Positions 1 through 64,000 of a stretch of 64,000 bases of DNA are shown here, in pieces. Within the stretch, counting starts at the first letter, position 1; each line of letters begins with the position of its first letter. The position numbers were made by a program, and so were the translations under genes. The stretch spans positions 2,108,001 to 2,172,000 of the forward strand of contig NZ_CP009501.1 of assembly GCF_000969885.1 (NCBI RefSeq), in the 5' to 3' direction. The notes below the pieces were generated by a model that saw only the letters and a list, made by a program, of their open reading frames with translations, had not been told where the DNA came from and searched no databases. The DNA is from Methanosarcina thermophila TM-1 (GTDB lineage Archaea; Halobacteriota; Methanosarcinia; Methanosarcinales; Methanosarcinaceae).

Positions 1-1168
<1,168 letters not shown>

Positions 1169-1434
1169 GCTTCAATCTCCTTTTATGATTATGAATTTTT
1201 ATAAATTTTTATTAATTGAATTCCTGAGCACGTTATCTTTGTGCATAATTTTCCTATTCTTAATGCAAGCACTTCTATATAAGAATTACTCTGGAGCACA
1301 AGTTTTGGATCTCAAAAACAAGATCTCCTGGATCTTTTAATACCCGAGTGACCAATGTGCGTGTAAATCACGCCTCTAGCCCATACACACATTAAAAATT
1401 ATAATGCTATTACCAAAGGCTTTATACATATATT

Positions 1435-1555
1435 AACGATAAATTTATAAATATAATGGTATAATATTAATGTGCCATGTAAATCTCCCTTTCTGTGATG
1501 TGATTGTGCTGCCAGCCTGAGCATATCATGTCACAGATGGAGATTATATTACATG
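1435..1555 (+). ncRNA. Candidate small RNA: TATA box followed by an 80-nt imperfect hairpin
   Basis: A long imperfect inverted repeat runs from CATGTAA (from 1476) to TTACATG (to 1555). Nested complementary blocks are ATCTCC with GGAGAT and CTGTGATGTGAT with ATCATGTCACAG, around a short central loop. An archaeal TATA-like stretch (aatttataaatata, about 1441-1455) lies 25-30 bp before the first arm on the plus strand, so a transcript would begin at about the foot of the hairpin. No ORF accounts for the pairing. A degenerate mobile-element end or a large operator is an alternative. Confidence 0.4.
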
Positions 1556-1619
1556 AGAATACTGAAGTATTTTTGTGACTTTTCTGCTCTCAGAACTGGC
1601 TATTTATCTTTAAATACCT

Positions 1620-1845
1620 TCATAAAAGTTGTATTTTCAGAGGTTTCACCCTCGACGTTAGCTCCGTACGTTTTAAATAAACTTTCTGAAGAGGAGCGAT
1701 TTTAAGTTTTGGGATCAGCTCAAAAATTAAGTCGAAAGAACTATCACTTTCCTTTCAACTTTTCCACATATCATGGACTGAAAAGATACTGGAATCGCTG
1801 CTATTTATCTGCAGCATAAGCTCAACCACAAGGTCAGTCTTATAA
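1620..1845 (-). pseudogene. Possible degenerate coding remnant
   Basis: On the minus strand one frame reads DLVVELMLQINSSDSS..., meets a TGA, then continues KESDSSFDLIFELIPKLKIA... to a stop at 1620-1622. The peptide-like composition on both sides of a single in-frame stop suggests a decayed gene fragment downstream of the polyferredoxin gene. I do not recognise a family and the reading frame could be chance. The remainder of 1169-1865 is AT-rich, with the thermosome promoter and the hairpin at 1476-1555. Confidence 0.2.
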
Positions 1846-1865
1846 AAAAATAAAGTCGCCGAACT

Positions 1866-2507
1866 TTAGAAACTCAGGGCATCTTTAGGACAGGCACTCA
1901 CACAGCGTCCGCATTTGATACAGTCGGGTATTATATCGTTCTCACGGATTTTAAGTTGCATTGGGCAAACCTTATCACATTTGCTGCAGTTAACGCATTT
2001 TTCATATACGAGTTTAAGAGGATACTTCTTTCCGCCAATAAGGCGCTGAGCTGTTCCCATTGGGCAGAAAGAACACCAGGCTCTCGGGCTCAGGTAAATG
2101 CCCAGAAGAACAGCGATTGCAGTTGTCACCAGACACATGATTACAAACACCATGCCTATTTTCTCAAAAGTATTGAGGCTTCCGAGGATGCTTGTAATCC
2201 TGTGCCCCATAAAACCCATTAGCAGGAAAAAGATTGGCAGGCGGACCCACAGGCTCCGTAGAGTGTCTGGGATCTTCTTTTTCCTTGAGATTTTATCGAC
2301 CCAGAAATCAACAAAGCTTCCCCTGGGACAGAGATTTCCGCAGAACCAGCGACCTCTGAAAGGACTGCTAAGGAAGATCGCGGCAAAAATCAGCAGCATA
2401 AAATACCCGAAAGCAGGATACCAGAGACCTCCGATAGAAACAATAAGAACCAGAATTCCCAGGTAAGGTGTTATTTTAAGCAAATTAATCAACCACCGTT
2501 TTCCCAT
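1866..2507 (-). CDS. Membrane-bound 4Fe-4S polyferredoxin, NapH/YccM-like
   Basis: A 213-residue integral membrane electron-transfer protein. Hydrophobic segments lie at about residues 10-45, 85-105 and 118-138. Two cytoplasmic-type CxxxCP motifs (CGNLCP near 57 and CSFCP near 147) follow membrane segments as in NapH/NosR/YccM proteins. Two classical ferredoxin clusters, CVNCSKCDKVCP and CIKCGRCVSACP, occupy the C-terminal 45 residues. The gene overlaps the preceding regulator gene by 19 nt, so the two are translationally coupled and probably co-regulated. The electron donor and acceptor cannot be inferred. The family fit is firm, the physiological role is not. Confidence 0.85.
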   Translation of the reverse strand: MGKRWLINLLKITPYLGILVLIVSIGGLWYPAFGYFMLLIFAAIFLSSPFRGRWFCGNLCPRGSFVDFWVDKISRKKKIPDTLRSLWVRLPIFFLLMGFMGHRITSILGSLNTFEKIGMVFVIMCLVTTAIAVLLGIYLSPRAWCSFCPMGTAQRLIGGKKYPLKLVYEKCVNCSKCDKVCPMQLKIRENDIIPDCIKCGRCVSACPKDALSF

Positions 2508-2848
2508 TTTTCAAGTTCCTGTTCTAGCCGGTCAGCCCAGGAATTCACCACAGTCATTATAATATTTTTTATTTTAGCCCTTGAGTTGACCTTATACTTA
2601 TAAACATAACCTCCTCCGTCCAGGTTTTGTTGCGACCTCTGTAGAATTTCCTTTTCATGTAATTTTTTGACAGAGCGCTGGATTGTAGAAATATCCAGTT
2701 TCAGAGCTTTTGAAAGATAGTCTGTGTCAAACCACTGCTCTTCTTCGTTTAAGAAATATTTCATAACATTCAGGTCTGCCTTTGTAAGGTTAAGGGCGCA
2801 CTTGATCACATCTTCGATTTTGAACTCTTTACAGGCAAAGTCTATCAT
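2489..2848 (-). CDS. Small winged-helix (MarR/TrmB-like) transcriptional regulator
   Basis: A 119-residue protein dominated by one winged helix-turn-helix: LTKADLNVMKYFL, then WFDTDYLSKALKLDISTIQRSVKKLHEKEIL (recognition helix around residues 50-68) and a wing containing DGGGYVYKYKV. The C-terminal helix is probably for dimerisation. It is the first gene of a two-gene unit with the polyferredoxin, which it overlaps. Directly upstream are three AGTACTG-type repeats, one of them the perfect palindrome TACAGTACTGTA, around a TATA-like sequence; this arrangement suggests autoregulation. No cysteine-based redox switch is obvious apart from C6 and C17. Confidence 0.75.
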   Translation of the reverse strand: MIDFACKEFKIEDVIKCALNLTKADLNVMKYFLNEEEQWFDTDYLSKALKLDISTIQRSVKKLHEKEILQRSQQNLDGGGYVYKYKVNSRAKIKNIIMTVVNSWADRLEQELEKWENGG

Positions 2849-2861
2849 TTCGATCCCTCTG

Positions 2862-2949
2862 GAGTACTACAGTACTGTAATATTATTGCCGTAGTATATA
2901 TACGATGCCAAGTACTGTATTCTCCAGCCAGAATTAGAAAGTACTGCAT
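2862..2949 (-). promoter_or_regulatory. Operator-like AGTACTGTA repeats around the regulator/polyferredoxin promoter
   Basis: The perfect 12-bp palindrome TACAGTACTGTA is at 2868-2879, with an extra AGTACT just 5' of it. Further half-sites are AGTACTGTA at 2911-2919 and AGTACTGCA at about 2939-2947. Between them lies a TATA-like gtatatatac (about 2894-2904). Their spacing over about 85 bp upstream of the winged-helix gene start suggests multi-site binding by that regulator. Confidence 0.6.
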
Positions 2950-3096
2950 TTTTTATTGCTTTCTTGCGTTACCGACGTGCAAAAATAAAAGTCTATAAGA
3001 AGATGGAAACAGAACAGGGTATAATATCTTACTTTATCTTAAAAAAGACGTATCTATCATTCATAAATTCAGCTCATTAAAATCCGCAAGTGCGCT

Positions 3097-3132
3097 ATAA
3101 AAAGCCGGCAGGCTTCTCTTTTTTCCTGCCGG
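3097..3132 (-). terminator. Hairpin terminator of the suf operon
   Basis: CCGGCAGG (3105-3112) pairs with CCTGCCGG (3125-3132) over a 12-nt loop. Read on the minus strand the stem is followed by CTTTTTAT, and it lies about 30 nt past the sufB stop codon. The rest of 2950-3096 is AT-rich with no gene seen. Confidence 0.7.
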
Positions 3133-3162
3133 ATTAACAAACCCTTTTTAAGGTTATTCTGA

Positions 3163-4386
3163 TTACATTCCAAAGGCTGTCTGTGAGATTGTATTTTCGA
3201 TTTCGTTTCTCAACTCTTCAGGAATTCCCCTTATTCCAACGTCCAGGAATCCACGCACTATCATGCCTACGGCTTCGTCTTCGGTAAGACCTCTTGCCAT
3301 CAGGTATTCCACCTGATCCTTAGCAATTTTCCCTACGGCAGCCTCATGCGTAAGTTCGACATCATCTACGTTTGCCTCAAGGATGGGAATTGCAAGCTGG
3401 CTTCCTTTATCGGTAAGGACAAGCCCTTTGCATTCAAGGTGTCCTTTTGCTCCTTTTGCATTGCCTATCATTTCCCCTCTCGCAATTATCTTTCCCCCAA
3501 TTGTGATAGTTCTTGAGATGAGTTCGGCTCTCGTACCAGGCGCATTAAAAATTGCCCTGCTTCCGAGATCAAGTTCGGAACCTGAATGGGAAATGGCTAT
3601 AGTATTTAGTCTGGTTACTGCACCTTCTCCTTCGAGTTTGACAGTCGGGTAGGTCTGGACTGAACGAACAGGTTTTAAGCAGATATAGTTGCTTACGTAG
3701 GTTCCTCCTTCTTCCACATGGACTACTGTCCTTGGTCTCACACCTATCTGCTCAGCCCAATTATGGATCATTGTAAAATTCAGAGTTGCGCCTTTCTTTA
3801 CGTACATCTCGGAAATTCCAAGGTGTAAGCCTTTTTCCACTTCTTTTTTAGCCGTACAGCCTGTAATTATGTCAAGGCTAGCTCCCTCTTCGACTATTAT
3901 AATGTTATGCACGGTCTGGAAAGCTCTGTCACTGCCAAGTAGAAGGCAGGTCTGGACAGGCATGGACGCTTTCTTGCCAGGAGGCACCCGGATAAAGTAT
4001 CCGTCTGCATCTTCAAGGTAAGTTTTTGCCGTGTACTTGTCAGTATCGACAGCTACAAGCTTCCAGGAATATTCTTTGAGCCACTCGTACTTTTGAAGGG
4101 CTTTCCGGGTGGACATAAGTTCTACATTCTTATCTTTCAGGGAAGAATGAGAAACCGCATTATCAATCACCAGCAGACTGCCGGAACGGCCTTCTTCACT
4201 GGGTATTACTCCTACCTGGAGCAGGGTTCTTTTGCTTTCCTCATCAAGGGTCTGGAGGTCTTCTATAGGCTTGCTGACCCTGGAACCTTCCTCAAACTTC
4301 TCCAGTTCAAAGTCCTCTCCGAATGCTGCCTTCTTATTGACTGCCTCTTCTGCTCTTTTTTTCAGGTTCACATCATCATTTTGCAT
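3163..4386 (-). CDS. sufB: SufB/SufD-type Fe-S cluster scaffold protein
   Basis: A 407-residue SufBD-family protein, the scaffold partner of the SufC ATPase in iron-sulfur cluster assembly in the cytosol. The central region shows the parallel beta-helix character of the family, with repeated short strands such as VEEGASLDIITGC, VKKGATLNFTMIHNW and GSELDLGSRAIFNAPGTRAEL, followed by the conserved C-terminal helical part (ELTHEAAVGKIAKDQVEYLMARGLTEDEA). It overlaps the end of sufC by 19 nt. The start ATG (4384-4386) has GAGGAG upstream. The archaeal locus has only one SufBD protein, so it probably acts as a homodimer with SufC. Confidence 0.93.
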   Translation of the reverse strand: MQNDDVNLKKRAEEAVNKKAAFGEDFELEKFEEGSRVSKPIEDLQTLDEESKRTLLQVGVIPSEEGRSGSLLVIDNAVSHSSLKDKNVELMSTRKALQKYEWLKEYSWKLVAVDTDKYTAKTYLEDADGYFIRVPPGKKASMPVQTCLLLGSDRAFQTVHNIIIVEEGASLDIITGCTAKKEVEKGLHLGISEMYVKKGATLNFTMIHNWAEQIGVRPRTVVHVEEGGTYVSNYICLKPVRSVQTYPTVKLEGEGAVTRLNTIAISHSGSELDLGSRAIFNAPGTRAELISRTITIGGKIIARGEMIGNAKGAKGHLECKGLVLTDKGSQLAIPILEANVDDVELTHEAAVGKIAKDQVEYLMARGLTEDEAVGMIVRGFLDVGIRGIPEELRNEIENTISQTAFGM

Positions 4387-5111
4387 TCAAAACACTCCTC
4401 GTACCCTTTGCTCTTAATCTCTTCCAGCATTTTCAGAGGATTCCCTGAACACATGATTGTTCCGTTACAGAGAATATACCCTCTATCTGCAGTTACATAA
4501 TCAAGGATCTGACCGGTATGTGTAATTATAAGGGCTGATTTTCCTCTTATGCAGCCTTCACCAGGGCAGCCTATGCCTTCTCCAAGTAATTCTTTTATTG
4601 TCAGTCCAACCTGTTCTATGCTTACAAGATCCACTCCCGATTCGGGTTCATCCAGGAGATACAGGTCCGGATTCTGTGCTGCAAGTTGCAAAAGTTCGGA
4701 ACGTTTTATTTCTCCTCCAGAAAAGCCCACATTTACGTCCCTATCAAGAAAACGATCCATATTGAGGTTTTTAGCAAGGGTCTCAGGATCTTTCTCTCCT
4801 TTCGATACCACTTTTATAAGATCTCTGAGTTTAATCCCGGACATATCTGGGGGGCGTTGCATCATAATTCCCAATCCACGGCGGGCTCTCTCATCCACTG
4901 GCAAGCTGGTAATATCTTCTCCATTAAAGAGAATTCTGCCTTTTACAACTTTATACTCGCTAAAACCCATAATCGTTCTCATCAGAGCTGACTTTCCGGC
5001 TCCGTTTGGCCCAAAAAGCACATTGGTATATCCTTTCTTGACTTCGAGGTTTACATCGTGAAGCAAGGTTTTTCCACCAACCTCTACAGTCAGATCCTCT
5101 ATTTCCAGCAT
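4368..5111 (-). CDS. sufC: SufC, ATPase of the Suf Fe-S assembly system
   Basis: An ABC-type ATPase without membrane partner that powers SufB in Fe-S cluster assembly. Walker A GPNGAGKS is near residue 35, the signature is FSGGE, Walker B is LYLLDEPES and the switch histidine is in IITHTG. The insert CPGEGCIRGKS before the last strand is a familiar feature of archaeal SufC, and the C-terminus is Cys-rich (CFECKMMM). A GTG at 5115-5117 lies only 2 nt from the GGGAG ribosome-binding site, whereas the ATG at 5109-5111 is 8 nt away; I prefer the ATG. It forms an operon with sufB. Confidence 0.93.
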   Translation of the reverse strand: MLEIEDLTVEVGGKTLLHDVNLEVKKGYTNVLFGPNGAGKSALMRTIMGFSEYKVVKGRILFNGEDITSLPVDERARRGLGIMMQRPPDMSGIKLRDLIKVVSKGEKDPETLAKNLNMDRFLDRDVNVGFSGGEIKRSELLQLAAQNPDLYLLDEPESGVDLVSIEQVGLTIKELLGEGIGCPGEGCIRGKSALIITHTGQILDYVTADRGYILCNGTIMCSGNPLKMLEEIKSKGYEECFECKMMM

Positions 5112-5474
5112 AGACACTTCTCCCTTTATTTCTTTTTTATACGGGTTCCCTCTTCATTTTACCCGTTGTCGGAAAAATAATCTAAATTATTTTCTTTAAA
5201 GTAAGTTTCACATAGCAGGAAAACAGCGAAAGTCGAATAATATGGCTTTTTTGTATGACTTCCACTATCTTTTACCAAATCTTTTATTCCTTTTATAGGA
5301 CATTATATTTCTAATTATACATTATTTGTAAATTTTATGTATCGATTAGAATTAAAATCTTAAATTTCAGAAAAATTAAAAATTCTAAGAAATTCCTCGG
5401 AACAATCTCTGTTTTCATATCTATTAGACCAAAAATTTTATTAATAATAGGATAATTCTGTAGGAAAACTTAAT
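5112..5474. other. AT-rich intergenic region upstream of sufC
   Basis: About 360 bp with no credible gene. It should hold the suf promoter on the minus strand; several TATA-like AT stretches occur between 5150 and 5350, but none stands out enough to assign. Confidence 0.5.
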
Positions 5475-6137
5475 TTATCTAAGATCCAGGCATAAACCAA
5501 CTTCGATTTCTATGAATTCCTTCGGGAAAAGTTCTTTAATCTTTTCTATGTGGGCGGTACAATGGCCCGCTGCTATGATTCTCATCCCTCTCAGCCTTTC
5601 AAATTCCTCGTTATCGTGAAGCCCTCCGAGAATTCCCTTTATCCTTCCATAGCGGCTGGCACTATTCAGAATTGCAGCAAGCCCTGGGTGAGCACACCCT
5701 GTAAGTACATAACACCCATCTCCAGTATCCAGAATCAGCGCCTGCTCCTTTACTTTGTTTCCAAGTTCTCCTGTACTCATAATTCCCTTAGAAATTTTGG
5801 CAGGCTCTTTTATCTCAATAAGAGTAGCCCTTTTCTTAATTTCCCTTTTCAAATTCTTCGAAAAAGAAGCGGGGACATAGACCTCAAGCCCGGGATTTGC
5901 CTGAAAAATCTCGGGAAGACCTCCTATATGGTCCCAGTGCTGGTGGGAGAGAACTAGTTTTCTGATGCTTGCAGGATCAATCTTGAGCTTTTTCAAATTT
6001 TCTAGAAGGAGTGGCCCATCCCAGCCAGTATCGAAAAGAAGGGTTTCGTAATTTGTTTGAATAAGAACTGCAAAACCCCAGCTTCCTGTAAAACCCTGAA
6101 TGGCTTTATTGTCGTAAACAAGAGTAAGCCTGAACAT
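5475..6137 (-). CDS. Metallo-beta-lactamase-fold hydrolase (COG1237 type)
   Basis: A 220-residue cytosolic metal-dependent hydrolase-fold protein. The metal motif HxHxDH is seen as LSHQHWDHIGG near residue 65-75, a second metal histidine lies in VLTGCAHPGL, and a third in AAGHCTAH near the C-terminus. The family includes proteins annotated as the 7,8-dihydropterin-6-yl-methyl-4-(ribofuranosyl)aminobenzene 5'-phosphate synthase type of methanopterin biosynthesis, but that label is widely over-propagated and not demonstrable here. The start ATG has GAGGAAAGG upstream. It sits 7 nt downstream of nrpR and is probably co-transcribed with it. Confidence 0.8.
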   Translation of the reverse strand: MFRLTLVYDNKAIQGFTGSWGFAVLIQTNYETLLFDTGWDGPLLLENLKKLKIDPASIRKLVLSHQHWDHIGGLPEIFQANPGLEVYVPASFSKNLKREIKKRATLIEIKEPAKISKGIMSTGELGNKVKEQALILDTGDGCYVLTGCAHPGLAAILNSASRYGRIKGILGGLHDNEEFERLRGMRIIAAGHCTAHIEKIKELFPKEFIEIEVGLCLDLR

Positions 6138-6144
6138 CCTTTCC

Positions 6145-7116
6145 TCAGATTTCAGTCATACTCTTGTATTCCATAAGAGCAGAAACAGGATTTGTCTTGA
6201 TTTTAATTCCTGTCTCTTCAAGGGCACAGATGCCGTTAATGCCTCCTACTATCGAAATTCCGAACTTTCCGATCTCTACAGGCGCCCCAAACAGGGCTTC
6301 ATCAATCTCCCCCGGAGGGAAGCAGCCTCCAAGACCTACTTTTTCTGCGTTTTTAATAACTTCGTTAGCCCTGTCATAAGCCGAGGAATTAATCTGCCGC
6401 ATATTGGCAAGAATTTTGCCTTCCCCTTTCTCAAGTACGTCAAGAACAGAAGTAGTCTTTCTGCTCATGAAAATTTGTATGGGGTCGATTGAGGTTCCGC
6501 TGTAGGAAATTAAATCTAAAAACCGTACAGGCTTTCGGTTTTCTATCTGGAGAATTCCACCGTAGGCAGGTTCCACGGGGATGCCTGCTTTAAGAAGAAG
6601 CCCGTCAAAAACAACACTGCACACTGTAGCTAACCCGATTTTTCCAGGAGGAAGGGAAACCGTCTCCTCGTCTTCCTCGATTATCTTTACTCTGGAGCTT
6701 ATCATATACCCTTCGTGTGCAGTATATGAGATCACTTCAATAACAGTCTCTAAATCGTCCTTATCAAAATACGAGACATTCACGGGTACTACTCCCTCGT
6801 TGGTCTCGGGATTGTATGTGGTTCTGTATGCCATTTCTTCTATTCGGGATATTACAAAACCAAATCGATCTGCAATCAAGGCGTCACTTAACTCCCTTTC
6901 TCCCAGCTCGGTAAGTGTACGCCCTGCATACCCGTGTTTGCATGTAAACCCTCTCTCATCCAGGATCCTCAGATGGTAGCGGACAGCCCGCTCTCCTATA
7001 TCATAGCCCCGGTTATTAAGTTCGTCAGCTATTGCCCGGGCGCCTATAGGTTTGTCACTTTCGTGAATCACCCTCATAATTTCAATGAGTTTTCGCTCAA
7101 TTTGCGGATCCATCAT
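6145..7116 (-). CDS. nrpR: NrpR nitrogen regulatory repressor (HTH plus one NrpR domain)
   Basis: A transcriptional repressor of nitrogen-fixation and ammonium-assimilation genes in methanogens; 2-oxoglutarate relieves DNA binding. An N-terminal winged helix (IERKLIEIMRVIHESDKPIGARAIADELNNRGYDIGERAVRYHL...) spans about residues 1-75 and is followed by a single NrpR effector domain (DUF128) to the end. In Methanosarcina the regulator is split into NrpRI, with the HTH and one domain, and NrpRII, with two domains and no HTH; this gene matches the NrpRI layout. An in-frame GTG exists at 7123-7125, but the ATG at 7114-7116 has GGTG 6 nt upstream and is preferred. Confidence 0.9.
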   Translation of the reverse strand: MMDPQIERKLIEIMRVIHESDKPIGARAIADELNNRGYDIGERAVRYHLRILDERGFTCKHGYAGRTLTELGERELSDALIADRFGFVISRIEEMAYRTTYNPETNEGVVPVNVSYFDKDDLETVIEVISYTAHEGYMISSRVKIIEEDEETVSLPPGKIGLATVCSVVFDGLLLKAGIPVEPAYGGILQIENRKPVRFLDLISYSGTSIDPIQIFMSRKTTSVLDVLEKGEGKILANMRQINSSAYDRANEVIKNAEKVGLGGCFPPGEIDEALFGAPVEIGKFGISIVGGINGICALEETGIKIKTNPVSALMEYKSMTEI

Positions 7117-7526
7117 GTTTAACACCGTTATACTCGATAAAATGAATTTTTCTGTAATTGTGACGGGGCTTTAAAATTTTAGAATAATATTTGAGCAAAA
7201 TCTATTCTTTTAGCCTGCTGAAAACGAATTCAACTGTTATTTAAATTCAATTATAGTAAATCTTTTCGTATTTAATATATTTTTGTCTCCCGAGTCCCGT
7301 CTCGGGAGGACGGTGCCCTTTTCGCTGCCCGAGTCCCGTCTCGGGAGGACGGTGCCCTTTTCGCTTCGCTCAAGAGGGCTAACTTATGATGAACAAGAGT
7401 AATGGTTTCTCGTTATGAAGAAGGGTAAATAGAAAAGCATCATTATTTTTGCCCACTCAAGCAGAAGAGTTGTATGAACGAATATAACCAGACTGTAGAA
7501 TTATACATTTCATAGAGTTATATATT
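7117..7526. other. Intergenic region with GC-rich tandem hairpin repeat
   Basis: Gene-free stretch upstream of nrpR (promoter side) and downstream of the zinc-ribbon gene. It holds the 39-bp tandem repeat at 7289-7366 and otherwise AT-rich DNA. No additional ORF with coding character was seen. Confidence 0.5.
7289..7380. repeat. Two perfect 39-bp tandem repeats, each a GC-rich hairpin, plus a third hairpin
   Basis: Copies at 7289-7327 and 7328-7366 are identical. Each contains the inverted repeat CCCGAG-tcccgt-CTCGGG. The second copy runs into GCCCTTTT...AAGAGGGC (about 7352-7380), a further 8-bp stem with one G-U pair. The GC content contrasts sharply with the AT-rich surroundings. Confidence 0.85.
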
Positions 7527-7988
7527 TCATACAATTTTTATGATGCCGGGTTGGGGAGAGTAGAGGTCTCCGGCTTCGAGGAGAGCTTTGAGGATTGATT
7601 CGAATCTTTCCTGAGATATTCCTTTTTCGAGGGCTTTCTGTCGGAGTTCGTCTTTTTTAATTTTTCCGCCTGCAGTTTTCAGAATTTCGAGAAGGGTTAA
7701 TTTAGGGTCTTTTTTAGGAGGAAGCCCACTGGATGGAGGTTTCTCTGGGAGTTTGAATACTTTTATTGAGGTTTTAGTTTCGAGGTCTCGGTGCTCAGAG
7801 GCTTTGGAGGAAGGCAACGAAAAGGCTTCATAGCCTTTTCCTGAGATTTCTGCTTGCAGACGGGTTCGGAAAAGCACGGCATCCTCGAGTTCTTCAGAAG
7901 AGTGAAATACCCTGAGTTTTCGGGTTTCGAGGAGAGCACCGCAGTGCTGGCATCTCAGGGTCTTTTTTCCGGTTTCAGTGATCTGCAC
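7527..7988 (-). CDS. Zinc-ribbon protein (DUF5817/DUF1922-like), N-terminus disturbed
   Basis: A 153-codon frame from a GTG. The C-terminal half (about residues 92-153) is a small winged-helix-like domain (LTLLEILKTAGGKIKKDELRQKALEKGISQERFESILKALLEAGDLY). The N-terminal zinc ribbon needs residues upstream of this GTG: the frame continues back as ARYAVIVCPKCRQHVQ, so the two knuckles are CPKC and CQHC. No ATG, GTG or TTG exists in that frame between the upstream uppS stop codon (8064-8066) and the knuckle. An ATG at 8030-8032 is one base out of frame; one extra C in its CCC run would give MPRYAVIVCPKC. This looks like a single-base frameshift or a sequencing error at the start. Function unknown; it lies directly after uppS. 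Confidence 0.7.
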   Translation of the reverse strand: MQITETGKKTLRCQHCGALLETRKLRVFHSSEELEDAVLFRTRLQAEISGKGYEAFSLPSSKASEHRDLETKTSIKVFKLPEKPPSSGLPPKKDPKLTLLEILKTAGGKIKKDELRQKALEKGISQERFESILKALLEAGDLYSPQPGIIKIV

Positions 7989-8063
7989 GTGCTGCCGGCA
8001 TTTAGGGCAGACTATTACTGCATAACGGGCATTCTTCCGCTTTTCTCCAAACTCCAGTTCAAA

Positions 8064-8738
8064 TCACCTTCCGTATCTCCTCTGTCTTTTCTGGAAATCT
8101 CTCATCACCCTGAGCAGGTCAAGCCTTCGCACATCTTTCCAGTTGACATCTGTAAAATACAGTTCCGAATAAACTGACTGCCAGACAAGGAAATCCGAAA
8201 GCTTCTGTCCTCCCGAACGGATCATGATATCAGGCTCGTGTTTAACAAGGAGATGGGACTCCAGCATTTTTTCATCCACTTCCTCAGGTTTGACAGATCC
8301 TGCCTTAACTTTGCCAAGGATGGTTAATACAGCCCTGGTAATTTCTTTTCTTCCTCCAAATCCCAGTGATATATAAACGAAAAAATCCTTTCCGGGTGAA
8401 GTGACATTAACTTCTCCGTCAACGCCATAAATTGTATAACCCGTACCTTCCGGAAGATCTGAGAAGCTTTCTTCCAGCCGGGCTCGGAGCGTTGACGCAA
8501 TCTCGGATTTCAAGGACAAATCCGTTTTCAGGATATCTACGTAGATGCTCACAAGTTCGACCCCGAACTTTCTAAAAATGCCAAGCGCGGATAATAGTTT
8601 CTCCAGCCCTTTAGGATCGAAAAGGTCAGTTTCCTTGAGTATAATTGCCACATGCCTGGGAATATTTGAAGGCGTCTTAGCTATCTGCCAGGCAAGGAAC
8701 CTTTCATAAAACGGATATGCAAAAGAAAGTAAGTCCAT
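8064..8738 (-). CDS. uppS: Divergent cis-prenyltransferase (UppS-family) subunit
   Basis: A 224-residue protein of the undecaprenyl/dolichyl diphosphate synthase family, which builds the polyprenyl carrier for glycosylation. C-terminal motifs are well kept: PDIMIRSGGQKLSDFLVWQSVYSELYFTDVNW and the RxG end motif in RRYGR. At the N-terminus, however, the catalytic DGNRRWA motif expected after HVAIIM is replaced by HVAIILKETDLF, so the catalytic Asp and the RRWA residues are absent. This resembles the NgBR-like partner of heteromeric cis-prenyltransferases; a two-subunit enzyme has been reported in Methanosarcina mazei. A canonical catalytic subunit would be encoded elsewhere. Confidence 0.8.
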   Translation of the reverse strand: MDLLSFAYPFYERFLAWQIAKTPSNIPRHVAIILKETDLFDPKGLEKLLSALGIFRKFGVELVSIYVDILKTDLSLKSEIASTLRARLEESFSDLPEGTGYTIYGVDGEVNVTSPGKDFFVYISLGFGGRKEITRAVLTILGKVKAGSVKPEEVDEKMLESHLLVKHEPDIMIRSGGQKLSDFLVWQSVYSELYFTDVNWKDVRRLDLLRVMRDFQKRQRRYGR

Positions 8739-8840
8739 CTGGAAAATATCCTCCCTGACAAGCTAAAACAATCCACTATTTCATCTTTTCTGTTATTATA
8801 AAACTTCAGGCTTTTCCAGGTAACAAATTTTTAGGTTTGC

Positions 8841-10019
8841 TTATTTTGCAGTAGACACGATCTTGATAACGTCCCCGTTTTTCAATTCATGCTTTTCCCC
8901 AAGCCTCAGCCTTGTCCTTGCATCTACTGCATACAAGAATCGATCCCCGATTTCAGTATGGATCTGGTAAGCAAGATCACGGCATGTAGAGCCTCTTTTC
9001 ATAAGGTAAGCATCAGGAAGGATATTCCCTTTTTTATCAGACCATTTTCCTTCATCTTCCACAGGATATACGACAATAAGATCAAGAAGTTCAAAAACAG
9101 TCCTATTTATGCATTCCTGGACGCCTGTACTGCCAAGTCTCTCTATCACTTTCTTAATAGCTTCAAGCCCTTTTTTCTGAGCTTTTGTAAGCTCTCCTCC
9201 AAGTATCTCAAACTTCTGATCTCCGGGATTATACTTTATAAGCCCGTTTTTTGCTGCGGATTTAAGTGCAAGTTCAGCAGCTGCGCTTGTAGGCACCACT
9301 ATTCTGTCAAGCTCTTTAAGCTTATCCAGGTTTCCTCTTGGGGCAATGTCGGCTTTATTTGCGGCGATAAGCATAGGCTTGCTGATCTCCCGAATTGCAT
9401 CGCAGAGCCGGATTATATCATCTTCGCTCCATTTAGTATGATCAAGCCTTGCCAGCCCTGTCTCTGTTAAAGCGGCGTTTACATGAGATTCTCTTATTCC
9501 TGCTCCCGCAAGCTGTTCTGCAATTACGACTTCGAGCTTGAGCCCTTCAGCCTGGATCTTTCTGGCAAGCTTGGCCCAGTTTCTTTCCAAAATGCCATAA
9601 AGCCACATCGTAATCTCCCTGTTAAGGAAGACTACATCCTCAAGGGGGTCATGATCTCCGATGTCTACAGGATTGCCCTCGGCGTCAGTCCCGCCTGAGG
9701 CGTCTACTACATGAATGATCGCCTGAGCCTGCCGGAGTTCATCTAGAAAAGTATTTCCAAGTCCTCTTCCTTTATATGCATCAGGGACGAGCCCCGCAAC
9801 GTCAATTATATCAATTGGGACAAGCCTGACCCCGTCCACACAATTTCCACATCTCTTCTCCTTTTCTTTGCAGGGGCATTCTACCCGTACATAGGTAACT
9901 CCGTGGTTGGCATTGATAGTAGTAAAAGGATAATTTGCAATTTCAACATCTGCAAGTGTAGCAGCTTTAAAAAAAGTGGATTTCCCCGCATTGGGTTTTC
10001 CTGCAAGTCCTATAGTCAT
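8841..10019 (-). CDS. ychF: YchF/Ygr210-type GTP(ATP)ase with TGS domain
   Basis: A 392-residue translation-associated P-loop NTPase of the OBG/YchF group (COG0012). It has G1 GKPNAGKST at residues 7-15, G3 DVAGLVPDAYKGRGLGNTFLDELRQA, G4 NKAD, and a C-terminal TGS domain (about 315-392) ending in RLRLGEKHELKNGDVIKIV. Cysteines CPCKEKEKRCGNC follow the switch region, as in archaeal members. The IS element begins 4 bp upstream of the start codon and its 8-bp target duplication covers the ATG. The original upstream DNA, with a TATA-like ttttataattt, now lies beyond the IS at about 11041-11060, so expression must come from the IS end or be lost. Confidence 0.92.
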   Translation of the reverse strand: MTIGLAGKPNAGKSTFFKAATLADVEIANYPFTTINANHGVTYVRVECPCKEKEKRCGNCVDGVRLVPIDIIDVAGLVPDAYKGRGLGNTFLDELRQAQAIIHVVDASGGTDAEGNPVDIGDHDPLEDVVFLNREITMWLYGILERNWAKLARKIQAEGLKLEVVIAEQLAGAGIRESHVNAALTETGLARLDHTKWSEDDIIRLCDAIREISKPMLIAANKADIAPRGNLDKLKELDRIVVPTSAAAELALKSAAKNGLIKYNPGDQKFEILGGELTKAQKKGLEAIKKVIERLGSTGVQECINRTVFELLDLIVVYPVEDEGKWSDKKGNILPDAYLMKRGSTCRDLAYQIHTEIGDRFLYAVDARTRLRLGEKHELKNGDVIKIVSTAK

Positions 10020-10022
10020 CGA

Positions 10023-11030
10023 GGCTCTGTAGAAATCCTCTAAATTCTGTTTTTACCCAAAAATTATAAAAATAAAATTGTAAAAATGCTCCTTAATTTT
10101 TTTGTCCACACAAAAAACAAAGGAGCAATTGCTATTGTCATCAAATAAGTATATTAAATTTATTGATCTCAGTCTTAAAACGGTTCAGTCTTCCAGACTG
10201 AACCTTTACTCCTGCAAATATTCCAAACGTGTTTATACTCAACATCAGCTTCTTGTTCTTGTTTTATTGAAGGAGTATATAAGTACAGACTACCGTGACT
10301 TTGTAGAACTTGTTGACCTCATGAACAGTATAAAGGAAAAACTTGACCTTGATAAGGTTCCTCATTACACTACTCTTCAAAAGTTTGTGTCCAGAATTCC
10401 CTCTTCATTGTTTAACCTAATTTTGTCAAAAACTCTAAAACTATTTTACTCACATGGAGAAAAAGTTCTCATTACGGCAATTGATGCAACAGGATTTACG
10501 AGTTCTTATGCAAGTCATTATTATTCTAAGAGAACAGGGAAGCTCCGAAGGAGCTTCCTTAAAACTTCAATATCAGTAGACACTATTAAAAAAGTAATAT
10601 TAGGATGGAAAATTAGCCAAAAAACAGATCATGATGTCAAGCATGCAAAGACTCTGATAAGACAATCAAACAAGTCAAGAAAGTCTCAATGTTATGTGAT
10701 GGATAAAGGATATGATTCCGAAGAAATTCATACTCTAATAAGAGAAGAGATAAAAGCAGATTCAATAGTACCTTTGAGAGAAAGAAAAAGAAAGAGAATA
10801 AACGGAAAATATAGAAAACAATTAAACAAAGACTTTGATAAGATCAAATACAATAGAAGGAATATAGTAGAGACAATAATATCTGTTGTAAAAAGAAAAT
10901 TTGGAGAAACATTAAGAGCAAGAAAGGTTAGAAATCAAGTAAAAGAAGTAAAAGTTAAACTAATAGTCTATAATATAAACAAAAAAGTAATACAATTATT
11001 ATGGATTAAATTAAGGATTTCTACAGAGCC
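10023..11030 (+). mobile_element. IS5-like insertion sequence, copy 1 (1008 bp)
   Basis: The ends are perfect 17-bp inverted repeats (GGCTCTGTAGAAATCCT, 10023-10039 and 11014-11030). It is flanked by an 8-bp target duplication GTCATCGA (10015-10022 and 11031-11038). The element matches the copy at 32376-33383 wherever I compared them, including the whole transposase. Intact duplications and identical copies mean recent transposition. Confidence 0.97.
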
Positions 11031-11043
11031 GTCATCGACATAA
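10135..11043 (+). CDS. IS5-family DDE transposase (copy 1)
   Basis: Transposase of the insertion sequence. The DDE residues are probably the D of AIDATGF, the D of [11 protein letters not shown] and the E of [20 protein letters not shown] (the Y-R-E signature region). The C-terminal half is very Lys/Arg-rich. The start is taken as TTG at 10135-10137, which has AAAGGAG 9 nt upstream; the frame is open further 5' to a TTG at 10102 without such a site. The frame has no stop within the element: it passes through the right inverted repeat (RISTEP) and stops in the flanking DNA at 11041-11043. Confidence 0.93.
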
Positions 11044-11214
11044 ATTATAAAATCGAACTTGTTGCATTTAATCTTTATTGATAGTGATGCCGGAGAAATG
11101 TGATTTTGTCCAGCCAGCTTTCGCGCAGGGCAGAGCAGTAAAATTGCGGTTGAGCCTGTTCTTGAGGAATAAAGTTTATATCCTTGAATGTGCTTATCAG
11201 TGTTGCTCGCTTGC

Positions 11215-11286
11215 GTCCCGATAGGGTAGTGGATATCCTTGAGGCCTGCGGAGCCTTAGACCTGAGTTCAAGTCTCAGTCGGGACG
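11215..11286 (+). tRNA. tRNA-Arg (anticodon GCG)
   Basis: A 72-nt cloverleaf without CCA. Acceptor GTCCCGA/TCGGGAC, anticodon stem GAGGC/GCCTT around loop CTGCGGA (anticodon GCG), T-arm CTGAG-TTCAAGT-CTCAG, discriminator G. A TATA-like tttatat lies at about 11175-11181. Confidence 0.93.
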
Positions 11287-11350
11287 TAAATCTTATTTTT
11301 CATTTTCTTCTCTTTACGGTTTTCATCTTATTCCTTTTTATTCCTCTGTT

Positions 11351-11421
11351 TCTTATTTAATTCCCTATTTTGTTTCTAATTTAACTCCCTATTCTATATC
11401 TCATTTAATCCCTATTTTGTT
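11351..11421. repeat. Three imperfect 24-bp tandem repeats, AT-rich
   Basis: Units beginning TCTTATTTAA, TCTAATTTAA and TCTCATTTAA share CTCCCTATT-type cores at 11351-11374, 11375-11398 and 11399-11421. The whole 11287-11570 interval after tRNA-Arg is T-rich with no gene seen; TATA-like sequences at about 11519-11548 precede the lipoprotein pseudogene. Confidence 0.7.
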
Positions 11422-11570
11422 TCAATTTTCAATTCAATTCTTCGTTTCTATGCTGTTTTTCCTCATCAATTTTCATCCACCCTTACATCAAAGGATAATG
11501 AACGTAAACTGAACTTATATTATAAATATCAAAAGATATATAGTATAAACATCAAAAAATTGGTCCTTTT

Positions 11571-11821
11571 ATGAACGGGAAAATCCTGATTTTGCTGGTA
11601 ACGCTTGTATTTTTATTTTCTTCAGGTTGTACTGAGGAGGATAATACATCATCTGTGCCTGACGACCCCGATATCCCAGTACCGGAAGCCGGCGAAGATA
11701 TATCGTCTCAAGAAAATATGTCTTTAAAACCTGGAGAGAGTCATATTGTCCGTCTTGGGAATCTCAGTGGTAACTTCTGTGGAACTTAATATTCCAAAAG
11801 GCGACACCGTCTCCTGGTAGA
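11571..11821 (+). pseudogene. Truncated, frameshifted lipoprotein
   Basis: Starts with a lipoprotein signal: MNGKILILLVTLVFLFSSGC, a lipobox with Cys at residue 20. An acidic linker follows, then LKPGESHIVRL. The open frame ends after 72 codons, but shifting by one base at about 11755-11765 restores sequence of cupredoxin/adhesion-like type (ISVVTSVELNIPKGDTVSW) up to a TAG at 11819-11821. The likely reading is a decayed surface lipoprotein with at least one frameshift and a stop. Confidence 0.6.
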
Positions 11822-11891
11822 GCGAAAAAATCTAGGCAGAAGGTAATACTAACTTCAGCCGGGCTTCTTCTCTTTTACTTGGAATATCTGG

Positions 11892-12710
11892 TTATTCATG
11901 CTCAGGATACGGGAGAGGTTCGGGGATTTTGGTAATAGGTCTTGATATACTTTTGTAATGATTGAAGAGTTCTCTACCCCATTTGAGTGCACTTTCATCA
12001 AAACTTATCAGATTATGATTGTAATATATTCCGCTGTTACAGAAAAGAGAGAGCGCCATAAACTTTTCCGTGACTATGCTTGAAGCAATTTTCATATTGT
12101 TATTATTGCAAACATAGAGTTTAGTATATTTCAGGTTCAGGAAGTGCTCAAGTTCCTTTTTGTAATCGTTGAGCATTCTGTCATAAACGTACTCTGTAAA
12201 TACCAGAGTTATATCCGTACCCTTTGCGGCAAGTTCTATGCACAGAGAAGGATAAATAGGCAGGAAAAAGGAGGATGTAATCATCACTTTCTCAGACTCG
12301 GAAAGATATTTTACAACCTCTTTAGGATATTCAAAAACGTGGTTCCGGTCAGGATTTACTTCAATATAGTCCCCAAGCTTTCCGATCTCATCCAGAAACT
12401 CAGCAGGAATTGATGTCATATCCTGGTTTATCCAGTAATCGTGGTTTTTATCTAAAACGTTAAACGTTTCCAGAATTGTCTTCATCTTTGGAACCAGAAT
12501 TTCTCCGATACTGGAAAGTTTGTAGAGCCTGTTACTCTCAACAATAAGATCGTGCTTCATCAGTATCTTTATCTGGGTCATTATCGGACTTGAACGAACG
12601 TCAAGTGTACTTTTGATCTCTTCGATGTTCTTGGGTCCGTCCAGAAGCAGTAAAAGTAGGTTTTTCCTTTTTTCTGAAAGAAAGAGGACATCCAGTAATG
12701 AGGACTCCAT
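11892..12710 (-). CDS. Msr-type transcriptional regulator (HTH plus FilR1 domain, COG4742)
   Basis: About 272 residues. An N-terminal winged helix (FLSEKRKNLLLLLLDGPKNIEEIKSTLDVRSSPIMTQIKILMKHDLI) is followed by the FilR1/DUF1724 domain (about 130-260) with the family end ISFDESALKWGRELFNHYKSISR. COG4742 proteins of this type include the Msr regulators that activate individual methanol methyltransferase operons in Methanosarcina. It lies at the 3' side of the mtaCB unit, next to a paralogue. An in-frame ATG 24 nt upstream exists, but the ATG at 12708-12710 has a GAGGGA site and matches the paralogues' N-termini. Confidence 0.85.
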   Translation of the reverse strand: MESSLLDVLFLSEKRKNLLLLLLDGPKNIEEIKSTLDVRSSPIMTQIKILMKHDLIVESNRLYKLSSIGEILVPKMKTILETFNVLDKNHDYWINQDMTSIPAEFLDEIGKLGDYIEVNPDRNHVFEYPKEVVKYLSESEKVMITSSFFLPIYPSLCIELAAKGTDITLVFTEYVYDRMLNDYKKELEHFLNLKYTKLYVCNNNNMKIASSIVTEKFMALSLFCNSGIYYNHNLISFDESALKWGRELFNHYKSISRPITKIPEPLPYPEHE

Positions 12711-13053
12711 CTGATTCCCTCTCTTAGGTCTCATCCTATTATATCTGACATTGTATATATCTCTATACCAGAAGACTCTTAATTTCTTACACCTTTACTC
12801 CTTGCCATTTAAATTTTTGATGAGTAAAGGAACATTTGGGGACGCATATCTGGGGATATAAAGAGAATTACCGCTTTAATTCAACCGAATATTATATAAT
12901 TATTTTTATTGCCTTTTTGTGGTCTCATAGATAGAAACTTGATCTTGCAGTTCTCTTAGAGCGTTTCTTTCTCCGCATTACTGGAACTATAAATGATCTC
13001 TGAAGTTAGCTGAGATTTAGAAATATCCTGGGTTCATCTACGCTTTATTCTCT
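12711..13053. other. Intergenic region between the two msr-type genes
   Basis: About 340 bp, AT-rich; expected to hold the promoter of the downstream msr-type gene on the minus strand. No gene or strong repeat seen. Confidence 0.5.
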
Positions 13054-13839
13054 TCATATCTTATTTACCTGTCTTGAAAGTCTCTTGAAGTAATCAAACA
13101 GTTCCTGACCCCATGAAAGGGCGCTCGGTTCAAAGCTCATAATGAACTGCTGGTCAAACTTACCGTTCTTGTCAAAAAGCCCTAGAAGCATTATCCTATC
13201 GGTTACAGTCACTTCAGTAAGTTTAATTCCTTCTTTGGAAACATACAGGCTAACATTATCCATATCCATTAATTCATTTATCATATTTGCTTGCTCGCTT
13301 GAAAGATAGTCCCAGACAGATTGGGTAAAATTCAGGGAAAGTTCGGCATCTTTCCTGCCAAGCTCAACGTACAGCGGAAGATAGGCGGGGTTAAAATAAG
13401 AAGCAAAAGTCGATGCCCGCTTTGCATTGCTCATATTCTCAATAATCTTCGGAGAAGGTTCATAGATATGGTTCAGGTCAGGCTCTATAAGAATGCAATC
13501 CCCAAGTTCGGATATTCGTTCCAGTAAATGGCGCGGGATTGCGTTCAGGTCATGACTTGTCCAGTAAGAGTTATTTTTCTCCACTACCTCAAGAGCACTA
13601 ATCAGGGGCTTTATCTTTTTGATTATAAACTCTCCCAGGACTGTGAGTTTATACATTTTATCTTCCTGGACAATAAGATCATTATCTATCAGTTTTTTTA
13701 TCTGGGGAAGGATCGATGTGGCTGTAACATCAAGTGCGTCCTTGATCTCATCAATATTTTTTGAGCCGCTATCCAGAAGCATAAGAAGGTTTTTTCTCTT
13801 ATCGGAGCGGAAAACAAGATCAATAAGTGAAGAACCCAT
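13054..13839 (-). CDS. Msr-type transcriptional regulator (HTH plus FilR1 domain), paralogue
   Basis: A 261-residue paralogue of the neighbouring regulator. The N-terminal HTH is VFRSDKRKNLLMLLDSGSKNIDEIKDALDVTATSILPQIKKLIDNDLIV; the C-terminal FilR1 domain ends IMSFEPSALSWGQELFDYFKRLSR. Pairs of such genes beside mtaCB are known to be required jointly for expression of the adjacent methyltransferase genes in Methanosarcina, which fits this position. The start ATG (13837-13839) gives MGSSLIDLVF, aligned with the paralogues. Confidence 0.87.
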   Translation of the reverse strand: MGSSLIDLVFRSDKRKNLLMLLDSGSKNIDEIKDALDVTATSILPQIKKLIDNDLIVQEDKMYKLTVLGEFIIKKIKPLISALEVVEKNNSYWTSHDLNAIPRHLLERISELGDCILIEPDLNHIYEPSPKIIENMSNAKRASTFASYFNPAYLPLYVELGRKDAELSLNFTQSVWDYLSSEQANMINELMDMDNVSLYVSKEGIKLTEVTVTDRIMLLGLFDKNGKFDQQFIMSFEPSALSWGQELFDYFKRLSRQVNKI

Positions 13840-13976
13840 ATTCTCTTACTTCCTGTTATTCAGTAGCTTGCAGTTAAAGCCGATCCTTCTTTCCGGCAGG
13901 CTGGTTCCTTGGCTGTTGATGTTCAAATGAGCATTTCTCCGGCTTTTAAATTATCGCTTTATATATAAAATATTAT

Positions 13977-15905
13977 TTAATAAGTTATGACCCCAGGGGT
14001 ACAGGTTCCTACAAAAACTATTCTCGTTTCCATTGGTGTCTGCTTCCAGCCAGGGGGAGAAAGATATTCTACACTTGTATCTATTTTTATAGAGCTTTCT
14101 GGAAGTCCAAAGTCTTTCATTGAATCCAGGATAAGTTCTTCGCCAACTTTATGTGAATACTCTACTGCCATTTGATATTGTTCGAATTTTTCCCTTCCTG
14201 CAGGAGTAAACACCAGGAAATTCTGGTCAGGGTTTTCCATTGAGGATGGTCTGATAGTTATCTCAATTCTTTTAATTCCTTTTCCTACGAGCGCTCCAAC
14301 TGCATTTCCTACCCTTGCATGTTCGGGAACTATAATCTCTGCATCAATGAGAGCCTTAATTTCCTCATAATAAGCCTTTACGGGACCTCCGAGCATGACT
14401 ACAGGAATATTCAGCTTGTACTGGACAGGGATCTCTTCCTCAAGCAGTTTCTTTATCCCATCTTTTCCCCTGCCTTCCATGATAAAGGACATCAGGCTGT
14501 AAACCATATTTTTTGCAACCTGCTGCTTTACTTTCTTGCAAAATGCATGAGTTCCCATTTGAGTGAAACGCGAGAGTTTTTTGGCTCCGATCTGAGCAGC
14601 TTCTACATCCCATTCGGTATATTCCCCAAGCACATGCAGAGCATCAGTTGGTGTGAAGCCTATAGCCTGGATTGCTCGCTGCTGGATCAATGAATCGAGA
14701 ACTGCTGGAGATGGAAACCTCCTCATCTTATTTAAAATCTCATGGATAGAGAGAGGTTCGTCTTTTATGTATTCAAGTAATTTCCTCTCGCTTTCTGTAA
14801 GATTAATGGGATTTATTCCAGTACTGACAAAGAATTTGGTAGGCTGGATATGCTCATTGAGCATGGTTCTCAGAGGCACGGGGTTTTTTTCCAGTTTTTC
14901 CTTGAAATTAGGGTACTGTACGGCAGCAAAGCAGAGAGGCATAACTCTTCTCGGGCCTATTCTGATACATTTTTTAAACCACACATGGCTATCTCCTCCA
15001 TTTGCCGAACTCTCTATCTTTATTGCCTTTATGCTGGTTTGCCAGCCTCCCACAACTGCTCCTTTCTCACAGAGCTCAGGGTTTCCCTTTTTTATTAAGG
15101 AAACATCTGTGCTCGTCCCTCCTACATCTATTACGGCACAGGTATCCAGTCCTGAGAGGTAAGAAGCTCCCATAACACTTGCTGCAGGACCTGAAAATAT
15201 GGTTTCAATGGGACGCAGCTTTGCACTTTCTATATCTATAACCGAGCCGTCACATTTCAGCATAAGAATTTTTGCATCAAGTTTTCTCTTCTTTACTTCT
15301 TCCATGATGGAATGGATAAACTGATAGGTTATCGGAATTAGCTGGGCATTTAGAATAGCTGTGGCTGCCCTTTCGTAAGCTCCAAGCTCCTGGGAAAGCT
15401 CGTGCCCACAAACTACAGGATGCCCTGTCAATTTAAGGATTGCCTGTTTAACTTTAAGTTCATGTTCCGGATTTCTTGTGCTGAAATACGAAGAGACCGC
15501 AAATGCAGAGACTTTATCTTTGAGACTTACTGCAAACTGTTCTACGGCAGCAAGGTCAAGAGGATGCAGCTCATCTCCGTTGCTGTCATGTCCTCCTCTT
15601 ACAGTAATACGGTAATCTGCGGGAAGTTCTCTTGGGACGGTATAATCCCCTACAAGGATCAGACCGACAGGATATCCTGTTCTTTCAAGAATAGTATTTG
15701 TTGACAAGGTTGTAGAAATCGATACGAGTTTTACTTGTTTAAGATACTCCGGATTCAGTTTGTCAATAGCATTTCGAATTCCGACCATAAGGTCTGGAAA
15801 TGTAGTAATTGACTTACTAGTATCTAAAATCCGGCTGTCCGAATCCCTTAAAATTACAGCATCTGTGTAGGTTCCGCCTGCGTCAATACCCAGACTATAT
15901 TGCAT
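13977..15905 (-). CDS. Hydantoinase/oxoprolinase (HyuA)-family protein
   Basis: A 642-residue ASKHA-type ATPase-fold protein. The N-terminal phosphate loop is GIDAGGTYTDAVI (residues 6-18), and the second nucleotide-binding segment is CAVIDVGGTSTDVSLI near 255-270. Hydant_A_N lies at about 3-185 and Hydantoinase_A at about 200-340, then a C-terminal extension. Family members hydrolyse hydantoins or oxoproline with ATP, but in methanogens these genes accompany methyltransferases and the substrate is unknown; a role in corrinoid protein maintenance is conceivable. It is a close paralogue of the next gene. The two lie between mtaB/transporter and the msr-type genes in the same orientation. Confidence 0.85.
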   Translation of the reverse strand: MQYSLGIDAGGTYTDAVILRDSDSRILDTSKSITTFPDLMVGIRNAIDKLNPEYLKQVKLVSISTTLSTNTILERTGYPVGLILVGDYTVPRELPADYRITVRGGHDSNGDELHPLDLAAVEQFAVSLKDKVSAFAVSSYFSTRNPEHELKVKQAILKLTGHPVVCGHELSQELGAYERAATAILNAQLIPITYQFIHSIMEEVKKRKLDAKILMLKCDGSVIDIESAKLRPIETIFSGPAASVMGASYLSGLDTCAVIDVGGTSTDVSLIKKGNPELCEKGAVVGGWQTSIKAIKIESSANGGDSHVWFKKCIRIGPRRVMPLCFAAVQYPNFKEKLEKNPVPLRTMLNEHIQPTKFFVSTGINPINLTESERKLLEYIKDEPLSIHEILNKMRRFPSPAVLDSLIQQRAIQAIGFTPTDALHVLGEYTEWDVEAAQIGAKKLSRFTQMGTHAFCKKVKQQVAKNMVYSLMSFIMEGRGKDGIKKLLEEEIPVQYKLNIPVVMLGGPVKAYYEEIKALIDAEIIVPEHARVGNAVGALVGKGIKRIEITIRPSSMENPDQNFLVFTPAGREKFEQYQMAVEYSHKVGEELILDSMKDFGLPESSIKIDTSVEYLSPPGWKQTPMETRIVFVGTCTPGVITY

Positions 15906-16055
15906 ATCAAAACAGCCCCATTTTTAATTCATGTGATGTGATTCATTTCCTTTTTAGCTGTACACATATTTTTATCCGGGATTGAAAATTATTCCTTAAG
16001 ATATATATCCCTGTTTATAATATTCCGCTAAATATACCCTGCTCTATCTTGTCCA

Positions 16056-18065
16056 TCACGCCGAAATAGAGGTTTTAGGAGTTCCTATTCCTACGAAAAC
16101 AAGATTTGTTTCCAGGGGTGCATCAGTCCAGCCGCTTGGTGCAAGGTGTCTCCTGCTTACATCTATTCTAATGTTTTCCTTTTGAAGTCCTGCATTCACC
16201 ATATAATCCATAACTAGCTGTCTTCCGAGCTTCTCTGCATACTCAACGGCTTCACTATAAACGTCAAATTTTTTTCTCTCAGAAGGAGAAAAAACAATGA
16301 ACTCGTTTTTCGTTTCATACTGCATAATGCCTTCTGCAGGGCATTTCTCATGAGCTTCATAATCAATATTTTCAGCTTCAGCTTCGTGGGATATGGGGAT
16401 CACTTTTGTTTTTATAAGAATCTCCACCCTTTTAATTCCTTTTCCAACAAGGGCTCCGACAGCATTGCCTACCTCAGCATGCTCGGGAACTATAAAATCA
16501 GCATTGATCAGGTTTTTCAGATCCTCAACATATGCCTTTACAGGTCCTCCGAGAAGCACTACAGGAATTCCCACACTGAAGCGAGTAAAGTTCCTTCCCA
16601 TGAGAACTCTGTCAATTTCACTTCTCGGCATTCCTTCTATCAGGTAGGCAATAAGATCCTCGGCAATATTACGTGCAACCCTGCGTTTTGTTTCAGTACT
16701 GAAAGCTTCAGGGCTCTGCTTCAATAGTCTCCCGAGCATGGAAGCTCCAATCTGAGCAGCTTCTACATCCCATTCGGTATATTCCCCAAGCACATGAAGG
16801 GCGTCGGTCGGTGTGAAGCCTATTGCCTGGATCAACCTTTTTTGGATCAGTGAATCCAGTACAGATGGAGAAGGACGTTTTTTCAGTGCTACGAGCAAGT
16901 CTCCGAAAGAAACAGGTTCTTCTCCGATATGTCTATAGATTTCCCGCTCTCTTGCCTTCAATTCTATAGGTCTGAAGCCTGTTCTGACGTAAAACTTCGT
17001 TACCTGAATGCTCTCACAGAGATATCCTTTTGCAACCTTATTACGTTTCAATTTGTCCTTAAAACCGGGATATATAACCGAAGCTCGGCAAAGCGGGATC
17101 ACACGACGAGGACCAATATAGATGCGGTCGCCCTTTACCCATACATGGCTGTCTCCGCCAGTTGCCGAGGTTTCCATACGGATAGCTTTTACACGGGTTT
17201 GCCAGCCTCCTACAACGGCACCCGAATTGCTGAGTTGAGGAAGCCCATTCACCATCATAGCTACGTCCGTGCTCGTGCCGCCAACATCGATCATAGCACA
17301 GGTATCGAATTTGCTGAGGTAGGAGGCGCCTACAAGGCTTGCAGCAGGTCCAGAGAATATGGTTTCGATGGGTTTTTCCAGGGCTTCTTCTATTCCCACA
17401 ACTGAACCGTCGCATTTCAGCATAAGTAGATTCGCATTTATACCTCTGACTTCAAACTCCTTGACTATTGCCTGGATAAACTTATGAGTAATAGGAATTA
17501 GCTGTGCGTTAAGAAATGCAGTTACAGCCCTTTCGTAGGCTCCAAGATCCTGGGAAAGTTCGTGCCCGCAAACTACAGGATGTCCTGTAAGCTCCTTTAC
17601 GGCTTTTTTGACAGCAAGCTCATGTTCAGGATTGCGGTTGCTGAAATACGAAGAAACTGCAAAAGCCGAAACTTTGTCTTTTACCCTGAGGGCAAATTCT
17701 TTTACAGAATCGATGTCAAGAGCCTTCAGTTCTTCTCCATCACTGTTATGTCCTCCGGAGACTGCTACCCAGTAGTCTGTAGGAAGCTTCTCAGGAATTA
17801 CATAGTCTCCTACCATAATTAGCCCTACAGGAAAGCCGGTACCCTCCAGAATAGTGTTTGTAGAAAGAGTTGTAGATACGGATACAAGCTTAATGTCCTT
17901 TAGATACTCAGGATTCAGCATGTCAATAGCATTTTTCATTCCAGGGAGGGGATCGGGATAGGTAGTAAGTGCTTTACTGGATTCGATCACAGATCCGTCC
18001 GAATCCCTAACGATAACGGCATCAGTATAAGTGCCCCCTGCATCGATTCCAAGACTGAAGTGCAT
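16056..18065 (-). CDS. Hydantoinase/oxoprolinase (HyuA)-family protein, paralogue
   Basis: About 669 residues, the same architecture as its neighbour: GIDAGGTYTDAVI at the N-terminus and CAMIDVGGTSTDVAMM as second phosphate motif, with a shared EYTEWDVEAAQIGA block. An insertion of about 30 residues (near 565-595) is absent from the paralogue. A TTG lies 6 nt upstream of the chosen ATG (18063-18065), but GAGG is correctly spaced only for the ATG. A TATA-like aatatataaac (minus strand, about 18256-18268) could start a leader of about 170 nt. The exact reaction is not deducible. Confidence 0.85.
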   Translation of the reverse strand: MHFSLGIDAGGTYTDAVIVRDSDGSVIESSKALTTYPDPLPGMKNAIDMLNPEYLKDIKLVSVSTTLSTNTILEGTGFPVGLIMVGDYVIPEKLPTDYWVAVSGGHNSDGEELKALDIDSVKEFALRVKDKVSAFAVSSYFSNRNPEHELAVKKAVKELTGHPVVCGHELSQDLGAYERAVTAFLNAQLIPITHKFIQAIVKEFEVRGINANLLMLKCDGSVVGIEEALEKPIETIFSGPAASLVGASYLSKFDTCAMIDVGGTSTDVAMMVNGLPQLSNSGAVVGGWQTRVKAIRMETSATGGDSHVWVKGDRIYIGPRRVIPLCRASVIYPGFKDKLKRNKVAKGYLCESIQVTKFYVRTGFRPIELKAREREIYRHIGEEPVSFGDLLVALKKRPSPSVLDSLIQKRLIQAIGFTPTDALHVLGEYTEWDVEAAQIGASMLGRLLKQSPEAFSTETKRRVARNIAEDLIAYLIEGMPRSEIDRVLMGRNFTRFSVGIPVVLLGGPVKAYVEDLKNLINADFIVPEHAEVGNAVGALVGKGIKRVEILIKTKVIPISHEAEAENIDYEAHEKCPAEGIMQYETKNEFIVFSPSERKKFDVYSEAVEYAEKLGRQLVMDYMVNAGLQKENIRIDVSRRHLAPSGWTDAPLETNLVFVGIGTPKTSISA

Positions 18066-18441
18066 TTTCAACCTCTTTTACGAATTATATGAGATTTCGT
18101 AGGGTTTGAGAATGTTTAAAACCAGGATAATTAATCTCATCTTGATAATTTATGAAATTCAGATTCTTCTGATCCAGCCTATTAAACCTGTTATTACATA
18201 AAGTCTTGATAGCTGTTAAACCTTGCAATAGAGAAATGGGTAGTTGCCAGGCTTAAAGTTTATATATTACCCTCTGAATTTTTGGTTTTCGTATCTGGGT
18301 TCTTGCATCATTATTGCCATATTATTATTTTATTTTTTCTATATTTTCTATCTTTTAGTATAAATTTATTTTGTAATTCTTTTCCTTCAGAGATCTACTT
18401 GCGATAGAAAAATCCAGGAATCTTATATATTTATTGATAAA

Positions 18442-18603
18442 TTATAACAAGGGACAGGCTGTATCGGCAAGAAGCAAAGCACTGTTTGCCGAAAGCTCCT
18501 GGAGTATTTTGTAATGAGTGAAATCCGGACTCAAAACAAGCTCTGTATAAGCTCTGTGTGATAATACATTTTCTATCTCTTTGAATTTTTCATCCGCTCT
18601 CAT
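18442..18603 (-). CDS. Small hypothetical ORF (53 residues) or gene remnant
   Basis: An ATG-to-TAA frame encoding 53 residues beginning MRADEKFKEIENVLSHRAY and ending ADTACPLL. Composition is protein-like (acidic/basic helix, then a hydrophobic ALLLA segment), and it lies in the same direction as the flanking operon genes. No strong ribosome-binding site is visible. It could be a small protein or the surviving end of a lost gene. I do not recognise it. Confidence 0.3.
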   Translation of the reverse strand: MRADEKFKEIENVLSHRAYTELVLSPDFTHYKILQELSANSALLLADTACPLL

Positions 18604-18950
18604 TCGAAGTCCACTATTAATTGGTTTTTATAGTCTTCTTTTGTAAAACAGACCTCTTTCTCCAGTTAAATAATAACAAAAAAATTCTTTAAAAATTAAA
18701 CAGACCCTCGAATGCCCGTTTTTTCTCTTAACGCGGTCATACAAAGGAGTTTAGCCATTCAGACAACAGTATTCTGGAGGATTGAAAACACAGATTTGAA
18801 GTCTGTGCTTGCCTGAAAGTTCATCTAGGTTTCTTCTTCGGTTTTTTTCCTGCTATTTTTATGGGTTTCATACAAATCTCGAGGTTGGCGCAGGTTCTTT
18901 TCCTCAGGTGTTCGAAGGTCTTATTTATTAGTAGATGCTGATTACTTATC
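18604..18950. other. Intergenic region between transporter gene and small ORF
   Basis: About 350 bp without a convincing gene. It includes the hairpin CACAGA-tttgaag-TCTGTG at 18789-18807, roughly 150 nt past the transporter stop codon, which may end the mtaCB transcript. No T-run follows it on the minus strand, so the assignment is weak. Confidence 0.4.
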
Positions 18951-19535
18951 TTAGAGCGGGATTACAGTTATTCCGTGGATCTCATTCATTACCGTGCCCA
19001 TAGCTATATACAGGGCTCCAAAACCCATAACAAGTCCTACATAACCAGCTACTACAAGCAATCCTGCACTTCCGGTTGCATTTACAACAGCCAGCAACAT
19101 GAATAATAAAAACAACGTAACAAACACAAACTGAAGGGCACGAATTCCGATTTTCATAGTAACTAATAGCATAACAAAAGTATAAACGCCCCAGATAAAG
19201 AGATACGCAGCCATCGCAGTTCCGGAGGAGGCTTCAGCCCAGCCGATTGCGGGCATAATAAGTAATCCTGCCAGTGAGAACCAGAATAAGCCGAAAGCTG
19301 AGAATGCCGTCCCTGCAAAGATGTCTCCTTTTTTCCAGGACATAATTCCTGCAAATACCTGAGCAAACCCACCCAAAAATATTGCCATGGATACAATCAT
19401 TGATTCTACGGGGTATATTCCTATGTAGCTCAGACTCAACAGAATTGCGGCAAGTCCAAGACCTGTAAAACCAAGGGGAGCAGCATTTGCAGTTTTATCA
19501 ACTATTATGGTAGCAGTTCCTACGTTTTCACTCAT
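18951..19535 (-). CDS. GPR1/FUN34/YaaH (SatP)-family acetate transporter
   Basis: About 194 residues with six predicted membrane helices. The family motif NPAPLGL appears as NAAPLGFTGLG near residue 20, and the next helices follow the SatP/AceTr pattern (GGFAQVFAGIMSWKKGDIFAGTAFSAFGLFW). Members carry acetate/succinate with protons. It starts about 57 nt after mtaB in the same direction, so it is probably in the mtaCB transcript, although methanol itself diffuses freely. A TTG 15 nt upstream is open, but the ATG at 19533-19535 has GGTGG at the right distance. Confidence 0.88.
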   Translation of the reverse strand: MSENVGTATIIVDKTANAAPLGFTGLGLAAILLSLSYIGIYPVESMIVSMAIFLGGFAQVFAGIMSWKKGDIFAGTAFSAFGLFWFSLAGLLIMPAIGWAEASSGTAMAAYLFIWGVYTFVMLLVTMKIGIRALQFVFVTLFLLFMLLAVVNATGSAGLLVVAGYVGLVMGFGALYIAMGTVMNEIHGITVIPL

Positions 19536-19591
19536 AGTTCCACCTAACAAAGCCTTTTTTCTAAAAAATTGAAAAAAAAGAAGTTTAGGGC

Positions 19592-20977
19592 TTAGAGCCC
19601 ATAGTTTTCGGGTCTGAAAACTGCAATTTCCTGTTTGAACTTGGTCAGGTTGTCGCTCATGAACTTGTCAGCATCATCGGTGAGGGCTTCGAGATCAGCC
19701 TTAACCTTTGCAAGAGCATTGGTCTCGAATCTTGTGAGTTTGAGCTTGCCAGAGTTGACACCCTCTTCAATGATGTTGCAACATTCGATTGCAGCGTTCT
19801 TTGCTCTGAGGTAGTTGTTCTCTCCGTCCTTTGCGATTGCCTGACCGATCTTGTAGGCGTTGTCGTATGCAAGCACATAGCCCTGTGGGTCTCTGTACTT
19901 ATCAGAGAGCACGAGAATGTCCCTGAGGTCCTTTGCCTTTCCAGTTTTAAGGGCAACATTCATCATGGAACAGTCATAAGCAAGGGTCTCAGCCCAACAC
20001 TGGACAGTTGTACCGCCGAATTCACCGTGGTATTCAACGGACTCGTTGGACCAGAGGTCACAGCACTGCATAACCAGGTTACCCATGAGGTCAGAGTGGG
20101 CACAGGTTGAGGTCTTACCTTCCTGAGTGATCGGGACACCTGCAATGGACTTTATGATAGTATTCTCGTAACCACAGTCCTTTCCGGGTCCTATTGCGCC
20201 GGCTTCGTATGCACAGAGGGATCTTGCTGCCGAGATTGCCCTTGCAACGATTGCAATTGTGTGGGCAAGGTTCTTGTCAAGCAGACCACCTGCAATGAAC
20301 ATTGCAGTGTTTGCCTGGGCACAGTCAGTGTCACCGGCTGCTACGGTGCCAGTCTTCCTTGCTATTGCTGCAATGTCGGACCAGACCATTTCCATGTCCA
20401 TGCTACCGAGTACACCGATGCCGAAGAGAATACCTGCAGTGTCGTTTCTCAGGATAGAATAGTCGAAGACTTCCTTACCACCCATGCTCTCTACAGAAAG
20501 CAAGTCTGCACCATTTGTGGCAGCTTGCTCAAAAGCTTCCATAAAGACGCTGTACTTGTCTCCTCTGAGCTGGAGATAGTCACGGTCTTCACGGATATCA
20601 CCTATTGTGTGGCGGAGTGCGCATTTTATACCGTACTCATCGTGGTACTCTTCCATAATGGTCTTCTGAGCATGTGCAACAGCTCCTCCCCACTCAGGGT
20701 TGTTTGACATCTGCTGAACGTGTTCGGTTTCAAGCACCACAGAGGGAGCTCCAATCTGAACCATCCTCGCCATAATGTCGGTGGTGATTCTTTCATATTC
20801 TTTTACGAGCTTTTCTTTAGATGCACCGGCTCCAGGTCTTGGGGCATAGTTAACTTCGGGGGATGTGTATCCTCCACCAATCTCAAGGCCAAGCCCTGCC
20901 TTTACAGGGAACTTTGACTGCCCGAAAATCAGTTCATCTGCATTAGCATAAGCCATTGAAGTGTATTTTTTTACCAT
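19592..20977 (-). CDS. mtaB: Methanol:corrinoid methyltransferase MtaB
   Basis: A 461-residue zinc enzyme that transfers the methyl group of methanol to Co(I) of MtaC. The length equals characterised MtaB. Zinc-ligand regions are visible as AAGDTDCAQANTA and GPGKDCGYENTIIKSIAG, and the N-terminal MVKKYTSMAYANADELIFGQ is typical. Its start is 13 nt after mtaC with a strong GGAGGGAG site, so mtaC and mtaB form one transcription unit and their products one complex. Several isozymes exist in Methanosarcina; which one this is cannot be assigned, but gene order with two msr-type genes downstream resembles the mtaCB1 locus. Confidence 0.97.
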   Translation of the reverse strand: MVKKYTSMAYANADELIFGQSKFPVKAGLGLEIGGGYTSPEVNYAPRPGAGASKEKLVKEYERITTDIMARMVQIGAPSVVLETEHVQQMSNNPEWGGAVAHAQKTIMEEYHDEYGIKCALRHTIGDIREDRDYLQLRGDKYSVFMEAFEQAATNGADLLSVESMGGKEVFDYSILRNDTAGILFGIGVLGSMDMEMVWSDIAAIARKTGTVAAGDTDCAQANTAMFIAGGLLDKNLAHTIAIVARAISAARSLCAYEAGAIGPGKDCGYENTIIKSIAGVPITQEGKTSTCAHSDLMGNLVMQCCDLWSNESVEYHGEFGGTTVQCWAETLAYDCSMMNVALKTGKAKDLRDILVLSDKYRDPQGYVLAYDNAYKIGQAIAKDGENNYLRAKNAAIECCNIIEEGVNSGKLKLTRFETNALAKVKADLEALTDDADKFMSDNLTKFKQEIAVFRPENYGL

Positions 20978-20990
20978 TTTTGCTCCCTCC

Positions 20991-21767
20991 TCAGTGTTTG
21001 TGGAATTCCTCTCTTAATGCTGTGATATCTGTAGTACCTGCAACAATTGCATCAGCAATCTTGGGGGCGTCTGCAGCTTCTTCACCATAAACTCCAAGTT
21101 CATACTGAGACACGAAGTCCTGGTTCACAGCACCGCCACCACATGCGAATGGAATCTTTATTCCCTTCTCAAGGAGCTTATCGTTAACTTCCTTGAATGC
21201 ATACATGGTGGTGGTCATGAGGGCAGTACCTGTGAGCATTATTGGCTTCTCTTTCTCGACTGCAGCGACTACTTCGTCTACAGGGACATCTCTTCCGAGG
21301 TCAACTACTTCGTAGCCATTTGCTCTCAGGAGGGCAGCGACAATGTTCTTTCCAATGTCGTGAACGTCACCTTCTGCAACATGGCAGACAACCTTACCTT
21401 TTGGCTCGGGAACTTCAGTGGTCTGGCTCTTACAGAATTCGATACCTGCAAGCATTGCATCTGCGGACATCATAACGTTCGGGAGGAAAATGACACCATC
21501 ATCGTAGAGCTGGGTTACAACTCCCATGCCTACCATGAGGGCTTCGTCAATAAGGTCGATTGGCTTCTTGCCTGCATCGATTGCTGCCTGGAGACCCTCG
21601 ATAACGTCATCTTCTTCTCCTTCAAAGATGGCTTTTGCAATCGGGTAGATGAGTTCATCCTTGGGGTAAAGCTCTTCTGCGGCTTCGTCAGGTGTCATTT
21701 CCTTTTCGAGGGCGACGTTATAACGTACTAATATGCCATCGATATCTTCCAGTTTCAAATCCAACAT
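20991..21767 (-). CDS. mtaC: Methanol corrinoid protein MtaC
   Basis: A 258-residue corrinoid protein that carries the methyl group from MtaB to MtaA. The cap (B12-binding-2) domain is at about residues 1-125. The Rossmann-like B12 domain carries the base-off/His-on motif DVHDIGKNI with the cobalt-ligating His, then the TGTALMTTTM segment and the family end ADAIVAGTTDITAL. The start ATG (21765-21767) has TGGAGG upstream. First gene of the mtaCB unit, preceded by nearly 1.3 kb without another gene on this strand, consistent with the long leaders known for mtaCB mRNAs. Confidence 0.97.
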   Translation of the reverse strand: MLDLKLEDIDGILVRYNVALEKEMTPDEAAEELYPKDELIYPIAKAIFEGEEDDVIEGLQAAIDAGKKPIDLIDEALMVGMGVVTQLYDDGVIFLPNVMMSADAMLAGIEFCKSQTTEVPEPKGKVVCHVAEGDVHDIGKNIVAALLRANGYEVVDLGRDVPVDEVVAAVEKEKPIMLTGTALMTTTMYAFKEVNDKLLEKGIKIPFACGGGAVNQDFVSQYELGVYGEEAADAPKIADAIVAGTTDITALREEFHKH

Positions 21768-22800
21768 ATTTTAACCTCCATTTAACTAAAAGGTCTCGGA
21801 TTCTAAGATCCTTAACCTGCAAGTGCATCCCTATGAAGTTTCATTTCGGCTTTTTTAGCCGAAAACTTCTTGAATACAATGTCAATGAATTCGAAACCTC
21901 CAAGATCGAATTCCTTCCATTAAGGGGTTGGATAATCTTTCGGTGGTGTACTGGCTATTCAGCAAGCTGAATTTCAGTCCTTTTCTCGCTTCAAGCTATT
22001 TTAAAGGGGTTTTTTTACTTTCCAGGTTCACAAGCTTTCAATCTTCTGTTCCCTGGATTTAAGGGACTTTTTTTCCAGTTAATTCAGATAGGTATACTCC
22101 CTTTTATTATTCAGGGATGCACTTGCAGATCACAGTTGGATTTAATTGCATATACCTTCACCGATGCTAATTTTTGAAAAGCTGTAATTTTATAATTCTC
22201 ATTTCAATTTTCTCTGCAAATGATCTTATAAAAAACAAGATTTTTTTTGTCCCCGTTGATCTAAACAATGGGATCAAAATTTACAGGGCAATTATTCTTC
22301 TATCAAGGAAATTCTTTATCGCAGAGGGTGAAGATATAGAGATTATTATTTTTAGCGCTGGAGGTTATCAAGTAGATTTGAATTTATTGATAATTTTAAA
22401 GCAGGCAAAAATAAGGTGATCAAAGTATAGTTTTGAAAGCATACAAATGAAATTGATATTCTTTTCAGTTTCCCCAGAGATAACCTGATTTTCTGGTTTC
22501 TGCAGAAAAATACATCAGAGCTTCTAAAATTTGGACCCTTTGATATTCTGGAGGCTTAATAACTTTGAGCTTTTTGCCGTTTTTTCAATCTTTTTTTAAA
22601 CAGAAGTTAAACATTTCCCTTAAAGGTTATTCTGGTTCTGTCTTCAATTTTTTAATCAGGCTTCTATTGATCTATGTGATGTCCTGCTGTTAACCCAGAG
22701 TCAGATTCTTCATAATGTCTGAAAGATTACTTTTCTCTCGATCTGAGGGATCATCTTCAGGGCAAAAATCGATGATTATTTTATAGTATATAAAGTTTTT
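21768..22800 (-). promoter_or_regulatory. Long upstream/leader region of mtaCB with hairpins and candidate promoters
   Basis: Gene-free on the minus strand. Near the gene, TTTCGGCT pairs with AGCCGAAA (21844-21864) and ATTCAG with CTGAAT (21957-21972), both of which would form in the mtaC mRNA leader. Minus-strand TATA-like candidates are at about 22222-22234 (ttttttataag) and 22183-22196 (aattataaaatt), implying leaders near 400-435 nt, and a stronger AAACTTTATATACTA at about 22785-22800, implying about 1 kb. Which is used is not decidable from sequence. Confidence 0.5.
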
Positions 22801-22870
22801 CTGCGGCAGGATGCAACTGCTCTGAACCGAGAACTTGTTTCCTTCGAGATCGTCGTACTTAAAAAACTGC

Positions 22871-22895
22871 GGTCACCTGGTTATATAACCTGACC
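22871..22895. promoter_or_regulatory. Nested palindrome GGTCA...GGTTATATAACC...TGACC upstream of mtaCB
   Basis: The perfect 12-bp palindrome GGTTATATAACC (22879-22890) is bracketed by GGTCA (22871-22875) and TGACC (22891-22895). It lies about 75 bp upstream of the strongest minus-strand TATA candidate. The same half-sites bracket a palindrome upstream of mtaA. The rest of 22801-23045 is AT-rich with no gene. Confidence 0.5.
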
Positions 22896-23045
22896 TGCTT
22901 TTTCTGCTTTATAGTACAGTTACTCAAAAAAACCAGTTTACAGTTACTCAAGAAAACCAGTTAAAACTATGGCAATCAATTAAAATTACAAAGATTAGTT
23001 ACACTATAAAAACAATCAAAAAAGGGCGTGAGAAAGTATTAACTT

Positions 23046-24221
23046 TCACTCACACGTTTCTTCGTCTTTGCCTTTTCTTTTAATATCCGAAAACCTCTGT
23101 GCATGCCCATGATTTCCAGGTTTATTATTCTCGTGATGCCCATGTTCATGATCATGGTTCAGCTTGGGTTTACTGACTTTTATTCCTCTTCTTTCAAAGA
23201 CTTCCTCGACTGAACGGCTTACAGCTTCTTTAATGGCTCCATTCTCAACGTTTGAGATTGCTGAGAGAATTTTAAGTGTAGGGACAGCTCCTTCCTTTGA
23301 CTTGATTATTTCTCCCTGGGGCTCCTCGTAATATATCGTAACACTCTGCTTCACGGTTTCTGATCCATTGTCCAGGAAGAGTTTGATATGTCCTACGAAT
23401 TCGGGGTTTAGTTTCAGCACCTTTGCTTTTATCGTGTATATCAGTTCAGTTGTTAATTCCCTGGCAGCGTCAGTGCTAAGGTTCCCGTCTTCAACTTCAA
23501 ATTCTGCAGAATAGCTGCCTACTTTTGAAGCCTCAATAGAACTTTCGGTCTCTTGCGGCGCAGAGGGTTCGGCTTCTTCAGTTACCTCAGCTTTCGGGAG
23601 TCTTTCGGACACTCCTTCAAGATCCGGGAGCACCATTCGCATGAAATTTTCAAATTTTTCGTCCATATCCTTTCCTGAAAGAAGAACTACTCTGGCATTC
23701 GGATTAAGCTGCTGCACCGATGCTTCAAGAATAGGAAGACGAATAGGCTCTATCAGGTCTACCTTGTTTATTCCCAGGATTTCCGCATCAATAATCTGCC
23801 TCATGGCAAAGTCTTTAACTTCTTTCATCAGGTACTTGAAACGGCTGCCGTCAATCAGGGTCACAAGGGGAGCAATTCTTACCTGCTCGCCAAGGTTCAT
23901 GAGTTCAATTTCATCCCTGATTACGTGTGGGAAGGCAATGCCTGTGGGTTCGATCATCAGGATATCAGGTTTGTATTCCTTTGCAAGAAGAGTAACAGTA
24001 GTCCTTAATCCTACTTTCAGGGAACAGCAAATGCACCCGCTTGTGATCTCTTTCGTATCAAACCCGAATCTCTTTATAACGTCTCCATCAATCCCGATTT
24101 CGCCAATCTCGTTCACAATAATGGCAACTTTCTTCCCTCTTTCTGCCAGGTACTTGCCCATATTGATAATAGTGGTAGTTTTTCCGCTTCCCAGAAAACC
24201 CCCCACCACAATGACCTGCAC
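23046..24221 (-). CDS. CobW/G3E-family GTPase with His-rich C-terminus
   Basis: A 391-residue metallochaperone-type GTPase. Walker A GGFLGSGKTT is at residues 7-16, the metal-binding CxCC motif is GCICCSLKVG near 63-70, Walker B is ILMIEPTGIA and the base-recognition motif is INKVDL. The C-terminus has a metal-grabbing stretch (HDHEHGHHENNKPGNHGH). G3E members deliver metals or load cobalamin cofactors. Placed 73 nt after the RamA-like gene and near mtaA and mtaCB, it may serve cobalt/corrinoid handling or zinc supply to the methyltransferases; this is inference from position. Confidence 0.87.
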   Translation of the reverse strand: MQVIVVGGFLGSGKTTTIINMGKYLAERGKKVAIIVNEIGEIGIDGDVIKRFGFDTKEITSGCICCSLKVGLRTTVTLLAKEYKPDILMIEPTGIAFPHVIRDEIELMNLGEQVRIAPLVTLIDGSRFKYLMKEVKDFAMRQIIDAEILGINKVDLIEPIRLPILEASVQQLNPNARVVLLSGKDMDEKFENFMRMVLPDLEGVSERLPKAEVTEEAEPSAPQETESSIEASKVGSYSAEFEVEDGNLSTDAARELTTELIYTIKAKVLKLNPEFVGHIKLFLDNGSETVKQSVTIYYEEPQGEIIKSKEGAVPTLKILSAISNVENGAIKEAVSRSVEEVFERRGIKVSKPKLNHDHEHGHHENNKPGNHGHAQRFSDIKRKGKDEETCE

Positions 24222-24294
24222 GTTTTCTCCTCCCTTAGTCTTGCTTATTGCTTATTTTCCTTATTCGTTTTTACTCTCAATAAACTTGTCTTCT

Positions 24295-25914
24295 TTATTT
24301 TCCTGCCACTGTCAGGTTTTCCCATTTAAACCTATCACTTGGACAGGCGTGAAGGCAGCGCTGGCAGTTTGCGCCGTCACAGAGGTCAGTCCTTATTTTT
24401 ACAAACCCGTTGTCTTCCATTCTAAGGGCTCCGGTAGGGCAGACCTTTACGCACTTACGGCAGCCTTCACATTCTCCAATTACCATTGTAAGGTAAGTTC
24501 CAACCCTTTCAAGTACCTCAAGCCCTTCTTCTCCGAGCTCGGGGATATCTCTTTCAACTCGACGATCAATTTTGAGAATATCAGAAGGTTCGCCGATCAT
24601 GGGGAGTTTTTTCTTTTTCAAAAACTTCTGAAGCATCTTGAAAGACATACCCTCATTCCAGAAAGCAAGTTCCAGCAAATAAGCTTCCTTAAATGCCTCG
24701 GAGGTTGCAAACATCACATGGGTACCCACTATTTCCTTTGCAATCGCCTGCAGTTCCCAGAGCCTGTCTTCAGAAAGCAGGATCTCCCTGGCAATGGTAA
24801 GAGAAGTATTTCCTATCTGGGAAACATAACTCGCATTGTAAGGAATCATTCCTACCTTGTGAGCCTTTGCAGCGTCCATATAAGTGCCCGCAGCTCCTGA
24901 CATGTGAGCAGCCTGCAGATCTTCCATTTCTATGCCTGCGGCTGCACAGAGAGTGATATGTCCGGCTCTGATCGCCCCTATTGCTCTCCCGGCTGCAATA
25001 AGGTCTTTATTCGTGAATTTTATCCCATCCTGCAGATGGATAACGCCATCCGGTGTTTGAATCTTTGGCAGCACAATGAGCTTATTTCTCATGCCCGTCT
25101 CTATAAGGGCAATGACTCCTGTACCTGTAATGCCCTTTGCAGTCAGTTCTCCTTTTTCAATAACTTCCCCGGTTTTAGGATTTACAAGGTCAGCTTTTTT
25201 GGTCTTCATGTCCCGGTCAAGTACATAGCAGCGCAGGTTTTCGCCCTCAAATTCAACGTCGCAAATTGTATGAGGAGAAGCAATAGACCCATATTCTATC
25301 TCCTGACCCTCAAGCGCAGGTCCTGCGGCAGCTGACCCGGTATATATAACGCCATTTGCTTTAAGAGCCATTTCTGCGTTTGTCCCGTAATCCGTTGCAA
25401 TCGCTATCTCATTGTTCTCAATCATGCCTGCTTTTACAATAAGTGCAAGCGCATCGGCTCCGACCTCGTGTTTAATTGCTGGAGGCACAATCAATTTGCA
25501 GTTTACAGCCTCTTCAAAACCCTCAATTTCGGTCATAGGTATTATGCGTGCATCTCGATTCTGTTCTTCAATATGGTATTTTTGCTTTTTACGCTCACCT
25601 GCATATGCCAGATCTTCGATTGGAATGCCCTGGAATATAGAAAGCTGAATAGGGTTTCCGCAGATTGAAAATCTCTCCATTTCTGCCAGATCTACATTCA
25701 GTGCGGTCAGAATATTTTTTACGGCTGTTACCGAAAGTTCGTGAGCTTTATCAAGCCCATAATGAATTGCAAAATCAAGATGGTCCATCACATTTGCTCC
25801 GGGTAAGGGATTCCGCAGCGTTATGACCGTCTTTTTGATTTCGCCGCTATCCAGATCAATTTTCTGGGCTCTAAAACCGCTAGTACCCAGGTCAATTGCA
25901 ACTCCAGTTCTCAT
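24295..25914 (-). CDS. RamA-like ATP-dependent corrinoid protein reductive activase
   Basis: A 539-residue redox/ATPase protein of the DUF4445/RamA family. It would reduce inactive Co(II) corrinoid protein to Co(I) at the expense of ATP. An ASKHA-type phosphate loop is at the N-terminus (GVAIDLGTSGFRAQ), a second (ATDYGTNAEMAL) near 175, and two C-terminal 4Fe-4S motifs are CEGCRKCVKVCP and CDGANCQRCLHACP. RamA activates the methylamine corrinoid proteins; the location between mtaA and mtaCB suggests MtaC as client here. Size and domain order match RamA (about 540 residues). Confidence 0.9.
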   Translation of the reverse strand: MRTGVAIDLGTSGFRAQKIDLDSGEIKKTVITLRNPLPGANVMDHLDFAIHYGLDKAHELSVTAVKNILTALNVDLAEMERFSICGNPIQLSIFQGIPIEDLAYAGERKKQKYHIEEQNRDARIIPMTEIEGFEEAVNCKLIVPPAIKHEVGADALALIVKAGMIENNEIAIATDYGTNAEMALKANGVIYTGSAAAGPALEGQEIEYGSIASPHTICDVEFEGENLRCYVLDRDMKTKKADLVNPKTGEVIEKGELTAKGITGTGVIALIETGMRNKLIVLPKIQTPDGVIHLQDGIKFTNKDLIAAGRAIGAIRAGHITLCAAAGIEMEDLQAAHMSGAAGTYMDAAKAHKVGMIPYNASYVSQIGNTSLTIAREILLSEDRLWELQAIAKEIVGTHVMFATSEAFKEAYLLELAFWNEGMSFKMLQKFLKKKKLPMIGEPSDILKIDRRVERDIPELGEEGLEVLERVGTYLTMVIGECEGCRKCVKVCPTGALRMEDNGFVKIRTDLCDGANCQRCLHACPSDRFKWENLTVAGK

Positions 25915-26209
25915 ACTTAACCTCCTTCAAAAAAAGTTTAAGATTTATTCTACCAGTATTTCAGACATATTCTATGTTTAATATATTTTAATAAGTTTTA
26001 TACTGAATAAGCTATCAAGCTATTTATACTGAATCCTGTGTTCGGATAAGTCCTCCTGAACTCACAGTCTATAAAATCCTGGCTCTGGAGTACTCACTCC
26101 GCCTGTCAAAACAAGAAAAATAAAGTAGAGCACGATATCCAGAGGCTTTAAAGAATTAAGAGCTCAGGACTGTGCCCCTGAAAAAAATAAAGGGATTTTT
26201 AGTGCTTCT

Positions 26210-27229
26210 TCATGCGTAGTACTCATCTCTAGCTGCGACCAGTGCTTTGATATTTTCGAGAGGGGTCATAGGTGCAATACCACAGCCTGGTGCGAGTACA
26301 TCAATTCCGCCTTCAAGAGCTTCTTTTGCTTCAGCTTTTATCTTGTCAATAGGTCCTGGCAGGAGAGTGAAAGGACTGGAAATGTTTCCTACTAATCTTG
26401 CTCTGTCTCCGATTACTTCCTTACCCTTCTTTGCGCTGCCTATTTTCTCTTCAACGCTGAGACCTTCGAAGCCGCAATCTGCCATGTCACTGAGAATCGG
26501 GTTAACATTTCCACAGATGTGGAGGACAGTTACTGAGTTCACACCTGAGGAGAACTTCTGCAGCCTTGGCTTGAGATACTGCCTGAAGGAGTCAGGGCTC
26601 ATGAGATCAGGGGAAGCTACAGGGTCTGCAATGGCAATAACATCTGCGCCTGCTTCGACCATTGCATTTGCGTACATGATTGCAGCTTCAGTGGCAAGGT
26701 CCAGAGCCTGCTCGAAGAGATCAATCTTTTTAATGGACCACTTCATGAAGGATTTTACACTTACCAGGTCGGAGGCGACCGTAACCGGACCTTCCATACC
26801 GCCAATAATTGGCACGTCAGGACCTACTTTTTCCCTGATTATTTTTATGGCTTCGAGTACAACAGGGATTCTGCCTTTCTGCAGGAGGTCTGCAGGAATG
26901 GATGCGCCTTCAAGATCCTTGGGGTAGGGGTGACCTGTAACAGAAGGCTGCCTGTTCTTGGTACCCATGTTGATCTCACAGCCCATAGCTTCAACAAGAA
27001 CGGTAAGACAATAGGGAATTCTTACAGCTTCGAGTCCGCTAAGCTCATAGTTGGCAATTGCCAGCTTTGCCATGAGTTCGGGGTTGGTGTGAGCTTCAGG
27101 CCAGGGAGCTCCGACTTTATCCATAAGTTCTACAATCCCGGTCTGGGTCACGGAGCAAACAGGTACTTTGTCAACTGGCTTGCCTTCAAGGGCAGCTAAA
27201 AGTCTCGTTTTGAGTGTAAATTCGCTCAT
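26210..27229 (-). CDS. mtaA: Methylcobalamin:coenzyme M methyltransferase MtaA
   Basis: A 339-residue uroporphyrinogen-decarboxylase-fold zinc enzyme that moves the methyl from MtaC to coenzyme M. The zinc-ligand motif HxC is seen as LHICGNVNP near residue 235, with the third Cys in LAPGCGIAPMTPLENI near 315. The N-terminus MSEFTLKTRLLAALEGKPVDKVPV is characteristic. An upstream TTG at 27254-27256 and an ATG two codons before the chosen start are open, but AAAGGT is best placed for the ATG at 27227-27229. A 295-bp gap separates it from the activase gene, so the two may be separate transcripts. Confidence 0.96.
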   Translation of the reverse strand: MSEFTLKTRLLAALEGKPVDKVPVCSVTQTGIVELMDKVGAPWPEAHTNPELMAKLAIANYELSGLEAVRIPYCLTVLVEAMGCEINMGTKNRQPSVTGHPYPKDLEGASIPADLLQKGRIPVVLEAIKIIREKVGPDVPIIGGMEGPVTVASDLVSVKSFMKWSIKKIDLFEQALDLATEAAIMYANAMVEAGADVIAIADPVASPDLMSPDSFRQYLKPRLQKFSSGVNSVTVLHICGNVNPILSDMADCGFEGLSVEEKIGSAKKGKEVIGDRARLVGNISSPFTLLPGPIDKIKAEAKEALEGGIDVLAPGCGIAPMTPLENIKALVAARDEYYA

Positions 27230-27507
27230 AGTCATACCTTTTTTAGATTTTATCAATTGACTTATTTTATTATAATTTTATTGTCTATAATATTATACAG
27301 ATTTTTCAATCCAAATATTTCATGCTCCGGACTGAGTGTCCATAACTTAGAAATACAGTAGAAATCACAGGTCTCGCCTGAGAAACCACAGTGCCTCTGG
27401 ATTTCCTTCCTGCCTCTCCCTCTGGCAGGGATGAGAACAGCGGCAGTAGAAACAATTCTCAGGCTCCTTATGATTTCGTTAGAACGCGATATTTTTTTAG
27501 TTAACAA

Positions 27508-27578
27508 CTTATAAAAGCTATTTGTCAAGAATTTTTTTTTGCTATTTTTTTGATAAATAAGGTCATAAATTTTGACCT
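27508..27578 (-). promoter_or_regulatory. mtaA promoter and upstream GGTCA/TGACC inverted repeat
   Basis: On the minus strand AGCTTTTATAAGTTG (about 27508-27522) looks like BRE/TATA and implies a leader of roughly 260 nt. In that leader CCTGCC-tctccctct-GGCAGG (27410-27430 region) can form a hairpin. About 50 bp further upstream is the perfect inverted repeat AGGTCA-taaattt-TGACCT (27560-27578), a candidate activator or repressor site. No gene was accepted between mtaA and the kinase gene at 27981. Confidence 0.5.
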
Positions 27579-27980
27579 CATAGTTCTATGCTCTATGCCA
27601 GCTAGATGCTCAAATTTTCTACCTTATTAAGATTATCTTCTTAAAATTCCGTTAGTGAATATACGAATAATATATGTTTTGAGATCAATTCTTTCTACTT
27701 ATTCTTCTAAGATTAAAACGAATTTTAACCACATCTGCTATTTCAGACCTTTTTTCCGGCATACAAACTCCATAAGCTTTTATCTGGTAAAAAAAGAATC
27801 TATATCCATATCTATTCTTAAATATGGAGAAAATTATTTTGGTATGATCGTTTGAGAAAACTTTTAATAGATTATAATTTAATTTATTCTGTTAGTGTTG
27901 TCTTATAAACTTCCTGTAGATCTTATCCCAACCTTATCTCCAGACTCAGTTAACCCGAAACCTGTCATCGAGCTTAAAAT

Positions 27981-29192
27981 ATGAAAGTTAGTGGAAAGAT
28001 CCTTGTTACCGTCTACGTTATCTTTGCTCTTCTCATTTCAGTTGTTATTCTTGCATCCCAGAGCATCCTCTATTCCAGTTTTTCCAATCTGCAGGAAAAA
28101 GAGGCAGCTGAAAATGTAGAAAGGGTAAAGGATATTATTGATCTCCAGGTTCTACACTTTGAAGGCATCAATTCTGCTCTTTCTTCAAGGGAGGATGTCA
28201 GAGCTTTAATGCTCAATCAGCACACTCAAAATCTCAGTGAGACTGCAGTAGATGAGATCTTTTCCGTTAGTGGTTGCGACTTCATTTTTCTGGTAAACAG
28301 TTCAGGGAATATTATGTATTCCAAAGTTTCGGATTCAGGAGTATCCAATAATGCTTCTATTCTTCCTGACATACTTCAGAGAATAGAAGATGGCAGTCTC
28401 CTCTGTAAAGAGGCTGAGACTCCTTTAAAAGGCATAGTCATGCTGGAAAACGAGCCTGCATTTATCTCCAGTCAACCTGTGCTTGCAGCGTCCGGAGATA
28501 ACGAAATCTCAGGTACGATCATTCTTGGAAAAAAGTTTGATTCTAGTTTCCTTGAATCCATCCAGGAAAGTACAGGAAGTACGGTTACCCTTTATAATCT
28601 TAAAGCTTCTTCATTTGATTTCCAGCAGGCTCTTTTTGAAAGCAAAAATCCGAATTTCATGTATAATAAAACCGAAAACCGAGTTACAAGCTATTCTGTC
28701 ATTAAAGATATTTCCGGAAGTCCGGCTTTTATAATCCAGTCTGACACCCCCAGCACAATCTATGCCGAGGGGCAGAAGTTTCTCCAGTACCTGGTATTTT
28801 TACTTTTGTTCGCAGGACTTATTACTGGGGCTAGTTTTAAGTTTCTTCTTGACAGGGAAGTGATATCCCGGATAGTCGCAATTGATAATTTTGTGAGAAA
28901 GGCGAGGACAGACGAGAATTTCTCTGAACGATTTTCTGTGGAAGGAAATGATGAACTCTCAAGGCTGTCTGAAGGAATAAACCAGACACTTGACCGCCTG
29001 AGAACTACTTCTGAGAAGTTCAAAGCTCAGGAACATGAAAAAATGTTGATTCTCGATTCTCTCACTGAACTTGTAGTCTTTATGGATTCCGAATTGAAAA
29101 TAATCTGGCTGAATAAAGTGGCTCTTGACCACATGGGTATGAGGCTTGAAGACGTTATCGGGCGAAATTATAGGGATATATATACTATATAA
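27981..29192 (+). CDS. Hybrid sensor histidine kinase, N-terminal part (frameshifted gene)
   Basis: 403 codons: membrane helix at about residues 9-29, an extracytoplasmic Cache-like sensor region (about 35-260), a second helix (about 265-287), a HAMP linker and the first half of a PAS domain (LTELVVFMDSELKIIWLNKVALDHMGM). The frame stops just after RNYRDIY, inside the PAS core, at a run of alternating TA (29176-29184). The missing half continues one frame over in the next entry; one additional TA unit would join them as RNYRDIYILYKEKPGKSP. This is therefore one kinase gene of about 1020 codons, broken or switched off in this copy. It is transcribed divergently from mtaA. Confidence 0.85.
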   Translation: MKVSGKILVTVYVIFALLISVVILASQSILYSSFSNLQEKEAAENVERVKDIIDLQVLHFEGINSALSSREDVRALMLNQHTQNLSETAVDEIFSVSGCDFIFLVNSSGNIMYSKVSDSGVSNNASILPDILQRIEDGSLLCKEAETPLKGIVMLENEPAFISSQPVLAASGDNEISGTIILGKKFDSSFLESIQESTGSTVTLYNLKASSFDFQQALFESKNPNFMYNKTENRVTSYSVIKDISGSPAFIIQSDTPSTIYAEGQKFLQYLVFLLLFAGLITGASFKFLLDREVISRIVAIDNFVRKARTDENFSERFSVEGNDELSRLSEGINQTLDRLRTTSEKFKAQEHEKMLILDSLTELVVFMDSELKIIWLNKVALDHMGMRLEDVIGRNYRDIYTI

Positions 29193-31053
29193 AGAGAAAC
29201 CAGGCAAATCTCCTGTATTGAGAGTATTGGAGTCCGGAAATGAAGAGTTCGGGGAAGTAGTCACCAGGGATGGGAAGACCTGGGCAGTTAGTGCAATTCC
29301 CATAAAGAATGAAGAAGGCAAGATTACCGGGATTCTGAAAACAGGTCTAGATATCACTACACATCGGCGTTCGGAAGAAAAATTGCTTCAGGCAAAACTT
29401 GAAGCTGAAGCCGCCAATAATACCAAAAGTGAATTTCTTGCAAACATGAGCCATGAGTTGAGAACACCTTTGAATTCCATTATAGGATTTTCGGATATTC
29501 TTCTTGAGAAGACTTTTGGCGAGCTTAATGAAAAGCAGTACAAATATGTACGCAATATTTCTACCAGTGGGAAGCATTTGCTGATGCTCATAAACGATAT
29601 TCTTGACCTTTCAAAAGTAGAAGCCGGAAAAATGGAACTCCACTATAGTGAGTTTTCAATCAACTCCGTTTTAGAGGAGGTTAAAGCCGTTCTCTCTCCT
29701 CTTATGCAGGGAAAAGATCTTGAGGTGACTTTTAATATAGAACCCGACCTTACTACGCTAGAAGCCGACAGAGGTCGACTGATTCAGATACTTTACAACC
29801 TTATAAGCAATGCAATCAAATTTACCCCAGCCGGCGGAAAAGTCCTGATCTACTGCAAGAAAAGCGGCAATCGAGCGCTTATTTCAGTCATAGATACCGG
29901 TATAGGCATTTCTGCTGAAGATCAGCTAAAACTTTTCCAGCCCTTTACCCAACTTAGTAAGTCAGCAACCAAACAATATTGCGGCACAGGACTTGGACTT
30001 GCTCTTGTGAAGAAGCTCGTGCCCCTTCATCAGGGAGATATTTGGGTTGAGAGCGAGCCTGGGAAAGGCAGCAACTTTACCTTTGCGATTCCTCTCAGGA
30101 AACCCTTAGAGTTAAGAAAAGCCAAAGAGATAGAACTTGAGGATGTAATGATAGAGTTTGAGATGAGCAAAGCAGCAGCACTTTCAGTAAAAAAAAGCAT
30201 GGAGGATTTGCAAGAAGAACTCGAGATGCCCGAAGTCCACTTACCTAGAGAGGGAGATTCTAAACAGGAACTTATTCTGGTAGTCGAAGATGACAAAAGC
30301 TCCAGTGAACTTCTCTCAGTTATTCTTAAGGACGAAGGATATAGTGTAGCTGCCCTTTATAGCGGAAAAAATGTTTTGAAGGTTGCAAAGAACTTGAAAC
30401 CCGATATTATTACCCTGGATGTCTTCCTGCCGGACACTAACGGCTGGCTTGTTTTGAGGCAGTTGAAAAATGATCCTCACACAACTTCCATACCTGTGCT
30501 TATCATCTCCATGACTAATAACAACGAGCTTGGAATTACACTTGGAGCAACATACTCCTTTACAAAACCGATAAAAAGGGTTGAGCTGGTAAATGCCCTC
30601 AAAGAAATTACTAAGAAGTTCCGGTTCGAATCTCCTAAAGTTCTTATCGTGGATGATGATGAATATACTGTAGAACTGCTGAGCTCAATGATTGAGCCCG
30701 AAGGTTTTGAGGTTATCAAAGCTTACAGTGGAAGGGAAGGTCTACAAAAGCTCTTCTCAAACCCGCAGCCGGACATACTGATTGTTGACCTCATGATGTC
30801 GGAAGTCAGCGGGTTTGACCTGATATCCAGCATGAGAGCTGATATACGTACAAAAGATATTCCTCTTATTGTATGCACTTCCAGCGAACTTACCGGGAAG
30901 AATCTTGAAGAACTGAACAATGAACTGAAAGGTTACCTTATTTCTATTATGAAAAAGGGCACTTTCGGAAGAAAAGAATTAATTAATAGGATACAACAAT
31001 TAGCTATGCTGAAGAGGCTTAATGATGAAGAAAATCCTTATTGTCGAAGATAA
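29146..31053 (+). CDS. Hybrid sensor histidine kinase, C-terminal part with two receiver domains
   Basis: The rest of the frameshifted kinase: the second half of the PAS domain, the phosphoacceptor motif MSHELRTPLNSIIGF near residue 100, a HATPase domain with DTGIGIS and GTGLGLALVKKL, and two receiver domains (about 375-495 with DVFLPDTNGW; about 500-620 with IVDLMMSEVSGFD). No DNA-binding output is present. If translated alone it would need an internal start; the TTG at 29146 is only the first open codon and has no clear ribosome-binding site. It overlaps the following CheY-like gene by 32 nt. Confidence 0.85.
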   Translation: MKTLSGEIIGIYILYKEKPGKSPVLRVLESGNEEFGEVVTRDGKTWAVSAIPIKNEEGKITGILKTGLDITTHRRSEEKLLQAKLEAEAANNTKSEFLANMSHELRTPLNSIIGFSDILLEKTFGELNEKQYKYVRNISTSGKHLLMLINDILDLSKVEAGKMELHYSEFSINSVLEEVKAVLSPLMQGKDLEVTFNIEPDLTTLEADRGRLIQILYNLISNAIKFTPAGGKVLIYCKKSGNRALISVIDTGIGISAEDQLKLFQPFTQLSKSATKQYCGTGLGLALVKKLVPLHQGDIWVESEPGKGSNFTFAIPLRKPLELRKAKEIELEDVMIEFEMSKAAALSVKKSMEDLQEELEMPEVHLPREGDSKQELILVVEDDKSSSELLSVILKDEGYSVAALYSGKNVLKVAKNLKPDIITLDVFLPDTNGWLVLRQLKNDPHTTSIPVLIISMTNNNELGITLGATYSFTKPIKRVELVNALKEITKKFRFESPKVLIVDDDEYTVELLSSMIEPEGFEVIKAYSGREGLQKLFSNPQPDILIVDLMMSEVSGFDLISSMRADIRTKDIPLIVCTSSELTGKNLEELNNELKGYLISIMKKGTFGRKELINRIQQLAMLKRLNDEENPYCRR

Positions 31054-31399
31054 TCCCATGAACATGGAACTGATTATGGATCTTCTGGAACTCTATGGGC
31101 ACAGTATAACTAAAGCCGAAGATGGAATAAAGGCGCTTGAACGCCTTGCTGAAAAAAAGTTCGATCTTATTCTGCTAGATATGCAACTTCCAAAGATGGA
31201 TGGGCTTGAAGTTCTCGATAGAATTAAGAAGAATCCTGCGACTGCAGATATCCCTGTGATAGCAGTTACGGCCCATGCTATGAAAGGCAGTGAGGAGCAT
31301 TTCATAGAAATGGGCTGTGTGGACTATGTCTCCAAACCCATTGATATTCACAAATTCAGGGCTTTGATCAGTAAGTATCTGGACGAAGACTCATCCTGA
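31022..31399 (+). CDS. CheY-like single-domain response regulator
   Basis: A 125-residue receiver domain. Acidic pair VEDN near residue 9, phosphoacceptor Asp in LILLDMQLPKMDG near 54, the conserved Thr/Ala region AVTAHAMKGS, and the Lys in YVSKPID. It has no output domain, so it would act by protein contact or phosphotransfer. It overlaps the kinase gene end and is probably co-translated. Proximity to mtaA and an Msr-type regulator makes control of methanol metabolism plausible but unproven. Confidence 0.92.
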   Translation: MMKKILIVEDNPMNMELIMDLLELYGHSITKAEDGIKALERLAEKKFDLILLDMQLPKMDGLEVLDRIKKNPATADIPVIAVTAHAMKGSEEHFIEMGCVDYVSKPIDIHKFRALISKYLDEDSS

Positions 31400-31412
31400 T
31401 TTCAAAAGGAGA

Positions 31413-32198
31413 TTATAGTTTCTCCAGTCGTGTGGAAAGGTCTTTATAATACAAAAAGAGTTCTTCACACCATTTGAGTGCACTTTCATCAAAACTCATG
31501 AGCCGTTGATGATCGAACTTTCCTTTTTTGTCGAATAGCACAAGCGAGCAGAAACGTTCTGTCACCACGTTTTTGAGGGTTACATTTTTGTCACAGACAT
31601 ATATCTGAACATTTTCTGATTCCACAAGATATTTCAGATCTTTGTAGTAATCCTTTTTCATCCTGTCAAAAACGGGTTCTGTCAGGATAAGACATATTGT
31701 AGCTCCTTTCTCTACAAGTTCTAAATACATCTCAACGTGAAGAGGATTAAAATATGAAAGGAACATTTTTACATCTTTTGATTCCAAAAGATTCTTTTTA
31801 AAATCTTCAGGTAATTCAAAAAGTCGGTTAAGGTCGGCTTCAAGCATGTAATAGTTACCCAATTCATCAATCCTGTTAAGGAGATGCTCGGGAATTGCAG
31901 AAAAGTCATGATTTGTCCAATAATCATAATTTTCCTCAAAAACTCTTACAGTATTCAGTAGAGGCTCCATTTTTTCGACTACTATCTCTCCCATCTCGGA
32001 GAGCCTATAGGTATTTCTCTCGTCCTGTACTATTAGGCGCCCTTCTTTTAACTTTTTGATCTGGGGCATGATTGATGTCGAATTGACATTGAGGGCTGTT
32101 TTTATTTCATCCCCTGTTTTAGGTCCCTCTTCCAGCAGGAGTAATACATCTTTCCTTTTTTCTGAAAGAAATGCCAGATCAATAAGTGATACCTTCAT
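31413..32198 (-). CDS. Msr-type transcriptional regulator (HTH plus FilR1 domain), third paralogue
   Basis: A 261-residue relative of the two regulators at the other end of the island. The HTH reads FLSEKRKDVLLLLEEGPKTGDEIKTALNVNSTSIMPQIKKLKEGRLIV; the FilR1 end motif is LMSFDESALKWCEELFLYYKDLSTR. It is convergent with the kinase/CheY genes, with only 13 nt between stops. The start ATG (32196-32198) has GGGGAGATGG upstream. Likely target: mtaA or another methyltransferase operon. The second IS copy sits about 180 bp upstream of this start. Confidence 0.87.
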   Translation of the reverse strand: MKVSLIDLAFLSEKRKDVLLLLEEGPKTGDEIKTALNVNSTSIMPQIKKLKEGRLIVQDERNTYRLSEMGEIVVEKMEPLLNTVRVFEENYDYWTNHDFSAIPEHLLNRIDELGNYYMLEADLNRLFELPEDFKKNLLESKDVKMFLSYFNPLHVEMYLELVEKGATICLILTEPVFDRMKKDYYKDLKYLVESENVQIYVCDKNVTLKNVVTERFCSLVLFDKKGKFDHQRLMSFDESALKWCEELFLYYKDLSTRLEKL

Positions 32199-32375
32199 TC
32201 TATTCCATCTCCCCAGGAAGTTTTAGGTATAAAGAGATACTTCTCCTTTATTTCTATCAGAAAGCAGTCTGAGTTAGCAAAAATTCTCTCTTCCTCCAGA
32301 AGAACTTTGAAGGAACTTCTCGCAGTTATTACTGCGCTACTTTCCAATTGATCCTTTATATCTTTTTCCAAAAAG

Positions 32376-33383
32376 GGCTCTGTAGAAATCCTCTAAATTC
32401 TGTTTTTACCCAAAAATTATAAAAATAAAATTGTAAAAATGCTCCTTAATTTTTTTGTCCACACAAAAAACAAAGGAGCAATTGCTATTGTCATCAAATA
32501 AGTATATTAAATTTATTGATCTCAGTCTTAAAACGGTTCAGTCTTCCAGACTGAACCTTTACTCCTGCAAATATTCCAAACGTGTTTATACTCAACATCA
32601 GCTTCTTGTTCTTGTTTTATTGAAGGAGTATATAAGTACAGACTACCGTGACTTTGTAGAACTTGTTGACCTCATGAACAGTATAAAGGAAAAACTTGAC
32701 CTTGATAAGGTTCCTCATTACACTACTCTTCAAAAGTTTGTGTCCAGAATTCCCTCTTCATTGTTTAACCTAATTTTGTCAAAAACTCTAAAACTATTTT
32801 ACTCACATGGAGAAAAAGTTCTCATTACGGCAATTGATGCAACAGGATTTACGAGTTCTTATGCAAGTCATTATTATTCTAAGAGAACAGGGAAGCTCCG
32901 AAGGAGCTTCCTTAAAACTTCAATATCAGTAGACACTATTAAAAAAGTAATATTAGGATGGAAAATTAGCCAAAAAACAGATCATGATGTCAAGCATGCA
33001 AAGACTCTGATAAGACAATCAAACAAGTCAAGAAAGTCTCAATGTTATGTGATGGATAAAGGATATGATTCCGAAGAAATTCATACTCTAATAAGAGAAG
33101 AGATAAAAGCAGATTCAATAGTACCTTTGAGAGAAAGAAAAAGAAAGAGAATAAACGGAAAATATAGAAAACAATTAAACAAAGACTTTGATAAGATCAA
33201 ATACAATAGAAGGAATATAGTAGAGACAATAATATCTGTTGTAAAAAGAAAATTTGGAGAAACATTAAGAGCAAGAAAGGTTAGAAATCAAGTAAAAGAA
33301 GTAAAAGTTAAACTAATAGTCTATAATATAAACAAAAAAGTAATACAATTATTATGGATTAAATTAAGGATTTCTACAGAGCC
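32376..33383 (+). mobile_element. IS5-like insertion sequence, copy 2 (1008 bp)
   Basis: Same length, ends and sequence as copy 1. The target duplication is CCAAAAAG (32368-32375 and 33384-33391). It is inserted in the same orientation as copy 1, 21 kb away, so the two flank the whole methanol island as direct repeats. Confidence 0.97.
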
Positions 33384-33456
33384 CCAAAAAGCATTTATTT
33401 TTTTTAAGTTAAATGCTTTTTTTTCAGTCCTTCCTGCTTCTATTCTATCTTTTTAA
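32488..33456 (+). CDS. IS5-family DDE transposase (copy 2)
   Basis: Identical to copy 1 over the element, including the DDE motifs and the TTG start with AAAGGAG upstream. As in copy 1 the frame runs through the right inverted repeat; here the flanking DNA adds about 20 codons ([13 protein letters not shown]...) before a stop at 33454-33456. The two genomic copies therefore encode transposases with different C-terminal tails. Confidence 0.92.
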
Positions 33457-33488
33457 AAGCTCTTTTCCAAATTAATCTTTTTTTATTC

Positions 33489-33650
33489 TCAGACTTCTTC
33501 CCTCAGGTTGCTTTCAGGATTACTTTTTGCCAGATCGATTGTCCCTACGATCCCTCACATTTTTGAATCCTAAGCAATACGGGATTCATAAATTCAGGCA
33601 CTAAGTTCTCTACAGCAGATTTTACTGCCTTTATACTGGTTTTCTAGAAA
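33489..33650 (-). pseudogene. Possible decayed gene fragment
   Basis: On the minus strand a peptide-like stretch KTSIKAVKSAVENLVPEF...LRIQKCEGS is followed, after a frame change, by VGTIDLAKSNPESNLREEV and a stop (33489-33491). Both parts look coding and adjoin each other, which suggests one frameshifted remnant. Family unknown. The remainder of 33457-34224 is AT-rich; I see no further gene there. Confidence 0.25.
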
Positions 33651-34224
33651 TTTTTGATCAGCTAATAAATATAGGGCAACTCATTTATTACTTCTGGATT
33701 ATACTTTTCAGGGCACTTTGCAACAAAAGCTTTTTAAAAGCATTTTTTGAGAACAGGATTTCTAAGGACACTTCATAGATTTCCGGCTTTACGCATGAAT
33801 TCATTCAGAAGTTTGTTCTCAAATACATTCTCTCCGGAAAAGAAGTGACGTCTTCGGATTATTTCCTCCTATTTTTATTCCCCCCTATTTATAATTTCCT
33901 TTTTATCGTCATCAGTTTCCGCATTGTACCGAAAAGGACACAAAAAAGATTCGTCTGAACCCTATCTGGAAAATTTTTATAGAAAAAAACTTTCCATAAA
34001 AACTTTTGTCAAAAGTTCTTGATTTTTCTCTCTTTCTTATGTAGAGGAGAGCAGGTAGATTATCTTGATGCCTTTTTTTCCAGGGCAAAGATGCCTCACG
34101 GGAGGATCTCTTTAGGGGAGGGGAATTCCCAGAGACTTTAATATCTACAGACAGGATTTTGTCAACCCCTCCAATACGGCATAAGAACCTTTAAAGACCT
34201 GTATTAAAACTGCGTACTCAGATT

Positions 34225-34896
34225 TCATTCTTTCAAAACTCGGTAGACAAGGTGCACGCACTGCTTTTCTACAATTTGATTTTTCAAGAGTTCAAGTCGT
34301 ATATCACTTTTCTCCAGGGTTCTGAAGAGATTTGTCCCGTTTTTCCCTACAATCACAGGGTTAATAATCAGGCTGATTTCTTCAACGAGCCCGTGCTCGA
34401 GCAATATACTGTTAAGAACCCCACCACTGTCCGAAGCTATAAGTTCGAACCCATACCTTTCGTTTGCAATTTCCAGTGCATGCCTGATATTTACGCGGTC
34501 TGCTCCGGCTCGGATAAAGTCATAATTCCTCTCTTTGAGATAATTAATGTAGCCTTCAGGAGTCTTTTCCGAGACGAGAACAATTACATCTTTGCCGTAA
34601 TCGGAACGCCTGAAAACGTGCAATAATCCTTCAAGAATTCCTCTTGAGTCTGCAATCAACCAGTACGCTCTGGGATCATCAGGCTGGATCTCAGGCTTCC
34701 TGAAATCCGATTCCTCTTCAGGCGGAATTGTTTCACAGAAAAATTGGGTTCCGGTTTTTGCAGTGTTCGAACCGACTATTATGGCATCGGGCAGATAACT
34801 GCTCAGGAGTTTATAGTGAATATCAAGATTTGCTTCGAAGCCTGTGGTGGAGCCATCGAGACTTATACTGTTGTGAACGATTAATTTCGGTATCAT
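34225..34896 (-). CDS. RibD C-terminal-domain reductase (archaeal diaminopyrimidine reductase-like)
   Basis: A 223-residue dihydrofolate-reductase-like RibD_C protein. Motifs seen: N-terminal PKLIVHNSISLDGSTTG, the nucleotide-binding ASDSGGVLNSILLEHGLVEEISLIINPVIVGKNGTNLF, and DAIIVGSNTAKTGTQ. Archaeal single-domain members include the 2,5-diamino-6-ribosylamino-pyrimidinone 5'-phosphate reductase of riboflavin/F420 synthesis, and this gene could be that or a paralogous reductase. The ATG has AGGAG upstream. It stands alone, divergent from the ABC transporter pair. Confidence 0.75.
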   Translation of the reverse strand: MIPKLIVHNSISLDGSTTGFEANLDIHYKLLSSYLPDAIIVGSNTAKTGTQFFCETIPPEEESDFRKPEIQPDDPRAYWLIADSRGILEGLLHVFRRSDYGKDVIVLVSEKTPEGYINYLKERNYDFIRAGADRVNIRHALEIANERYGFELIASDSGGVLNSILLEHGLVEEISLIINPVIVGKNGTNLFRTLEKSDIRLELLKNQIVEKQCVHLVYRVLKE

Positions 34897-35056
34897 ATTA
34901 TCTCCTGAATTTCCTTATTTCTCTCTAGTTGAGTTCCATTAATCTCTTTAATGCCGGACAGTTACTTTAATTAAATGGCGAATGAGCTTTTGCTTCCATT
35001 AGAGTTTTCAATAATATCGAATAAACTTATTTTATATTGGAATGTATTTAATCTGG

Positions 35057-35968
35057 ATGCATACTGTGGAATTTCAAAGCGTATCAAAGTCCTTCTCAGA
35101 AAAGAGTATCGTTAAAGATATTTCGTTTTCAATAAGGCAGGGTGAGATTTTCGGGCTTCTTGGTCCAAACGGGGCAGGAAAGACAACACTTATCAGGCTT
35201 CTTCTTGACATTATCAAGCCGGACACCGGGAAAATAAATGTCTTTGGGGAACTCCTTAACCCGGCTGCAAAGAACAGGATAGGATATCTTCCTGAAGAAA
35301 GGGGACTGTACAGAAAAACAGGACTTCTGGAGATGCTGGTCTATCTTGCACAACTTAAAGGCATGCCCAAAAAACAGGCACATTTAAACGCCGAATCCCT
35401 GCTTAAATCCCTGGATTTCTATCAATATAAGAATAAAAAAGTTGAAGAACTTTCCAAAGGGATGCAGCAGCAAATCCAGTTTCTTTCTGCGATTATCCAT
35501 GACCCTGAACTTATAATTCTTGACGAACCCTTTTCAGGGCTTGATCCCGTGAATACGAAGATCGTTAAAAATAAGATCCTGGACCTCAGGGCAGCAGGAA
35601 AAACAGTAATCCTTTCCACACACATGATGGAGCAAGCCCAGACCCTCTGTAACAGGATTCTTATGCTCAATAAAGGTAGGAGAGTACTTTACGGCACTGT
35701 GGAAGAAATCAGGAGGGAACATGGAAGGAACTCTCTGATAGTAGAATTTGCGGAAAAAGAAGATTTAAACGCAATTAGGGAGATTTCAGGTATAAAAAAA
35801 ATAACAGAATCCGGAAAATTGATTGAAATCTTTCCAGAAACGGGAATAAATACACAAATCCTGCTTGAAGAACTTGTTCGGAGAGCAAACATCCTTCGTT
35901 TTGAGCAAGCACTTCCTTCTTTGAATGATATTTTTATTGAGACTCTGGAGAGTGCTCTCAATGAATGA
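35057..35968 (+). CDS. ABC transporter ATP-binding protein (NatA-like)
   Basis: About 303 residues. Walker A GPNGAGKTT near residue 38, Q-loop in GYLPEERGLYRKTG, signature ELSKGMQQQ, Walker B LIILDEPFSGLD and the switch His in LSTHMM. The C-terminal domain (about 225-303) is typical of drug/sodium exporters of the NatA/DrrA group. An ATG five codons upstream is open, but the TATA-like tttatatt at 35031-35038 predicts transcription starting at about 35057, so the mRNA may be leaderless at this ATG. It forms an operon with the permease that follows. Confidence 0.9.
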   Translation: MHTVEFQSVSKSFSEKSIVKDISFSIRQGEIFGLLGPNGAGKTTLIRLLLDIIKPDTGKINVFGELLNPAAKNRIGYLPEERGLYRKTGLLEMLVYLAQLKGMPKKQAHLNAESLLKSLDFYQYKNKKVEELSKGMQQQIQFLSAIIHDPELIILDEPFSGLDPVNTKIVKNKILDLRAAGKTVILSTHMMEQAQTLCNRILMLNKGRRVLYGTVEEIRREHGRNSLIVEFAEKEDLNAIREISGIKKITESGKLIEIFPETGINTQILLEELVRRANILRFEQALPSLNDIFIETLESALNE

Positions 35969-37214
35969 CTTCTCCGAAAAAACCTTCATTATTGCAAGGC
36001 ACGAGTTCTTGAAGACAATCAAGCGTAAAGAATTTCTCTTTATGACTTTCCTCTTTCCTCTCCTACTTATGGGGATCAGTCTCCTTCCAGCAATAGTCTC
36101 AGAAGCGACTCCGGCTGAAGACCAGAAAGTAGGTTATATTGATATGACTGACACCTTCGAATTTCCGGAATCTGTCCGAAATGAGGGTATTTCTCTGAGA
36201 CCTTCTGAGGCAGAAACCTCAGTTATTGAATTTGTAAAGTATAATGAAATCTCCGAAGCGAGGCAGGCTTTACAGACGGGCCTGATTTCTTCTTATCTTA
36301 TTATCCCCGAAAATTTTCTTGAGACCGGGACAATAGAACTATATAGCCTCAAAAAAGAAGCGCCTGTGCCAGACATTGAACTGTCGGCCGAGATCTCAGA
36401 TATTGTTATTACCTCCCTCCTTAAGGACAAAGTTGATGAGCTCATTCTCAACAGAGTTCGAGACCCGGTTAACATGAAGTTTTATAATGTAGGGGAAGAT
36501 GGAGAACCCTCTGAACAAGGGCTTACCGAAATGCTTGCCAGCTTTGGACTTCCTATTCTTACAGCCTTTCTCCTCCTTTTCAGTATTTTCTCTTCGTCCG
36601 GATTTCTGCTTCGTGGCGTTGCCGAAGAAAAAGAGAACCGAATAATCGAAATCTTGCTTTCCTCTGCTACCCCTTCCGAAATTCTTACAGGCAAAATAGC
36701 AGGCCTTGGTGCAGTCGGTCTCTTGCAGATTCTCATCTGGCTTGCGGCAATAGTGTTTGGGAGTGGGTATGCCCTTCCTGTAAATATCGAACCTTTTACT
36801 CTCTTACTCGCTCTCATCTACTTCGTGCTCGGTTTCATCTTTTTTGCCAGTTTAATGGCAGGAATCGGAGCGATAACGAGTTCTCTTCAGGAGAGCCAGC
36901 AGGTTGCAGGAATTTTGACGTTTACAGCCGCAACTCCTCTCATATTCATGCAGCCACTCCTTACAAGTCCAGACAGTCCATTTTCAGTTTTTCTTTCCCT
37001 CTTTCCTCTTACCTCGCCAGTAGCCATGCTTGCCAGAATGGGAGTTACAGCTGTGCCTATCTATCAGATCCTTGCCAGCATATTAATTCTATTTGTCTCG
37101 GTGCATGGAGTGATTCTGCTCTCCAGCCGGCTTTTCAGGGTTTACCTGCTGATGTATGGAAAAAGGCCTAGGCTGCGGGAAATCCTGAAAAATATTAAAG
37201 CAGGAAGCAAGTAA
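35961..37214 (+). CDS. ABC-2 type permease (NatB-like)
   Basis: About 417 residues. A membrane helix at about 20-40, a large extracytoplasmic region (45-185), then five to six helices in the C-terminal half containing the family segment GVAEEKENRIIEILLSSATPSEILTGKIAGLG. It is the membrane partner of the preceding ATPase; the pair probably exports Na+, a drug or a lipid-like compound. The chosen ATG (35961) overlaps the ATPase stop codon (ATGAATGA) and has GGAGAG upstream; the frame is open earlier within the ATPase gene. Confidence 0.9.
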   Translation: MNDFSEKTFIIARHEFLKTIKRKEFLFMTFLFPLLLMGISLLPAIVSEATPAEDQKVGYIDMTDTFEFPESVRNEGISLRPSEAETSVIEFVKYNEISEARQALQTGLISSYLIIPENFLETGTIELYSLKKEAPVPDIELSAEISDIVITSLLKDKVDELILNRVRDPVNMKFYNVGEDGEPSEQGLTEMLASFGLPILTAFLLLFSIFSSSGFLLRGVAEEKENRIIEILLSSATPSEILTGKIAGLGAVGLLQILIWLAAIVFGSGYALPVNIEPFTLLLALIYFVLGFIFFASLMAGIGAITSSLQESQQVAGILTFTAATPLIFMQPLLTSPDSPFSVFLSLFPLTSPVAMLARMGVTAVPIYQILASILILFVSVHGVILLSSRLFRVYLLMYGKRPRLREILKNIKAGSK

Positions 37215-37502
37215 TCAGATAAGCTTCGAGTACTCTAGATGGTATCAGAGCCTGCTATAATTGAAAGAAAAAGTCAAAGGCTTATTAATGAAAGAAGGAA
37301 CTCAAGAATCCGGACTCGCTGAAAACTGCTAAGAACAATGCCACAGGCTAATGATTGAGTCCAACTCGCGAGACAAAAATCAGGTAAACGAGGTCTACTG
37401 ACATAGATATCTGACACTACGTAAAGAATTAAACATTCTATCGTTAATTTTTTATAATATTAGTTATATAGTAATAATTGGTTCATAAGGGAGTGCTATG
37501 GA

Positions 37503-37583
37503 ATGAAGGAAATACCGGACAGCTTAAAAACTGATCCAGTAACGAACTTCGTTTACATAGACCCTTATGAGCCACCTCACTGA
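37503..37583 (+). CDS. Very small ORF (26 residues), uncertain
   Basis: ATG-to-TGA frame MKEIPDSLKTDPVTNFVYID... preceded by GGGAG and, about 50 bp upstream, a TATA-like tttttataat. The composition is protein-like but the length makes chance occurrence easy. Confidence 0.2.
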   Translation: MKEIPDSLKTDPVTNFVYIDPYEPPH

Positions 37584-37634
37584 TTTACCCAGCGCTTAAA
37601 TCAATAAATTGTGTTTTTCTCAAGTTTTTATTTT

Positions 37635-37686
37635 CTGATTTTCGTCACTAATTTTCATCGCTGATTTTCATCTCTGATTTTCATCT
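37635..37686. repeat. Four tandem 13-bp repeats (CTGATTTTCATCT type)
   Basis: Four head-to-tail units of 13 bp: CTGATTTTCGTCA, CTAATTTTCATCG, and twice CTGATTTTCATCT. They lie in a 700-bp gene-poor interval (37215-37911) between the ABC permease and the flavoprotein gene. Nothing else was recognised in the interval apart from the tiny ORF at 37503 and a TATA-like region just before 37912. Confidence 0.85.
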
Positions 37687-37911
37687 TTGCTGTAAATCTA
37701 GCAATCTCCCTTTTCTACAGAGCTACATGGGTACTTTATTGCAGATATTCCTACCAATGTAAAGACGTTGAAAGCATATAGAGAAATTATATTTACTTTC
37801 CCTTGCAGATTTCTTGAGTCTGGCAACTGTTAGAATCGGGAACTATTTTAACATTATATAGACGATTTTCAGGTAGCATAGATTATAATATAGAAGGAAT
37901 GTGCCTAAGTT

Positions 37912-38703
37912 ATGAGAATCCTGGTTATCATGGGGAGCCCACGAAAAAGCAATACCTATAGAGCGGCAAGGAAAATTGAAGAATACATGCAGTCTATGGA
38001 CAACGTTGAATTCGAATACCTGATGCTCAAAGATGCAAACCTGTTGCAGTGCCGGGGCTGTTATGTCTGTCTTGCAAAGGGTGAAGAGTATTGTCCATGT
38101 AAAGATGAAGCTCCCCTTATCGAACAAAAGATGCATGCCGCCGATGGCGTGATCTTTGCTTCACCTGTTTATGGTATGAATATTTCTGCACTCATGAAAA
38201 CCTTTGTTGATCGCTTCTCTTATATTTTCCACCGACCCCGTTTTCTTGATAAAAAAGCTCTTCTTCTCTCCACTACAGGCGCTGTGGGTCTTAAGGAGGT
38301 TCTCGATTACCTTAAACTGGTAGCTGGTATATGGGGTTTTGAGGTATCTCAAAGTATTGGTCTTATAACTCCCCCAGGTATGATCTCCAAAAAACAAGAG
38401 CAGGAAAATAACCGGAAACTTGAAAAAGCTGCACTTGAGTACTACAATTCCTTCCAGAAAAAGCGGCGCTCTCCGGGACTTAAAGATGTACTGATTTTTC
38501 GTGCGCAAAAGGCAAGTTTTGGCAAACCTGGGTACACTGGTTCTGCTGATTATGCTTACTGGAAAGAAAAAGGCTGGCTCAACCCGGAAGCAAAGTATTA
38601 CGTGGATGTCCCTGTTAATCCTGTTTACAATGCCATTGGCTGGATCTCTGAACAGATGATAAGAAGGAAAATGGAAAAAGAGATAGCTGAATTAAGAGAA
38701 TAA
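37912..38703 (+). CDS. Iron-sulfur flavoprotein / flavodoxin-family NAD(P)H:FMN reductase
   Basis: A 263-residue cytosolic protein. The N-terminal FMN-binding strand-loop is ILVIMGSPRKSNTYRAA; the compact cysteine motif near residues 45-65 (CRGCYVCLAKGEEYCPC) is that of methanogen iron-sulfur flavoproteins (Isf), which hold a 4Fe-4S cluster and FMN and act against O2/peroxide stress. FASPVYGMNISALMKTFVDRF is the second flavin-binding segment. It is longer than classical Isf (about 190 residues) because of a C-terminal extension after residue 185. Monocistronic. Confidence 0.85.
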   Translation: MRILVIMGSPRKSNTYRAARKIEEYMQSMDNVEFEYLMLKDANLLQCRGCYVCLAKGEEYCPCKDEAPLIEQKMHAADGVIFASPVYGMNISALMKTFVDRFSYIFHRPRFLDKKALLLSTTGAVGLKEVLDYLKLVAGIWGFEVSQSIGLITPPGMISKKQEQENNRKLEKAALEYYNSFQKKRRSPGLKDVLIFRAQKASFGKPGYTGSADYAYWKEKGWLNPEAKYYVDVPVNPVYNAIGWISEQMIRRKMEKEIAELRE

Positions 38704-38959
38704 ACTCTTTCTTTTTTAAAATTCCTGCAGAGATGTAGGATATAATATCCCAGGCTTTAAATTCAAGAATTTAATATAAAATCATCTTCTTGTCTTTTTA
38801 GGAAATAATTTGTAATTTATTCTTTAAATACCTCAAAATACAATAAAAATTACATTATTAATATTTAATTATTTTTTGATTTTAAAACATTTTCTGTGAA
38901 AACAACTTTTGTTAAGAAACAATTTTTCGTATAATTAATTTAAAATAACAATCGGGACA

Positions 38960-39250
38960 TTGTATAATATAACGGGAGCAAACAGGTCAAAGAGAGTGAG
39001 AAAATCGGTATGGTATGTGAGTAAAAGACTGTCTGGAAGGAGTTGATTCTACTCCGAGTATACTTGAGGGGGTATAGCTTGGAAGACGGCACAGATACGG
39101 AGAGAAATACAACTCTTTCTGGAGTTCCTCCTGTGTGCGATAAAAATGCCCGGAAAAGGTATATTCCATTCCGAAATAAACTTGATGGGAGTATATATTG
39201 GAGCGACTGTATTGGGGGCTACAGTAAGCAGGAATATACCTCTTCCGGCG
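38960..39250 (+). ncRNA. Candidate structured RNA, copy A (two tandem modules)
   Basis: The promoter-like upstream block gtataattaatttaaaata (38930-38947) is shared with copy C. The 3' module is: P1 CCGGAA-aa-GGTATATTCC (39152-39167) with GGAATATACC-tc-TTCCGG (39231-39248); P2 TTCCGAAATA/TATATTGGAG (39169-39178, 39194-39203) with apical TTGATGGGAG; P3 CTGTA/TACAG (39207-39211, 39220-39224) with loop TTGGGGGC. A 5' module at 39029-39089 has CTGTCT/AGACGG closing GGAGT-tgattct-ACTCC and TATAC-ttgagggg-GTATA. No ORF explains these pairings. Confidence 0.6.
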
Positions 39251-40107
39251 CTCCTTCAATCTTTTGTCAATAATCTTCTTTCCTTGTAAATAATCTTTTT
39301 TCCAGTATTATGATTCTAATTAATCAAACCTTAACCTGTAGTTAGAATTTTGTGCTCTTTTAAACTCTCAAATTCCTTTTTGAAGCCTTGCTATGCCTGC
39401 ACAGTTATAGCTTGCATAGATATATACACTTATAAATAGACAGGCAAATTCAAGAACTCTTTATTGTTTAGATTTTCTCTTCTTTCAATTTAATAAAAAT
39501 AGATTCTTTCTTTACTTTTTTAACTCTGCTTATTAATAAAAATGGTTCGAAATCCTTTATTTTCTAAAGGCGCTACCCAGTATAATGATTCTTCCGAGGA
39601 GATTTGTAAACACCTAAATTTGATCTTTTTATGACCTCGTAAAATAGGTCTAGTAAAACAGGTCTATATAAGTAACTCTGCCGATAAAGACATTTTTCAG
39701 CCATCTTTTAAGTTTTATTTATTTCTTCGTACCCTCCCATGAAAAGTTTCTTCATCGATAATTTTATAAATCACCTGTTTATATGATTTTAACCACAGTA
39801 AAGTATCATGATTAATTATTGATATATAGATCCTAACATATCCTGAAATTCAGGTATGGGACTGTATGTTGTCCTATACTTTTGCCTCAGGCTGAATTTT
39901 TAGGGAGTTGGATCTATCGACCCAGCCCTGTAAAATTGGCTGATTTTCCCATCAAAAAATAATTAAAGATATGTTGCTTTCACTCTGTTATGTTGACTTC
40001 TACATAACCTGATACATCGGATCCCTACACCTTTTGGCAGATTTTGCCCGAATTTTCGTATTTATCAGCGTTATGTTTGAATATATATAACGGTCAGATT
40101 CACGGCG
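39251..40107. other. Gene-free region upstream of the fmd operon, with hairpins
   Basis: About 850 bp, AT-rich. TATA-like gatatatag (about 39820-39829) precedes CCTGAAATTCAGG (39842-39854) and TATGGGAC-tgtatgtt-GTCCTATA (39855-39878). The fmd promoter proper is probably ATATATATAA at 40081-40090. No additional gene seen. Confidence 0.45.
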
Positions 40108-40110
40108 GTG
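40077..40110 (+). promoter_or_regulatory. fmd operon promoter, probably giving a leaderless mRNA
   Basis: A clear TATA box ATATATATAA (40081-40090) lies about 22-25 bp before the GTG start codon of fmdE (40108-40110), the usual distance from an archaeal TATA box to the transcription start. No ribosome-binding site precedes the GTG. Confidence 0.55.
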
Positions 40111-40719
40111 CATACATTGCAAAAAAATTCACCTGAAGAAAAACAACGAATGGAGACAATCCTGGAGCAAGTAACAGACCCTGAGTTGCTTTCCCAAATT
40201 GAAAGAGTAGTTTCCTTTCATGGTTTCCTTACCTCTGGGGCATTAATTGGCATTCAGATGCTCAATATTGCAAGGAGGGAGCTCGATATCCAGAGTGGGG
40301 AACGTATATACGTGACCTGCGAAACGAAAAGCTGCATGCCTGATTCGTTTCAAATCCTTGCAGGAGCCACCATCGGGAATAACGGATTGAAGATTAATAA
40401 TCTGGGAAAAATGGCAGTTACGGTAAACAAACAGGCGCCTGAAGGAGTGAACAGCATTAAAGGCATCCGAATAATCCTCGATCCTGAGAAGACTAAAGCC
40501 TATCCTAAGCTCCATGCCTGGTACCTTAATACTGAAAAATTTCCTCATGTAGAGATTGTGCCTATCCTCCTAGAGGCAGGAGAAAAAGTGTATTCCTGGA
40601 AACTTGTAGACGTAGAAGTTCCAGTCCGGCAGAAAAAGCGTATACAGTGTTGTAAAAATTGCAATGAGATGTTCGTTCAGCATGACAATGAAGTTTTGTG
40701 CGGCGCATGCACAGAATAA
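40108..40719 (+). CDS. fmdE: FmdE, formylmethanofuran dehydrogenase subunit E
   Basis: A 203-residue FmdE-family protein, first gene of the molybdenum formylmethanofuran dehydrogenase operon. The FmdE domain carries FHGFLTSGALIGIQMLNIARREL and the metal-site cysteines VTCETKSCMPDS (near residues 70-80). A C-terminal zinc ribbon (CCKNCNEMF...LCGAC) follows. Known M. barkeri fmdEFACDB begins with this gene, whose exact role is unclear. The start is a GTG that coincides with the predicted transcription start, so translation is probably leaderless. Confidence 0.92.
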   Translation: MHTLQKNSPEEKQRMETILEQVTDPELLSQIERVVSFHGFLTSGALIGIQMLNIARRELDIQSGERIYVTCETKSCMPDSFQILAGATIGNNGLKINNLGKMAVTVNKQAPEGVNSIKGIRIILDPEKTKAYPKLHAWYLNTEKFPHVEIVPILLEAGEKVYSWKLVDVEVPVRQKKRIQCCKNCNEMFVQHDNEVLCGACTE

Positions 40720-40737
40720 CGTAAAGAGGTAAACGAA

Positions 40738-41778
40738 ATGCAAGATAATATGCGATTGTCTATCTTTGCCGAAAAAAAAGACAAGAAGCTGGTCTACAAG
40801 CCTGAAAAATGCATTGGCTGCGGAACCTGCGTACAGGCATGCCCTAAAGGTAATTTGTCTGTGGGAGCTGTGGGAGCTATAACGAGAGGGTTATTGGATG
40901 CGGATTTCCTCGAAATAAAGAAAAGTGAAGAGTGCCTTGTCTGTGGGATTTGTGCGAAAGTTTGCCCTACAGGCGCTCTTGAGTTGAAACAGGAAGGAAA
41001 ATCCCTCACTGACATGTCCTACCTTTTCAGGGCAATGAAACCGACATCAGTAAATGAGAACTGTGTCCACTGCGGGCTTTGTGAGGATATCTGTCCCAGA
41101 GGCTGTATTGAAGTAACACGTGAAATTTCAGAGGATGGACATCTGAAGCTTGTCGGAAAGACCCACATTGATTCGGATTGCTGTGTCCACTGTGGATGGT
41201 GTGCTGCCGTCTGTCCAGTGAATGCAATTTCTGTGGAAAAGCCCTTTGAGGGCCGCTGGACAAAGGATGAGAATATCTGTCAGACCTGCCATACCTGTGT
41301 GGAAGTCTGTCCTGCAAATGCTATTTTCAATAAAAAAGCTAAATCCGGAGAAAGAGTGGAAAAGATCAGTCACCGTCCTGACGCCTGCATTTACTGTGGA
41401 GCCTGTGCGGTTTCCTGCCCTGTAAACGCAATTGATGTCCGAAAAACTGCAATTCTGCCGGATGTAGAGAAAAAGAGTGTTCTTGAGAAAAAGATCCTTG
41501 AAGCTCCTGTTCCGGAAGCTCTGCTCCGCACCTACCTGGAAACGGATGAAAACGCATGTCTAGGCTGTGGAAATTGTGTTATCGTCTGTCCGGTAAATGC
41601 CCTCAACAGCCATGAGCTTGCTGCAGGGTACCTGAACGATATGGACGAGAAAACCCTCCTTGAGGTTAAGAACGGAAGGATTTCGATAGTAAACCAAGAC
41701 TGCTGCGGAGCAGATGGAGCCTGTGCCCTCATCTGTCCTGTTGATGCTATCCGGCTTGTAAAAAGAGAGGTGGAATAA
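40738..41778 (+). CDS. fmdF: FmdF, polyferredoxin of formylmethanofuran dehydrogenase
   Basis: A 346-residue electron-transfer subunit. Seven classical CxxCxxCxxxCP motifs are seen in order (CIGCGTCVQACP, CLVCGICAKVCP, CVHCGLCEDICP, CVHCGWCAAVCP, CQTCHTCVEVCP, CIYCGACAVSCP, CLGCGNCVIVCP), plus an eighth atypical one (CCGADGACALICP), so about eight 4Fe-4S clusters chain electrons to the FmdB active site. The ATG has GAGGT upstream; it begins 18 nt after fmdE. The stop codon abuts the fmdA ATG. Confidence 0.96.
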   Translation: MQDNMRLSIFAEKKDKKLVYKPEKCIGCGTCVQACPKGNLSVGAVGAITRGLLDADFLEIKKSEECLVCGICAKVCPTGALELKQEGKSLTDMSYLFRAMKPTSVNENCVHCGLCEDICPRGCIEVTREISEDGHLKLVGKTHIDSDCCVHCGWCAAVCPVNAISVEKPFEGRWTKDENICQTCHTCVEVCPANAIFNKKAKSGERVEKISHRPDACIYCGACAVSCPVNAIDVRKTAILPDVEKKSVLEKKILEAPVPEALLRTYLETDENACLGCGNCVIVCPVNALNSHELAAGYLNDMDEKTLLEVKNGRISIVNQDCCGADGACALICPVDAIRLVKREVE

Positions 41779-43533
41779 ATGGCAGGAACAATTGCAATCA
41801 AAAACGGGTATGTCTTTGATCCCCTCAATGAAATAAATGGGGAAATTATGGATATTTTCATAAGGGACGGAAAAGTTGTAGAAGAGCTTTCTGCTGCCGA
41901 ACTGAAAGATGCAAAAGTTATTGATGCTTTCGGCATGACTGTCATGCCAGGTGGAGTTGATTCCCACTCTCACGTTGCAGGGGCAAAAGTTAACGCCGGC
42001 AGGATGATGCGCCCTGAAGACCATTATAAATCAAATCTCCAGAAGACCTCACTCACCCATTCAGGCTCAGGCTATTCTGTCCCATCGGTTTATAAACAGG
42101 GGTATGATTACGCAGCAATGGGCTATACAACAGTTTTTGAAGCTGCCGTTCCTCCCTTTGAAGCTCGACACACCCATGAGGAGATGCGTGCAACTCCGCT
42201 CCTTGATATGGGTGGATACCTAGTGTTAGGAAACAACTTCTTTTTGATGCGCTACTTCAAGGATGGAGATCTTGAAAAGGCTGCTGCTTATGTGGCATGG
42301 ATGATGAAAACTCACAAAACCTATGGAATTAAGTGTGTCAATCCTGCAGGAGTAGAAAACTGGGGCTGGGGTAAAAACATAAACTCTCTTGATGAGGCTA
42401 ACATCCATTTCGAGATTACCCCGAGAGAAGTAATAAAAGGGCTTACTGAGGTAAATGAGCTTCTTGGAATGCCTATGCCTGTTCACCTGCATGCAAATAA
42501 TCTGGGACACCCTGGCTGCTATGCAATTACTAAAGACTCTCTGAAAATTTCTGATGGAGTAAAAACCACACAAAATATGGATGTGGAATGGGCTGAAACC
42601 AAAATGGATCCTGCAAGGGACCGTTCTGTATACCTCACTCATCTAATGTTCAACAGTTTTGCAGGCACCACCTGGGCAGACTGCTCATCTGGAGTAAAAG
42701 ATATTGCAGATTATGTAAACAACAAAGACCATGTTGTAATCGACAGTGGGTGCACTCCTTTCGGAGAAGCAACCGTTATGACGGGTGACGGGCCTGCAAT
42801 TCACGACCTTTACATGCTTACAGGAAACAAATGGTCAAATACTGATGTCGAGATGGAGTGCGGTTCAGGTGTCCTGCCATTCACTTACCTTAAATCCAAC
42901 CCTGTGCACAGTTTGCAGTGGGCAATGGGGCTTGAGTGTCTCCTGCTTATCAAGGATCCCTGGAAAACAATCATGACTACAGACAGCCCCAATGGTGGAC
43001 CGTTTACAAAATATCCTGAAGTTATGACCTGGCTCATGTCCGAAGCTTTCAGAAAGCAGACCTTCAGTGAGTGCCACAAATGGGCAAATGACAGGAGTGA
43101 ACTCGGAGGCGTAAACCGGGAACTTTCCCTCTATGACATTGCGATCCTTACCAGAGCCAATCCTGCAAAAACCATTGGAATGGTACACAGGAAAGGTTCT
43201 CTTGGAGTAGGTGCTGACGGAGACGTTACAGTTTATAACATAAACCCCCAGCAGCTTGATGCAAACAATTACGAAACTCTTCTAAGAGCCTTCAGGAAAG
43301 CAGAATACACCATAAAGGATGGCGAAATTGTGGCTATTAAAGGCGAGATCGTTTCCCTGCCTAAAAAGCGAACGTACTATTCAGAAGTGTATGTAGAAGA
43401 CGAGTGGGAAAAGGAAATGCTGGCTGATGTAAAGAGTTGGTTCAGGTATTATACTCTGGGCTTTGCCAACTATCCGACTCCAGAAAAGTATCTGGAAAAT
43501 CCAACTCCCATACGGGTTAACGTTGAGAGGTGA
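41779..43533 (+). CDS. fmdA: FmdA, formylmethanofuran dehydrogenase subunit A (amidohydrolase)
   Basis: A 584-residue amidohydrolase-fold subunit with a binuclear zinc centre that joins formate and methanofuran (or splits formylmethanofuran) next to the FmdB CO2-reduction site. The metal motif HxH appears as VDSHSHVAG near residue 60; other metal-site histidines lie in MPVHLHANN and VYLTHLMFN, and a catalytic Asp region in TTDSPNGGPF. The length is normal for the family. It begins directly at the fmdF stop with GAGGTGG upstream. Confidence 0.96.
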   Translation: MAGTIAIKNGYVFDPLNEINGEIMDIFIRDGKVVEELSAAELKDAKVIDAFGMTVMPGGVDSHSHVAGAKVNAGRMMRPEDHYKSNLQKTSLTHSGSGYSVPSVYKQGYDYAAMGYTTVFEAAVPPFEARHTHEEMRATPLLDMGGYLVLGNNFFLMRYFKDGDLEKAAAYVAWMMKTHKTYGIKCVNPAGVENWGWGKNINSLDEANIHFEITPREVIKGLTEVNELLGMPMPVHLHANNLGHPGCYAITKDSLKISDGVKTTQNMDVEWAETKMDPARDRSVYLTHLMFNSFAGTTWADCSSGVKDIADYVNNKDHVVIDSGCTPFGEATVMTGDGPAIHDLYMLTGNKWSNTDVEMECGSGVLPFTYLKSNPVHSLQWAMGLECLLLIKDPWKTIMTTDSPNGGPFTKYPEVMTWLMSEAFRKQTFSECHKWANDRSELGGVNRELSLYDIAILTRANPAKTIGMVHRKGSLGVGADGDVTVYNINPQQLDANNYETLLRAFRKAEYTIKDGEIVAIKGEIVSLPKKRTYYSEVYVEDEWEKEMLADVKSWFRYYTLGFANYPTPEKYLENPTPIRVNVER

Positions 43534-43537
43534 GGTC

Positions 43538-44398
43538 ATGACAGAGGGAGTTCTTATTGATAAAGGCAGGATCGAAAGTACTGGAAAAATGGGAGAAGTA
43601 ATTCTTATTCCTAAAAAAGAGATTGACATTAAACTGGAAGCTGATGTTATTACACCTGATGCCTTTGCAGGCAAAAATGCCGAAGAAATAGGAAACTTGC
43701 GTGTATGGCAGGGACCCAGGACTTATCCTCTTTCCGAGTTTTTTGAGGTAATTGGCAGTGGTGGCAGTTCTGCAGCTGAGACTCTGATCCGTATTAAAGG
43801 CGATGCAATGAGGGTCAAAAGGATCGGAGAAGGCATGAGTGCGGGAAAAATCGAAATTGAAGGCTCTGCAGGCATGCATGTGGGTACCGGGATGAAAGGG
43901 GGCAAGATAGTAGTTCACGGAGATGCTGATTCCTGGGCTGGTATGGAAATGACAGGCGGACTTCTGCACATTAAAGGCAATGCTGGAGATCATGTGGGCT
44001 GCGCTTACAGGGGCAAATGGCACGGCATGAAAGGCGGACGTATTGTCATCGAAGGCTCGGCACGGCACCAGCTCGGAGGAGGTATGGATGGCGGCGAAAT
44101 TTGGGTAGAAGGCAACGTTGAAGGTTTCTGCGGAATTCGCCAGAATGGTGGGCTCATCGTTGTTAAGGGCAGAGCTCTTCGTGGAGTAGGGGCTGAAATG
44201 GCAGGGGGAACCATAGTTATCGGAGGCAAAATAGAACGTTTCTCCCCTGGTTTCGAATATGTTTCCATGGAAAACAGTGTCAAGGTTGGTGATATCGAGT
44301 TAATAGGCGAATTCAAGAAGTTCACAGGGGATTATGCAATCAGCAAGCGAGCGAAGGGAACTCTCTACGTGGATGCAAACGCAAACCCGGAACTCTGA
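43538..44398 (+). CDS. fmdC: FmdC, formylmethanofuran dehydrogenase subunit C
   Basis: A 286-residue subunit with GXGXG-repeat beta-helix character related to the C-terminal domain of glutamate synthase. Repeats such as GMHVGTGMKGGKIVVHGDADSWAGMEMTGG, GDHVGCAYRGKWHGMKGG and RGVGAEMAGGTIVIGG are seen from about residue 85 to 255. It is structural in the Fmd complex. The ATG at 43538 has GAGGT upstream and starts 4 nt after fmdA; an earlier in-frame ATG lies inside fmdA and is rejected. Confidence 0.95.
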   Translation: MTEGVLIDKGRIESTGKMGEVILIPKKEIDIKLEADVITPDAFAGKNAEEIGNLRVWQGPRTYPLSEFFEVIGSGGSSAAETLIRIKGDAMRVKRIGEGMSAGKIEIEGSAGMHVGTGMKGGKIVVHGDADSWAGMEMTGGLLHIKGNAGDHVGCAYRGKWHGMKGGRIVIEGSARHQLGGGMDGGEIWVEGNVEGFCGIRQNGGLIVVKGRALRGVGAEMAGGTIVIGGKIERFSPGFEYVSMENSVKVGDIELIGEFKKFTGDYAISKRAKGTLYVDANANPEL

Positions 44399-44409
44399 GG
44401 TGAAGAGAT

Positions 44410-44799
44410 ATGGAAGTATTACTCATTACCGGAAGTACGATTGATGAAGGCAGGCTTGCCAAAGGTGGGGATAAATTCACGGATGACTACACTAAGGAGT
44501 GTGCATGCTGCTGGATTTCTCCTGCTGATTTTGTATCACTTGGTTCCCCTGATAAGGTGAAAGTAACAAGTGAGAACGGAAAACATTCAATTGTTGTTTA
44601 CACAAAATGCACGGATTCAGTCCAGCCAGGTCAGGTATTCATGCCAAGGGCTATCTGGTCGAATGTTGTTATTGACCCCGATACCCTTTCTACAGGATCT
44701 CCTTTATATAAGGGCGCCCCAGTGACAATCGAGCCCACTGAAGAAGAAGTTCTTAGTGCCGAAGATGTAGTGTTGAAAGTTTATGTCAGAGGGGAATAA
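44410..44799 (+). CDS. fmdD: FmdD, formylmethanofuran dehydrogenase subunit D
   Basis: A 129-residue molydopterin-dinucleotide-binding subunit that completes the pterin pocket of FmdB. The family segments GDKFTDDYTKECACCWISPADFVSLG and VKVTSENGKHSIVVYTK...GQVFMPRAIWSN are present. It lies between fmdC and fmdB with GAGGTG before the ATG, and the stop lies 2 nt before the fmdB ATG. Confidence 0.95.
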   Translation: MEVLLITGSTIDEGRLAKGGDKFTDDYTKECACCWISPADFVSLGSPDKVKVTSENGKHSIVVYTKCTDSVQPGQVFMPRAIWSNVVIDPDTLSTGSPLYKGAPVTIEPTEEEVLSAEDVVLKVYVRGE

Positions 44800-44801
44800 A
44801 A

Positions 44802-46103
44802 ATGATTTACAAAAACATAGTCTGTCCGGTTTGTGGGGCAGCCTGTGACGATATCCAGGTTGAATTCGGAGACGGAAAGATAGAAGCCAAAAATGCATGT
44901 AAAATGGGAAATGCCAAATTTCAGGAAATTTTTAGTTCCCACAGACTAAGGCAGCCTCTTGTAAAAGTTGATGGAAAACTGACGCCTGCCGCCTGGGATG
45001 AAGCTCTAGAAATAGCTGCCGATATCCTTGTTTCGGCAAAGCGACCCCTGCTTTTCATGGGTAGTGAAACCTCCTGCGAAGCTCATGAAGTAGGGCTCAA
45101 GATAGGAGAATACCTTGGTGCTATTGTTGACTCCAATGCTACAATCTGCCACGGACCAACAGCTATGGGAATCCAGGAATCAGGAAAAGTTGGTGCAACT
45201 GAAGGTCAGAAGAAAAATAGAGGAGATCTAATAGTTTACTGGGGAACCAATCCTCTTGAATCCATGCCAAGGCAGATGTCAAGATACGCAGTTTTCCCGC
45301 GTGGTTACTGGACAAAACGCGGGCGTTTCGACAGGACTGTTATCACAGTAGACCCAAGAAAAACTCCAACTGCTGAAGCCTCTGACCTGCATGTGCAGCT
45401 TAAACCTAACTCTGATTATGAACTTATCAGTGCACTTCTTACCTTACTTCACGGGAAAACTCCTCACCCTTCAGTGGAAGAGATAACAGGAGTCCCAATC
45501 TGTGTAATGGAAGAAATGCTTGATATGATGAAGAACTGCAACTTCGGGGCGATATCAGTAGGGCTTGGTCTCTCCTCCTCTATTGGAAAGCATAGAAACG
45601 CTGAAATTGCTATGAATCTCGTAAAGGAACTGAACAACTACGCAAAGTTCACTCTTGGAGCCCTGCGCGGTCACTGTAACGTAGCAGGTTTTAACCAGGT
45701 TGCTTCTTATATGTACGGCTACCCCTTCGGGCTTGATTTTACGCGCGGACACCCACGTTATAATCCCGGAGAATTCACAGCCGTTGATGTGCTTCGGGAA
45801 AGAGATGTGGATGCAGCCTTTGTGATGTGCGCTGATCTTGTCTGCCACATTCCTGCGGACTGCGCCTCTTACCTTGCCAAAATCCCAATGGTTTGCCTGG
45901 ATATTGCTCCCTGTCCGACCACGGCTGCTTCGGATGTTGTACTTCCGGGGGTCATTGATGCCATGGAATGTGACGGGACTTTCTACAGGCTCGATGATGT
46001 GGCAGTACATTTTGAGCCTTTTACGAGTTCACCCTTCGAGTTTACTAAGAGCAATGAGGATACCCTGAAGCAGCTCTTTGAAAAGATAAAAGCAAGGAAG
46101 TAA
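44802..46103 (+). CDS. fmdB: FmdB, catalytic molybdopterin subunit of formylmethanofuran dehydrogenase
   Basis: A 433-residue bis-molybdopterin enzyme that reduces CO2 (or oxidises formate) in the first/last step of methanogenesis. N-terminal 4Fe-4S ligands VCPVCGAACDD...CKMG; the metal-ligating residue is Cys in SNATICHGPTAMG near 118 (Cys rather than Sec). Further cofactor motifs are YWGTNPLESMPRQMSRYAVF and VDPRKTPTAEASDLHVQLKPNSDYEL. Last gene of fmdEFACDB. That gene order is the one described for the Mo-isoenzyme of M. barkeri, which supports the fmd rather than fwd naming. Confidence 0.96.
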   Translation: MIYKNIVCPVCGAACDDIQVEFGDGKIEAKNACKMGNAKFQEIFSSHRLRQPLVKVDGKLTPAAWDEALEIAADILVSAKRPLLFMGSETSCEAHEVGLKIGEYLGAIVDSNATICHGPTAMGIQESGKVGATEGQKKNRGDLIVYWGTNPLESMPRQMSRYAVFPRGYWTKRGRFDRTVITVDPRKTPTAEASDLHVQLKPNSDYELISALLTLLHGKTPHPSVEEITGVPICVMEEMLDMMKNCNFGAISVGLGLSSSIGKHRNAEIAMNLVKELNNYAKFTLGALRGHCNVAGFNQVASYMYGYPFGLDFTRGHPRYNPGEFTAVDVLRERDVDAAFVMCADLVCHIPADCASYLAKIPMVCLDIAPCPTTAASDVVLPGVIDAMECDGTFYRLDDVAVHFEPFTSSPFEFTKSNEDTLKQLFEKIKARK

Positions 46104-46168
46104 AAGTTGCAGTTTTCTTTCTGCACCGAAAGAAAAATACTGAAAAAAGTGATTTTCCTTATTAAAAT

Positions 46169-46207
46169 GGAATGTATGACATCTCTTACATTCCAAATCT
46201 TTTTTAT
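46169..46207 (+). terminator. Terminator of the fmd operon
   Basis: GGAATGTA (46169-46176) pairs perfectly with TACATTCC (46187-46194) and is followed by AAATCTTTTTTAT. It lies 65 nt after the fmdB stop, between convergent genes. Confidence 0.75.
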
Positions 46208-46294
46208 AATCTCCGGCTTTTCTTAAAGTTACTTCTTACAACATTTATGTCATTTTATAACATTTATGTCATTTATCTTTTTTTATTCCTCTTT

Positions 46295-47170
46295 TTATTC
46301 ATTTTTTCTGAACGCAACCTTTTCCCCGCAGTACTGATGCAGTTTTTTCGTTCCTCCTGCCTCACTTACTACGGTAAGCATAGTCAGGGGATCAATAATT
46401 CGGGTTCCCATTATTGCAGTAATTCCTCTATCAAAAAATGGGGCAGGGTAGAGAGGAGTGCTTGGACCGAGCAGGATTACTTCCCTTGCTGCTCCTCGGA
46501 GGGAAAGAAGTCCATCAAAAGTCCTGTTGGCTAGAGTACTTGCACTGAGGATAATTACATCGGATACCGGGAAGATTTCTCTGGCTTTTTCCGAGGGCAG
46601 GGTTCTGGCTTGAGGAGCTTCAATTTCACGCTTTTCAAGGACTGTGAGTTTATCGGTTATTTTCAGGATTTTTGGGACGAGAGGTCCAAAATAACCTACC
46701 GTTGCAACTCGATCTTCGGGTCTTATAAGGTCAAGAACATCCAAGTTTGAGATGGGAAAGTTCTCAGGTTTAAGATCCCATAGCATGTGGGAAAGTGCAT
46801 TTGCAGTTGCGACTCCTACAGCAGCTTCAAGGGGATTTTCTGACAGGGCAAGTTCAAGTAATTTATCCGCAGTCTTCCCTTTCAGAAAAACCGCAAAATC
46901 AAGGGCAGGGCAGCAGGAGAACTCGTAGAGAGGGGTGCAGGCAACGCCTCCGTAACCGGTTGAGAGCAGAACCCCGGTATAGGCAAGCCCTATTCTGATA
47001 TCATTTACTTTGACTTTTTCAAGAGTAGAACCCAGATCACTTTTGAGTGCACTTACGAGGGCTGGCAGGATTTCAGTTTCTTCATTTCCCTCTCTTTTAA
47101 TTCCATTTTTTACGTTTTCTCCTTCTCTGTTTGGAGGTTTTGCCCCACAGGGGTGTTCTGTTTCCGGCAT
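46295..47170 (-). CDS. DUF364/DUF4213 putative heavy-metal chelation protein
   Basis: About 291 residues. The N-terminal DUF4213 region (VKVNDIRIGLAYTGVLLSTGYGGVACTP) is followed by the DUF364 domain with VATVGYFGPLVPKI, DVIILSASTLANRTFDGLLSL and VILLGPSTPLYPAPFFDRGITAIMGTRI. Members are suspected of metal or pterin chelation, and in some genomes accompany molybdenum genes; here it is convergent with fmdB, so only loosely linked. An ATG 24 nt upstream (47192-47194) is possible; the ATG at 47168-47170 has GGTG at good spacing. Residues 1-30 are low-complexity and may not be conserved. Confidence 0.82.
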   Translation of the reverse strand: MPETEHPCGAKPPNREGENVKNGIKREGNEETEILPALVSALKSDLGSTLEKVKVNDIRIGLAYTGVLLSTGYGGVACTPLYEFSCCPALDFAVFLKGKTADKLLELALSENPLEAAVGVATANALSHMLWDLKPENFPISNLDVLDLIRPEDRVATVGYFGPLVPKILKITDKLTVLEKREIEAPQARTLPSEKAREIFPVSDVIILSASTLANRTFDGLLSLRGAAREVILLGPSTPLYPAPFFDRGITAIMGTRIIDPLTMLTVVSEAGGTKKLHQYCGEKVAFRKNE

Positions 47171-47445
47171 TGTTTCACCTATCATTTTTTTCATCGGACC
47201 CTTTCATCCTAGTTGTAAAATCAAGAGGATTTGCGTAATAGGGAGCGCTTATAACAATAATATCGACAAAATTTAATAATATTATAGAACAGTCTTACGC
47301 CTTCACAGAGCTGTCTTTAGAAATCTCTCCAGCGTCCCTGTTATTGGGCAGCATTTATTAGTAGAGAATAAACACAGGACTCACTCTGATTATGATTTTT
47401 TTCGAAAAAATTAGTATTTGATTAAAATTATTAAAAATGCTTATA

Positions 47446-47518
47446 TAGTCCTGAGCGGATTCGAACCGCTGTCCCGGGCTCCAAAGGCCCGAAGGATTGA
47501 CCACTACCCTACAGGACT
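47446..47518 (-). tRNA. tRNA-Gln (anticodon TTG)
   Basis: A 73-nt cloverleaf on the minus strand. Acceptor AGTCCTG/CAGGACT, anticodon stem CGGGC/GCCCG around CTTTGGA (anticodon TTG), T-arm AGCGGTTCGAATCCGCT, discriminator A. No intron and no encoded CCA. Confidence 0.95.
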
Positions 47519-47819
47519 GCACGTTAAGGCTTTTACTTATAGATTAATTCATGTACTTAATTTTTGTGCCAGCTTGGGACTCTTTCGTTTTAATTTTTCC
47601 TACCGGCTCCTTTTCTCTATGTTTTCCATCTTTTCATTCTATATTTGCGCTTTGTATTAATTTTCCCTTTGTACTAATTTTCCTTTAAGATTCTCAATCT
47701 CTTTATATTTATGAGTACAGTTCTTTCACGGCTTTGAAATATTTTCTACCAGACTGTTTTTCGCTTGCAGGCAATTTTTCGGATAATAAATTTAAAATAA
47801 TTTATTTCATTACTATATT

Positions 47820-47985
47820 GTGGAGCGGAGAGAGAAAGGGTATGATCGAATAGCGAAGTAGTGGGTTGTGACAGAATTGCTCGGGAGCTGGTTGTTCTTG
47901 CTTCAGGATATGTTTGATGGGAGCAAATTCCGGAAGCGGCTGTAATGGGGGATACAGTAATGAACTAAATGCTCTCGGGCTTCTC
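47820..47985 (+). ncRNA. Candidate structured RNA, copy B
   Basis: Upstream block ggataataaatttaaaataa (47781-47800) resembles the promoter blocks of copies A and C. P1 GCTCGGGAGC (47879-47888) pairs with GCTCTCGGGC (47971-47980) using two G-U pairs. P2 GCTTCaGGA (47910-47918) pairs with TTCCGGAAGC (47928-47937), apical TTTGATGGGAGC. P3 CTGTA (47940-47944) and TACAG (47953-47957) close the loop ATGGGGGA, followed by TAATG. The adjacent 47986-48340 is AT-rich without a gene. Confidence 0.6.
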
Positions 47986-48344
47986 TTCTTACCAAGATCT
48001 CAAATCGTTAATAGTTTTAAATAATTTTATAATTTTAATTTCATTCTCTCTTTAATTTTAATAACTTTTTCTTAATTTTTCCTCTCTTAATAACGTTTTC
48101 TTGTTTTCATATAACGTTAACTTTTATTTTGAAATCTTAAAAAGTATTCTTTACTTTTTCCTATCTACTCCGCGTTCAAACCTCCTACTACTGGATTCTA
48201 TTTTGAAGGCTTATTAATCCCCGGTTAATGCTAAAAACTCGTTTAATCTGGAATTATGCTTCGATTTTAAAACTTTCTATGCGATAATATTTTTCGTTTG
48301 AAACTAATTTTTGATATAATTAATTTAAAATAATTACGGGGACA

Positions 48345-48520
48345 ATCATACATTGTAGTTGGGGAGACAGAACGAGTGAGTAAAAGGTATGAATAAGAGC
48401 ATGTAAAAAATCGCCCGAAAGCTTTGGTCCTGTTCTGAATATATGTATGGGGGAGCGTATCTTCAGAACAACCGTATCGGGGGCTGCGGTAATGGACATA
48501 AAGCTTTCGGGCTTTTTCTT
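48345..48520 (+). ncRNA. Candidate structured RNA, copy C, with terminator-like end
   Basis: TATA-like gatataattaatttaaaata lies at 48313-48332. P1 is a perfect 13-bp stem GCCCGAAAGCTTT (48413-48425) with AAAGCTTTCGGGC (48500-48512), followed by TTTTTCTT as in an intrinsic terminator. P2 GTTCTGAA/TTCAGAAC (48432-48439, 48462-48469) has the apical TATGGGGGAGC. P3 CCGTA/TGCGG (48472-48476, 48485-48489) has loop TCGGGGGC, followed by TAATG. The interval 48521-48756 shows nothing else. Confidence 0.65.
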
Positions 48521-48756
48521 ATTCTTTAATTTCCTCCTTTATTTCCTCCTTTAATGTGTGCTTTCTTTCCTCCTTTAATGTGTGCTTTCCTTATTTCTGC
48601 TATAATTCTATTAACGGCTTTTACCATATCTTATTAGAATTCTGTTTTACCGTATCTTATAGAATTCTGTAAAAGGTTTCGCTTCTAAATGGTATTTGTA
48701 GTCATCTCTCTTTATATGCAGTTTTCTATAAGCTTAAAAACCCATAATTTTCAAAT

Positions 48757-48948
48757 TCAATAGAATACAATTTTCGAAAACCCCTGAGACAGTTCTTCTC
48801 CCAGGAATTTTTCCACTTCCTTTTTGAGGTTTTCAATAGCTTCTTCGATGGTATTACCCTTGCAAATTATATCAGCCTCAGGACAGATTGAAACAAAGAA
48901 ATCTTGTTCCTGGCGGATGGTTGCAGAAAATGGAAACCAGATTGCCAC
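48757..48948 (-). CDS. Orphan HicB-family antitoxin-like protein
   Basis: A 63-residue HicB-like domain. The partial RNase-H-like fold pattern FPFSATIRQEQDFFVSICPEADIICKGNTIEEAIENLKKEVEKFL is clear. It lacks a C-terminal DNA-binding domain, and no HicA toxin (a short double-stranded-RNA-binding-like protein with catalytic His) is encoded on either side, so it is an orphan or works with a distant partner. The start is a GTG (48946-48948) without a strong ribosome-binding site. Confidence 0.75.
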   Translation of the reverse strand: MAIWFPFSATIRQEQDFFVSICPEADIICKGNTIEEAIENLKKEVEKFLGEELSQGFSKIVFY

Positions 48949-49045
48949 ACTTTAAAATATCTATCAGCCCACTTTTAAGGATTTCTGTTCTCCCTGTCCT
49001 TTAAAACGGTTTTCTTGCAAAATTTCTCCAAGCGCAGGAACTTTA

Positions 49046-49094
49046 TACTTAATCGGGTATTACTTAATCGAGTATCACATTCCAAATTTATATC
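49046..49094 (+). promoter_or_regulatory. Tandem 15-bp repeat directly upstream of a TATA box
   Basis: TACTTAATCGGGTAT (49046-49060) is followed head-to-tail by TACTTAATCGAGTAT (49061-49075). A TATA-like aatttatatc (about 49085-49094) comes next, and the permease ATG at 49111 sits where transcription should start. The repeat position suits an activator binding side by side on two sites. Confidence 0.55.
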
Positions 49095-49110
49095 ATCAGA
49101 CTTGTGGGCT

Positions 49111-50373
49111 ATGATTACGCAGTATATTGTGTTCTATCCTGTGCCTTTACCTGATCCCTCAGTACTTATTCTTCTGGGCGTCTTTGTACTCACAGCTCTC
49201 AGGCAGGTCGGATCTTTAAGGTTGCAAATCTGGCAGATCATGACTCTTGGGGCTGCACTTGTACTGCTACTAGGTGAGATTTCGCCTGGAGAAGCCCTTA
49301 AAGCGATTAATATGGATGTGCTCATCTTTCTCTTTGGAGCTTTTTGCGTGGGAGAGGCACTTAACCGAAGCGGATATCTTGCCTGGCTAGGGAGCCGAAT
49401 AGTTTCCAGGGCTAAGAATACGGATCAACTTGTATTTCTTGTACTCTTCTCCACAGGAATACTTTCTGCATTTCTAATGAATGATACCCTGGCTATAATG
49501 GGTACACCACTCGTTCTTGGGTTTTCCAGGAAATACAATATCTCTCCTAAACTCATGCTCTTTTCCCTGGCATTCGGCGTAACTACAGGAAGTGTTATGA
49601 GCCCTATAGGAAACCCACAAAACCTTCTCATAGCAATAGATGGAAACCTGGATACTCCTTTTGTAACATTTTTGCGCTGGCTCGCTCTTCCAACCTTAAT
49701 ATGCCTTCTGGTTGCTTATATTGTGCTAAAACTCTTTTTCCGGGAGGAATTCGGGAAACCAACCCTGATACACTCTGATGGGGTCATTACCGACCCTGAA
49801 CTTGCCAGTGCCTCAAAAATAGCTCTTTCGCTACTGCTGGTTCTCATAGCCTGTAAGATTTTCCTAGTGGAGTTTTTACCTACTTGGGACTTCAATCTGA
49901 GCTGGATTGCCCTTTTCTCATCGCTGCCTATCCTGCTTAGTAGAAGGCGCATTGAGATCGTAAAAAACATTGACTGGACAACTCTCGCTTTTTTCGTTTC
50001 AATGTTTGTGCTAATGCGAAGCGTGTGGATTTCCGGAACATGCCAGGAACTGCTTGCAAGGATGTCTCCTCACTTAGGCTCTGTATCAACTATCCTTGTG
50101 CTCAGTATTGGACTTAGCCAGCTAATTTCTAATGTTCCCTTTGTTGCGCTCTATCTGCCTGCCATGGGGAGTACAGTTTCTCAGGAACAATTGATGGCTC
50201 TTGCTGCTGGAAGTACAATTGCGGGAAACTTTCTGATTCTGGGAGCTGCGAGCAACGTTATTATTATCCAGAATGCGGAAAAAGAGGGAAAAACTATCTC
50301 ATTTGCCGAATTCTTTAGAATTGGAATCTTAATAACGATTTTAGATGCTATTATCTATTTTATCTTTCTCTAA
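49111..50373 (+). CDS. Anion/Na+ permease (SLC13/ArsB-NhaD superfamily)
   Basis: A 420-residue protein with about ten to eleven membrane helices. Family segments are FLMNDTLAIMGTPLVLGFSRKYNISPKLMLFSLAFGVTTGSVMSPIGNPQNLLIA (first re-entrant loop, SPIGNPQN) and QLISNVPFVALYLPAMG...LAAGSTIAGNFLILGAASNVIIIQNAEKEG (second half, GAASNVI). These duplicated loops are typical of the ion transporter superfamily; the substrate could be Na+/H+, arsenite or dicarboxylate. The frame is open 96 nt further 5', but the promoter position supports this ATG with little or no leader. Confidence 0.85.
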   Translation: MITQYIVFYPVPLPDPSVLILLGVFVLTALRQVGSLRLQIWQIMTLGAALVLLLGEISPGEALKAINMDVLIFLFGAFCVGEALNRSGYLAWLGSRIVSRAKNTDQLVFLVLFSTGILSAFLMNDTLAIMGTPLVLGFSRKYNISPKLMLFSLAFGVTTGSVMSPIGNPQNLLIAIDGNLDTPFVTFLRWLALPTLICLLVAYIVLKLFFREEFGKPTLIHSDGVITDPELASASKIALSLLLVLIACKIFLVEFLPTWDFNLSWIALFSSLPILLSRRRIEIVKNIDWTTLAFFVSMFVLMRSVWISGTCQELLARMSPHLGSVSTILVLSIGLSQLISNVPFVALYLPAMGSTVSQEQLMALAAGSTIAGNFLILGAASNVIIIQNAEKEGKTISFAEFFRIGILITILDAIIYFIFL

Positions 50374-50558
50374 CTTTTAAAAACCATAAATTATCTTATA
50401 ATGAAATTAAAGGCTTAATCTAGCCCTAAACCAGATTTAAAGGCTCAATAATTTTTATTAACTCTACCTTTTCCTTGAGAGAGTATATAAAAGGCTCTAC
50501 CCTCCAATAAACTTGAGATACTCAAAACACATACAATTTTTTTGGAAGATATAAAACC

Positions 50559-50942
50559 ATGACCCAAAATAATTCAGATTCAAATACCAGACGCAAACGC
50601 GCCCGATGCACCGTACAGAAGAAGACCTTTGAGCCTGTTGAAGACCTTGAGACCTATGTCCAGTCCGACTGGAGGCTTGATGCCAAAGGCAAATCCAGGC
50701 TGCTTGAAGTAAACCCCAATCCTGGCTGGTGCTGGGATGATCACCTGGCAAAGATGGCAACTTATGCTAATATCTCCTATTTGGGAATGCTAGCAGCCAT
50801 TATTGAGGCAGCAAAGGAAAGATATGGTCTGGAAACCACCGGAAAAATCGAACTCTCAAGAAAATGCCTGAAACCATGCCCAGGAAAAGCCCGGCTGAAT
50901 GTGCTGCTGAGTTCGAGGCAGAAATTAAAGCCAGCTCAATGA
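50559..50942 (+). CDS. Conserved-looking hypothetical protein
   Basis: 127 residues, basic, no membrane segment. The N-terminal 25 residues are polar and Arg/Lys-rich (TRRKRARCTVQKK). The middle reads VNPNPGWCWDDHLAKMATYANISYLGMLAAIIEAAKERYGL, probably helical. Cysteines are scattered (C17, C58 and two at the C-terminus) without a zinc motif. A strong TATA-like agtatataaaagg (50480-50492) and a weak GGAAG site support expression. I do not recognise the family. Monocistronic and convergent with the DRG gene. Confidence 0.7.
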   Translation: MTQNNSDSNTRRKRARCTVQKKTFEPVEDLETYVQSDWRLDAKGKSRLLEVNPNPGWCWDDHLAKMATYANISYLGMLAAIIEAAKERYGLETTGKIELSRKCLKPCPGKARLNVLLSSRQKLKPAQ

Positions 50943-51024
50943 ACTCCGAGAATAATCGGAAGAAAGGCGTTTTTTCAAACTCTCCTGATACATTACAGGT
51001 TTTTGAGAGCTTATAAATTCAAAA

Positions 51025-51074
51025 AAAGCGCGGAATGAGAAAAGATCCACTTTTCCTTTTCGCACTCCGCTTTT
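51025..51074. terminator. Bidirectional terminator-like hairpin between convergent genes
   Basis: AAAGCGCGGAATGAGAAAAG (51025-51044) is largely complementary to CTTTTCGCACTCCGCTTT (about 51056-51073), with a loop of about 11 nt and T-runs on the 3' side. It lies between the hypothetical gene and the DRG GTPase gene. Confidence 0.6.
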
Positions 51075-51093
51075 CCCTTACTTTCGGATGCTT

Positions 51094-52188
51094 TTACTTC
51101 TGGATGATAATTGTAAGGATATCTTCATCCTGCATTATATGGTCAAGACCGACTCTCTGCCCTGGATGCTTTGCAGATGTGCCCCAGACCTGGGCATAGC
51201 GGAACTTCCTTCGGAAATCCCTGTGAAGGCGATCACAAATCTGACCAATGTTTGTCCCGCTCATAACAATTAGGGGCTCTTCCATATCTGCGGGCTGACC
51301 CTGAGGTTTTAAGTAAACTCGTATGAAACCCAGCCTGTCGTAAATGGCGTCTTTGAGAGTTTCAATATTAATGCCCTTATGAGCTGAAATAAAAATCGCG
51401 TTCGGGTATAATTCCCTGCACTCTTCAATCAACTGAGGGTAAGCCAGATCAACCTTATTGACAGCGATAAGGGATTTGACATAACTGCGGTTGTTCAGGA
51501 TAACGTCTATTAGCTGATCAACCGTTATATTTTCTCTTATGAGCACGCTGGCGTTGTGGATTTTGTACTCATCCAGTACAGCCCTGATAGTTTCCTCATC
51601 CAGGTCGAGATCAACGGTTGAATTGATCTCAATTCCGCCCCTGTCTTTTTTCTTGATTACTACATCAGGGGGCTCCTCATCTACACGAATGCCAGCCTGG
51701 TAAAGTTCGTCCATAAGCACTTCGTAATGTTTGGGTTGAAAAACATCGAGCAAAAATATAACCATATCGGAGTTTCTGATAACTGATATAACTTCTTTTC
51801 CGCGCCCACGTCCTGATGACGCACCTTTTACAAGCCCTGGCACGTCAAGGAACTGGATTGTTGCTCCTTTGTGCTCAAGCACACCTGGCACAACTGTGAG
51901 AGTGGTAAACTCGTATGCTCCCACTGCAGACCTGGCACCCGTGAGTTTGTTCAGAAGCGTGGATTTTCCTACTGATGGAAAACCTACAAGGGTTACAGTT
52001 CCATCTCCTGATTTTCTGATCGAGTACCCATCTCCCCCTCCTTTTGCCGAGGCTCTCTTTTCAGCCTCATCTCGAAGCCGAGCTATCTTGGCTTTGAGGC
52101 GGCCTATGTGATGGGAGGTTGCCTTATTGTACTGGGTCCTTCGAATTTCGTCTTCGATTTCCCGTATTTGCTCCTGTATGCTGCTCAT
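51094..52188 (-). CDS. DRG-family GTP-binding protein
   Basis: A 364-residue developmentally-regulated GTP-binding (Rbg/DRG, OBG superfamily) protein thought to act in translation. An N-terminal coiled-coil region (residues 1-45) precedes G1 GFPSVGKSTLLNKLTG near 69, G2 TTLTVVPG, G3 DVPGLVKGASSGRGRGKEVISVIRNSD, then the DRG-specific S5D2L insert (about 160-240), G4 NKVD and a C-terminal TGS domain (about 290-364) containing GTSAKHPGQRVGLDHIMQDEDI. Length and order match archaeal DRG proteins. Confidence 0.94.
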   Translation of the reverse strand: MSSIQEQIREIEDEIRRTQYNKATSHHIGRLKAKIARLRDEAEKRASAKGGGDGYSIRKSGDGTVTLVGFPSVGKSTLLNKLTGARSAVGAYEFTTLTVVPGVLEHKGATIQFLDVPGLVKGASSGRGRGKEVISVIRNSDMVIFLLDVFQPKHYEVLMDELYQAGIRVDEEPPDVVIKKKDRGGIEINSTVDLDLDEETIRAVLDEYKIHNASVLIRENITVDQLIDVILNNRSYVKSLIAVNKVDLAYPQLIEECRELYPNAIFISAHKGINIETLKDAIYDRLGFIRVYLKPQGQPADMEEPLIVMSGTNIGQICDRLHRDFRRKFRYAQVWGTSAKHPGQRVGLDHIMQDEDILTIIIQK

Positions 52189-52328
52189 CTGGAACCTGCC
52201 GATTTAAGGACTGAAGAAATAATTTTTCATTATCGCTTGAAAAAGAAACTGCATCAAAGCAGTCTCCAAAAACCTTTTTTAATTCAAAATAGATTCGTAT
52301 CTGGGTATTTATCTTGAATAGTTAAATG

Positions 52329-52486
52329 CAATATATATACCTATGGAGTGCTTTACTATAAGCCTTTTCAAAAAACTGCTTAAGCGCAAGCCTTTTTTCA
52401 AAAAGCTTGAGCAAAAACCCAAGCAACGGCGTGGTCAAGCGGCGCAATGGTTGGTGATAAACTGGCGCTATGGTTGTGCTTGACCA
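52329..52486 (+). ncRNA. Candidate RNA/repeat: 9-bp stem enclosing two direct repeats
   Basis: TGGTCAAGC (52432-52440) pairs with GCTTGACCA (52478-52486). The enclosed sequence holds two 13-bp near-identical direct repeats, GGCGCAATGGTTG (52441-52453) and GGCGCTATGGTTG (52464-52476). Upstream, AAGCCTTTTTT and AAAAAGCTT (about 52388-52407) form another hairpin. A strong TATA-like aatatatatacc (52329-52340) could drive this RNA on the plus strand, or the DRG gene on the minus strand. The rest of 52189-52670 is AT-rich. Confidence 0.4.
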
Positions 52487-52670
52487 AAAAGCCTACTTAA
52501 TCTTTTTGCAGGAAACTCAAGATCATTTATATTTCTTAATAATTATAATAATATTTAAAGCTTATTGAAGTTTGCTTGATAAACGTTTCTTATTCCGAAA
52601 TTTATTTAAAGGAACTGCCTTTCTATCAACGGAAATCTTCTTTTTTATTCAAAGGAGACCAAATCCTTTT

Positions 52671-54599
52671 TTATTCAAAGGAGATTATTTCTCCTGTTCT
52701 TTCGTACACGTGCAGCCCTTTAGGAAGCTTTGAAGCGAATTCGGCAGAGTTAAGTGTCTCCAGGAATTTGTGTACTTCAGGAGTTTCCAGCATTTCTTTT
52801 CTTATCAGAAAATCATAATCTTCTTCTGCAAACTTTATGAATTTGAGGTGGTTCTTCTCAGCACAGTTTCTTTTCCCAACACCTGCTTCAGCTTTTCCTG
52901 AAGCAACTGCGTCGCAGATGGCTGCTTCCGATTTTGCTCCTGATATATATCCCGGAATTGAGTCCATAAATTCTTTTTTGCTAATTCCTTTTTCAGCTGC
53001 CAGTTCTGCAATTTTGAGGTCTAGAAGAGCTCTTGTGCCTGAACCAAGGTTCCGGTTGATCAAACGTTTTCCCAGCAGGTCTGAGAGTTTGGTAATCGGA
53101 CTGTCCTGCCTGACAATTAATCCAACTTCCCGCCTGTATCCTTTCACAAGCACAACATCTGAAAGCCCCATATTCTCAATAGTAGGAATGTTATACAGGA
53201 TTCCGTCCTCTCCCCTGGAGTCACGCGACGGCATGTTCACGCCTGCAATATCGGCAGTGTTTGAGGCAATTGCGCTGAAGCCGCCACTTGAACCCGTATA
53301 AAGGGTTCTGAAACGAAGCCCGCTAAGGTCTTCAAGCAGATCAAGACCCGGGCAAAAGCCGCCTGCTATCAGGAGATCAGGCTTCTCGACATCCCCGAAA
53401 AGTGTCACCTCTATAGGAGTTCCCGCTTCAACAAATTCTGTACTTGATGGAATCTCGATAAAACCATCAGCTTCGGAAAGAGAAGTTATGGCTCCAGATC
53501 CCCTATCTGCGGGATAGACCCGCCCCCTAACTAGGCCTACAGGAAGAAGCTGCTGTCTTCCTTCAGAACGGAAATTGGTACTCATAACCCCGTTTTCTAC
53601 TCTTTTAAGTTCGTCTCCAGCTCCAAGAGCTTTCCTGATAAGAGGAGCCACAAATTCATTAAAAATAATTAGCGCTGATGTTGGGTTTCCGGGAAGCCCT
53701 ATTACCGGGACACTTTTTATTATGCCAATAACCACGGGCTTCCCGGGTTTTATATTAATCCCATGGGCAAGGGTTTCCCCCATTTCATCTATCAACCGAT
53801 AAATTACATCCCCAGCTCCTGATGACGTGCTGCCAGATGTCAGGATCAGCGCACATTCTGAGACCGCGGTTTCAAGTGCCCTTCTCATAATTGTTTCATC
53901 ATCCTTTACAATCCCGTAAAGCATCGGGGAGGCTCCACACTCCTGCACCCCGGCGCATAAGGTGTAGGAGTTTGCATCATATATCTGCCCTCTTGCCAGT
54001 TTTTCCCCGGGACTCACAAGCTCATCTCCTGTTGAGATTATTCCTACCTGTAGCTTAAGGACTGGAATGTCATTTTTACCTACAGACGCAAGCACCCCGA
54101 TCTCTCTTGTCCCGAGCTTTCGCCCTGCTCTGAGCACACGTTCTCCCTTCAGGATATCTGAACCTGCCTTCATTATATTCTCTCCCACAGTTACGGGCTT
54201 GTAAATGAGCACAGTTCCATTTTCCTCAGAGCTGTATTCAACCATAACAACGGAGTCAGCCCCTTCAGGAATAGGGGCTCCAGTTGCAATCTCCACAGCT
54301 TCCCCTGCCGATACTGTGAATCTGGCATCGGAGCCTGCTGGAATACTCCCGAGTACTTTTAGCCTTGCTGGCTCAGTTTCACTGCAGGCATAAGTATCCT
54401 CTGCTCTTAAGGCATAACCGTCCATTATTGCTCTTGCAAAGGGGGGCACATTGATCTCGGCGATGATATCCTCTGCAAGGATTTTACCATGAACATTTTC
54501 AATGGCAAATTTTTCCTTTTCTGGAAGAACCTGCAGACTATTCATTATTTCCCGTGCCTTCTCTACAGAAATAAGTTTCCGAAATTCCTTACGCTTCAT
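52671..54599 (-). CDS. moeA: MoeA fused to a periplasmic-binding-protein-like domain
   Basis: About 642 residues. The N-terminal 405 are MoeA, which inserts molybdate into adenylylated molybdopterin: VNVPPFARAIMDGYA-type segment, GDELVSPGE, TSGSTSSGAGDVIYRLIDEMGE and KPGKPVVIG...GLPGNPTSALIIF. The C-terminal 235 are a PBP_like domain (LLIAGGFCPGLDLLEDLSGLRFRTLYTGSSGGFSAIA...GLIVRQDSPITKLSDLLGKRLINRNLGSGTR) as in archaeal and clostridial MoeA-LysR-substrate-like fusions, presumably sensing or binding molybdate or a ligand. A TTG 9 nt upstream is open; GGATTGG fits the ATG at 54597-54599. It lies about 6.5 kb from the Mo-dependent fmd operon. Confidence 0.9.
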   Translation of the reverse strand: MKRKEFRKLISVEKAREIMNSLQVLPEKEKFAIENVHGKILAEDIIAEINVPPFARAIMDGYALRAEDTYACSETEPARLKVLGSIPAGSDARFTVSAGEAVEIATGAPIPEGADSVVMVEYSSEENGTVLIYKPVTVGENIMKAGSDILKGERVLRAGRKLGTREIGVLASVGKNDIPVLKLQVGIISTGDELVSPGEKLARGQIYDANSYTLCAGVQECGASPMLYGIVKDDETIMRRALETAVSECALILTSGSTSSGAGDVIYRLIDEMGETLAHGINIKPGKPVVIGIIKSVPVIGLPGNPTSALIIFNEFVAPLIRKALGAGDELKRVENGVMSTNFRSEGRQQLLPVGLVRGRVYPADRGSGAITSLSEADGFIEIPSSTEFVEAGTPIEVTLFGDVEKPDLLIAGGFCPGLDLLEDLSGLRFRTLYTGSSGGFSAIASNTADIAGVNMPSRDSRGEDGILYNIPTIENMGLSDVVLVKGYRREVGLIVRQDSPITKLSDLLGKRLINRNLGSGTRALLDLKIAELAAEKGISKKEFMDSIPGYISGAKSEAAICDAVASGKAEAGVGKRNCAEKNHLKFIKFAEEDYDFLIRKEMLETPEVHKFLETLNSAEFASKLPKGLHVYERTGEIISFE

Positions 54600-54850
54600 T
54601 GAAACCAATCCTGAGTCCCACGACCTTAGATGAGTTTTTTAGTTTAATAGCATTTCCAGGTATGTTTTATACCTACTTTTTCCTTCAGAAAAACATTGAA
54701 GGCAGGTTGGTTAAGAGATACCCTGATCGAAGTTTTAAAAGCCCCAGATAATCGACCTGCAAAGCTGCGAATTGGATTGAAGTTTAAGCAAAAGATAAAT
54801 CCGAACAGGCTCATATTTTCATAAATCTATGAAAGAGAAGAAGGGAAAAA

Positions 54851-55738
54851 ATGAAAACTGCAGCAAATAGAAAGTTCTGGAGATATACAAGGTTTTCTAC
54901 ACTCCTGCTTATGGTCTTTGCAGTTATTCTTTCCGGCTGTGTTGATGAAGGACAGGATGGAAATAGATCGGAGAACATGGCAGGCAGCAGTCAGGGGATC
55001 ACTGGGGCAAACAATAGTCAGGAACCCAATGAAGAGGACTACTTTTACGGTACTGCAAAAGTAGAGAATATCCAGATTTTAATTCTTGAGTCTTTTCCTG
55101 TACAGATACAGGTGATAGCAGAAGGTTACCTGCCTGATGGATGTACGGAAATAGACGAAATAAAGACTGAAAGAGAGGGAAACACCTTCAATATCAGTAT
55201 CAGCACAATACGCCCGAAAGATGCAATCTGTACGCAGGCTTTAGAGAGCTTTACGGAAGCCATTCCCCTTGATGTCAAGGGACTCAAAGCAGGCAACTAT
55301 ACTGTAAATGTGAACGGAGTAACCGGGTCCTTTGAGCTAACAGTTGATAATATCATACCGGAAGAATTTCCAGATCCTATTCCACCGGGAAAACAGGTAG
55401 TAACTGAAGCTGACAACGGCACAAACATAAGCATTGAAAATGGAGAAATTTTTTACCTGATACTACCTGAAAACCCGTCTACAGGTTATCGCTGGGAACT
55501 TAATCTGACACAGGGACTGAATGTAACCCTGGGTCCCGATAAGCTTCCGGGAGAATATTACCCTCCAGAACAGCCTGAAAGAATTGAACAGCCTCTTGTA
55601 GGTGCAGGAGGGGTTCGCATATGGAAGATTAAAGCTGTGGCTGAAGGTGGTCAGCAGGTGAGAGCAGTATATAAAAGACCCTTTGAGAACGAAACTGCAG
55701 AGGCAGGCACTTTCACACTTAATGTTGAGGTCGTCTAA
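54851..55738 (+). CDS. Surface lipoprotein with chagasin-like (I42) domain
   Basis: A 295-residue exported lipoprotein. A signal peptide with lipobox (LLLMVFAVILSGC, Cys near residue 30) is followed by a Gly/Asn/Ser-rich linker. A middle domain (about 62-165) has two Cys (CTEIDEI and DAICTQAL) that may pair. The C-terminal chagasin/inhibitor I42 domain (about 175-295) has the loops LPENPSTGYRWEL, GAGGVRIWKI and VYKRPFE; chagasins block papain-type cysteine proteases. Monocistronic; ends with a hairpin terminator. Target protease unknown. Confidence 0.85.
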   Translation: MKTAANRKFWRYTRFSTLLLMVFAVILSGCVDEGQDGNRSENMAGSSQGITGANNSQEPNEEDYFYGTAKVENIQILILESFPVQIQVIAEGYLPDGCTEIDEIKTEREGNTFNISISTIRPKDAICTQALESFTEAIPLDVKGLKAGNYTVNVNGVTGSFELTVDNIIPEEFPDPIPPGKQVVTEADNGTNISIENGEIFYLILPENPSTGYRWELNLTQGLNVTLGPDKLPGEYYPPEQPERIEQPLVGAGGVRIWKIKAVAEGGQQVRAVYKRPFENETAEAGTFTLNVEVV

Positions 55739-55753
55739 ATTATCAGTTATGCC

Positions 55754-55804
55754 GCCCTTTTCACGATTTATCCGGTCCCACTGAAAAGGAGAAGGGCATT
55801 TTTA
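55754..55804 (+). terminator. Terminator after the lipoprotein gene
   Basis: GCCCTTTTC (55754-55762) can pair with GAAAAGG/AAGGGC (55783-55797), followed by ATTTTTAAC. Confidence 0.55.
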
Positions 55805-55838
55805 ACTTCAGATGCTGGATTCCTCTCTTGCTGGCACT

Positions 55839-56030
55839 TTAGAGGGGTCCCAGAGCCTGTTTGAGATCTTTAAGGCAACTCTCGCATATATAGGATGTGC
55901 CAATTTGAGTACATCCAAGAACTTCCGTATCTTCTCCCATTTCTTTTTCCTCCTGGCCCCCCGGATAACCTTCGCAGTAAATTCCGCACTTCACTTCACA
56001 ATAAGCTCCACAGAACAGGCATCTTGACAT
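55839..56030 (-). CDS. Small Cys-rich (zinc-finger-like) protein
   Basis: 63 residues beginning MSRCLFCGAYCEVKCGIYCEG and ending SYICESCLKDLKQAL. Eight cysteines include CxxC (CLFC), CxxxC (CGIYC) and CESC pairs, consistent with one or two zinc sites. The frame is open for 69 codons upstream, but that part is hydrophobic and low-complexity with no family look; the ATG at 56028-56030 is the natural start. Function unknown. It is convergent with the lipoprotein gene. Confidence 0.6.
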   Translation of the reverse strand: MSRCLFCGAYCEVKCGIYCEGYPGGQEEKEMGEDTEVLGCTQIGTSYICESCLKDLKQALGPL

Positions 56031-56190
56031 AATATGATTTAGGATTCGGAATTTCAAATATGTTTCCGGAAAAACCTGAAAACATGAAAAAATAGGGGGA
56101 AAAAGAGATCCAGATGAATTTGAAAAGTAGCAGGAATTCTTGAGAGAAGCGAACTTATTTCTTGATAAATTTCTAAAGATCAGAGAATCG

Positions 56191-56210
56191 CCGAAAAGTA
56201 TATATACGAT
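56191..56210 (+). promoter_or_regulatory. TATA-box promoter of the initiator tRNA gene
   Basis: AAAAGTATATATACGA is a textbook archaeal BRE/TATA element; transcription would begin at about 56225, some 40 nt before the mature tRNA. Confidence 0.65.
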
Positions 56211-56266
56211 CGTTCGTATTTTGAGGTAGTTATCCAAGCAAAGTGACCTGACAAATAAAACCCTGT

Positions 56267-56341
56267 AGCGGGGTGGGGTAGCCAGGAGATCCCGACGGGC
56301 TCATAACCCGTAGACCGATGGTTCGAATCCATCCCCCGCTA
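56267..56341 (+). tRNA. Initiator tRNA-Met (anticodon CAT)
   Basis: A 75-nt cloverleaf. Acceptor AGCGGGG/CCCCGCT with an A1-U72 end pair, and anticodon stem ACGGG/CCCGT with three consecutive G-C pairs below the loop CTCATAA. Both are initiator hallmarks. T-arm GATGGTTCGAATCCATC, discriminator A. Confidence 0.95.
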
Positions 56342-56587
56342 TGATAAAACTTTTTTCTGGATTTCTTATGTAATGATATTTTCCAGACATTACCTTTTAA
56401 GATTTTCATCACCAGGCAACTTTTTATAGCCGGTTACCGATTTTATACCTAGAATTCATTCACTTTATCCTTTTTTCAAGCTATTAAAACTCAAGGCTTA
56501 TTAAGGAAGGTTACTTTCTTAGACACGGTCAAAGATGTGTGAGTATCTTTTCAAATATCCTCATAAACTGAGCAGGATGACTTTCAT

Positions 56588-57919
56588 ATGGTAATGGAAA
56601 AACTTGGAGACTCCTTACAGGGGGCGCTTAAAAAGCTGATCGGCGCAGGGCGAATTGATGAGCGCACGGTCAATGAAGTAGTAAAAGATATCCAGCGAGC
56701 TCTGCTCCAGGCTGATGTCAATGTAAAACTTGTTATGGGAATGTCCCAGAAAATCAAAGAGCGCGCATTAAAAGAAGACCCTCCTGCAGGTATGAACCCG
56801 AGGGAGCACGTAATCCGCATAGTATACCAAGAGTTAATGGGAATTATCGGCAAGGGAGCTGAAATCCAGCTCAAGCCGCAGACTATAATGATGGTTGGAC
56901 TTCAGGGAAGTGGAAAAACTACCAGCGCTGCAAAGCTTGCCCGCTACTTCCAGAGGAAAGGACTTAAAGCAGGAGTTATCGCCGCAGACACTTTCCGTCC
57001 TGGTGCATACCATCAGCTTAAAACCCTATGTGAAAAACTTAACGTAGCTTTCTATGGAGAAGAAAACAATCCCGATGCCGTTGAAATCACAAGAAACGGA
57101 CTCAAAGACCTGGAAAAATATGACGTAAAAATCGTGGATACTGCTGGGCGCCATGCCCTTGAAGCTGACCTCATAGATGAGATGGAACGGATCAATGCTG
57201 TTGCGAAACCAGATCACAAGTTCATGGTGCTGGACGCAGGTATAGGACAGCAGGCAAGCCAGCAAGCTCACGCCTTTAATAATTCTGTCGGGATTACAGG
57301 CGTTATTATAACAAAGCTTGACGGAACCGCAAAAGGAGGCGGAGCTCTCTCTGCTGTTGCCGAAACAAAAGCACCTATTGCCTTCATTGGTGTAGGAGAG
57401 ACACCAGAAGACTTTGAGAAATTTGAAGCTGACAGATTTATCTCAAGGCTTCTCGGCATGGGAGACCTCAAAACCCTGATAGAAAAGGCTGAAGAAACCC
57501 TGACCGAAGAGGATGTGAATGTGGAAGCTCTGATGCAGGGACGCTTCACTCTCAAAGACATGTACAAGCAGCTTGAAGCCATGAATAAGATGGGTCCGCT
57601 CAAACAGATAATGTCCATGCTCCCTATGGGAATGGGAGGATTAGGAGGTATCAAGCTCTCAGATGAGATGTTCCAGGCTACAAGTGACAAGATGAAGAGT
57701 TACAAGGTCATCATGGATTCCATGACAGAGGAAGAAATGAATGATCCAAAGCTCATAGGCGGTTCCCGAATAAAAAGGATTTCAAGAGGTTCAGGACGCA
57801 GCCCTGAAGAAGTAAGAGAGCTTCTTAAATACCACAAAATGATGCAGACAGCTCTAAAAGGCTTTAGAGGCGGGAAATTCAATATTCAGAAGATGATGAA
57901 GAAAAAACTCGGGATGTAA
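56588..57919 (+). CDS. srp54: Signal recognition particle 54 kDa protein (SRP54/Ffh)
   Basis: A 443-residue SRP GTPase that binds signal peptides and 7S RNA. N-domain helices at about 1-85; G-domain with GLQGSGKTT near 105, [19 protein letters not shown] (G4) and [13 protein letters not shown]; Met-rich M-domain from about 300 ([13 protein letters not shown]... [26 protein letters not shown]). The start ATG (56588) has GGATGA 7 nt upstream; the ATG two codons later is a weaker choice. The length is standard for archaea. Confidence 0.97.
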
Positions 57920-57929
57920 TTTATCCCGA
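57909..57929 (+). terminator. Hairpin overlapping the srp54 stop codon
   Basis: TCGGGAT (57909-57915) pairs with ATCCCGA (57923-57929); the TAA stop (57917-57919) lies in the loop, and AGTTAATTTTTC follows. Confidence 0.55.
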
Positions 57930-57965
57930 AGTTAATTTTTCACATTGGATGTTTTTTATTAGTAT

Positions 57966-58535
57966 TTAATATTGCTCGCAAACCTCAAGGAAGTTAATAA
58001 GCAGTTCTTCTCCTTTCTCGGTATGGGAAACCTCAGGATGCCACTGGACACCATAAATCGGTTTTGTTGGGTGGCGCATAGCCTCAATCTCACATATCTC
58101 AGAACGGGCAAGATGAATGAAACCCTCAGGCAGAATAGCAACCTCATCTGCATGGGAAGCCCAAACAGTAGTCTTGGGCCCGAGTCCCCGGAGAATATCA
58201 TCTTCTTCAAGCACCTCTATCTCAATCTCTGCATACCCGCCTTTATTCCCTGCATGAACGTGACCCCCATATGCCAGAGCAATTGCCTGATGCCCGAGGC
58301 AGATTCCAAGAATAGGGAGATCAACTTCACGGACATAATCGAAACATAAGCCTACCCTATCCATTTCCGGACCACCGCTCAGGATCAGCCCATCCGGTTC
58401 TTCTGCCAAGATATCCTCAATTGGCATTGTATTTGGGATTATTTTCGTATTCATGCCAAGATCCCGGACAGCCCGGTGAATGAGATGGCAAAATTGTCCG
58501 TAGTTATTAACAACGAGGATTTTCAGCCTTTCCAT
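57966..58535 (-). CDS. guaA: GMP synthase, glutamine amidotransferase subunit
   Basis: A 189-residue class I amidotransferase that supplies ammonia to the separate archaeal GMP synthase ATP-PPase subunit (XMP to GMP). Catalytic Cys in [11 protein letters not shown] near residue 77, His and Glu in [16 protein letters not shown] near 165-170, and the oxyanion region [11 protein letters not shown]. The size fits the single-domain archaeal type. ATG with GAAGG upstream. Convergent with srp54. Confidence 0.93.
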
Positions 58536-58615
58536 AATTCCTTCAATCCCTGTTAGTGTAATTTTATTTTTGAGAGTTATATTTTGATAACTGTGTATTT
58601 AATGAGTGTATTTTC

Positions 58616-58735
58616 TATTGCTCTGAGTATAACCCTATTAGCCAATCTTATTCTATTGCTCTGGGTGTACCCCATTAGCCACTCTTATTCAATTAGCCAA
58701 TCTTATTTTATTAGCCAATCTTATCCTATTTTAAT
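58616..58735. repeat. Nested tandem repeats (ATTAGCCAATCTTATT units)
   Basis: Four 16-bp units ATTAGCCAATCTTATT (one with CACTC, one ending ATC) occur between 58637 and 58725. The first two are embedded in a larger unit of about 38 bp starting TATTGCTCTG (58616 and 58653). The rest of 58536-59065 is AT-rich; a 61-codon frame at 58742 looks non-coding. Confidence 0.85.
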
Positions 58736-58960
58736 TCTCTTATGCTTCCAAAGCTCATGAACCTTCAGCTGTTTTCGAAGTTTCCTGGCTGCGAAAATTA
58801 TTTTGTGTTTCATGATCTGGAACGTGTTTCCTGGTATTATCCCGATATAACAGAAGGAAAAATACTATTTTTGAACACTATAGCATACTTTTGTACAGAA
58901 AAGTTCAAGATTATTCATTTCTATTAAAGACATATTCCTGTCATGCAGCCATATGGAATA

Positions 58961-59005
58961 GATTTAAATAGGTTCAGTGTGCTAGTATGTGACACACTAG
59001 CACAC
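58961..59005 (+). promoter_or_regulatory. Promoter with 10-bp-arm palindrome upstream of the aromatic pathway operon
   Basis: TATA-like gatttaaatag (58961-58971) is followed by GTGTGCTAGT-atgtgacac-ACTAGCACAC (58977-59005), which spans the predicted transcription start. It is a candidate repressor operator or leader hairpin about 60 bp before the aroA'-type gene. Confidence 0.55.
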
Positions 59006-59065
59006 ATATTCAGAGCAAATAATAGGCTAATAAATTAAGATCATTTTGCATTTGGAGGGATTATA

Positions 59066-59863
59066 ATGTCAGAAATTGGTAAAAAGATAAGGATAGAGAG
59101 GTTGATGAATCGGGAAAGTAGAAACATGGTCATTATTCCAATGGATCATGGTATCTCAGACGGACCTATTGAAGGACTCATTAATATCACTGATACGGTA
59201 AATAGAGTAGCCGAAGGAGGAGCAAATGCCGTTCTTATGCAGAAAGGAATGGTAAAATACGGACACCGGGGATACGGTCATGATATAGGTCTCATCGTGC
59301 ACATCAGTGGTTCTTCTTCCCTGAGCCCTGATCCCAATGCCAAAGTGCAGGTCTGCACAGTGGAGGAAGTGATTAAAATGGGAGCCGATGCCGTTTCCAT
59401 GCATATCAATGTAGGCTCTGAAACCGAAGCTGACCAGCTTGAGCAGCTTGGAAAGATTTCCAGAGACTGCACGGAATGGGGTATGCCTCTCCTTGCCATG
59501 ATGTACCCCAGAGGTAAGAAAATCACCAATCCACATGATCCTGTAAATGTTGCACATGCTGCAAGGATAGGAGCCGAGTTAGGTGCTGATGTTGTAAAAA
59601 CCGTGTACACCGGAGATCCTGACAGTTTCAGGGATGTGGTCAGAGGCTGTCCTGTGCCTGTAGTTATTGCAGGAGGGCCTAAAACCTCAACTGACCTGGA
59701 GCTCCTTGAGATGATTGACGGAGCCATGGAAGCCGGAGCCAGAGGAGCTGCAATTGGAAGAAATGTTTTCCAGCATAGAGACCCTGTCAGGCTCACCCGG
59801 GCTATTTGTGAGATTGTACATCATAGAAGATCTGTAGAAGAGGCTCTTGAGCAGCTGAAATGA
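59066..59863 (+). CDS. aroA': 2-amino-3,7-dideoxy-D-threo-hept-6-ulosonate synthase
   Basis: A 265-residue class I (Schiff-base) aldolase of the DhnA type that makes the ADH precursor of 3-dehydroquinate in methanogens, replacing DAHP synthase. N-terminal [13 protein letters not shown], the central VMHxH-like [11 protein letters not shown], the lysine strand [12 protein letters not shown] (Schiff-base Lys) and the phosphate-binding [11 protein letters not shown]...[11 protein letters not shown] are visible. Start ATG with GGAGGG. First gene of a five-gene aromatic amino acid unit. Confidence 0.94.
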
Positions 59864-59960
59864 AAACAGGATATTGAGAACCAGGGTCAGTATCCAAACA
59901 AAAGTTAAAAAAAGGAGAAGACCGGAGTAAAAACAGAAAAACATACCGGGGTTGAAGCCT

Positions 59961-61103
59961 TTGAAAAATAAAAGCGTGTGGATAAAAGCCGATGAAGGCG
60001 GATGGGAACAGCAAAAAGAAAGGATTACAACAGGCCTAGAATCAGGAGCCGACTGCGTGCTTGTAAACCCAGGAGATATTGAAAAAGTAAGAGAACTGGG
60101 AAGTATCCCGGTAGCAGCCTTTGGGCGTGACAACAAATCCGGAGCCGATATCGTTGTCGTTGGAAAGAGAGGAGAAGGCGACGGGACAAAACCCTTACCT
60201 CTTGAAACTCCGGGTTCTCTTGATATAAACGCAGCAACCCTTCTCAGGGACAAAGGAGTGGCTGTAGGTGGATATGTAATAATAAGGGATAAACGCTATG
60301 AGCATTTTGCAGCCGAACTTGGAAAGGTCTGTGACTTCCTCATTGTGACAGGTACGGACTGGAAGGTTATCCCTCTTGAAAACCTTATAGCTGAACTCCA
60401 GCATTACGACGTGAAGATTATTTTCGGAGTAAAGAGCGCAGAAGAGGCAAGACTGGCTTTCCAGACCCTTGAAATCGGAGCAGATGGAGTTCTTCTTGAC
60501 AGCGGAGATCCCCAGGAAATAAAAGATACCATCAAGGCTGCCAGGGAACTGGAAAGCGAGAGCACTGAGCTTGAATCTGCAGTCGTAACCAGGGTTGAGC
60601 CTCTTGGAATGGGAGACAGAGTCTGTGTGGACACATGCAATCTCATGCAAAGGGGAGAAGGCATGCTCATAGGTTCTCAGGCAAGCGGGATGTTTTTGGT
60701 AAATTCCGAATCCGATGACAGCCCGTATGTGGCAGCCCGCCCGTTCAGGGTAAATGCAGGTGCAGTTCATTCATATATCAAAATAGGGGACAAAACCCGC
60801 TACCTCTCAGAACTTCGGACCGGAGATACCGTAACTATTGTGGATTCAAAAGGGAAACAGAGAGATGGGATTGTTGGTAGGATTAAAATCGAAAGCCGCC
60901 CTCTCATGCTTATCGAAGCAAAAGCAGGAGACAGGACTTTAAGTGTAATCCTGCAAAACGCCGAAACCATCAAGCTGGTTGGAAAAGACGGAAACCCTAT
61001 TTCAGTTGCCAAACTCAAGAAAGGTGACGAGGTTCTGGTTCACCTGGAAGAAGGAGCAAGGCACTTCGGTAAAAAGATCGAAGAAACGATTATAGAGAAA
61101 TAA
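59961..61103 (+). CDS. aroB': 3-dehydroquinate synthase II (archaeal AroB')
   Basis: A 380-residue NAD-dependent enzyme that oxidatively deaminates and cyclises the product of the preceding gene to 3-dehydroquinate. Family blocks seen are NKSVWIKADEGGWEQQKERITTGLESGADCVLV, VTRVEPLGMGDRVCVDTCNLMQRGEGMLIGSQASGMFLVNSES and FRVNAGAVHSYIKIGDKTRYLSELRTGDTV. It starts with TTG; the TTG at 59961 has GGGGTT at proper spacing, the one at 59952 is too close. It follows aroA' by about 100 nt. Confidence 0.94.
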   Translation: MKNKSVWIKADEGGWEQQKERITTGLESGADCVLVNPGDIEKVRELGSIPVAAFGRDNKSGADIVVVGKRGEGDGTKPLPLETPGSLDINAATLLRDKGVAVGGYVIIRDKRYEHFAAELGKVCDFLIVTGTDWKVIPLENLIAELQHYDVKIIFGVKSAEEARLAFQTLEIGADGVLLDSGDPQEIKDTIKAARELESESTELESAVVTRVEPLGMGDRVCVDTCNLMQRGEGMLIGSQASGMFLVNSESDDSPYVAARPFRVNAGAVHSYIKIGDKTRYLSELRTGDTVTIVDSKGKQRDGIVGRIKIESRPLMLIEAKAGDRTLSVILQNAETIKLVGKDGNPISVAKLKKGDEVLVHLEEGARHFGKKIEETIIEK

Positions 61104-61153
61104 TCTGTCAAAAAGAAACGATTGTCAGCGAAAAAGGAAAACCGGAGCAAAGA

Positions 61154-61882
61154 ATGATTCGTATTGGTTCACTTGACCTTGAGGAAAAAGCTGCCGTTGT
61201 CGCAGTAATTCTTGAGAACCCTCTTGAGACCTCAAGGAAAGCCGCCGAAATGGGAGCCGATATTCTTGAGATCAGGCTGGATTTGCTTGGAATCAGGGAC
61301 CTAGAAATAGCTTCAGAAACGATAAGAAAAATAAAGTCCGAAACCAGACTCCCGCTAATTCTTACAAATCGCTCAAGTATGGAAGGAGGAAAATGGCAGG
61401 GAAAAGAAGCTGAGAGAACCGAGCTTCTTAAAAACCTACTTTCCCTGAGAGATGGACCAGACGCCGTAGATATCGAGCTTTCTGCCGGGAGAAAAGCGAG
61501 AGACAGAGTAATAAAAGCGGCAAAAACCTGCGGAAAAACTGTGATTGTATCTTTTCATAATTTTTCAGAAACCCCGCCTTTTCAGGAAATGAAAACTATT
61601 TTTGAAGAGTCATTTCTGGCAGGGGCGGATATTGCGAAACTAGCAGTTATGCCACACTCGATGAAAGACGTACTTGACCTGTTAAGAGCTTCACTGGATG
61701 CCAAGGAGGCAGGGGGCGCTGTATGCGCTATCGCAATGGGCAGGCTTGGAAAGCATACAAGGGTAATTGCTCCTTTTTATGGTTCGGTTCTCACATATGC
61801 AGCTGTTGAAGGTTCAGTTTCTGCGGCACCGGGACAGTTTCAGGTAGATGAAGTAAAAAAGATAATGGAGCTACTCGAATGA
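61154..61882 (+). CDS. aroD: 3-dehydroquinate dehydratase type I
   Basis: A 242-residue TIM-barrel dehydratase. The catalytic His is in VIVSFHNFSETP near 135 and the Schiff-base Lys in GADIAKLAVMP near 160. Other family segments are EIRLDLLGI and AIAMGRLGKHTRVIAPFYGSVLTYA. ATG with GGAG upstream. Its stop overlaps the aroE start by 4 nt (ATGA), so translation is coupled. Confidence 0.95.
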   Translation: MIRIGSLDLEEKAAVVAVILENPLETSRKAAEMGADILEIRLDLLGIRDLEIASETIRKIKSETRLPLILTNRSSMEGGKWQGKEAERTELLKNLLSLRDGPDAVDIELSAGRKARDRVIKAAKTCGKTVIVSFHNFSETPPFQEMKTIFEESFLAGADIAKLAVMPHSMKDVLDLLRASLDAKEAGGAVCAIAMGRLGKHTRVIAPFYGSVLTYAAVEGSVSAAPGQFQVDEVKKIMELLE

Positions 61883-62721
61883 AGCAAGTCTTTGGCGTGT
61901 TTGGAGACCCTATAAGCCATTCCCTTTCTCCTGCAATGCATAACGCGGCTTTCTCAGCTCTTGGAATGGACTGCATCTATCACGCTTTTAGGGTCAAGCC
62001 CGAAAAACTGGAAAAAGCAATTCTTGGGGCTGAAGCTATGGGATTCGGAGGTCTCAACCTGACAGTACCCCTGAAAGAGGTAGCTTTGAAGCTTAGCTGT
62101 ATAAAACCTGACCCGCTGGCTAAAAAAATAGGAGCTGTAAATACTATAGTTTTCGAGGAGACCGGAGAAATCCGGGGATACAATACCGATGGGTTGGGAG
62201 CAAAACAGGCACTCCAGGAAGCTGCAGTGGAAATAAAGGGGTCTAAAATCGTGGTTGCAGGGGCAGGCGGGGCAGCAAGAGCCATTAATTTTCAGCTTGC
62301 GGCGGATGGCGCTGATATTACAATAGTAAATCGGACCGAAGAAAGGGCAATTGCGCTTGCAAAAGATATCTCAGCCGCCGCCCTTCCCGGGAAAGTAGAG
62401 GGAAGAGGGCTCTCCGAATTAAAAGATTTGCTACAGAACGCCAATGTTCTGATAAATACCACAACTCTCGGAATGCATCCCAATATAGACTCTACTATTG
62501 CCACGGCAGACAATCTTCACTCTGGACTTACCGTTTTTGATATTGTATATAACCCTCTGGAGACCAGGCTCTTAAGAGAGGCAAAAGCCTCAGGTGCAAA
62601 GACTGTAAGTGGAGTCTCAATGCTTGTCTATCAGGGAGCTGAAGCTTTCAGGCTCTGGACAGGAATTGACCCTCCAGTTGAACTTATGAAAAAAACCGTT
62701 CTGGAGGCTTTGAAGGCTTGA
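61879..62721 (+). CDS. aroE: Shikimate 5-dehydrogenase
   Basis: A 280-residue NADPH-dependent enzyme. Substrate loop GDPISHSLSPAMHNAAF near residue 10, catalytic Lys in LTVPLKEVA near 65, NADP loop VVAGAGGAARAINF near 130, and NRTEERA for NADP selectivity. It lies between aroD and tyrA with 4-nt overlaps at both ends. Confidence 0.96.
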   Translation: MKQVFGVFGDPISHSLSPAMHNAAFSALGMDCIYHAFRVKPEKLEKAILGAEAMGFGGLNLTVPLKEVALKLSCIKPDPLAKKIGAVNTIVFEETGEIRGYNTDGLGAKQALQEAAVEIKGSKIVVAGAGGAARAINFQLAADGADITIVNRTEERAIALAKDISAAALPGKVEGRGLSELKDLLQNANVLINTTTLGMHPNIDSTIATADNLHSGLTVFDIVYNPLETRLLREAKASGAKTVSGVSMLVYQGAEAFRLWTGIDPPVELMKKTVLEALKA

Positions 62722-64000
62722 GTGTTAACCTGGGATCTGAAAACCAGATTGGAACGAATCAAAATTCTGAAAAGACAAAAGTCCTGATCCTTGGCGGAAC
62801 CGGGGAAATGGGACAGTGGTTTACCCGTTTTTTCAAAGAAAGAGGTTATGAGGTTATGGTCTGGGGAAAAGGTGGGAAAATAGAAATCGCAAGGAAACTG
62901 GAAGTTCCTTTTGCCTCGGATCTTGATGAAGCTGTTCCGGCAAGCGATATAGTGATAGTCTCTGTACCTATCAATGTAACTGAGGAGATTATTGCTGAAG
63001 TTGCCCCAAAAATGAAAGCTGGAAGTCTCCTTATGGACTTAACTTCCATTAAGGTAAAGCCTGTAGAAGCTATGAAAAAATTTACACCCTCCGATGTAGA
63101 GATTCTGGGTACCCATCCAATGTTCGGACCAACGATTAGCACTATCCGAGGGCAGACTGTGATTCTGGTTCCTGTAAAGGGACGTTCAGAAAAGTGGTTT
63201 CCGGTAATAAAAGAGCTTTTTGAGGAAAGTGGAGCGCATGTTGAGATTACTACCGCAGTCGAACATGACAGGCTTGTCTCGGTTGTGCAGGGACTCACCC
63301 ATTTTGCCTATATCAGCATAGGAACGACCATTGACAGGTTAGATTTTGATGTAAAAAGATCCAGAAAATTCGTAAGCCCTGTCTACGACATAATGCTGGA
63401 CTTTGTTGGCAGGATTCTTGGTCAGAATCCCTATCTGTACGCACTTATCCAGATGGAAAATCCCGGAGTCCTCGAGGTACATGACGCATTTATCAGGGAA
63501 TGTGAAGAACTCTCAAAGCTTGTGCGATCTCATGACGAGGAAGGCTTTGTGAAGAAAATGAAAGCTGCTGCTCGGCAGTACGGAGATACGACTCATGCCC
63601 TGCGCAGATCCGATAAACTGATTAATTCCAGAATAACCGAATATGAAACCATCCTAAAATACATCGGAAAGGTATGCGGGTTTTACCATCTTTATTCCGG
63701 AAAAACCCATGTCGGTATTTTAGAAAAAGTAGGACATGACGAGGTTATTCTTAAAAAGCTGGTTTCAAAAGGCACTTCCCCTCATATAAAAAACAAATTC
63801 TTGAAACTCAAGCTAGAAAATCTTCGCCTGCTTTCGGAATCTGAGTTGTGGGAATGGAGAAAAGAAAACCTTGAGCATTTTACAAGGGATATCCCGGTCC
63901 TTATACCTGAAGGGGCTGAACCTGCGGTTATTCTTAATGCTATAAGTACCAATAAACAGCTTGCAGCCTGTGAAATAAGTGATATTTATAGAGGACCTAT
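62718..64000 (+). CDS. tyrA: Prephenate dehydrogenase, 3' end beyond window
   Basis: The visible 427 residues start at TTG (62718-62720), overlapping the aroE stop, with GGAGG upstream; no later ATG precedes the Rossmann motif. A linker of about 20 residues leads to VLILGGTGEMGQWFTRFF (NAD loop), SDIVIVSVPINVT, MDLTSIKVKP, GTHPMFGPTIS and VQGLTHFAYI, which are TyrA hallmarks. The helical dimerisation domain runs to about 290. The last 130 residues (YIGKVCGFYHLYSG...) form an extra C-terminal domain found in archaeal TyrA and probably regulatory. Makes 4-hydroxyphenylpyruvate for tyrosine. Confidence 0.93.
   Translation, partial: MSVNLGSENQIGTNQNSEKTKVLILGGTGEMGQWFTRFFKERGYEVMVWGKGGKIEIARKLEVPFASDLDEAVPASDIVIVSVPINVTEEIIAEVAPKMKAGSLLMDLTSIKVKPVEAMKKFTPSDVEILGTHPMFGPTISTIRGQTVILVPVKGRSEKWFPVIKELFEESGAHVEITTAVEHDRLVSVVQGLTHFAYISIGTTIDRLDFDVKRSRKFVSPVYDIMLDFVGRILGQNPYLYALIQMENPGVLEVHDAFIRECEELSKLVRSHDEEGFVKKMKAAARQYGDTTHALRRSDKLINSRITEYETILKYIGKVCGFYHLYSGKTHVGILEKVGHDEVILKKLVSKGTSPHIKNKFLKLKLENLRLLSESELWEWRKENLEHFTRDIPVLIPEGAEPAVILNAISTNKQLAACEISDIYRGP

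Follow-up and report, generated by a model that had tools for sequence, protein, structure and literature searches.

A multicopy family of three-way-junction RNAs with G-rich loops in Methanosarcina, probably trans-acting small RNAs

Introduction

In proteobacteria, CsrB and CsrC, and RsmX, RsmY and RsmZ, are the products of multicopy small RNA (sRNA) genes and display short G-rich (GGA) motifs in hairpin loops; an upstream activation element is common to the Rsm genes. In archaea, the way in which an sRNA acts is known in few cases, and there are few descriptions of multicopy structured families that have a dedicated promoter in common. The 14 paralogous FopS sRNAs of Bacteroides thetaiotaomicron have identified targets and a protein antagonist (PMC11697453). 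In Methanosarcina mazei, sRNA162 and sRNA171 form a paralogous pair of ~190 nt with conserved promoters, three stem-loops, of which SL2 and SL3 are joined by a single-stranded linker of 39 nt, and an ArsR-family neighbour gene (PMC3510493). The M. mazei sRNA154, which is conserved in Methanosarcina, has been described with two loops (PMC5867862), and its promoter contains an NrpR operator, GGTA-N6-TACC (PMC3177094). The published sRNA41 masks ribosome-binding sites by sequence pairing.

Here we describe the structure, copy number, distribution, and constancy of loops and promoter of an RNA family encountered in a window of 64,000 nucleotides from the single-contig genome of Methanosarcina thermophila TM-1 (3,127,379 bp). 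We consider it probable, from the sequence evidence set out below, that two elements of this window, B and C, and a third locus, the A pair, are genes of a multicopy family of free-standing, trans-acting sRNAs of ~165 nt that are read from private promoters.

Relation to described RNAs

The family resembles the Csr/Rsm RNAs in being multicopy and in carrying a GGA-type motif in its loops, mostly UUGGGGGA or near variants, but this is a resemblance and not membership; the family is archaeal and has a single, fixed three-way junction that carries two loops. CsrA (PF02599) is absent from the source genome, whereas the control genomes scored positive, so that the family cannot belong to Csr and a strict CsrA-type decoy was rejected. 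With FopS it has in common the presence of multicopy paralogous sRNAs within one genome; FopS is trans-acting, and a relation of sequence or structure is not to be expected. The family is of the multicopy sRNA kind, in that a genome holds several structured paralogues and each of them has a promoter of its own.

Identity with the M. mazei RNAs was considered from their published descriptions. Neither the architecture of sRNA162/171 nor an ArsR-family neighbour was seen in the family, and sRNA154 is set apart by its published promoter, since GGTAN6TACC occurs in none of 102 copies within the 260 nt upstream that were searched. As regards sRNA41, likewise considered by description only, the G-rich loops of the family cannot pair to G-rich ribosome-binding sites.

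The first-pass annotation knew of no named family with this pattern. No such family scored above the Rfam 15 gathering threshold in the window, which together with its flanks gave only tRNAs; a scan at E<5 returned nothing at B and C beyond matches expected by chance. Nineteen other stretches holding copies likewise gave no family match; a separate eL15 leader was hit near one other copy. The literature searched, short of the original M. mazei transcriptome list, contained no description of the family. A family with this fold appears to be undescribed and uncatalogued, although individual M. mazei members may previously have been recorded as transcripts or sRNA candidates.

Structure of elements B and C

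B and C lie on the plus strand of the intergenic stretch between a tRNA-Gln (TTG) gene (47446–47518, minus strand; Rfam tRNA), which is divergent from the B locus and conserved as its neighbour, and a permease gene that begins at 49015 on the plus strand. The B core (47875–47984), supported by its fold and by covariation, scores 96.6 bits with our covariance model R1, and the C core (48409–48516) scores 98.5 bits. In both elements the fold consists, in order, of P1, a short P1b and two hairpins. P1 of B pairs 47879–47888 with 47971–47980 and encloses hairpins with the loops UGAUGGG (47915–47921) and UGGGGG (47946–47951), after which comes a U-rich end. P1 of C pairs 48413–48422 with 48503–48512, its loops are UGGGGG (48448–48453) and CGGGGG (48478–48483), and a U-run after the core extends to about 48520. 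The three-way junction proposed in the first-pass annotation is therefore present where it had been placed and folds as described. Folded at full length, C has a z-score of −4.6, whereas that of B is only −1.4.

The stems of B and C had also been said to covary with one another. P2 has three fully compensatory pairs and P3 has one; in P1 there is only a single fully compensatory pair, its remaining differences being wobble changes. Strong covariation becomes visible only once homologues are added and not from the comparison of B with C alone. A trailing TAATG, reported as persistent, is common to B and C but is not kept across the family.

Covariation and loops

An alignment of 38 sequences made by MAFFT from sequence only was given a 32-pair consensus by RNAalifold. 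In this alignment, 94.8% of cells are paired and 23 of the 32 pairs show two-sided changes, with covariation in every helix. Shuffled controls were 87.5% paired and controls with slid partners 34–50%, and none of 500 shuffles reached any of five measures; such controls model relatedness incompletely, the pair-count and pair-type measures being the robust ones according to the tool. When 102 distinct copies were aligned by fitting them to the covariance model, two-sided changes were present in 31 of the 32 pairs. The median folding z-score of the core over these 102 members is −4.7, and 88% lie below −3. The claim of paralogous structured RNAs whose stems covary while their G-rich loops are conserved is hence borne out across the genus, the sequence-only alignment surpassing every control.

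The commonest sequence in both loops is UUGGGGGA, found in 52 of the 102 copies at loop 1 and in 49 at loop 2; a further 18 copies have UCGGGGGC at loop 2, and the B type differs at loop 1, where it has UUGAUGGGA. When the copies are folded singly to minimum energy, independently of the model, 70 of the 102 form two hairpins whose loops contain GGG. That the stems vary while the loops stay points to the loops as candidate contact sites.

Distribution of the family

DNA searches of 31 Methanosarcina genomes detected relatives of B in 25 and of C in 20. The covariance-model search that the first-pass annotation had proposed, for which R1 was built from a starting alignment of 38 sequences by sequence only, found the family in all 31, with 251 matches as the sum of the per-genome rows and 1–21 per genome. 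Extended to the whole class, the R1 search was positive for 35 of 238 genomes, comprising all Methanosarcina and all four of one sister genus; the remaining 203 genomes of the class gave no copies. The family is thus specific to Methanosarcina and one sister genus among the genomes searched. Since its fold, its two G-rich loops and its private promoter have persisted while the stems changed, it is very probably a genus-wide family of regulatory RNAs.

The source genome holds 12 copies detected by R1, including the A pair at 39027–39255 of the window. Copy A of the first-pass annotation is indeed a family member, but it consists of two tandem units behind one promoter (38917–38948, plus strand; motif at 38930–38948 with no mismatches) and not of a single copy. 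The first unit (39027–39127, plus strand), in which the second hairpin is degenerate, scores 24.8 bits and the second (39144–39255, plus strand) 65.5 bits.

Promoter, leader and predicted transcript

B and C are alike over 70 nt of upstream sequence (repeat D2). The B promoter region (47733–47802, plus strand) contains the block TTTGAAATATTTTC...GGCAATTTTTCGGATAATAAATTTAAAATAATT and a TATAATTAATTTAAAATAA-like core at 47782–47800; the C region (48266–48335, plus strand) has the core TATAATTAATTTAAAATAA at 48315–48333. The TATA-like blocks noted earlier reflect real upstream conservation, but they belong to this larger promoter region, which starts ~85 bp before the RNA. Almost all copies have a conserved upstream region of the form TTTGAAAttTTT...AACAATTTTTGATATAATTAATTTAAAATAATTTA, then TATATTcTGGAGttGGgAAG, and the core motif occurs within four mismatches for 98 of 102 copies and within two for 80. 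There are 16 motif hits in the source genome: all seven with 0–1 mismatch precede family copies, and among those with two mismatches are three further copies and six sites at chance level. An extended motif, used to scan 84,980 species genomes, matched 59 stretches, of which 58 belong to Methanosarcina records and the other lies at a contig edge of a bacterial MAG. A viral origin was rejected; viral contigs contain one promoter-motif match, the downstream sequence of which is unlike the family on inspection. The private promoter, with AACAATTTTTGATATAATTAATTTAAAATAA for example as a candidate factor target, hints at a dedicated transcription factor or a choice of TBP/TFB for these RNA genes.

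Transcription of the family genes is presumed from these signals, with the RNA 5′ end predicted to lie ~25–30 nt past the promoter TTTAAAATAA. Measured from this putative start, the leader has a median length of 53 nt and is 71% purine and 9% C, so that leader and core would together make an RNA of ~165 nt. Guided by the leader alignment, we place the leaders of B, which is purine-rich and C-poor, at 47818–47874 (predicted start about 47820, from the TATA-to-start distance) and of C, also purine-rich, at 48354–48408 (start likewise predicted), both on the plus strand. A GGGTATGA-type motif is common to the two leaders (about 47838–47850 and 48388–48395), and stops in frame with it come very early.

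We looked among the paralogues for a conserved reading frame and found none. The elements might still be small mRNAs for a short protein, the structure being secondary: M. mazei sRNAs often contain small ORFs (PMC11456600), and the first hairpin of C-type copies contains an ATG that opens a short frame. This ORF, however, differs in frame and sequence among paralogues and is broken by indels, and the sequence changes follow base pairing; we regard the coding explanation as extremely improbable.

In the peatland MAGs bog_70 and fen_51 (L132, L133, L137, L139, L142, L155), the same promoter precedes a similar leader (AAAGCGAACAGAT...GAGTGAGGGA). Downstream there is no strong R1 match, and several of the sequences form a long hairpin of another kind (AATTTCGATAAACC...GGTTTATCGAAATT). 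The promoter–leader module may drive a second RNA class at these loci.

Genomic context

Of the 21 loci scanned, orthologous or related and with the sister genus included, 14 have the tRNA-Gln neighbour. In most genomes the B-type copies adjoin tRNA-Gln, at which the B locus is syntenic. Beside this tRNA gene are tandem arrays of 3–6 units, most with their own promoter, which suggests that the family grew by tandem duplication at the site and then dispersed. At one locus of the sister genus (L234), six tandem copies spaced ~400–600 bp apart follow tRNA-Gln, probably the ancestral arrangement. Other neighbours vary and include PRAI, rubrerythrin, a TPP enzyme, an RNA-binding protein and LysE.

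Multiple copies, both dispersed and tandem, several of them beside kinase paralogues in a way that suggests co-duplication, might be produced by a mobile or selfish repeat spreading through transposition or segmental duplication without host function. The neighbours have no transposase in common, however, and the synteny of the B locus also speaks against mobility. Moreover, that base pairs change in compensation while loops and promoter stay constant across the genus and its sister requires selection, and we judge a selfish origin to be very unlikely.

The kinases carry a HisKA_2 histidine-kinase domain, which lies within 2 kb of 4 of 10 independent loci in the source genome and 3 of 9 in a second genome, G001. 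In a test on these two genomes that was run after the pattern had been noticed, the p values for placement are 5e-5 and 1e-3, respectively, and those for rotation of the whole set are 7e-4 and 1.3e-3. In both genomes the proximity thus exceeds chance. Dispersed copies lie near PAS/MASE3-HisKA_2 genes at L124, L125 and L126 in the source genome, and at L228, L230, L231, L232, L134, L149 and L151. The kinase is often downstream of the copy on the same strand, 200–600 nt away. Co-duplication, a role in cis or a signalling link could each account for the proximity, which hints at signalling.

A cis-acting leader or attenuator, in which the element forms part of the next gene's 5′ region and governs read-through into that gene or its translation, would suit the copies ~150–600 nt upstream of same-strand HisKA_2 kinases (L126, L228, L230, L124, L134, L149, L034 and L151) and of a same-strand TPP-enzyme gene (L129), and P1 with its U-run could terminate transcription. 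Against it, the downstream genes differ among copies, B precedes C, C is followed by a gene on the opposite strand, copies near the PRAI and rubrerythrin genes face convergent genes, and most units of the tRNA-Gln arrays have a promoter each. Overall, we find cis control improbable.

Proposed function

We return to the trans-acting reading. Action in trans, probably through the loops, is favoured by the free-standing position of the genes, their private promoter, the lack of relation among most neighbours and the constancy of the loops; counting against it are the deviant loop 1 of the B type and the copies that lie upstream of kinases on the same strand. In the mechanism that we envisage, each gene would be read from its own promoter of common sequence to give a single-stranded, purine-rich leader followed by the three-way junction, with a U-run after P1. 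The two hairpins would each expose a UGGGGG-type loop, the stems serving as scaffold and the loops as working ends, and redundant copies, switched on together, would offer many identical G-loops.

What the loops would bind is a more tentative matter. A decoy that draws off an RNA-binding protein would fit the redundancy of copies in each of which one loop is shown two times, and it is quite possible that the G-loops sequester a putative archaeal protein by a logic of Csr/Rsm type. Our next guess, a possibility almost as likely, is that the loops pair as antisense with C-rich sites in mRNAs. Across the 31 genomes, TCCCCCAA occurs within 25 nt before an ATG ~1014 times against 693 in the reversed control, but many of these occurrences are the antisense strand of the elements themselves, so that the excess is uninformative. 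Pairing to the anti-SD sequence, suggested in the first-pass annotation along with C-rich targets, is not favoured, since the loop fits CCUCC only by means of G–U wobble. By analogy with Gac/Rsm, one may also imagine an archaeal global system in which co-regulated G-loop decoys with their own transcription signal, linked to HisKA_2 kinases, titrate a dedicated RNA-binding protein, though we think this unlikely in so complete a form. The family was found in every Methanosarcina genome searched, and the genus includes genetically tractable model species, in which partner, trigger and phenotype are directly testable.

Other features beside the copies

Immediately 3′ of the end of C, direct 12-bp repeats of the TTTCCTCCTTTA type occupy 48518–48588. 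A 63-aa ORF at 48757–48948 on the minus strand gave no Pfam match; it is HicB-like by eye and is conserved beside C-type copies in many genomes. At L105, an Rfam eL15-Euryarchaeota ribosomal leader (1164–1216) lies shortly downstream of another family copy.
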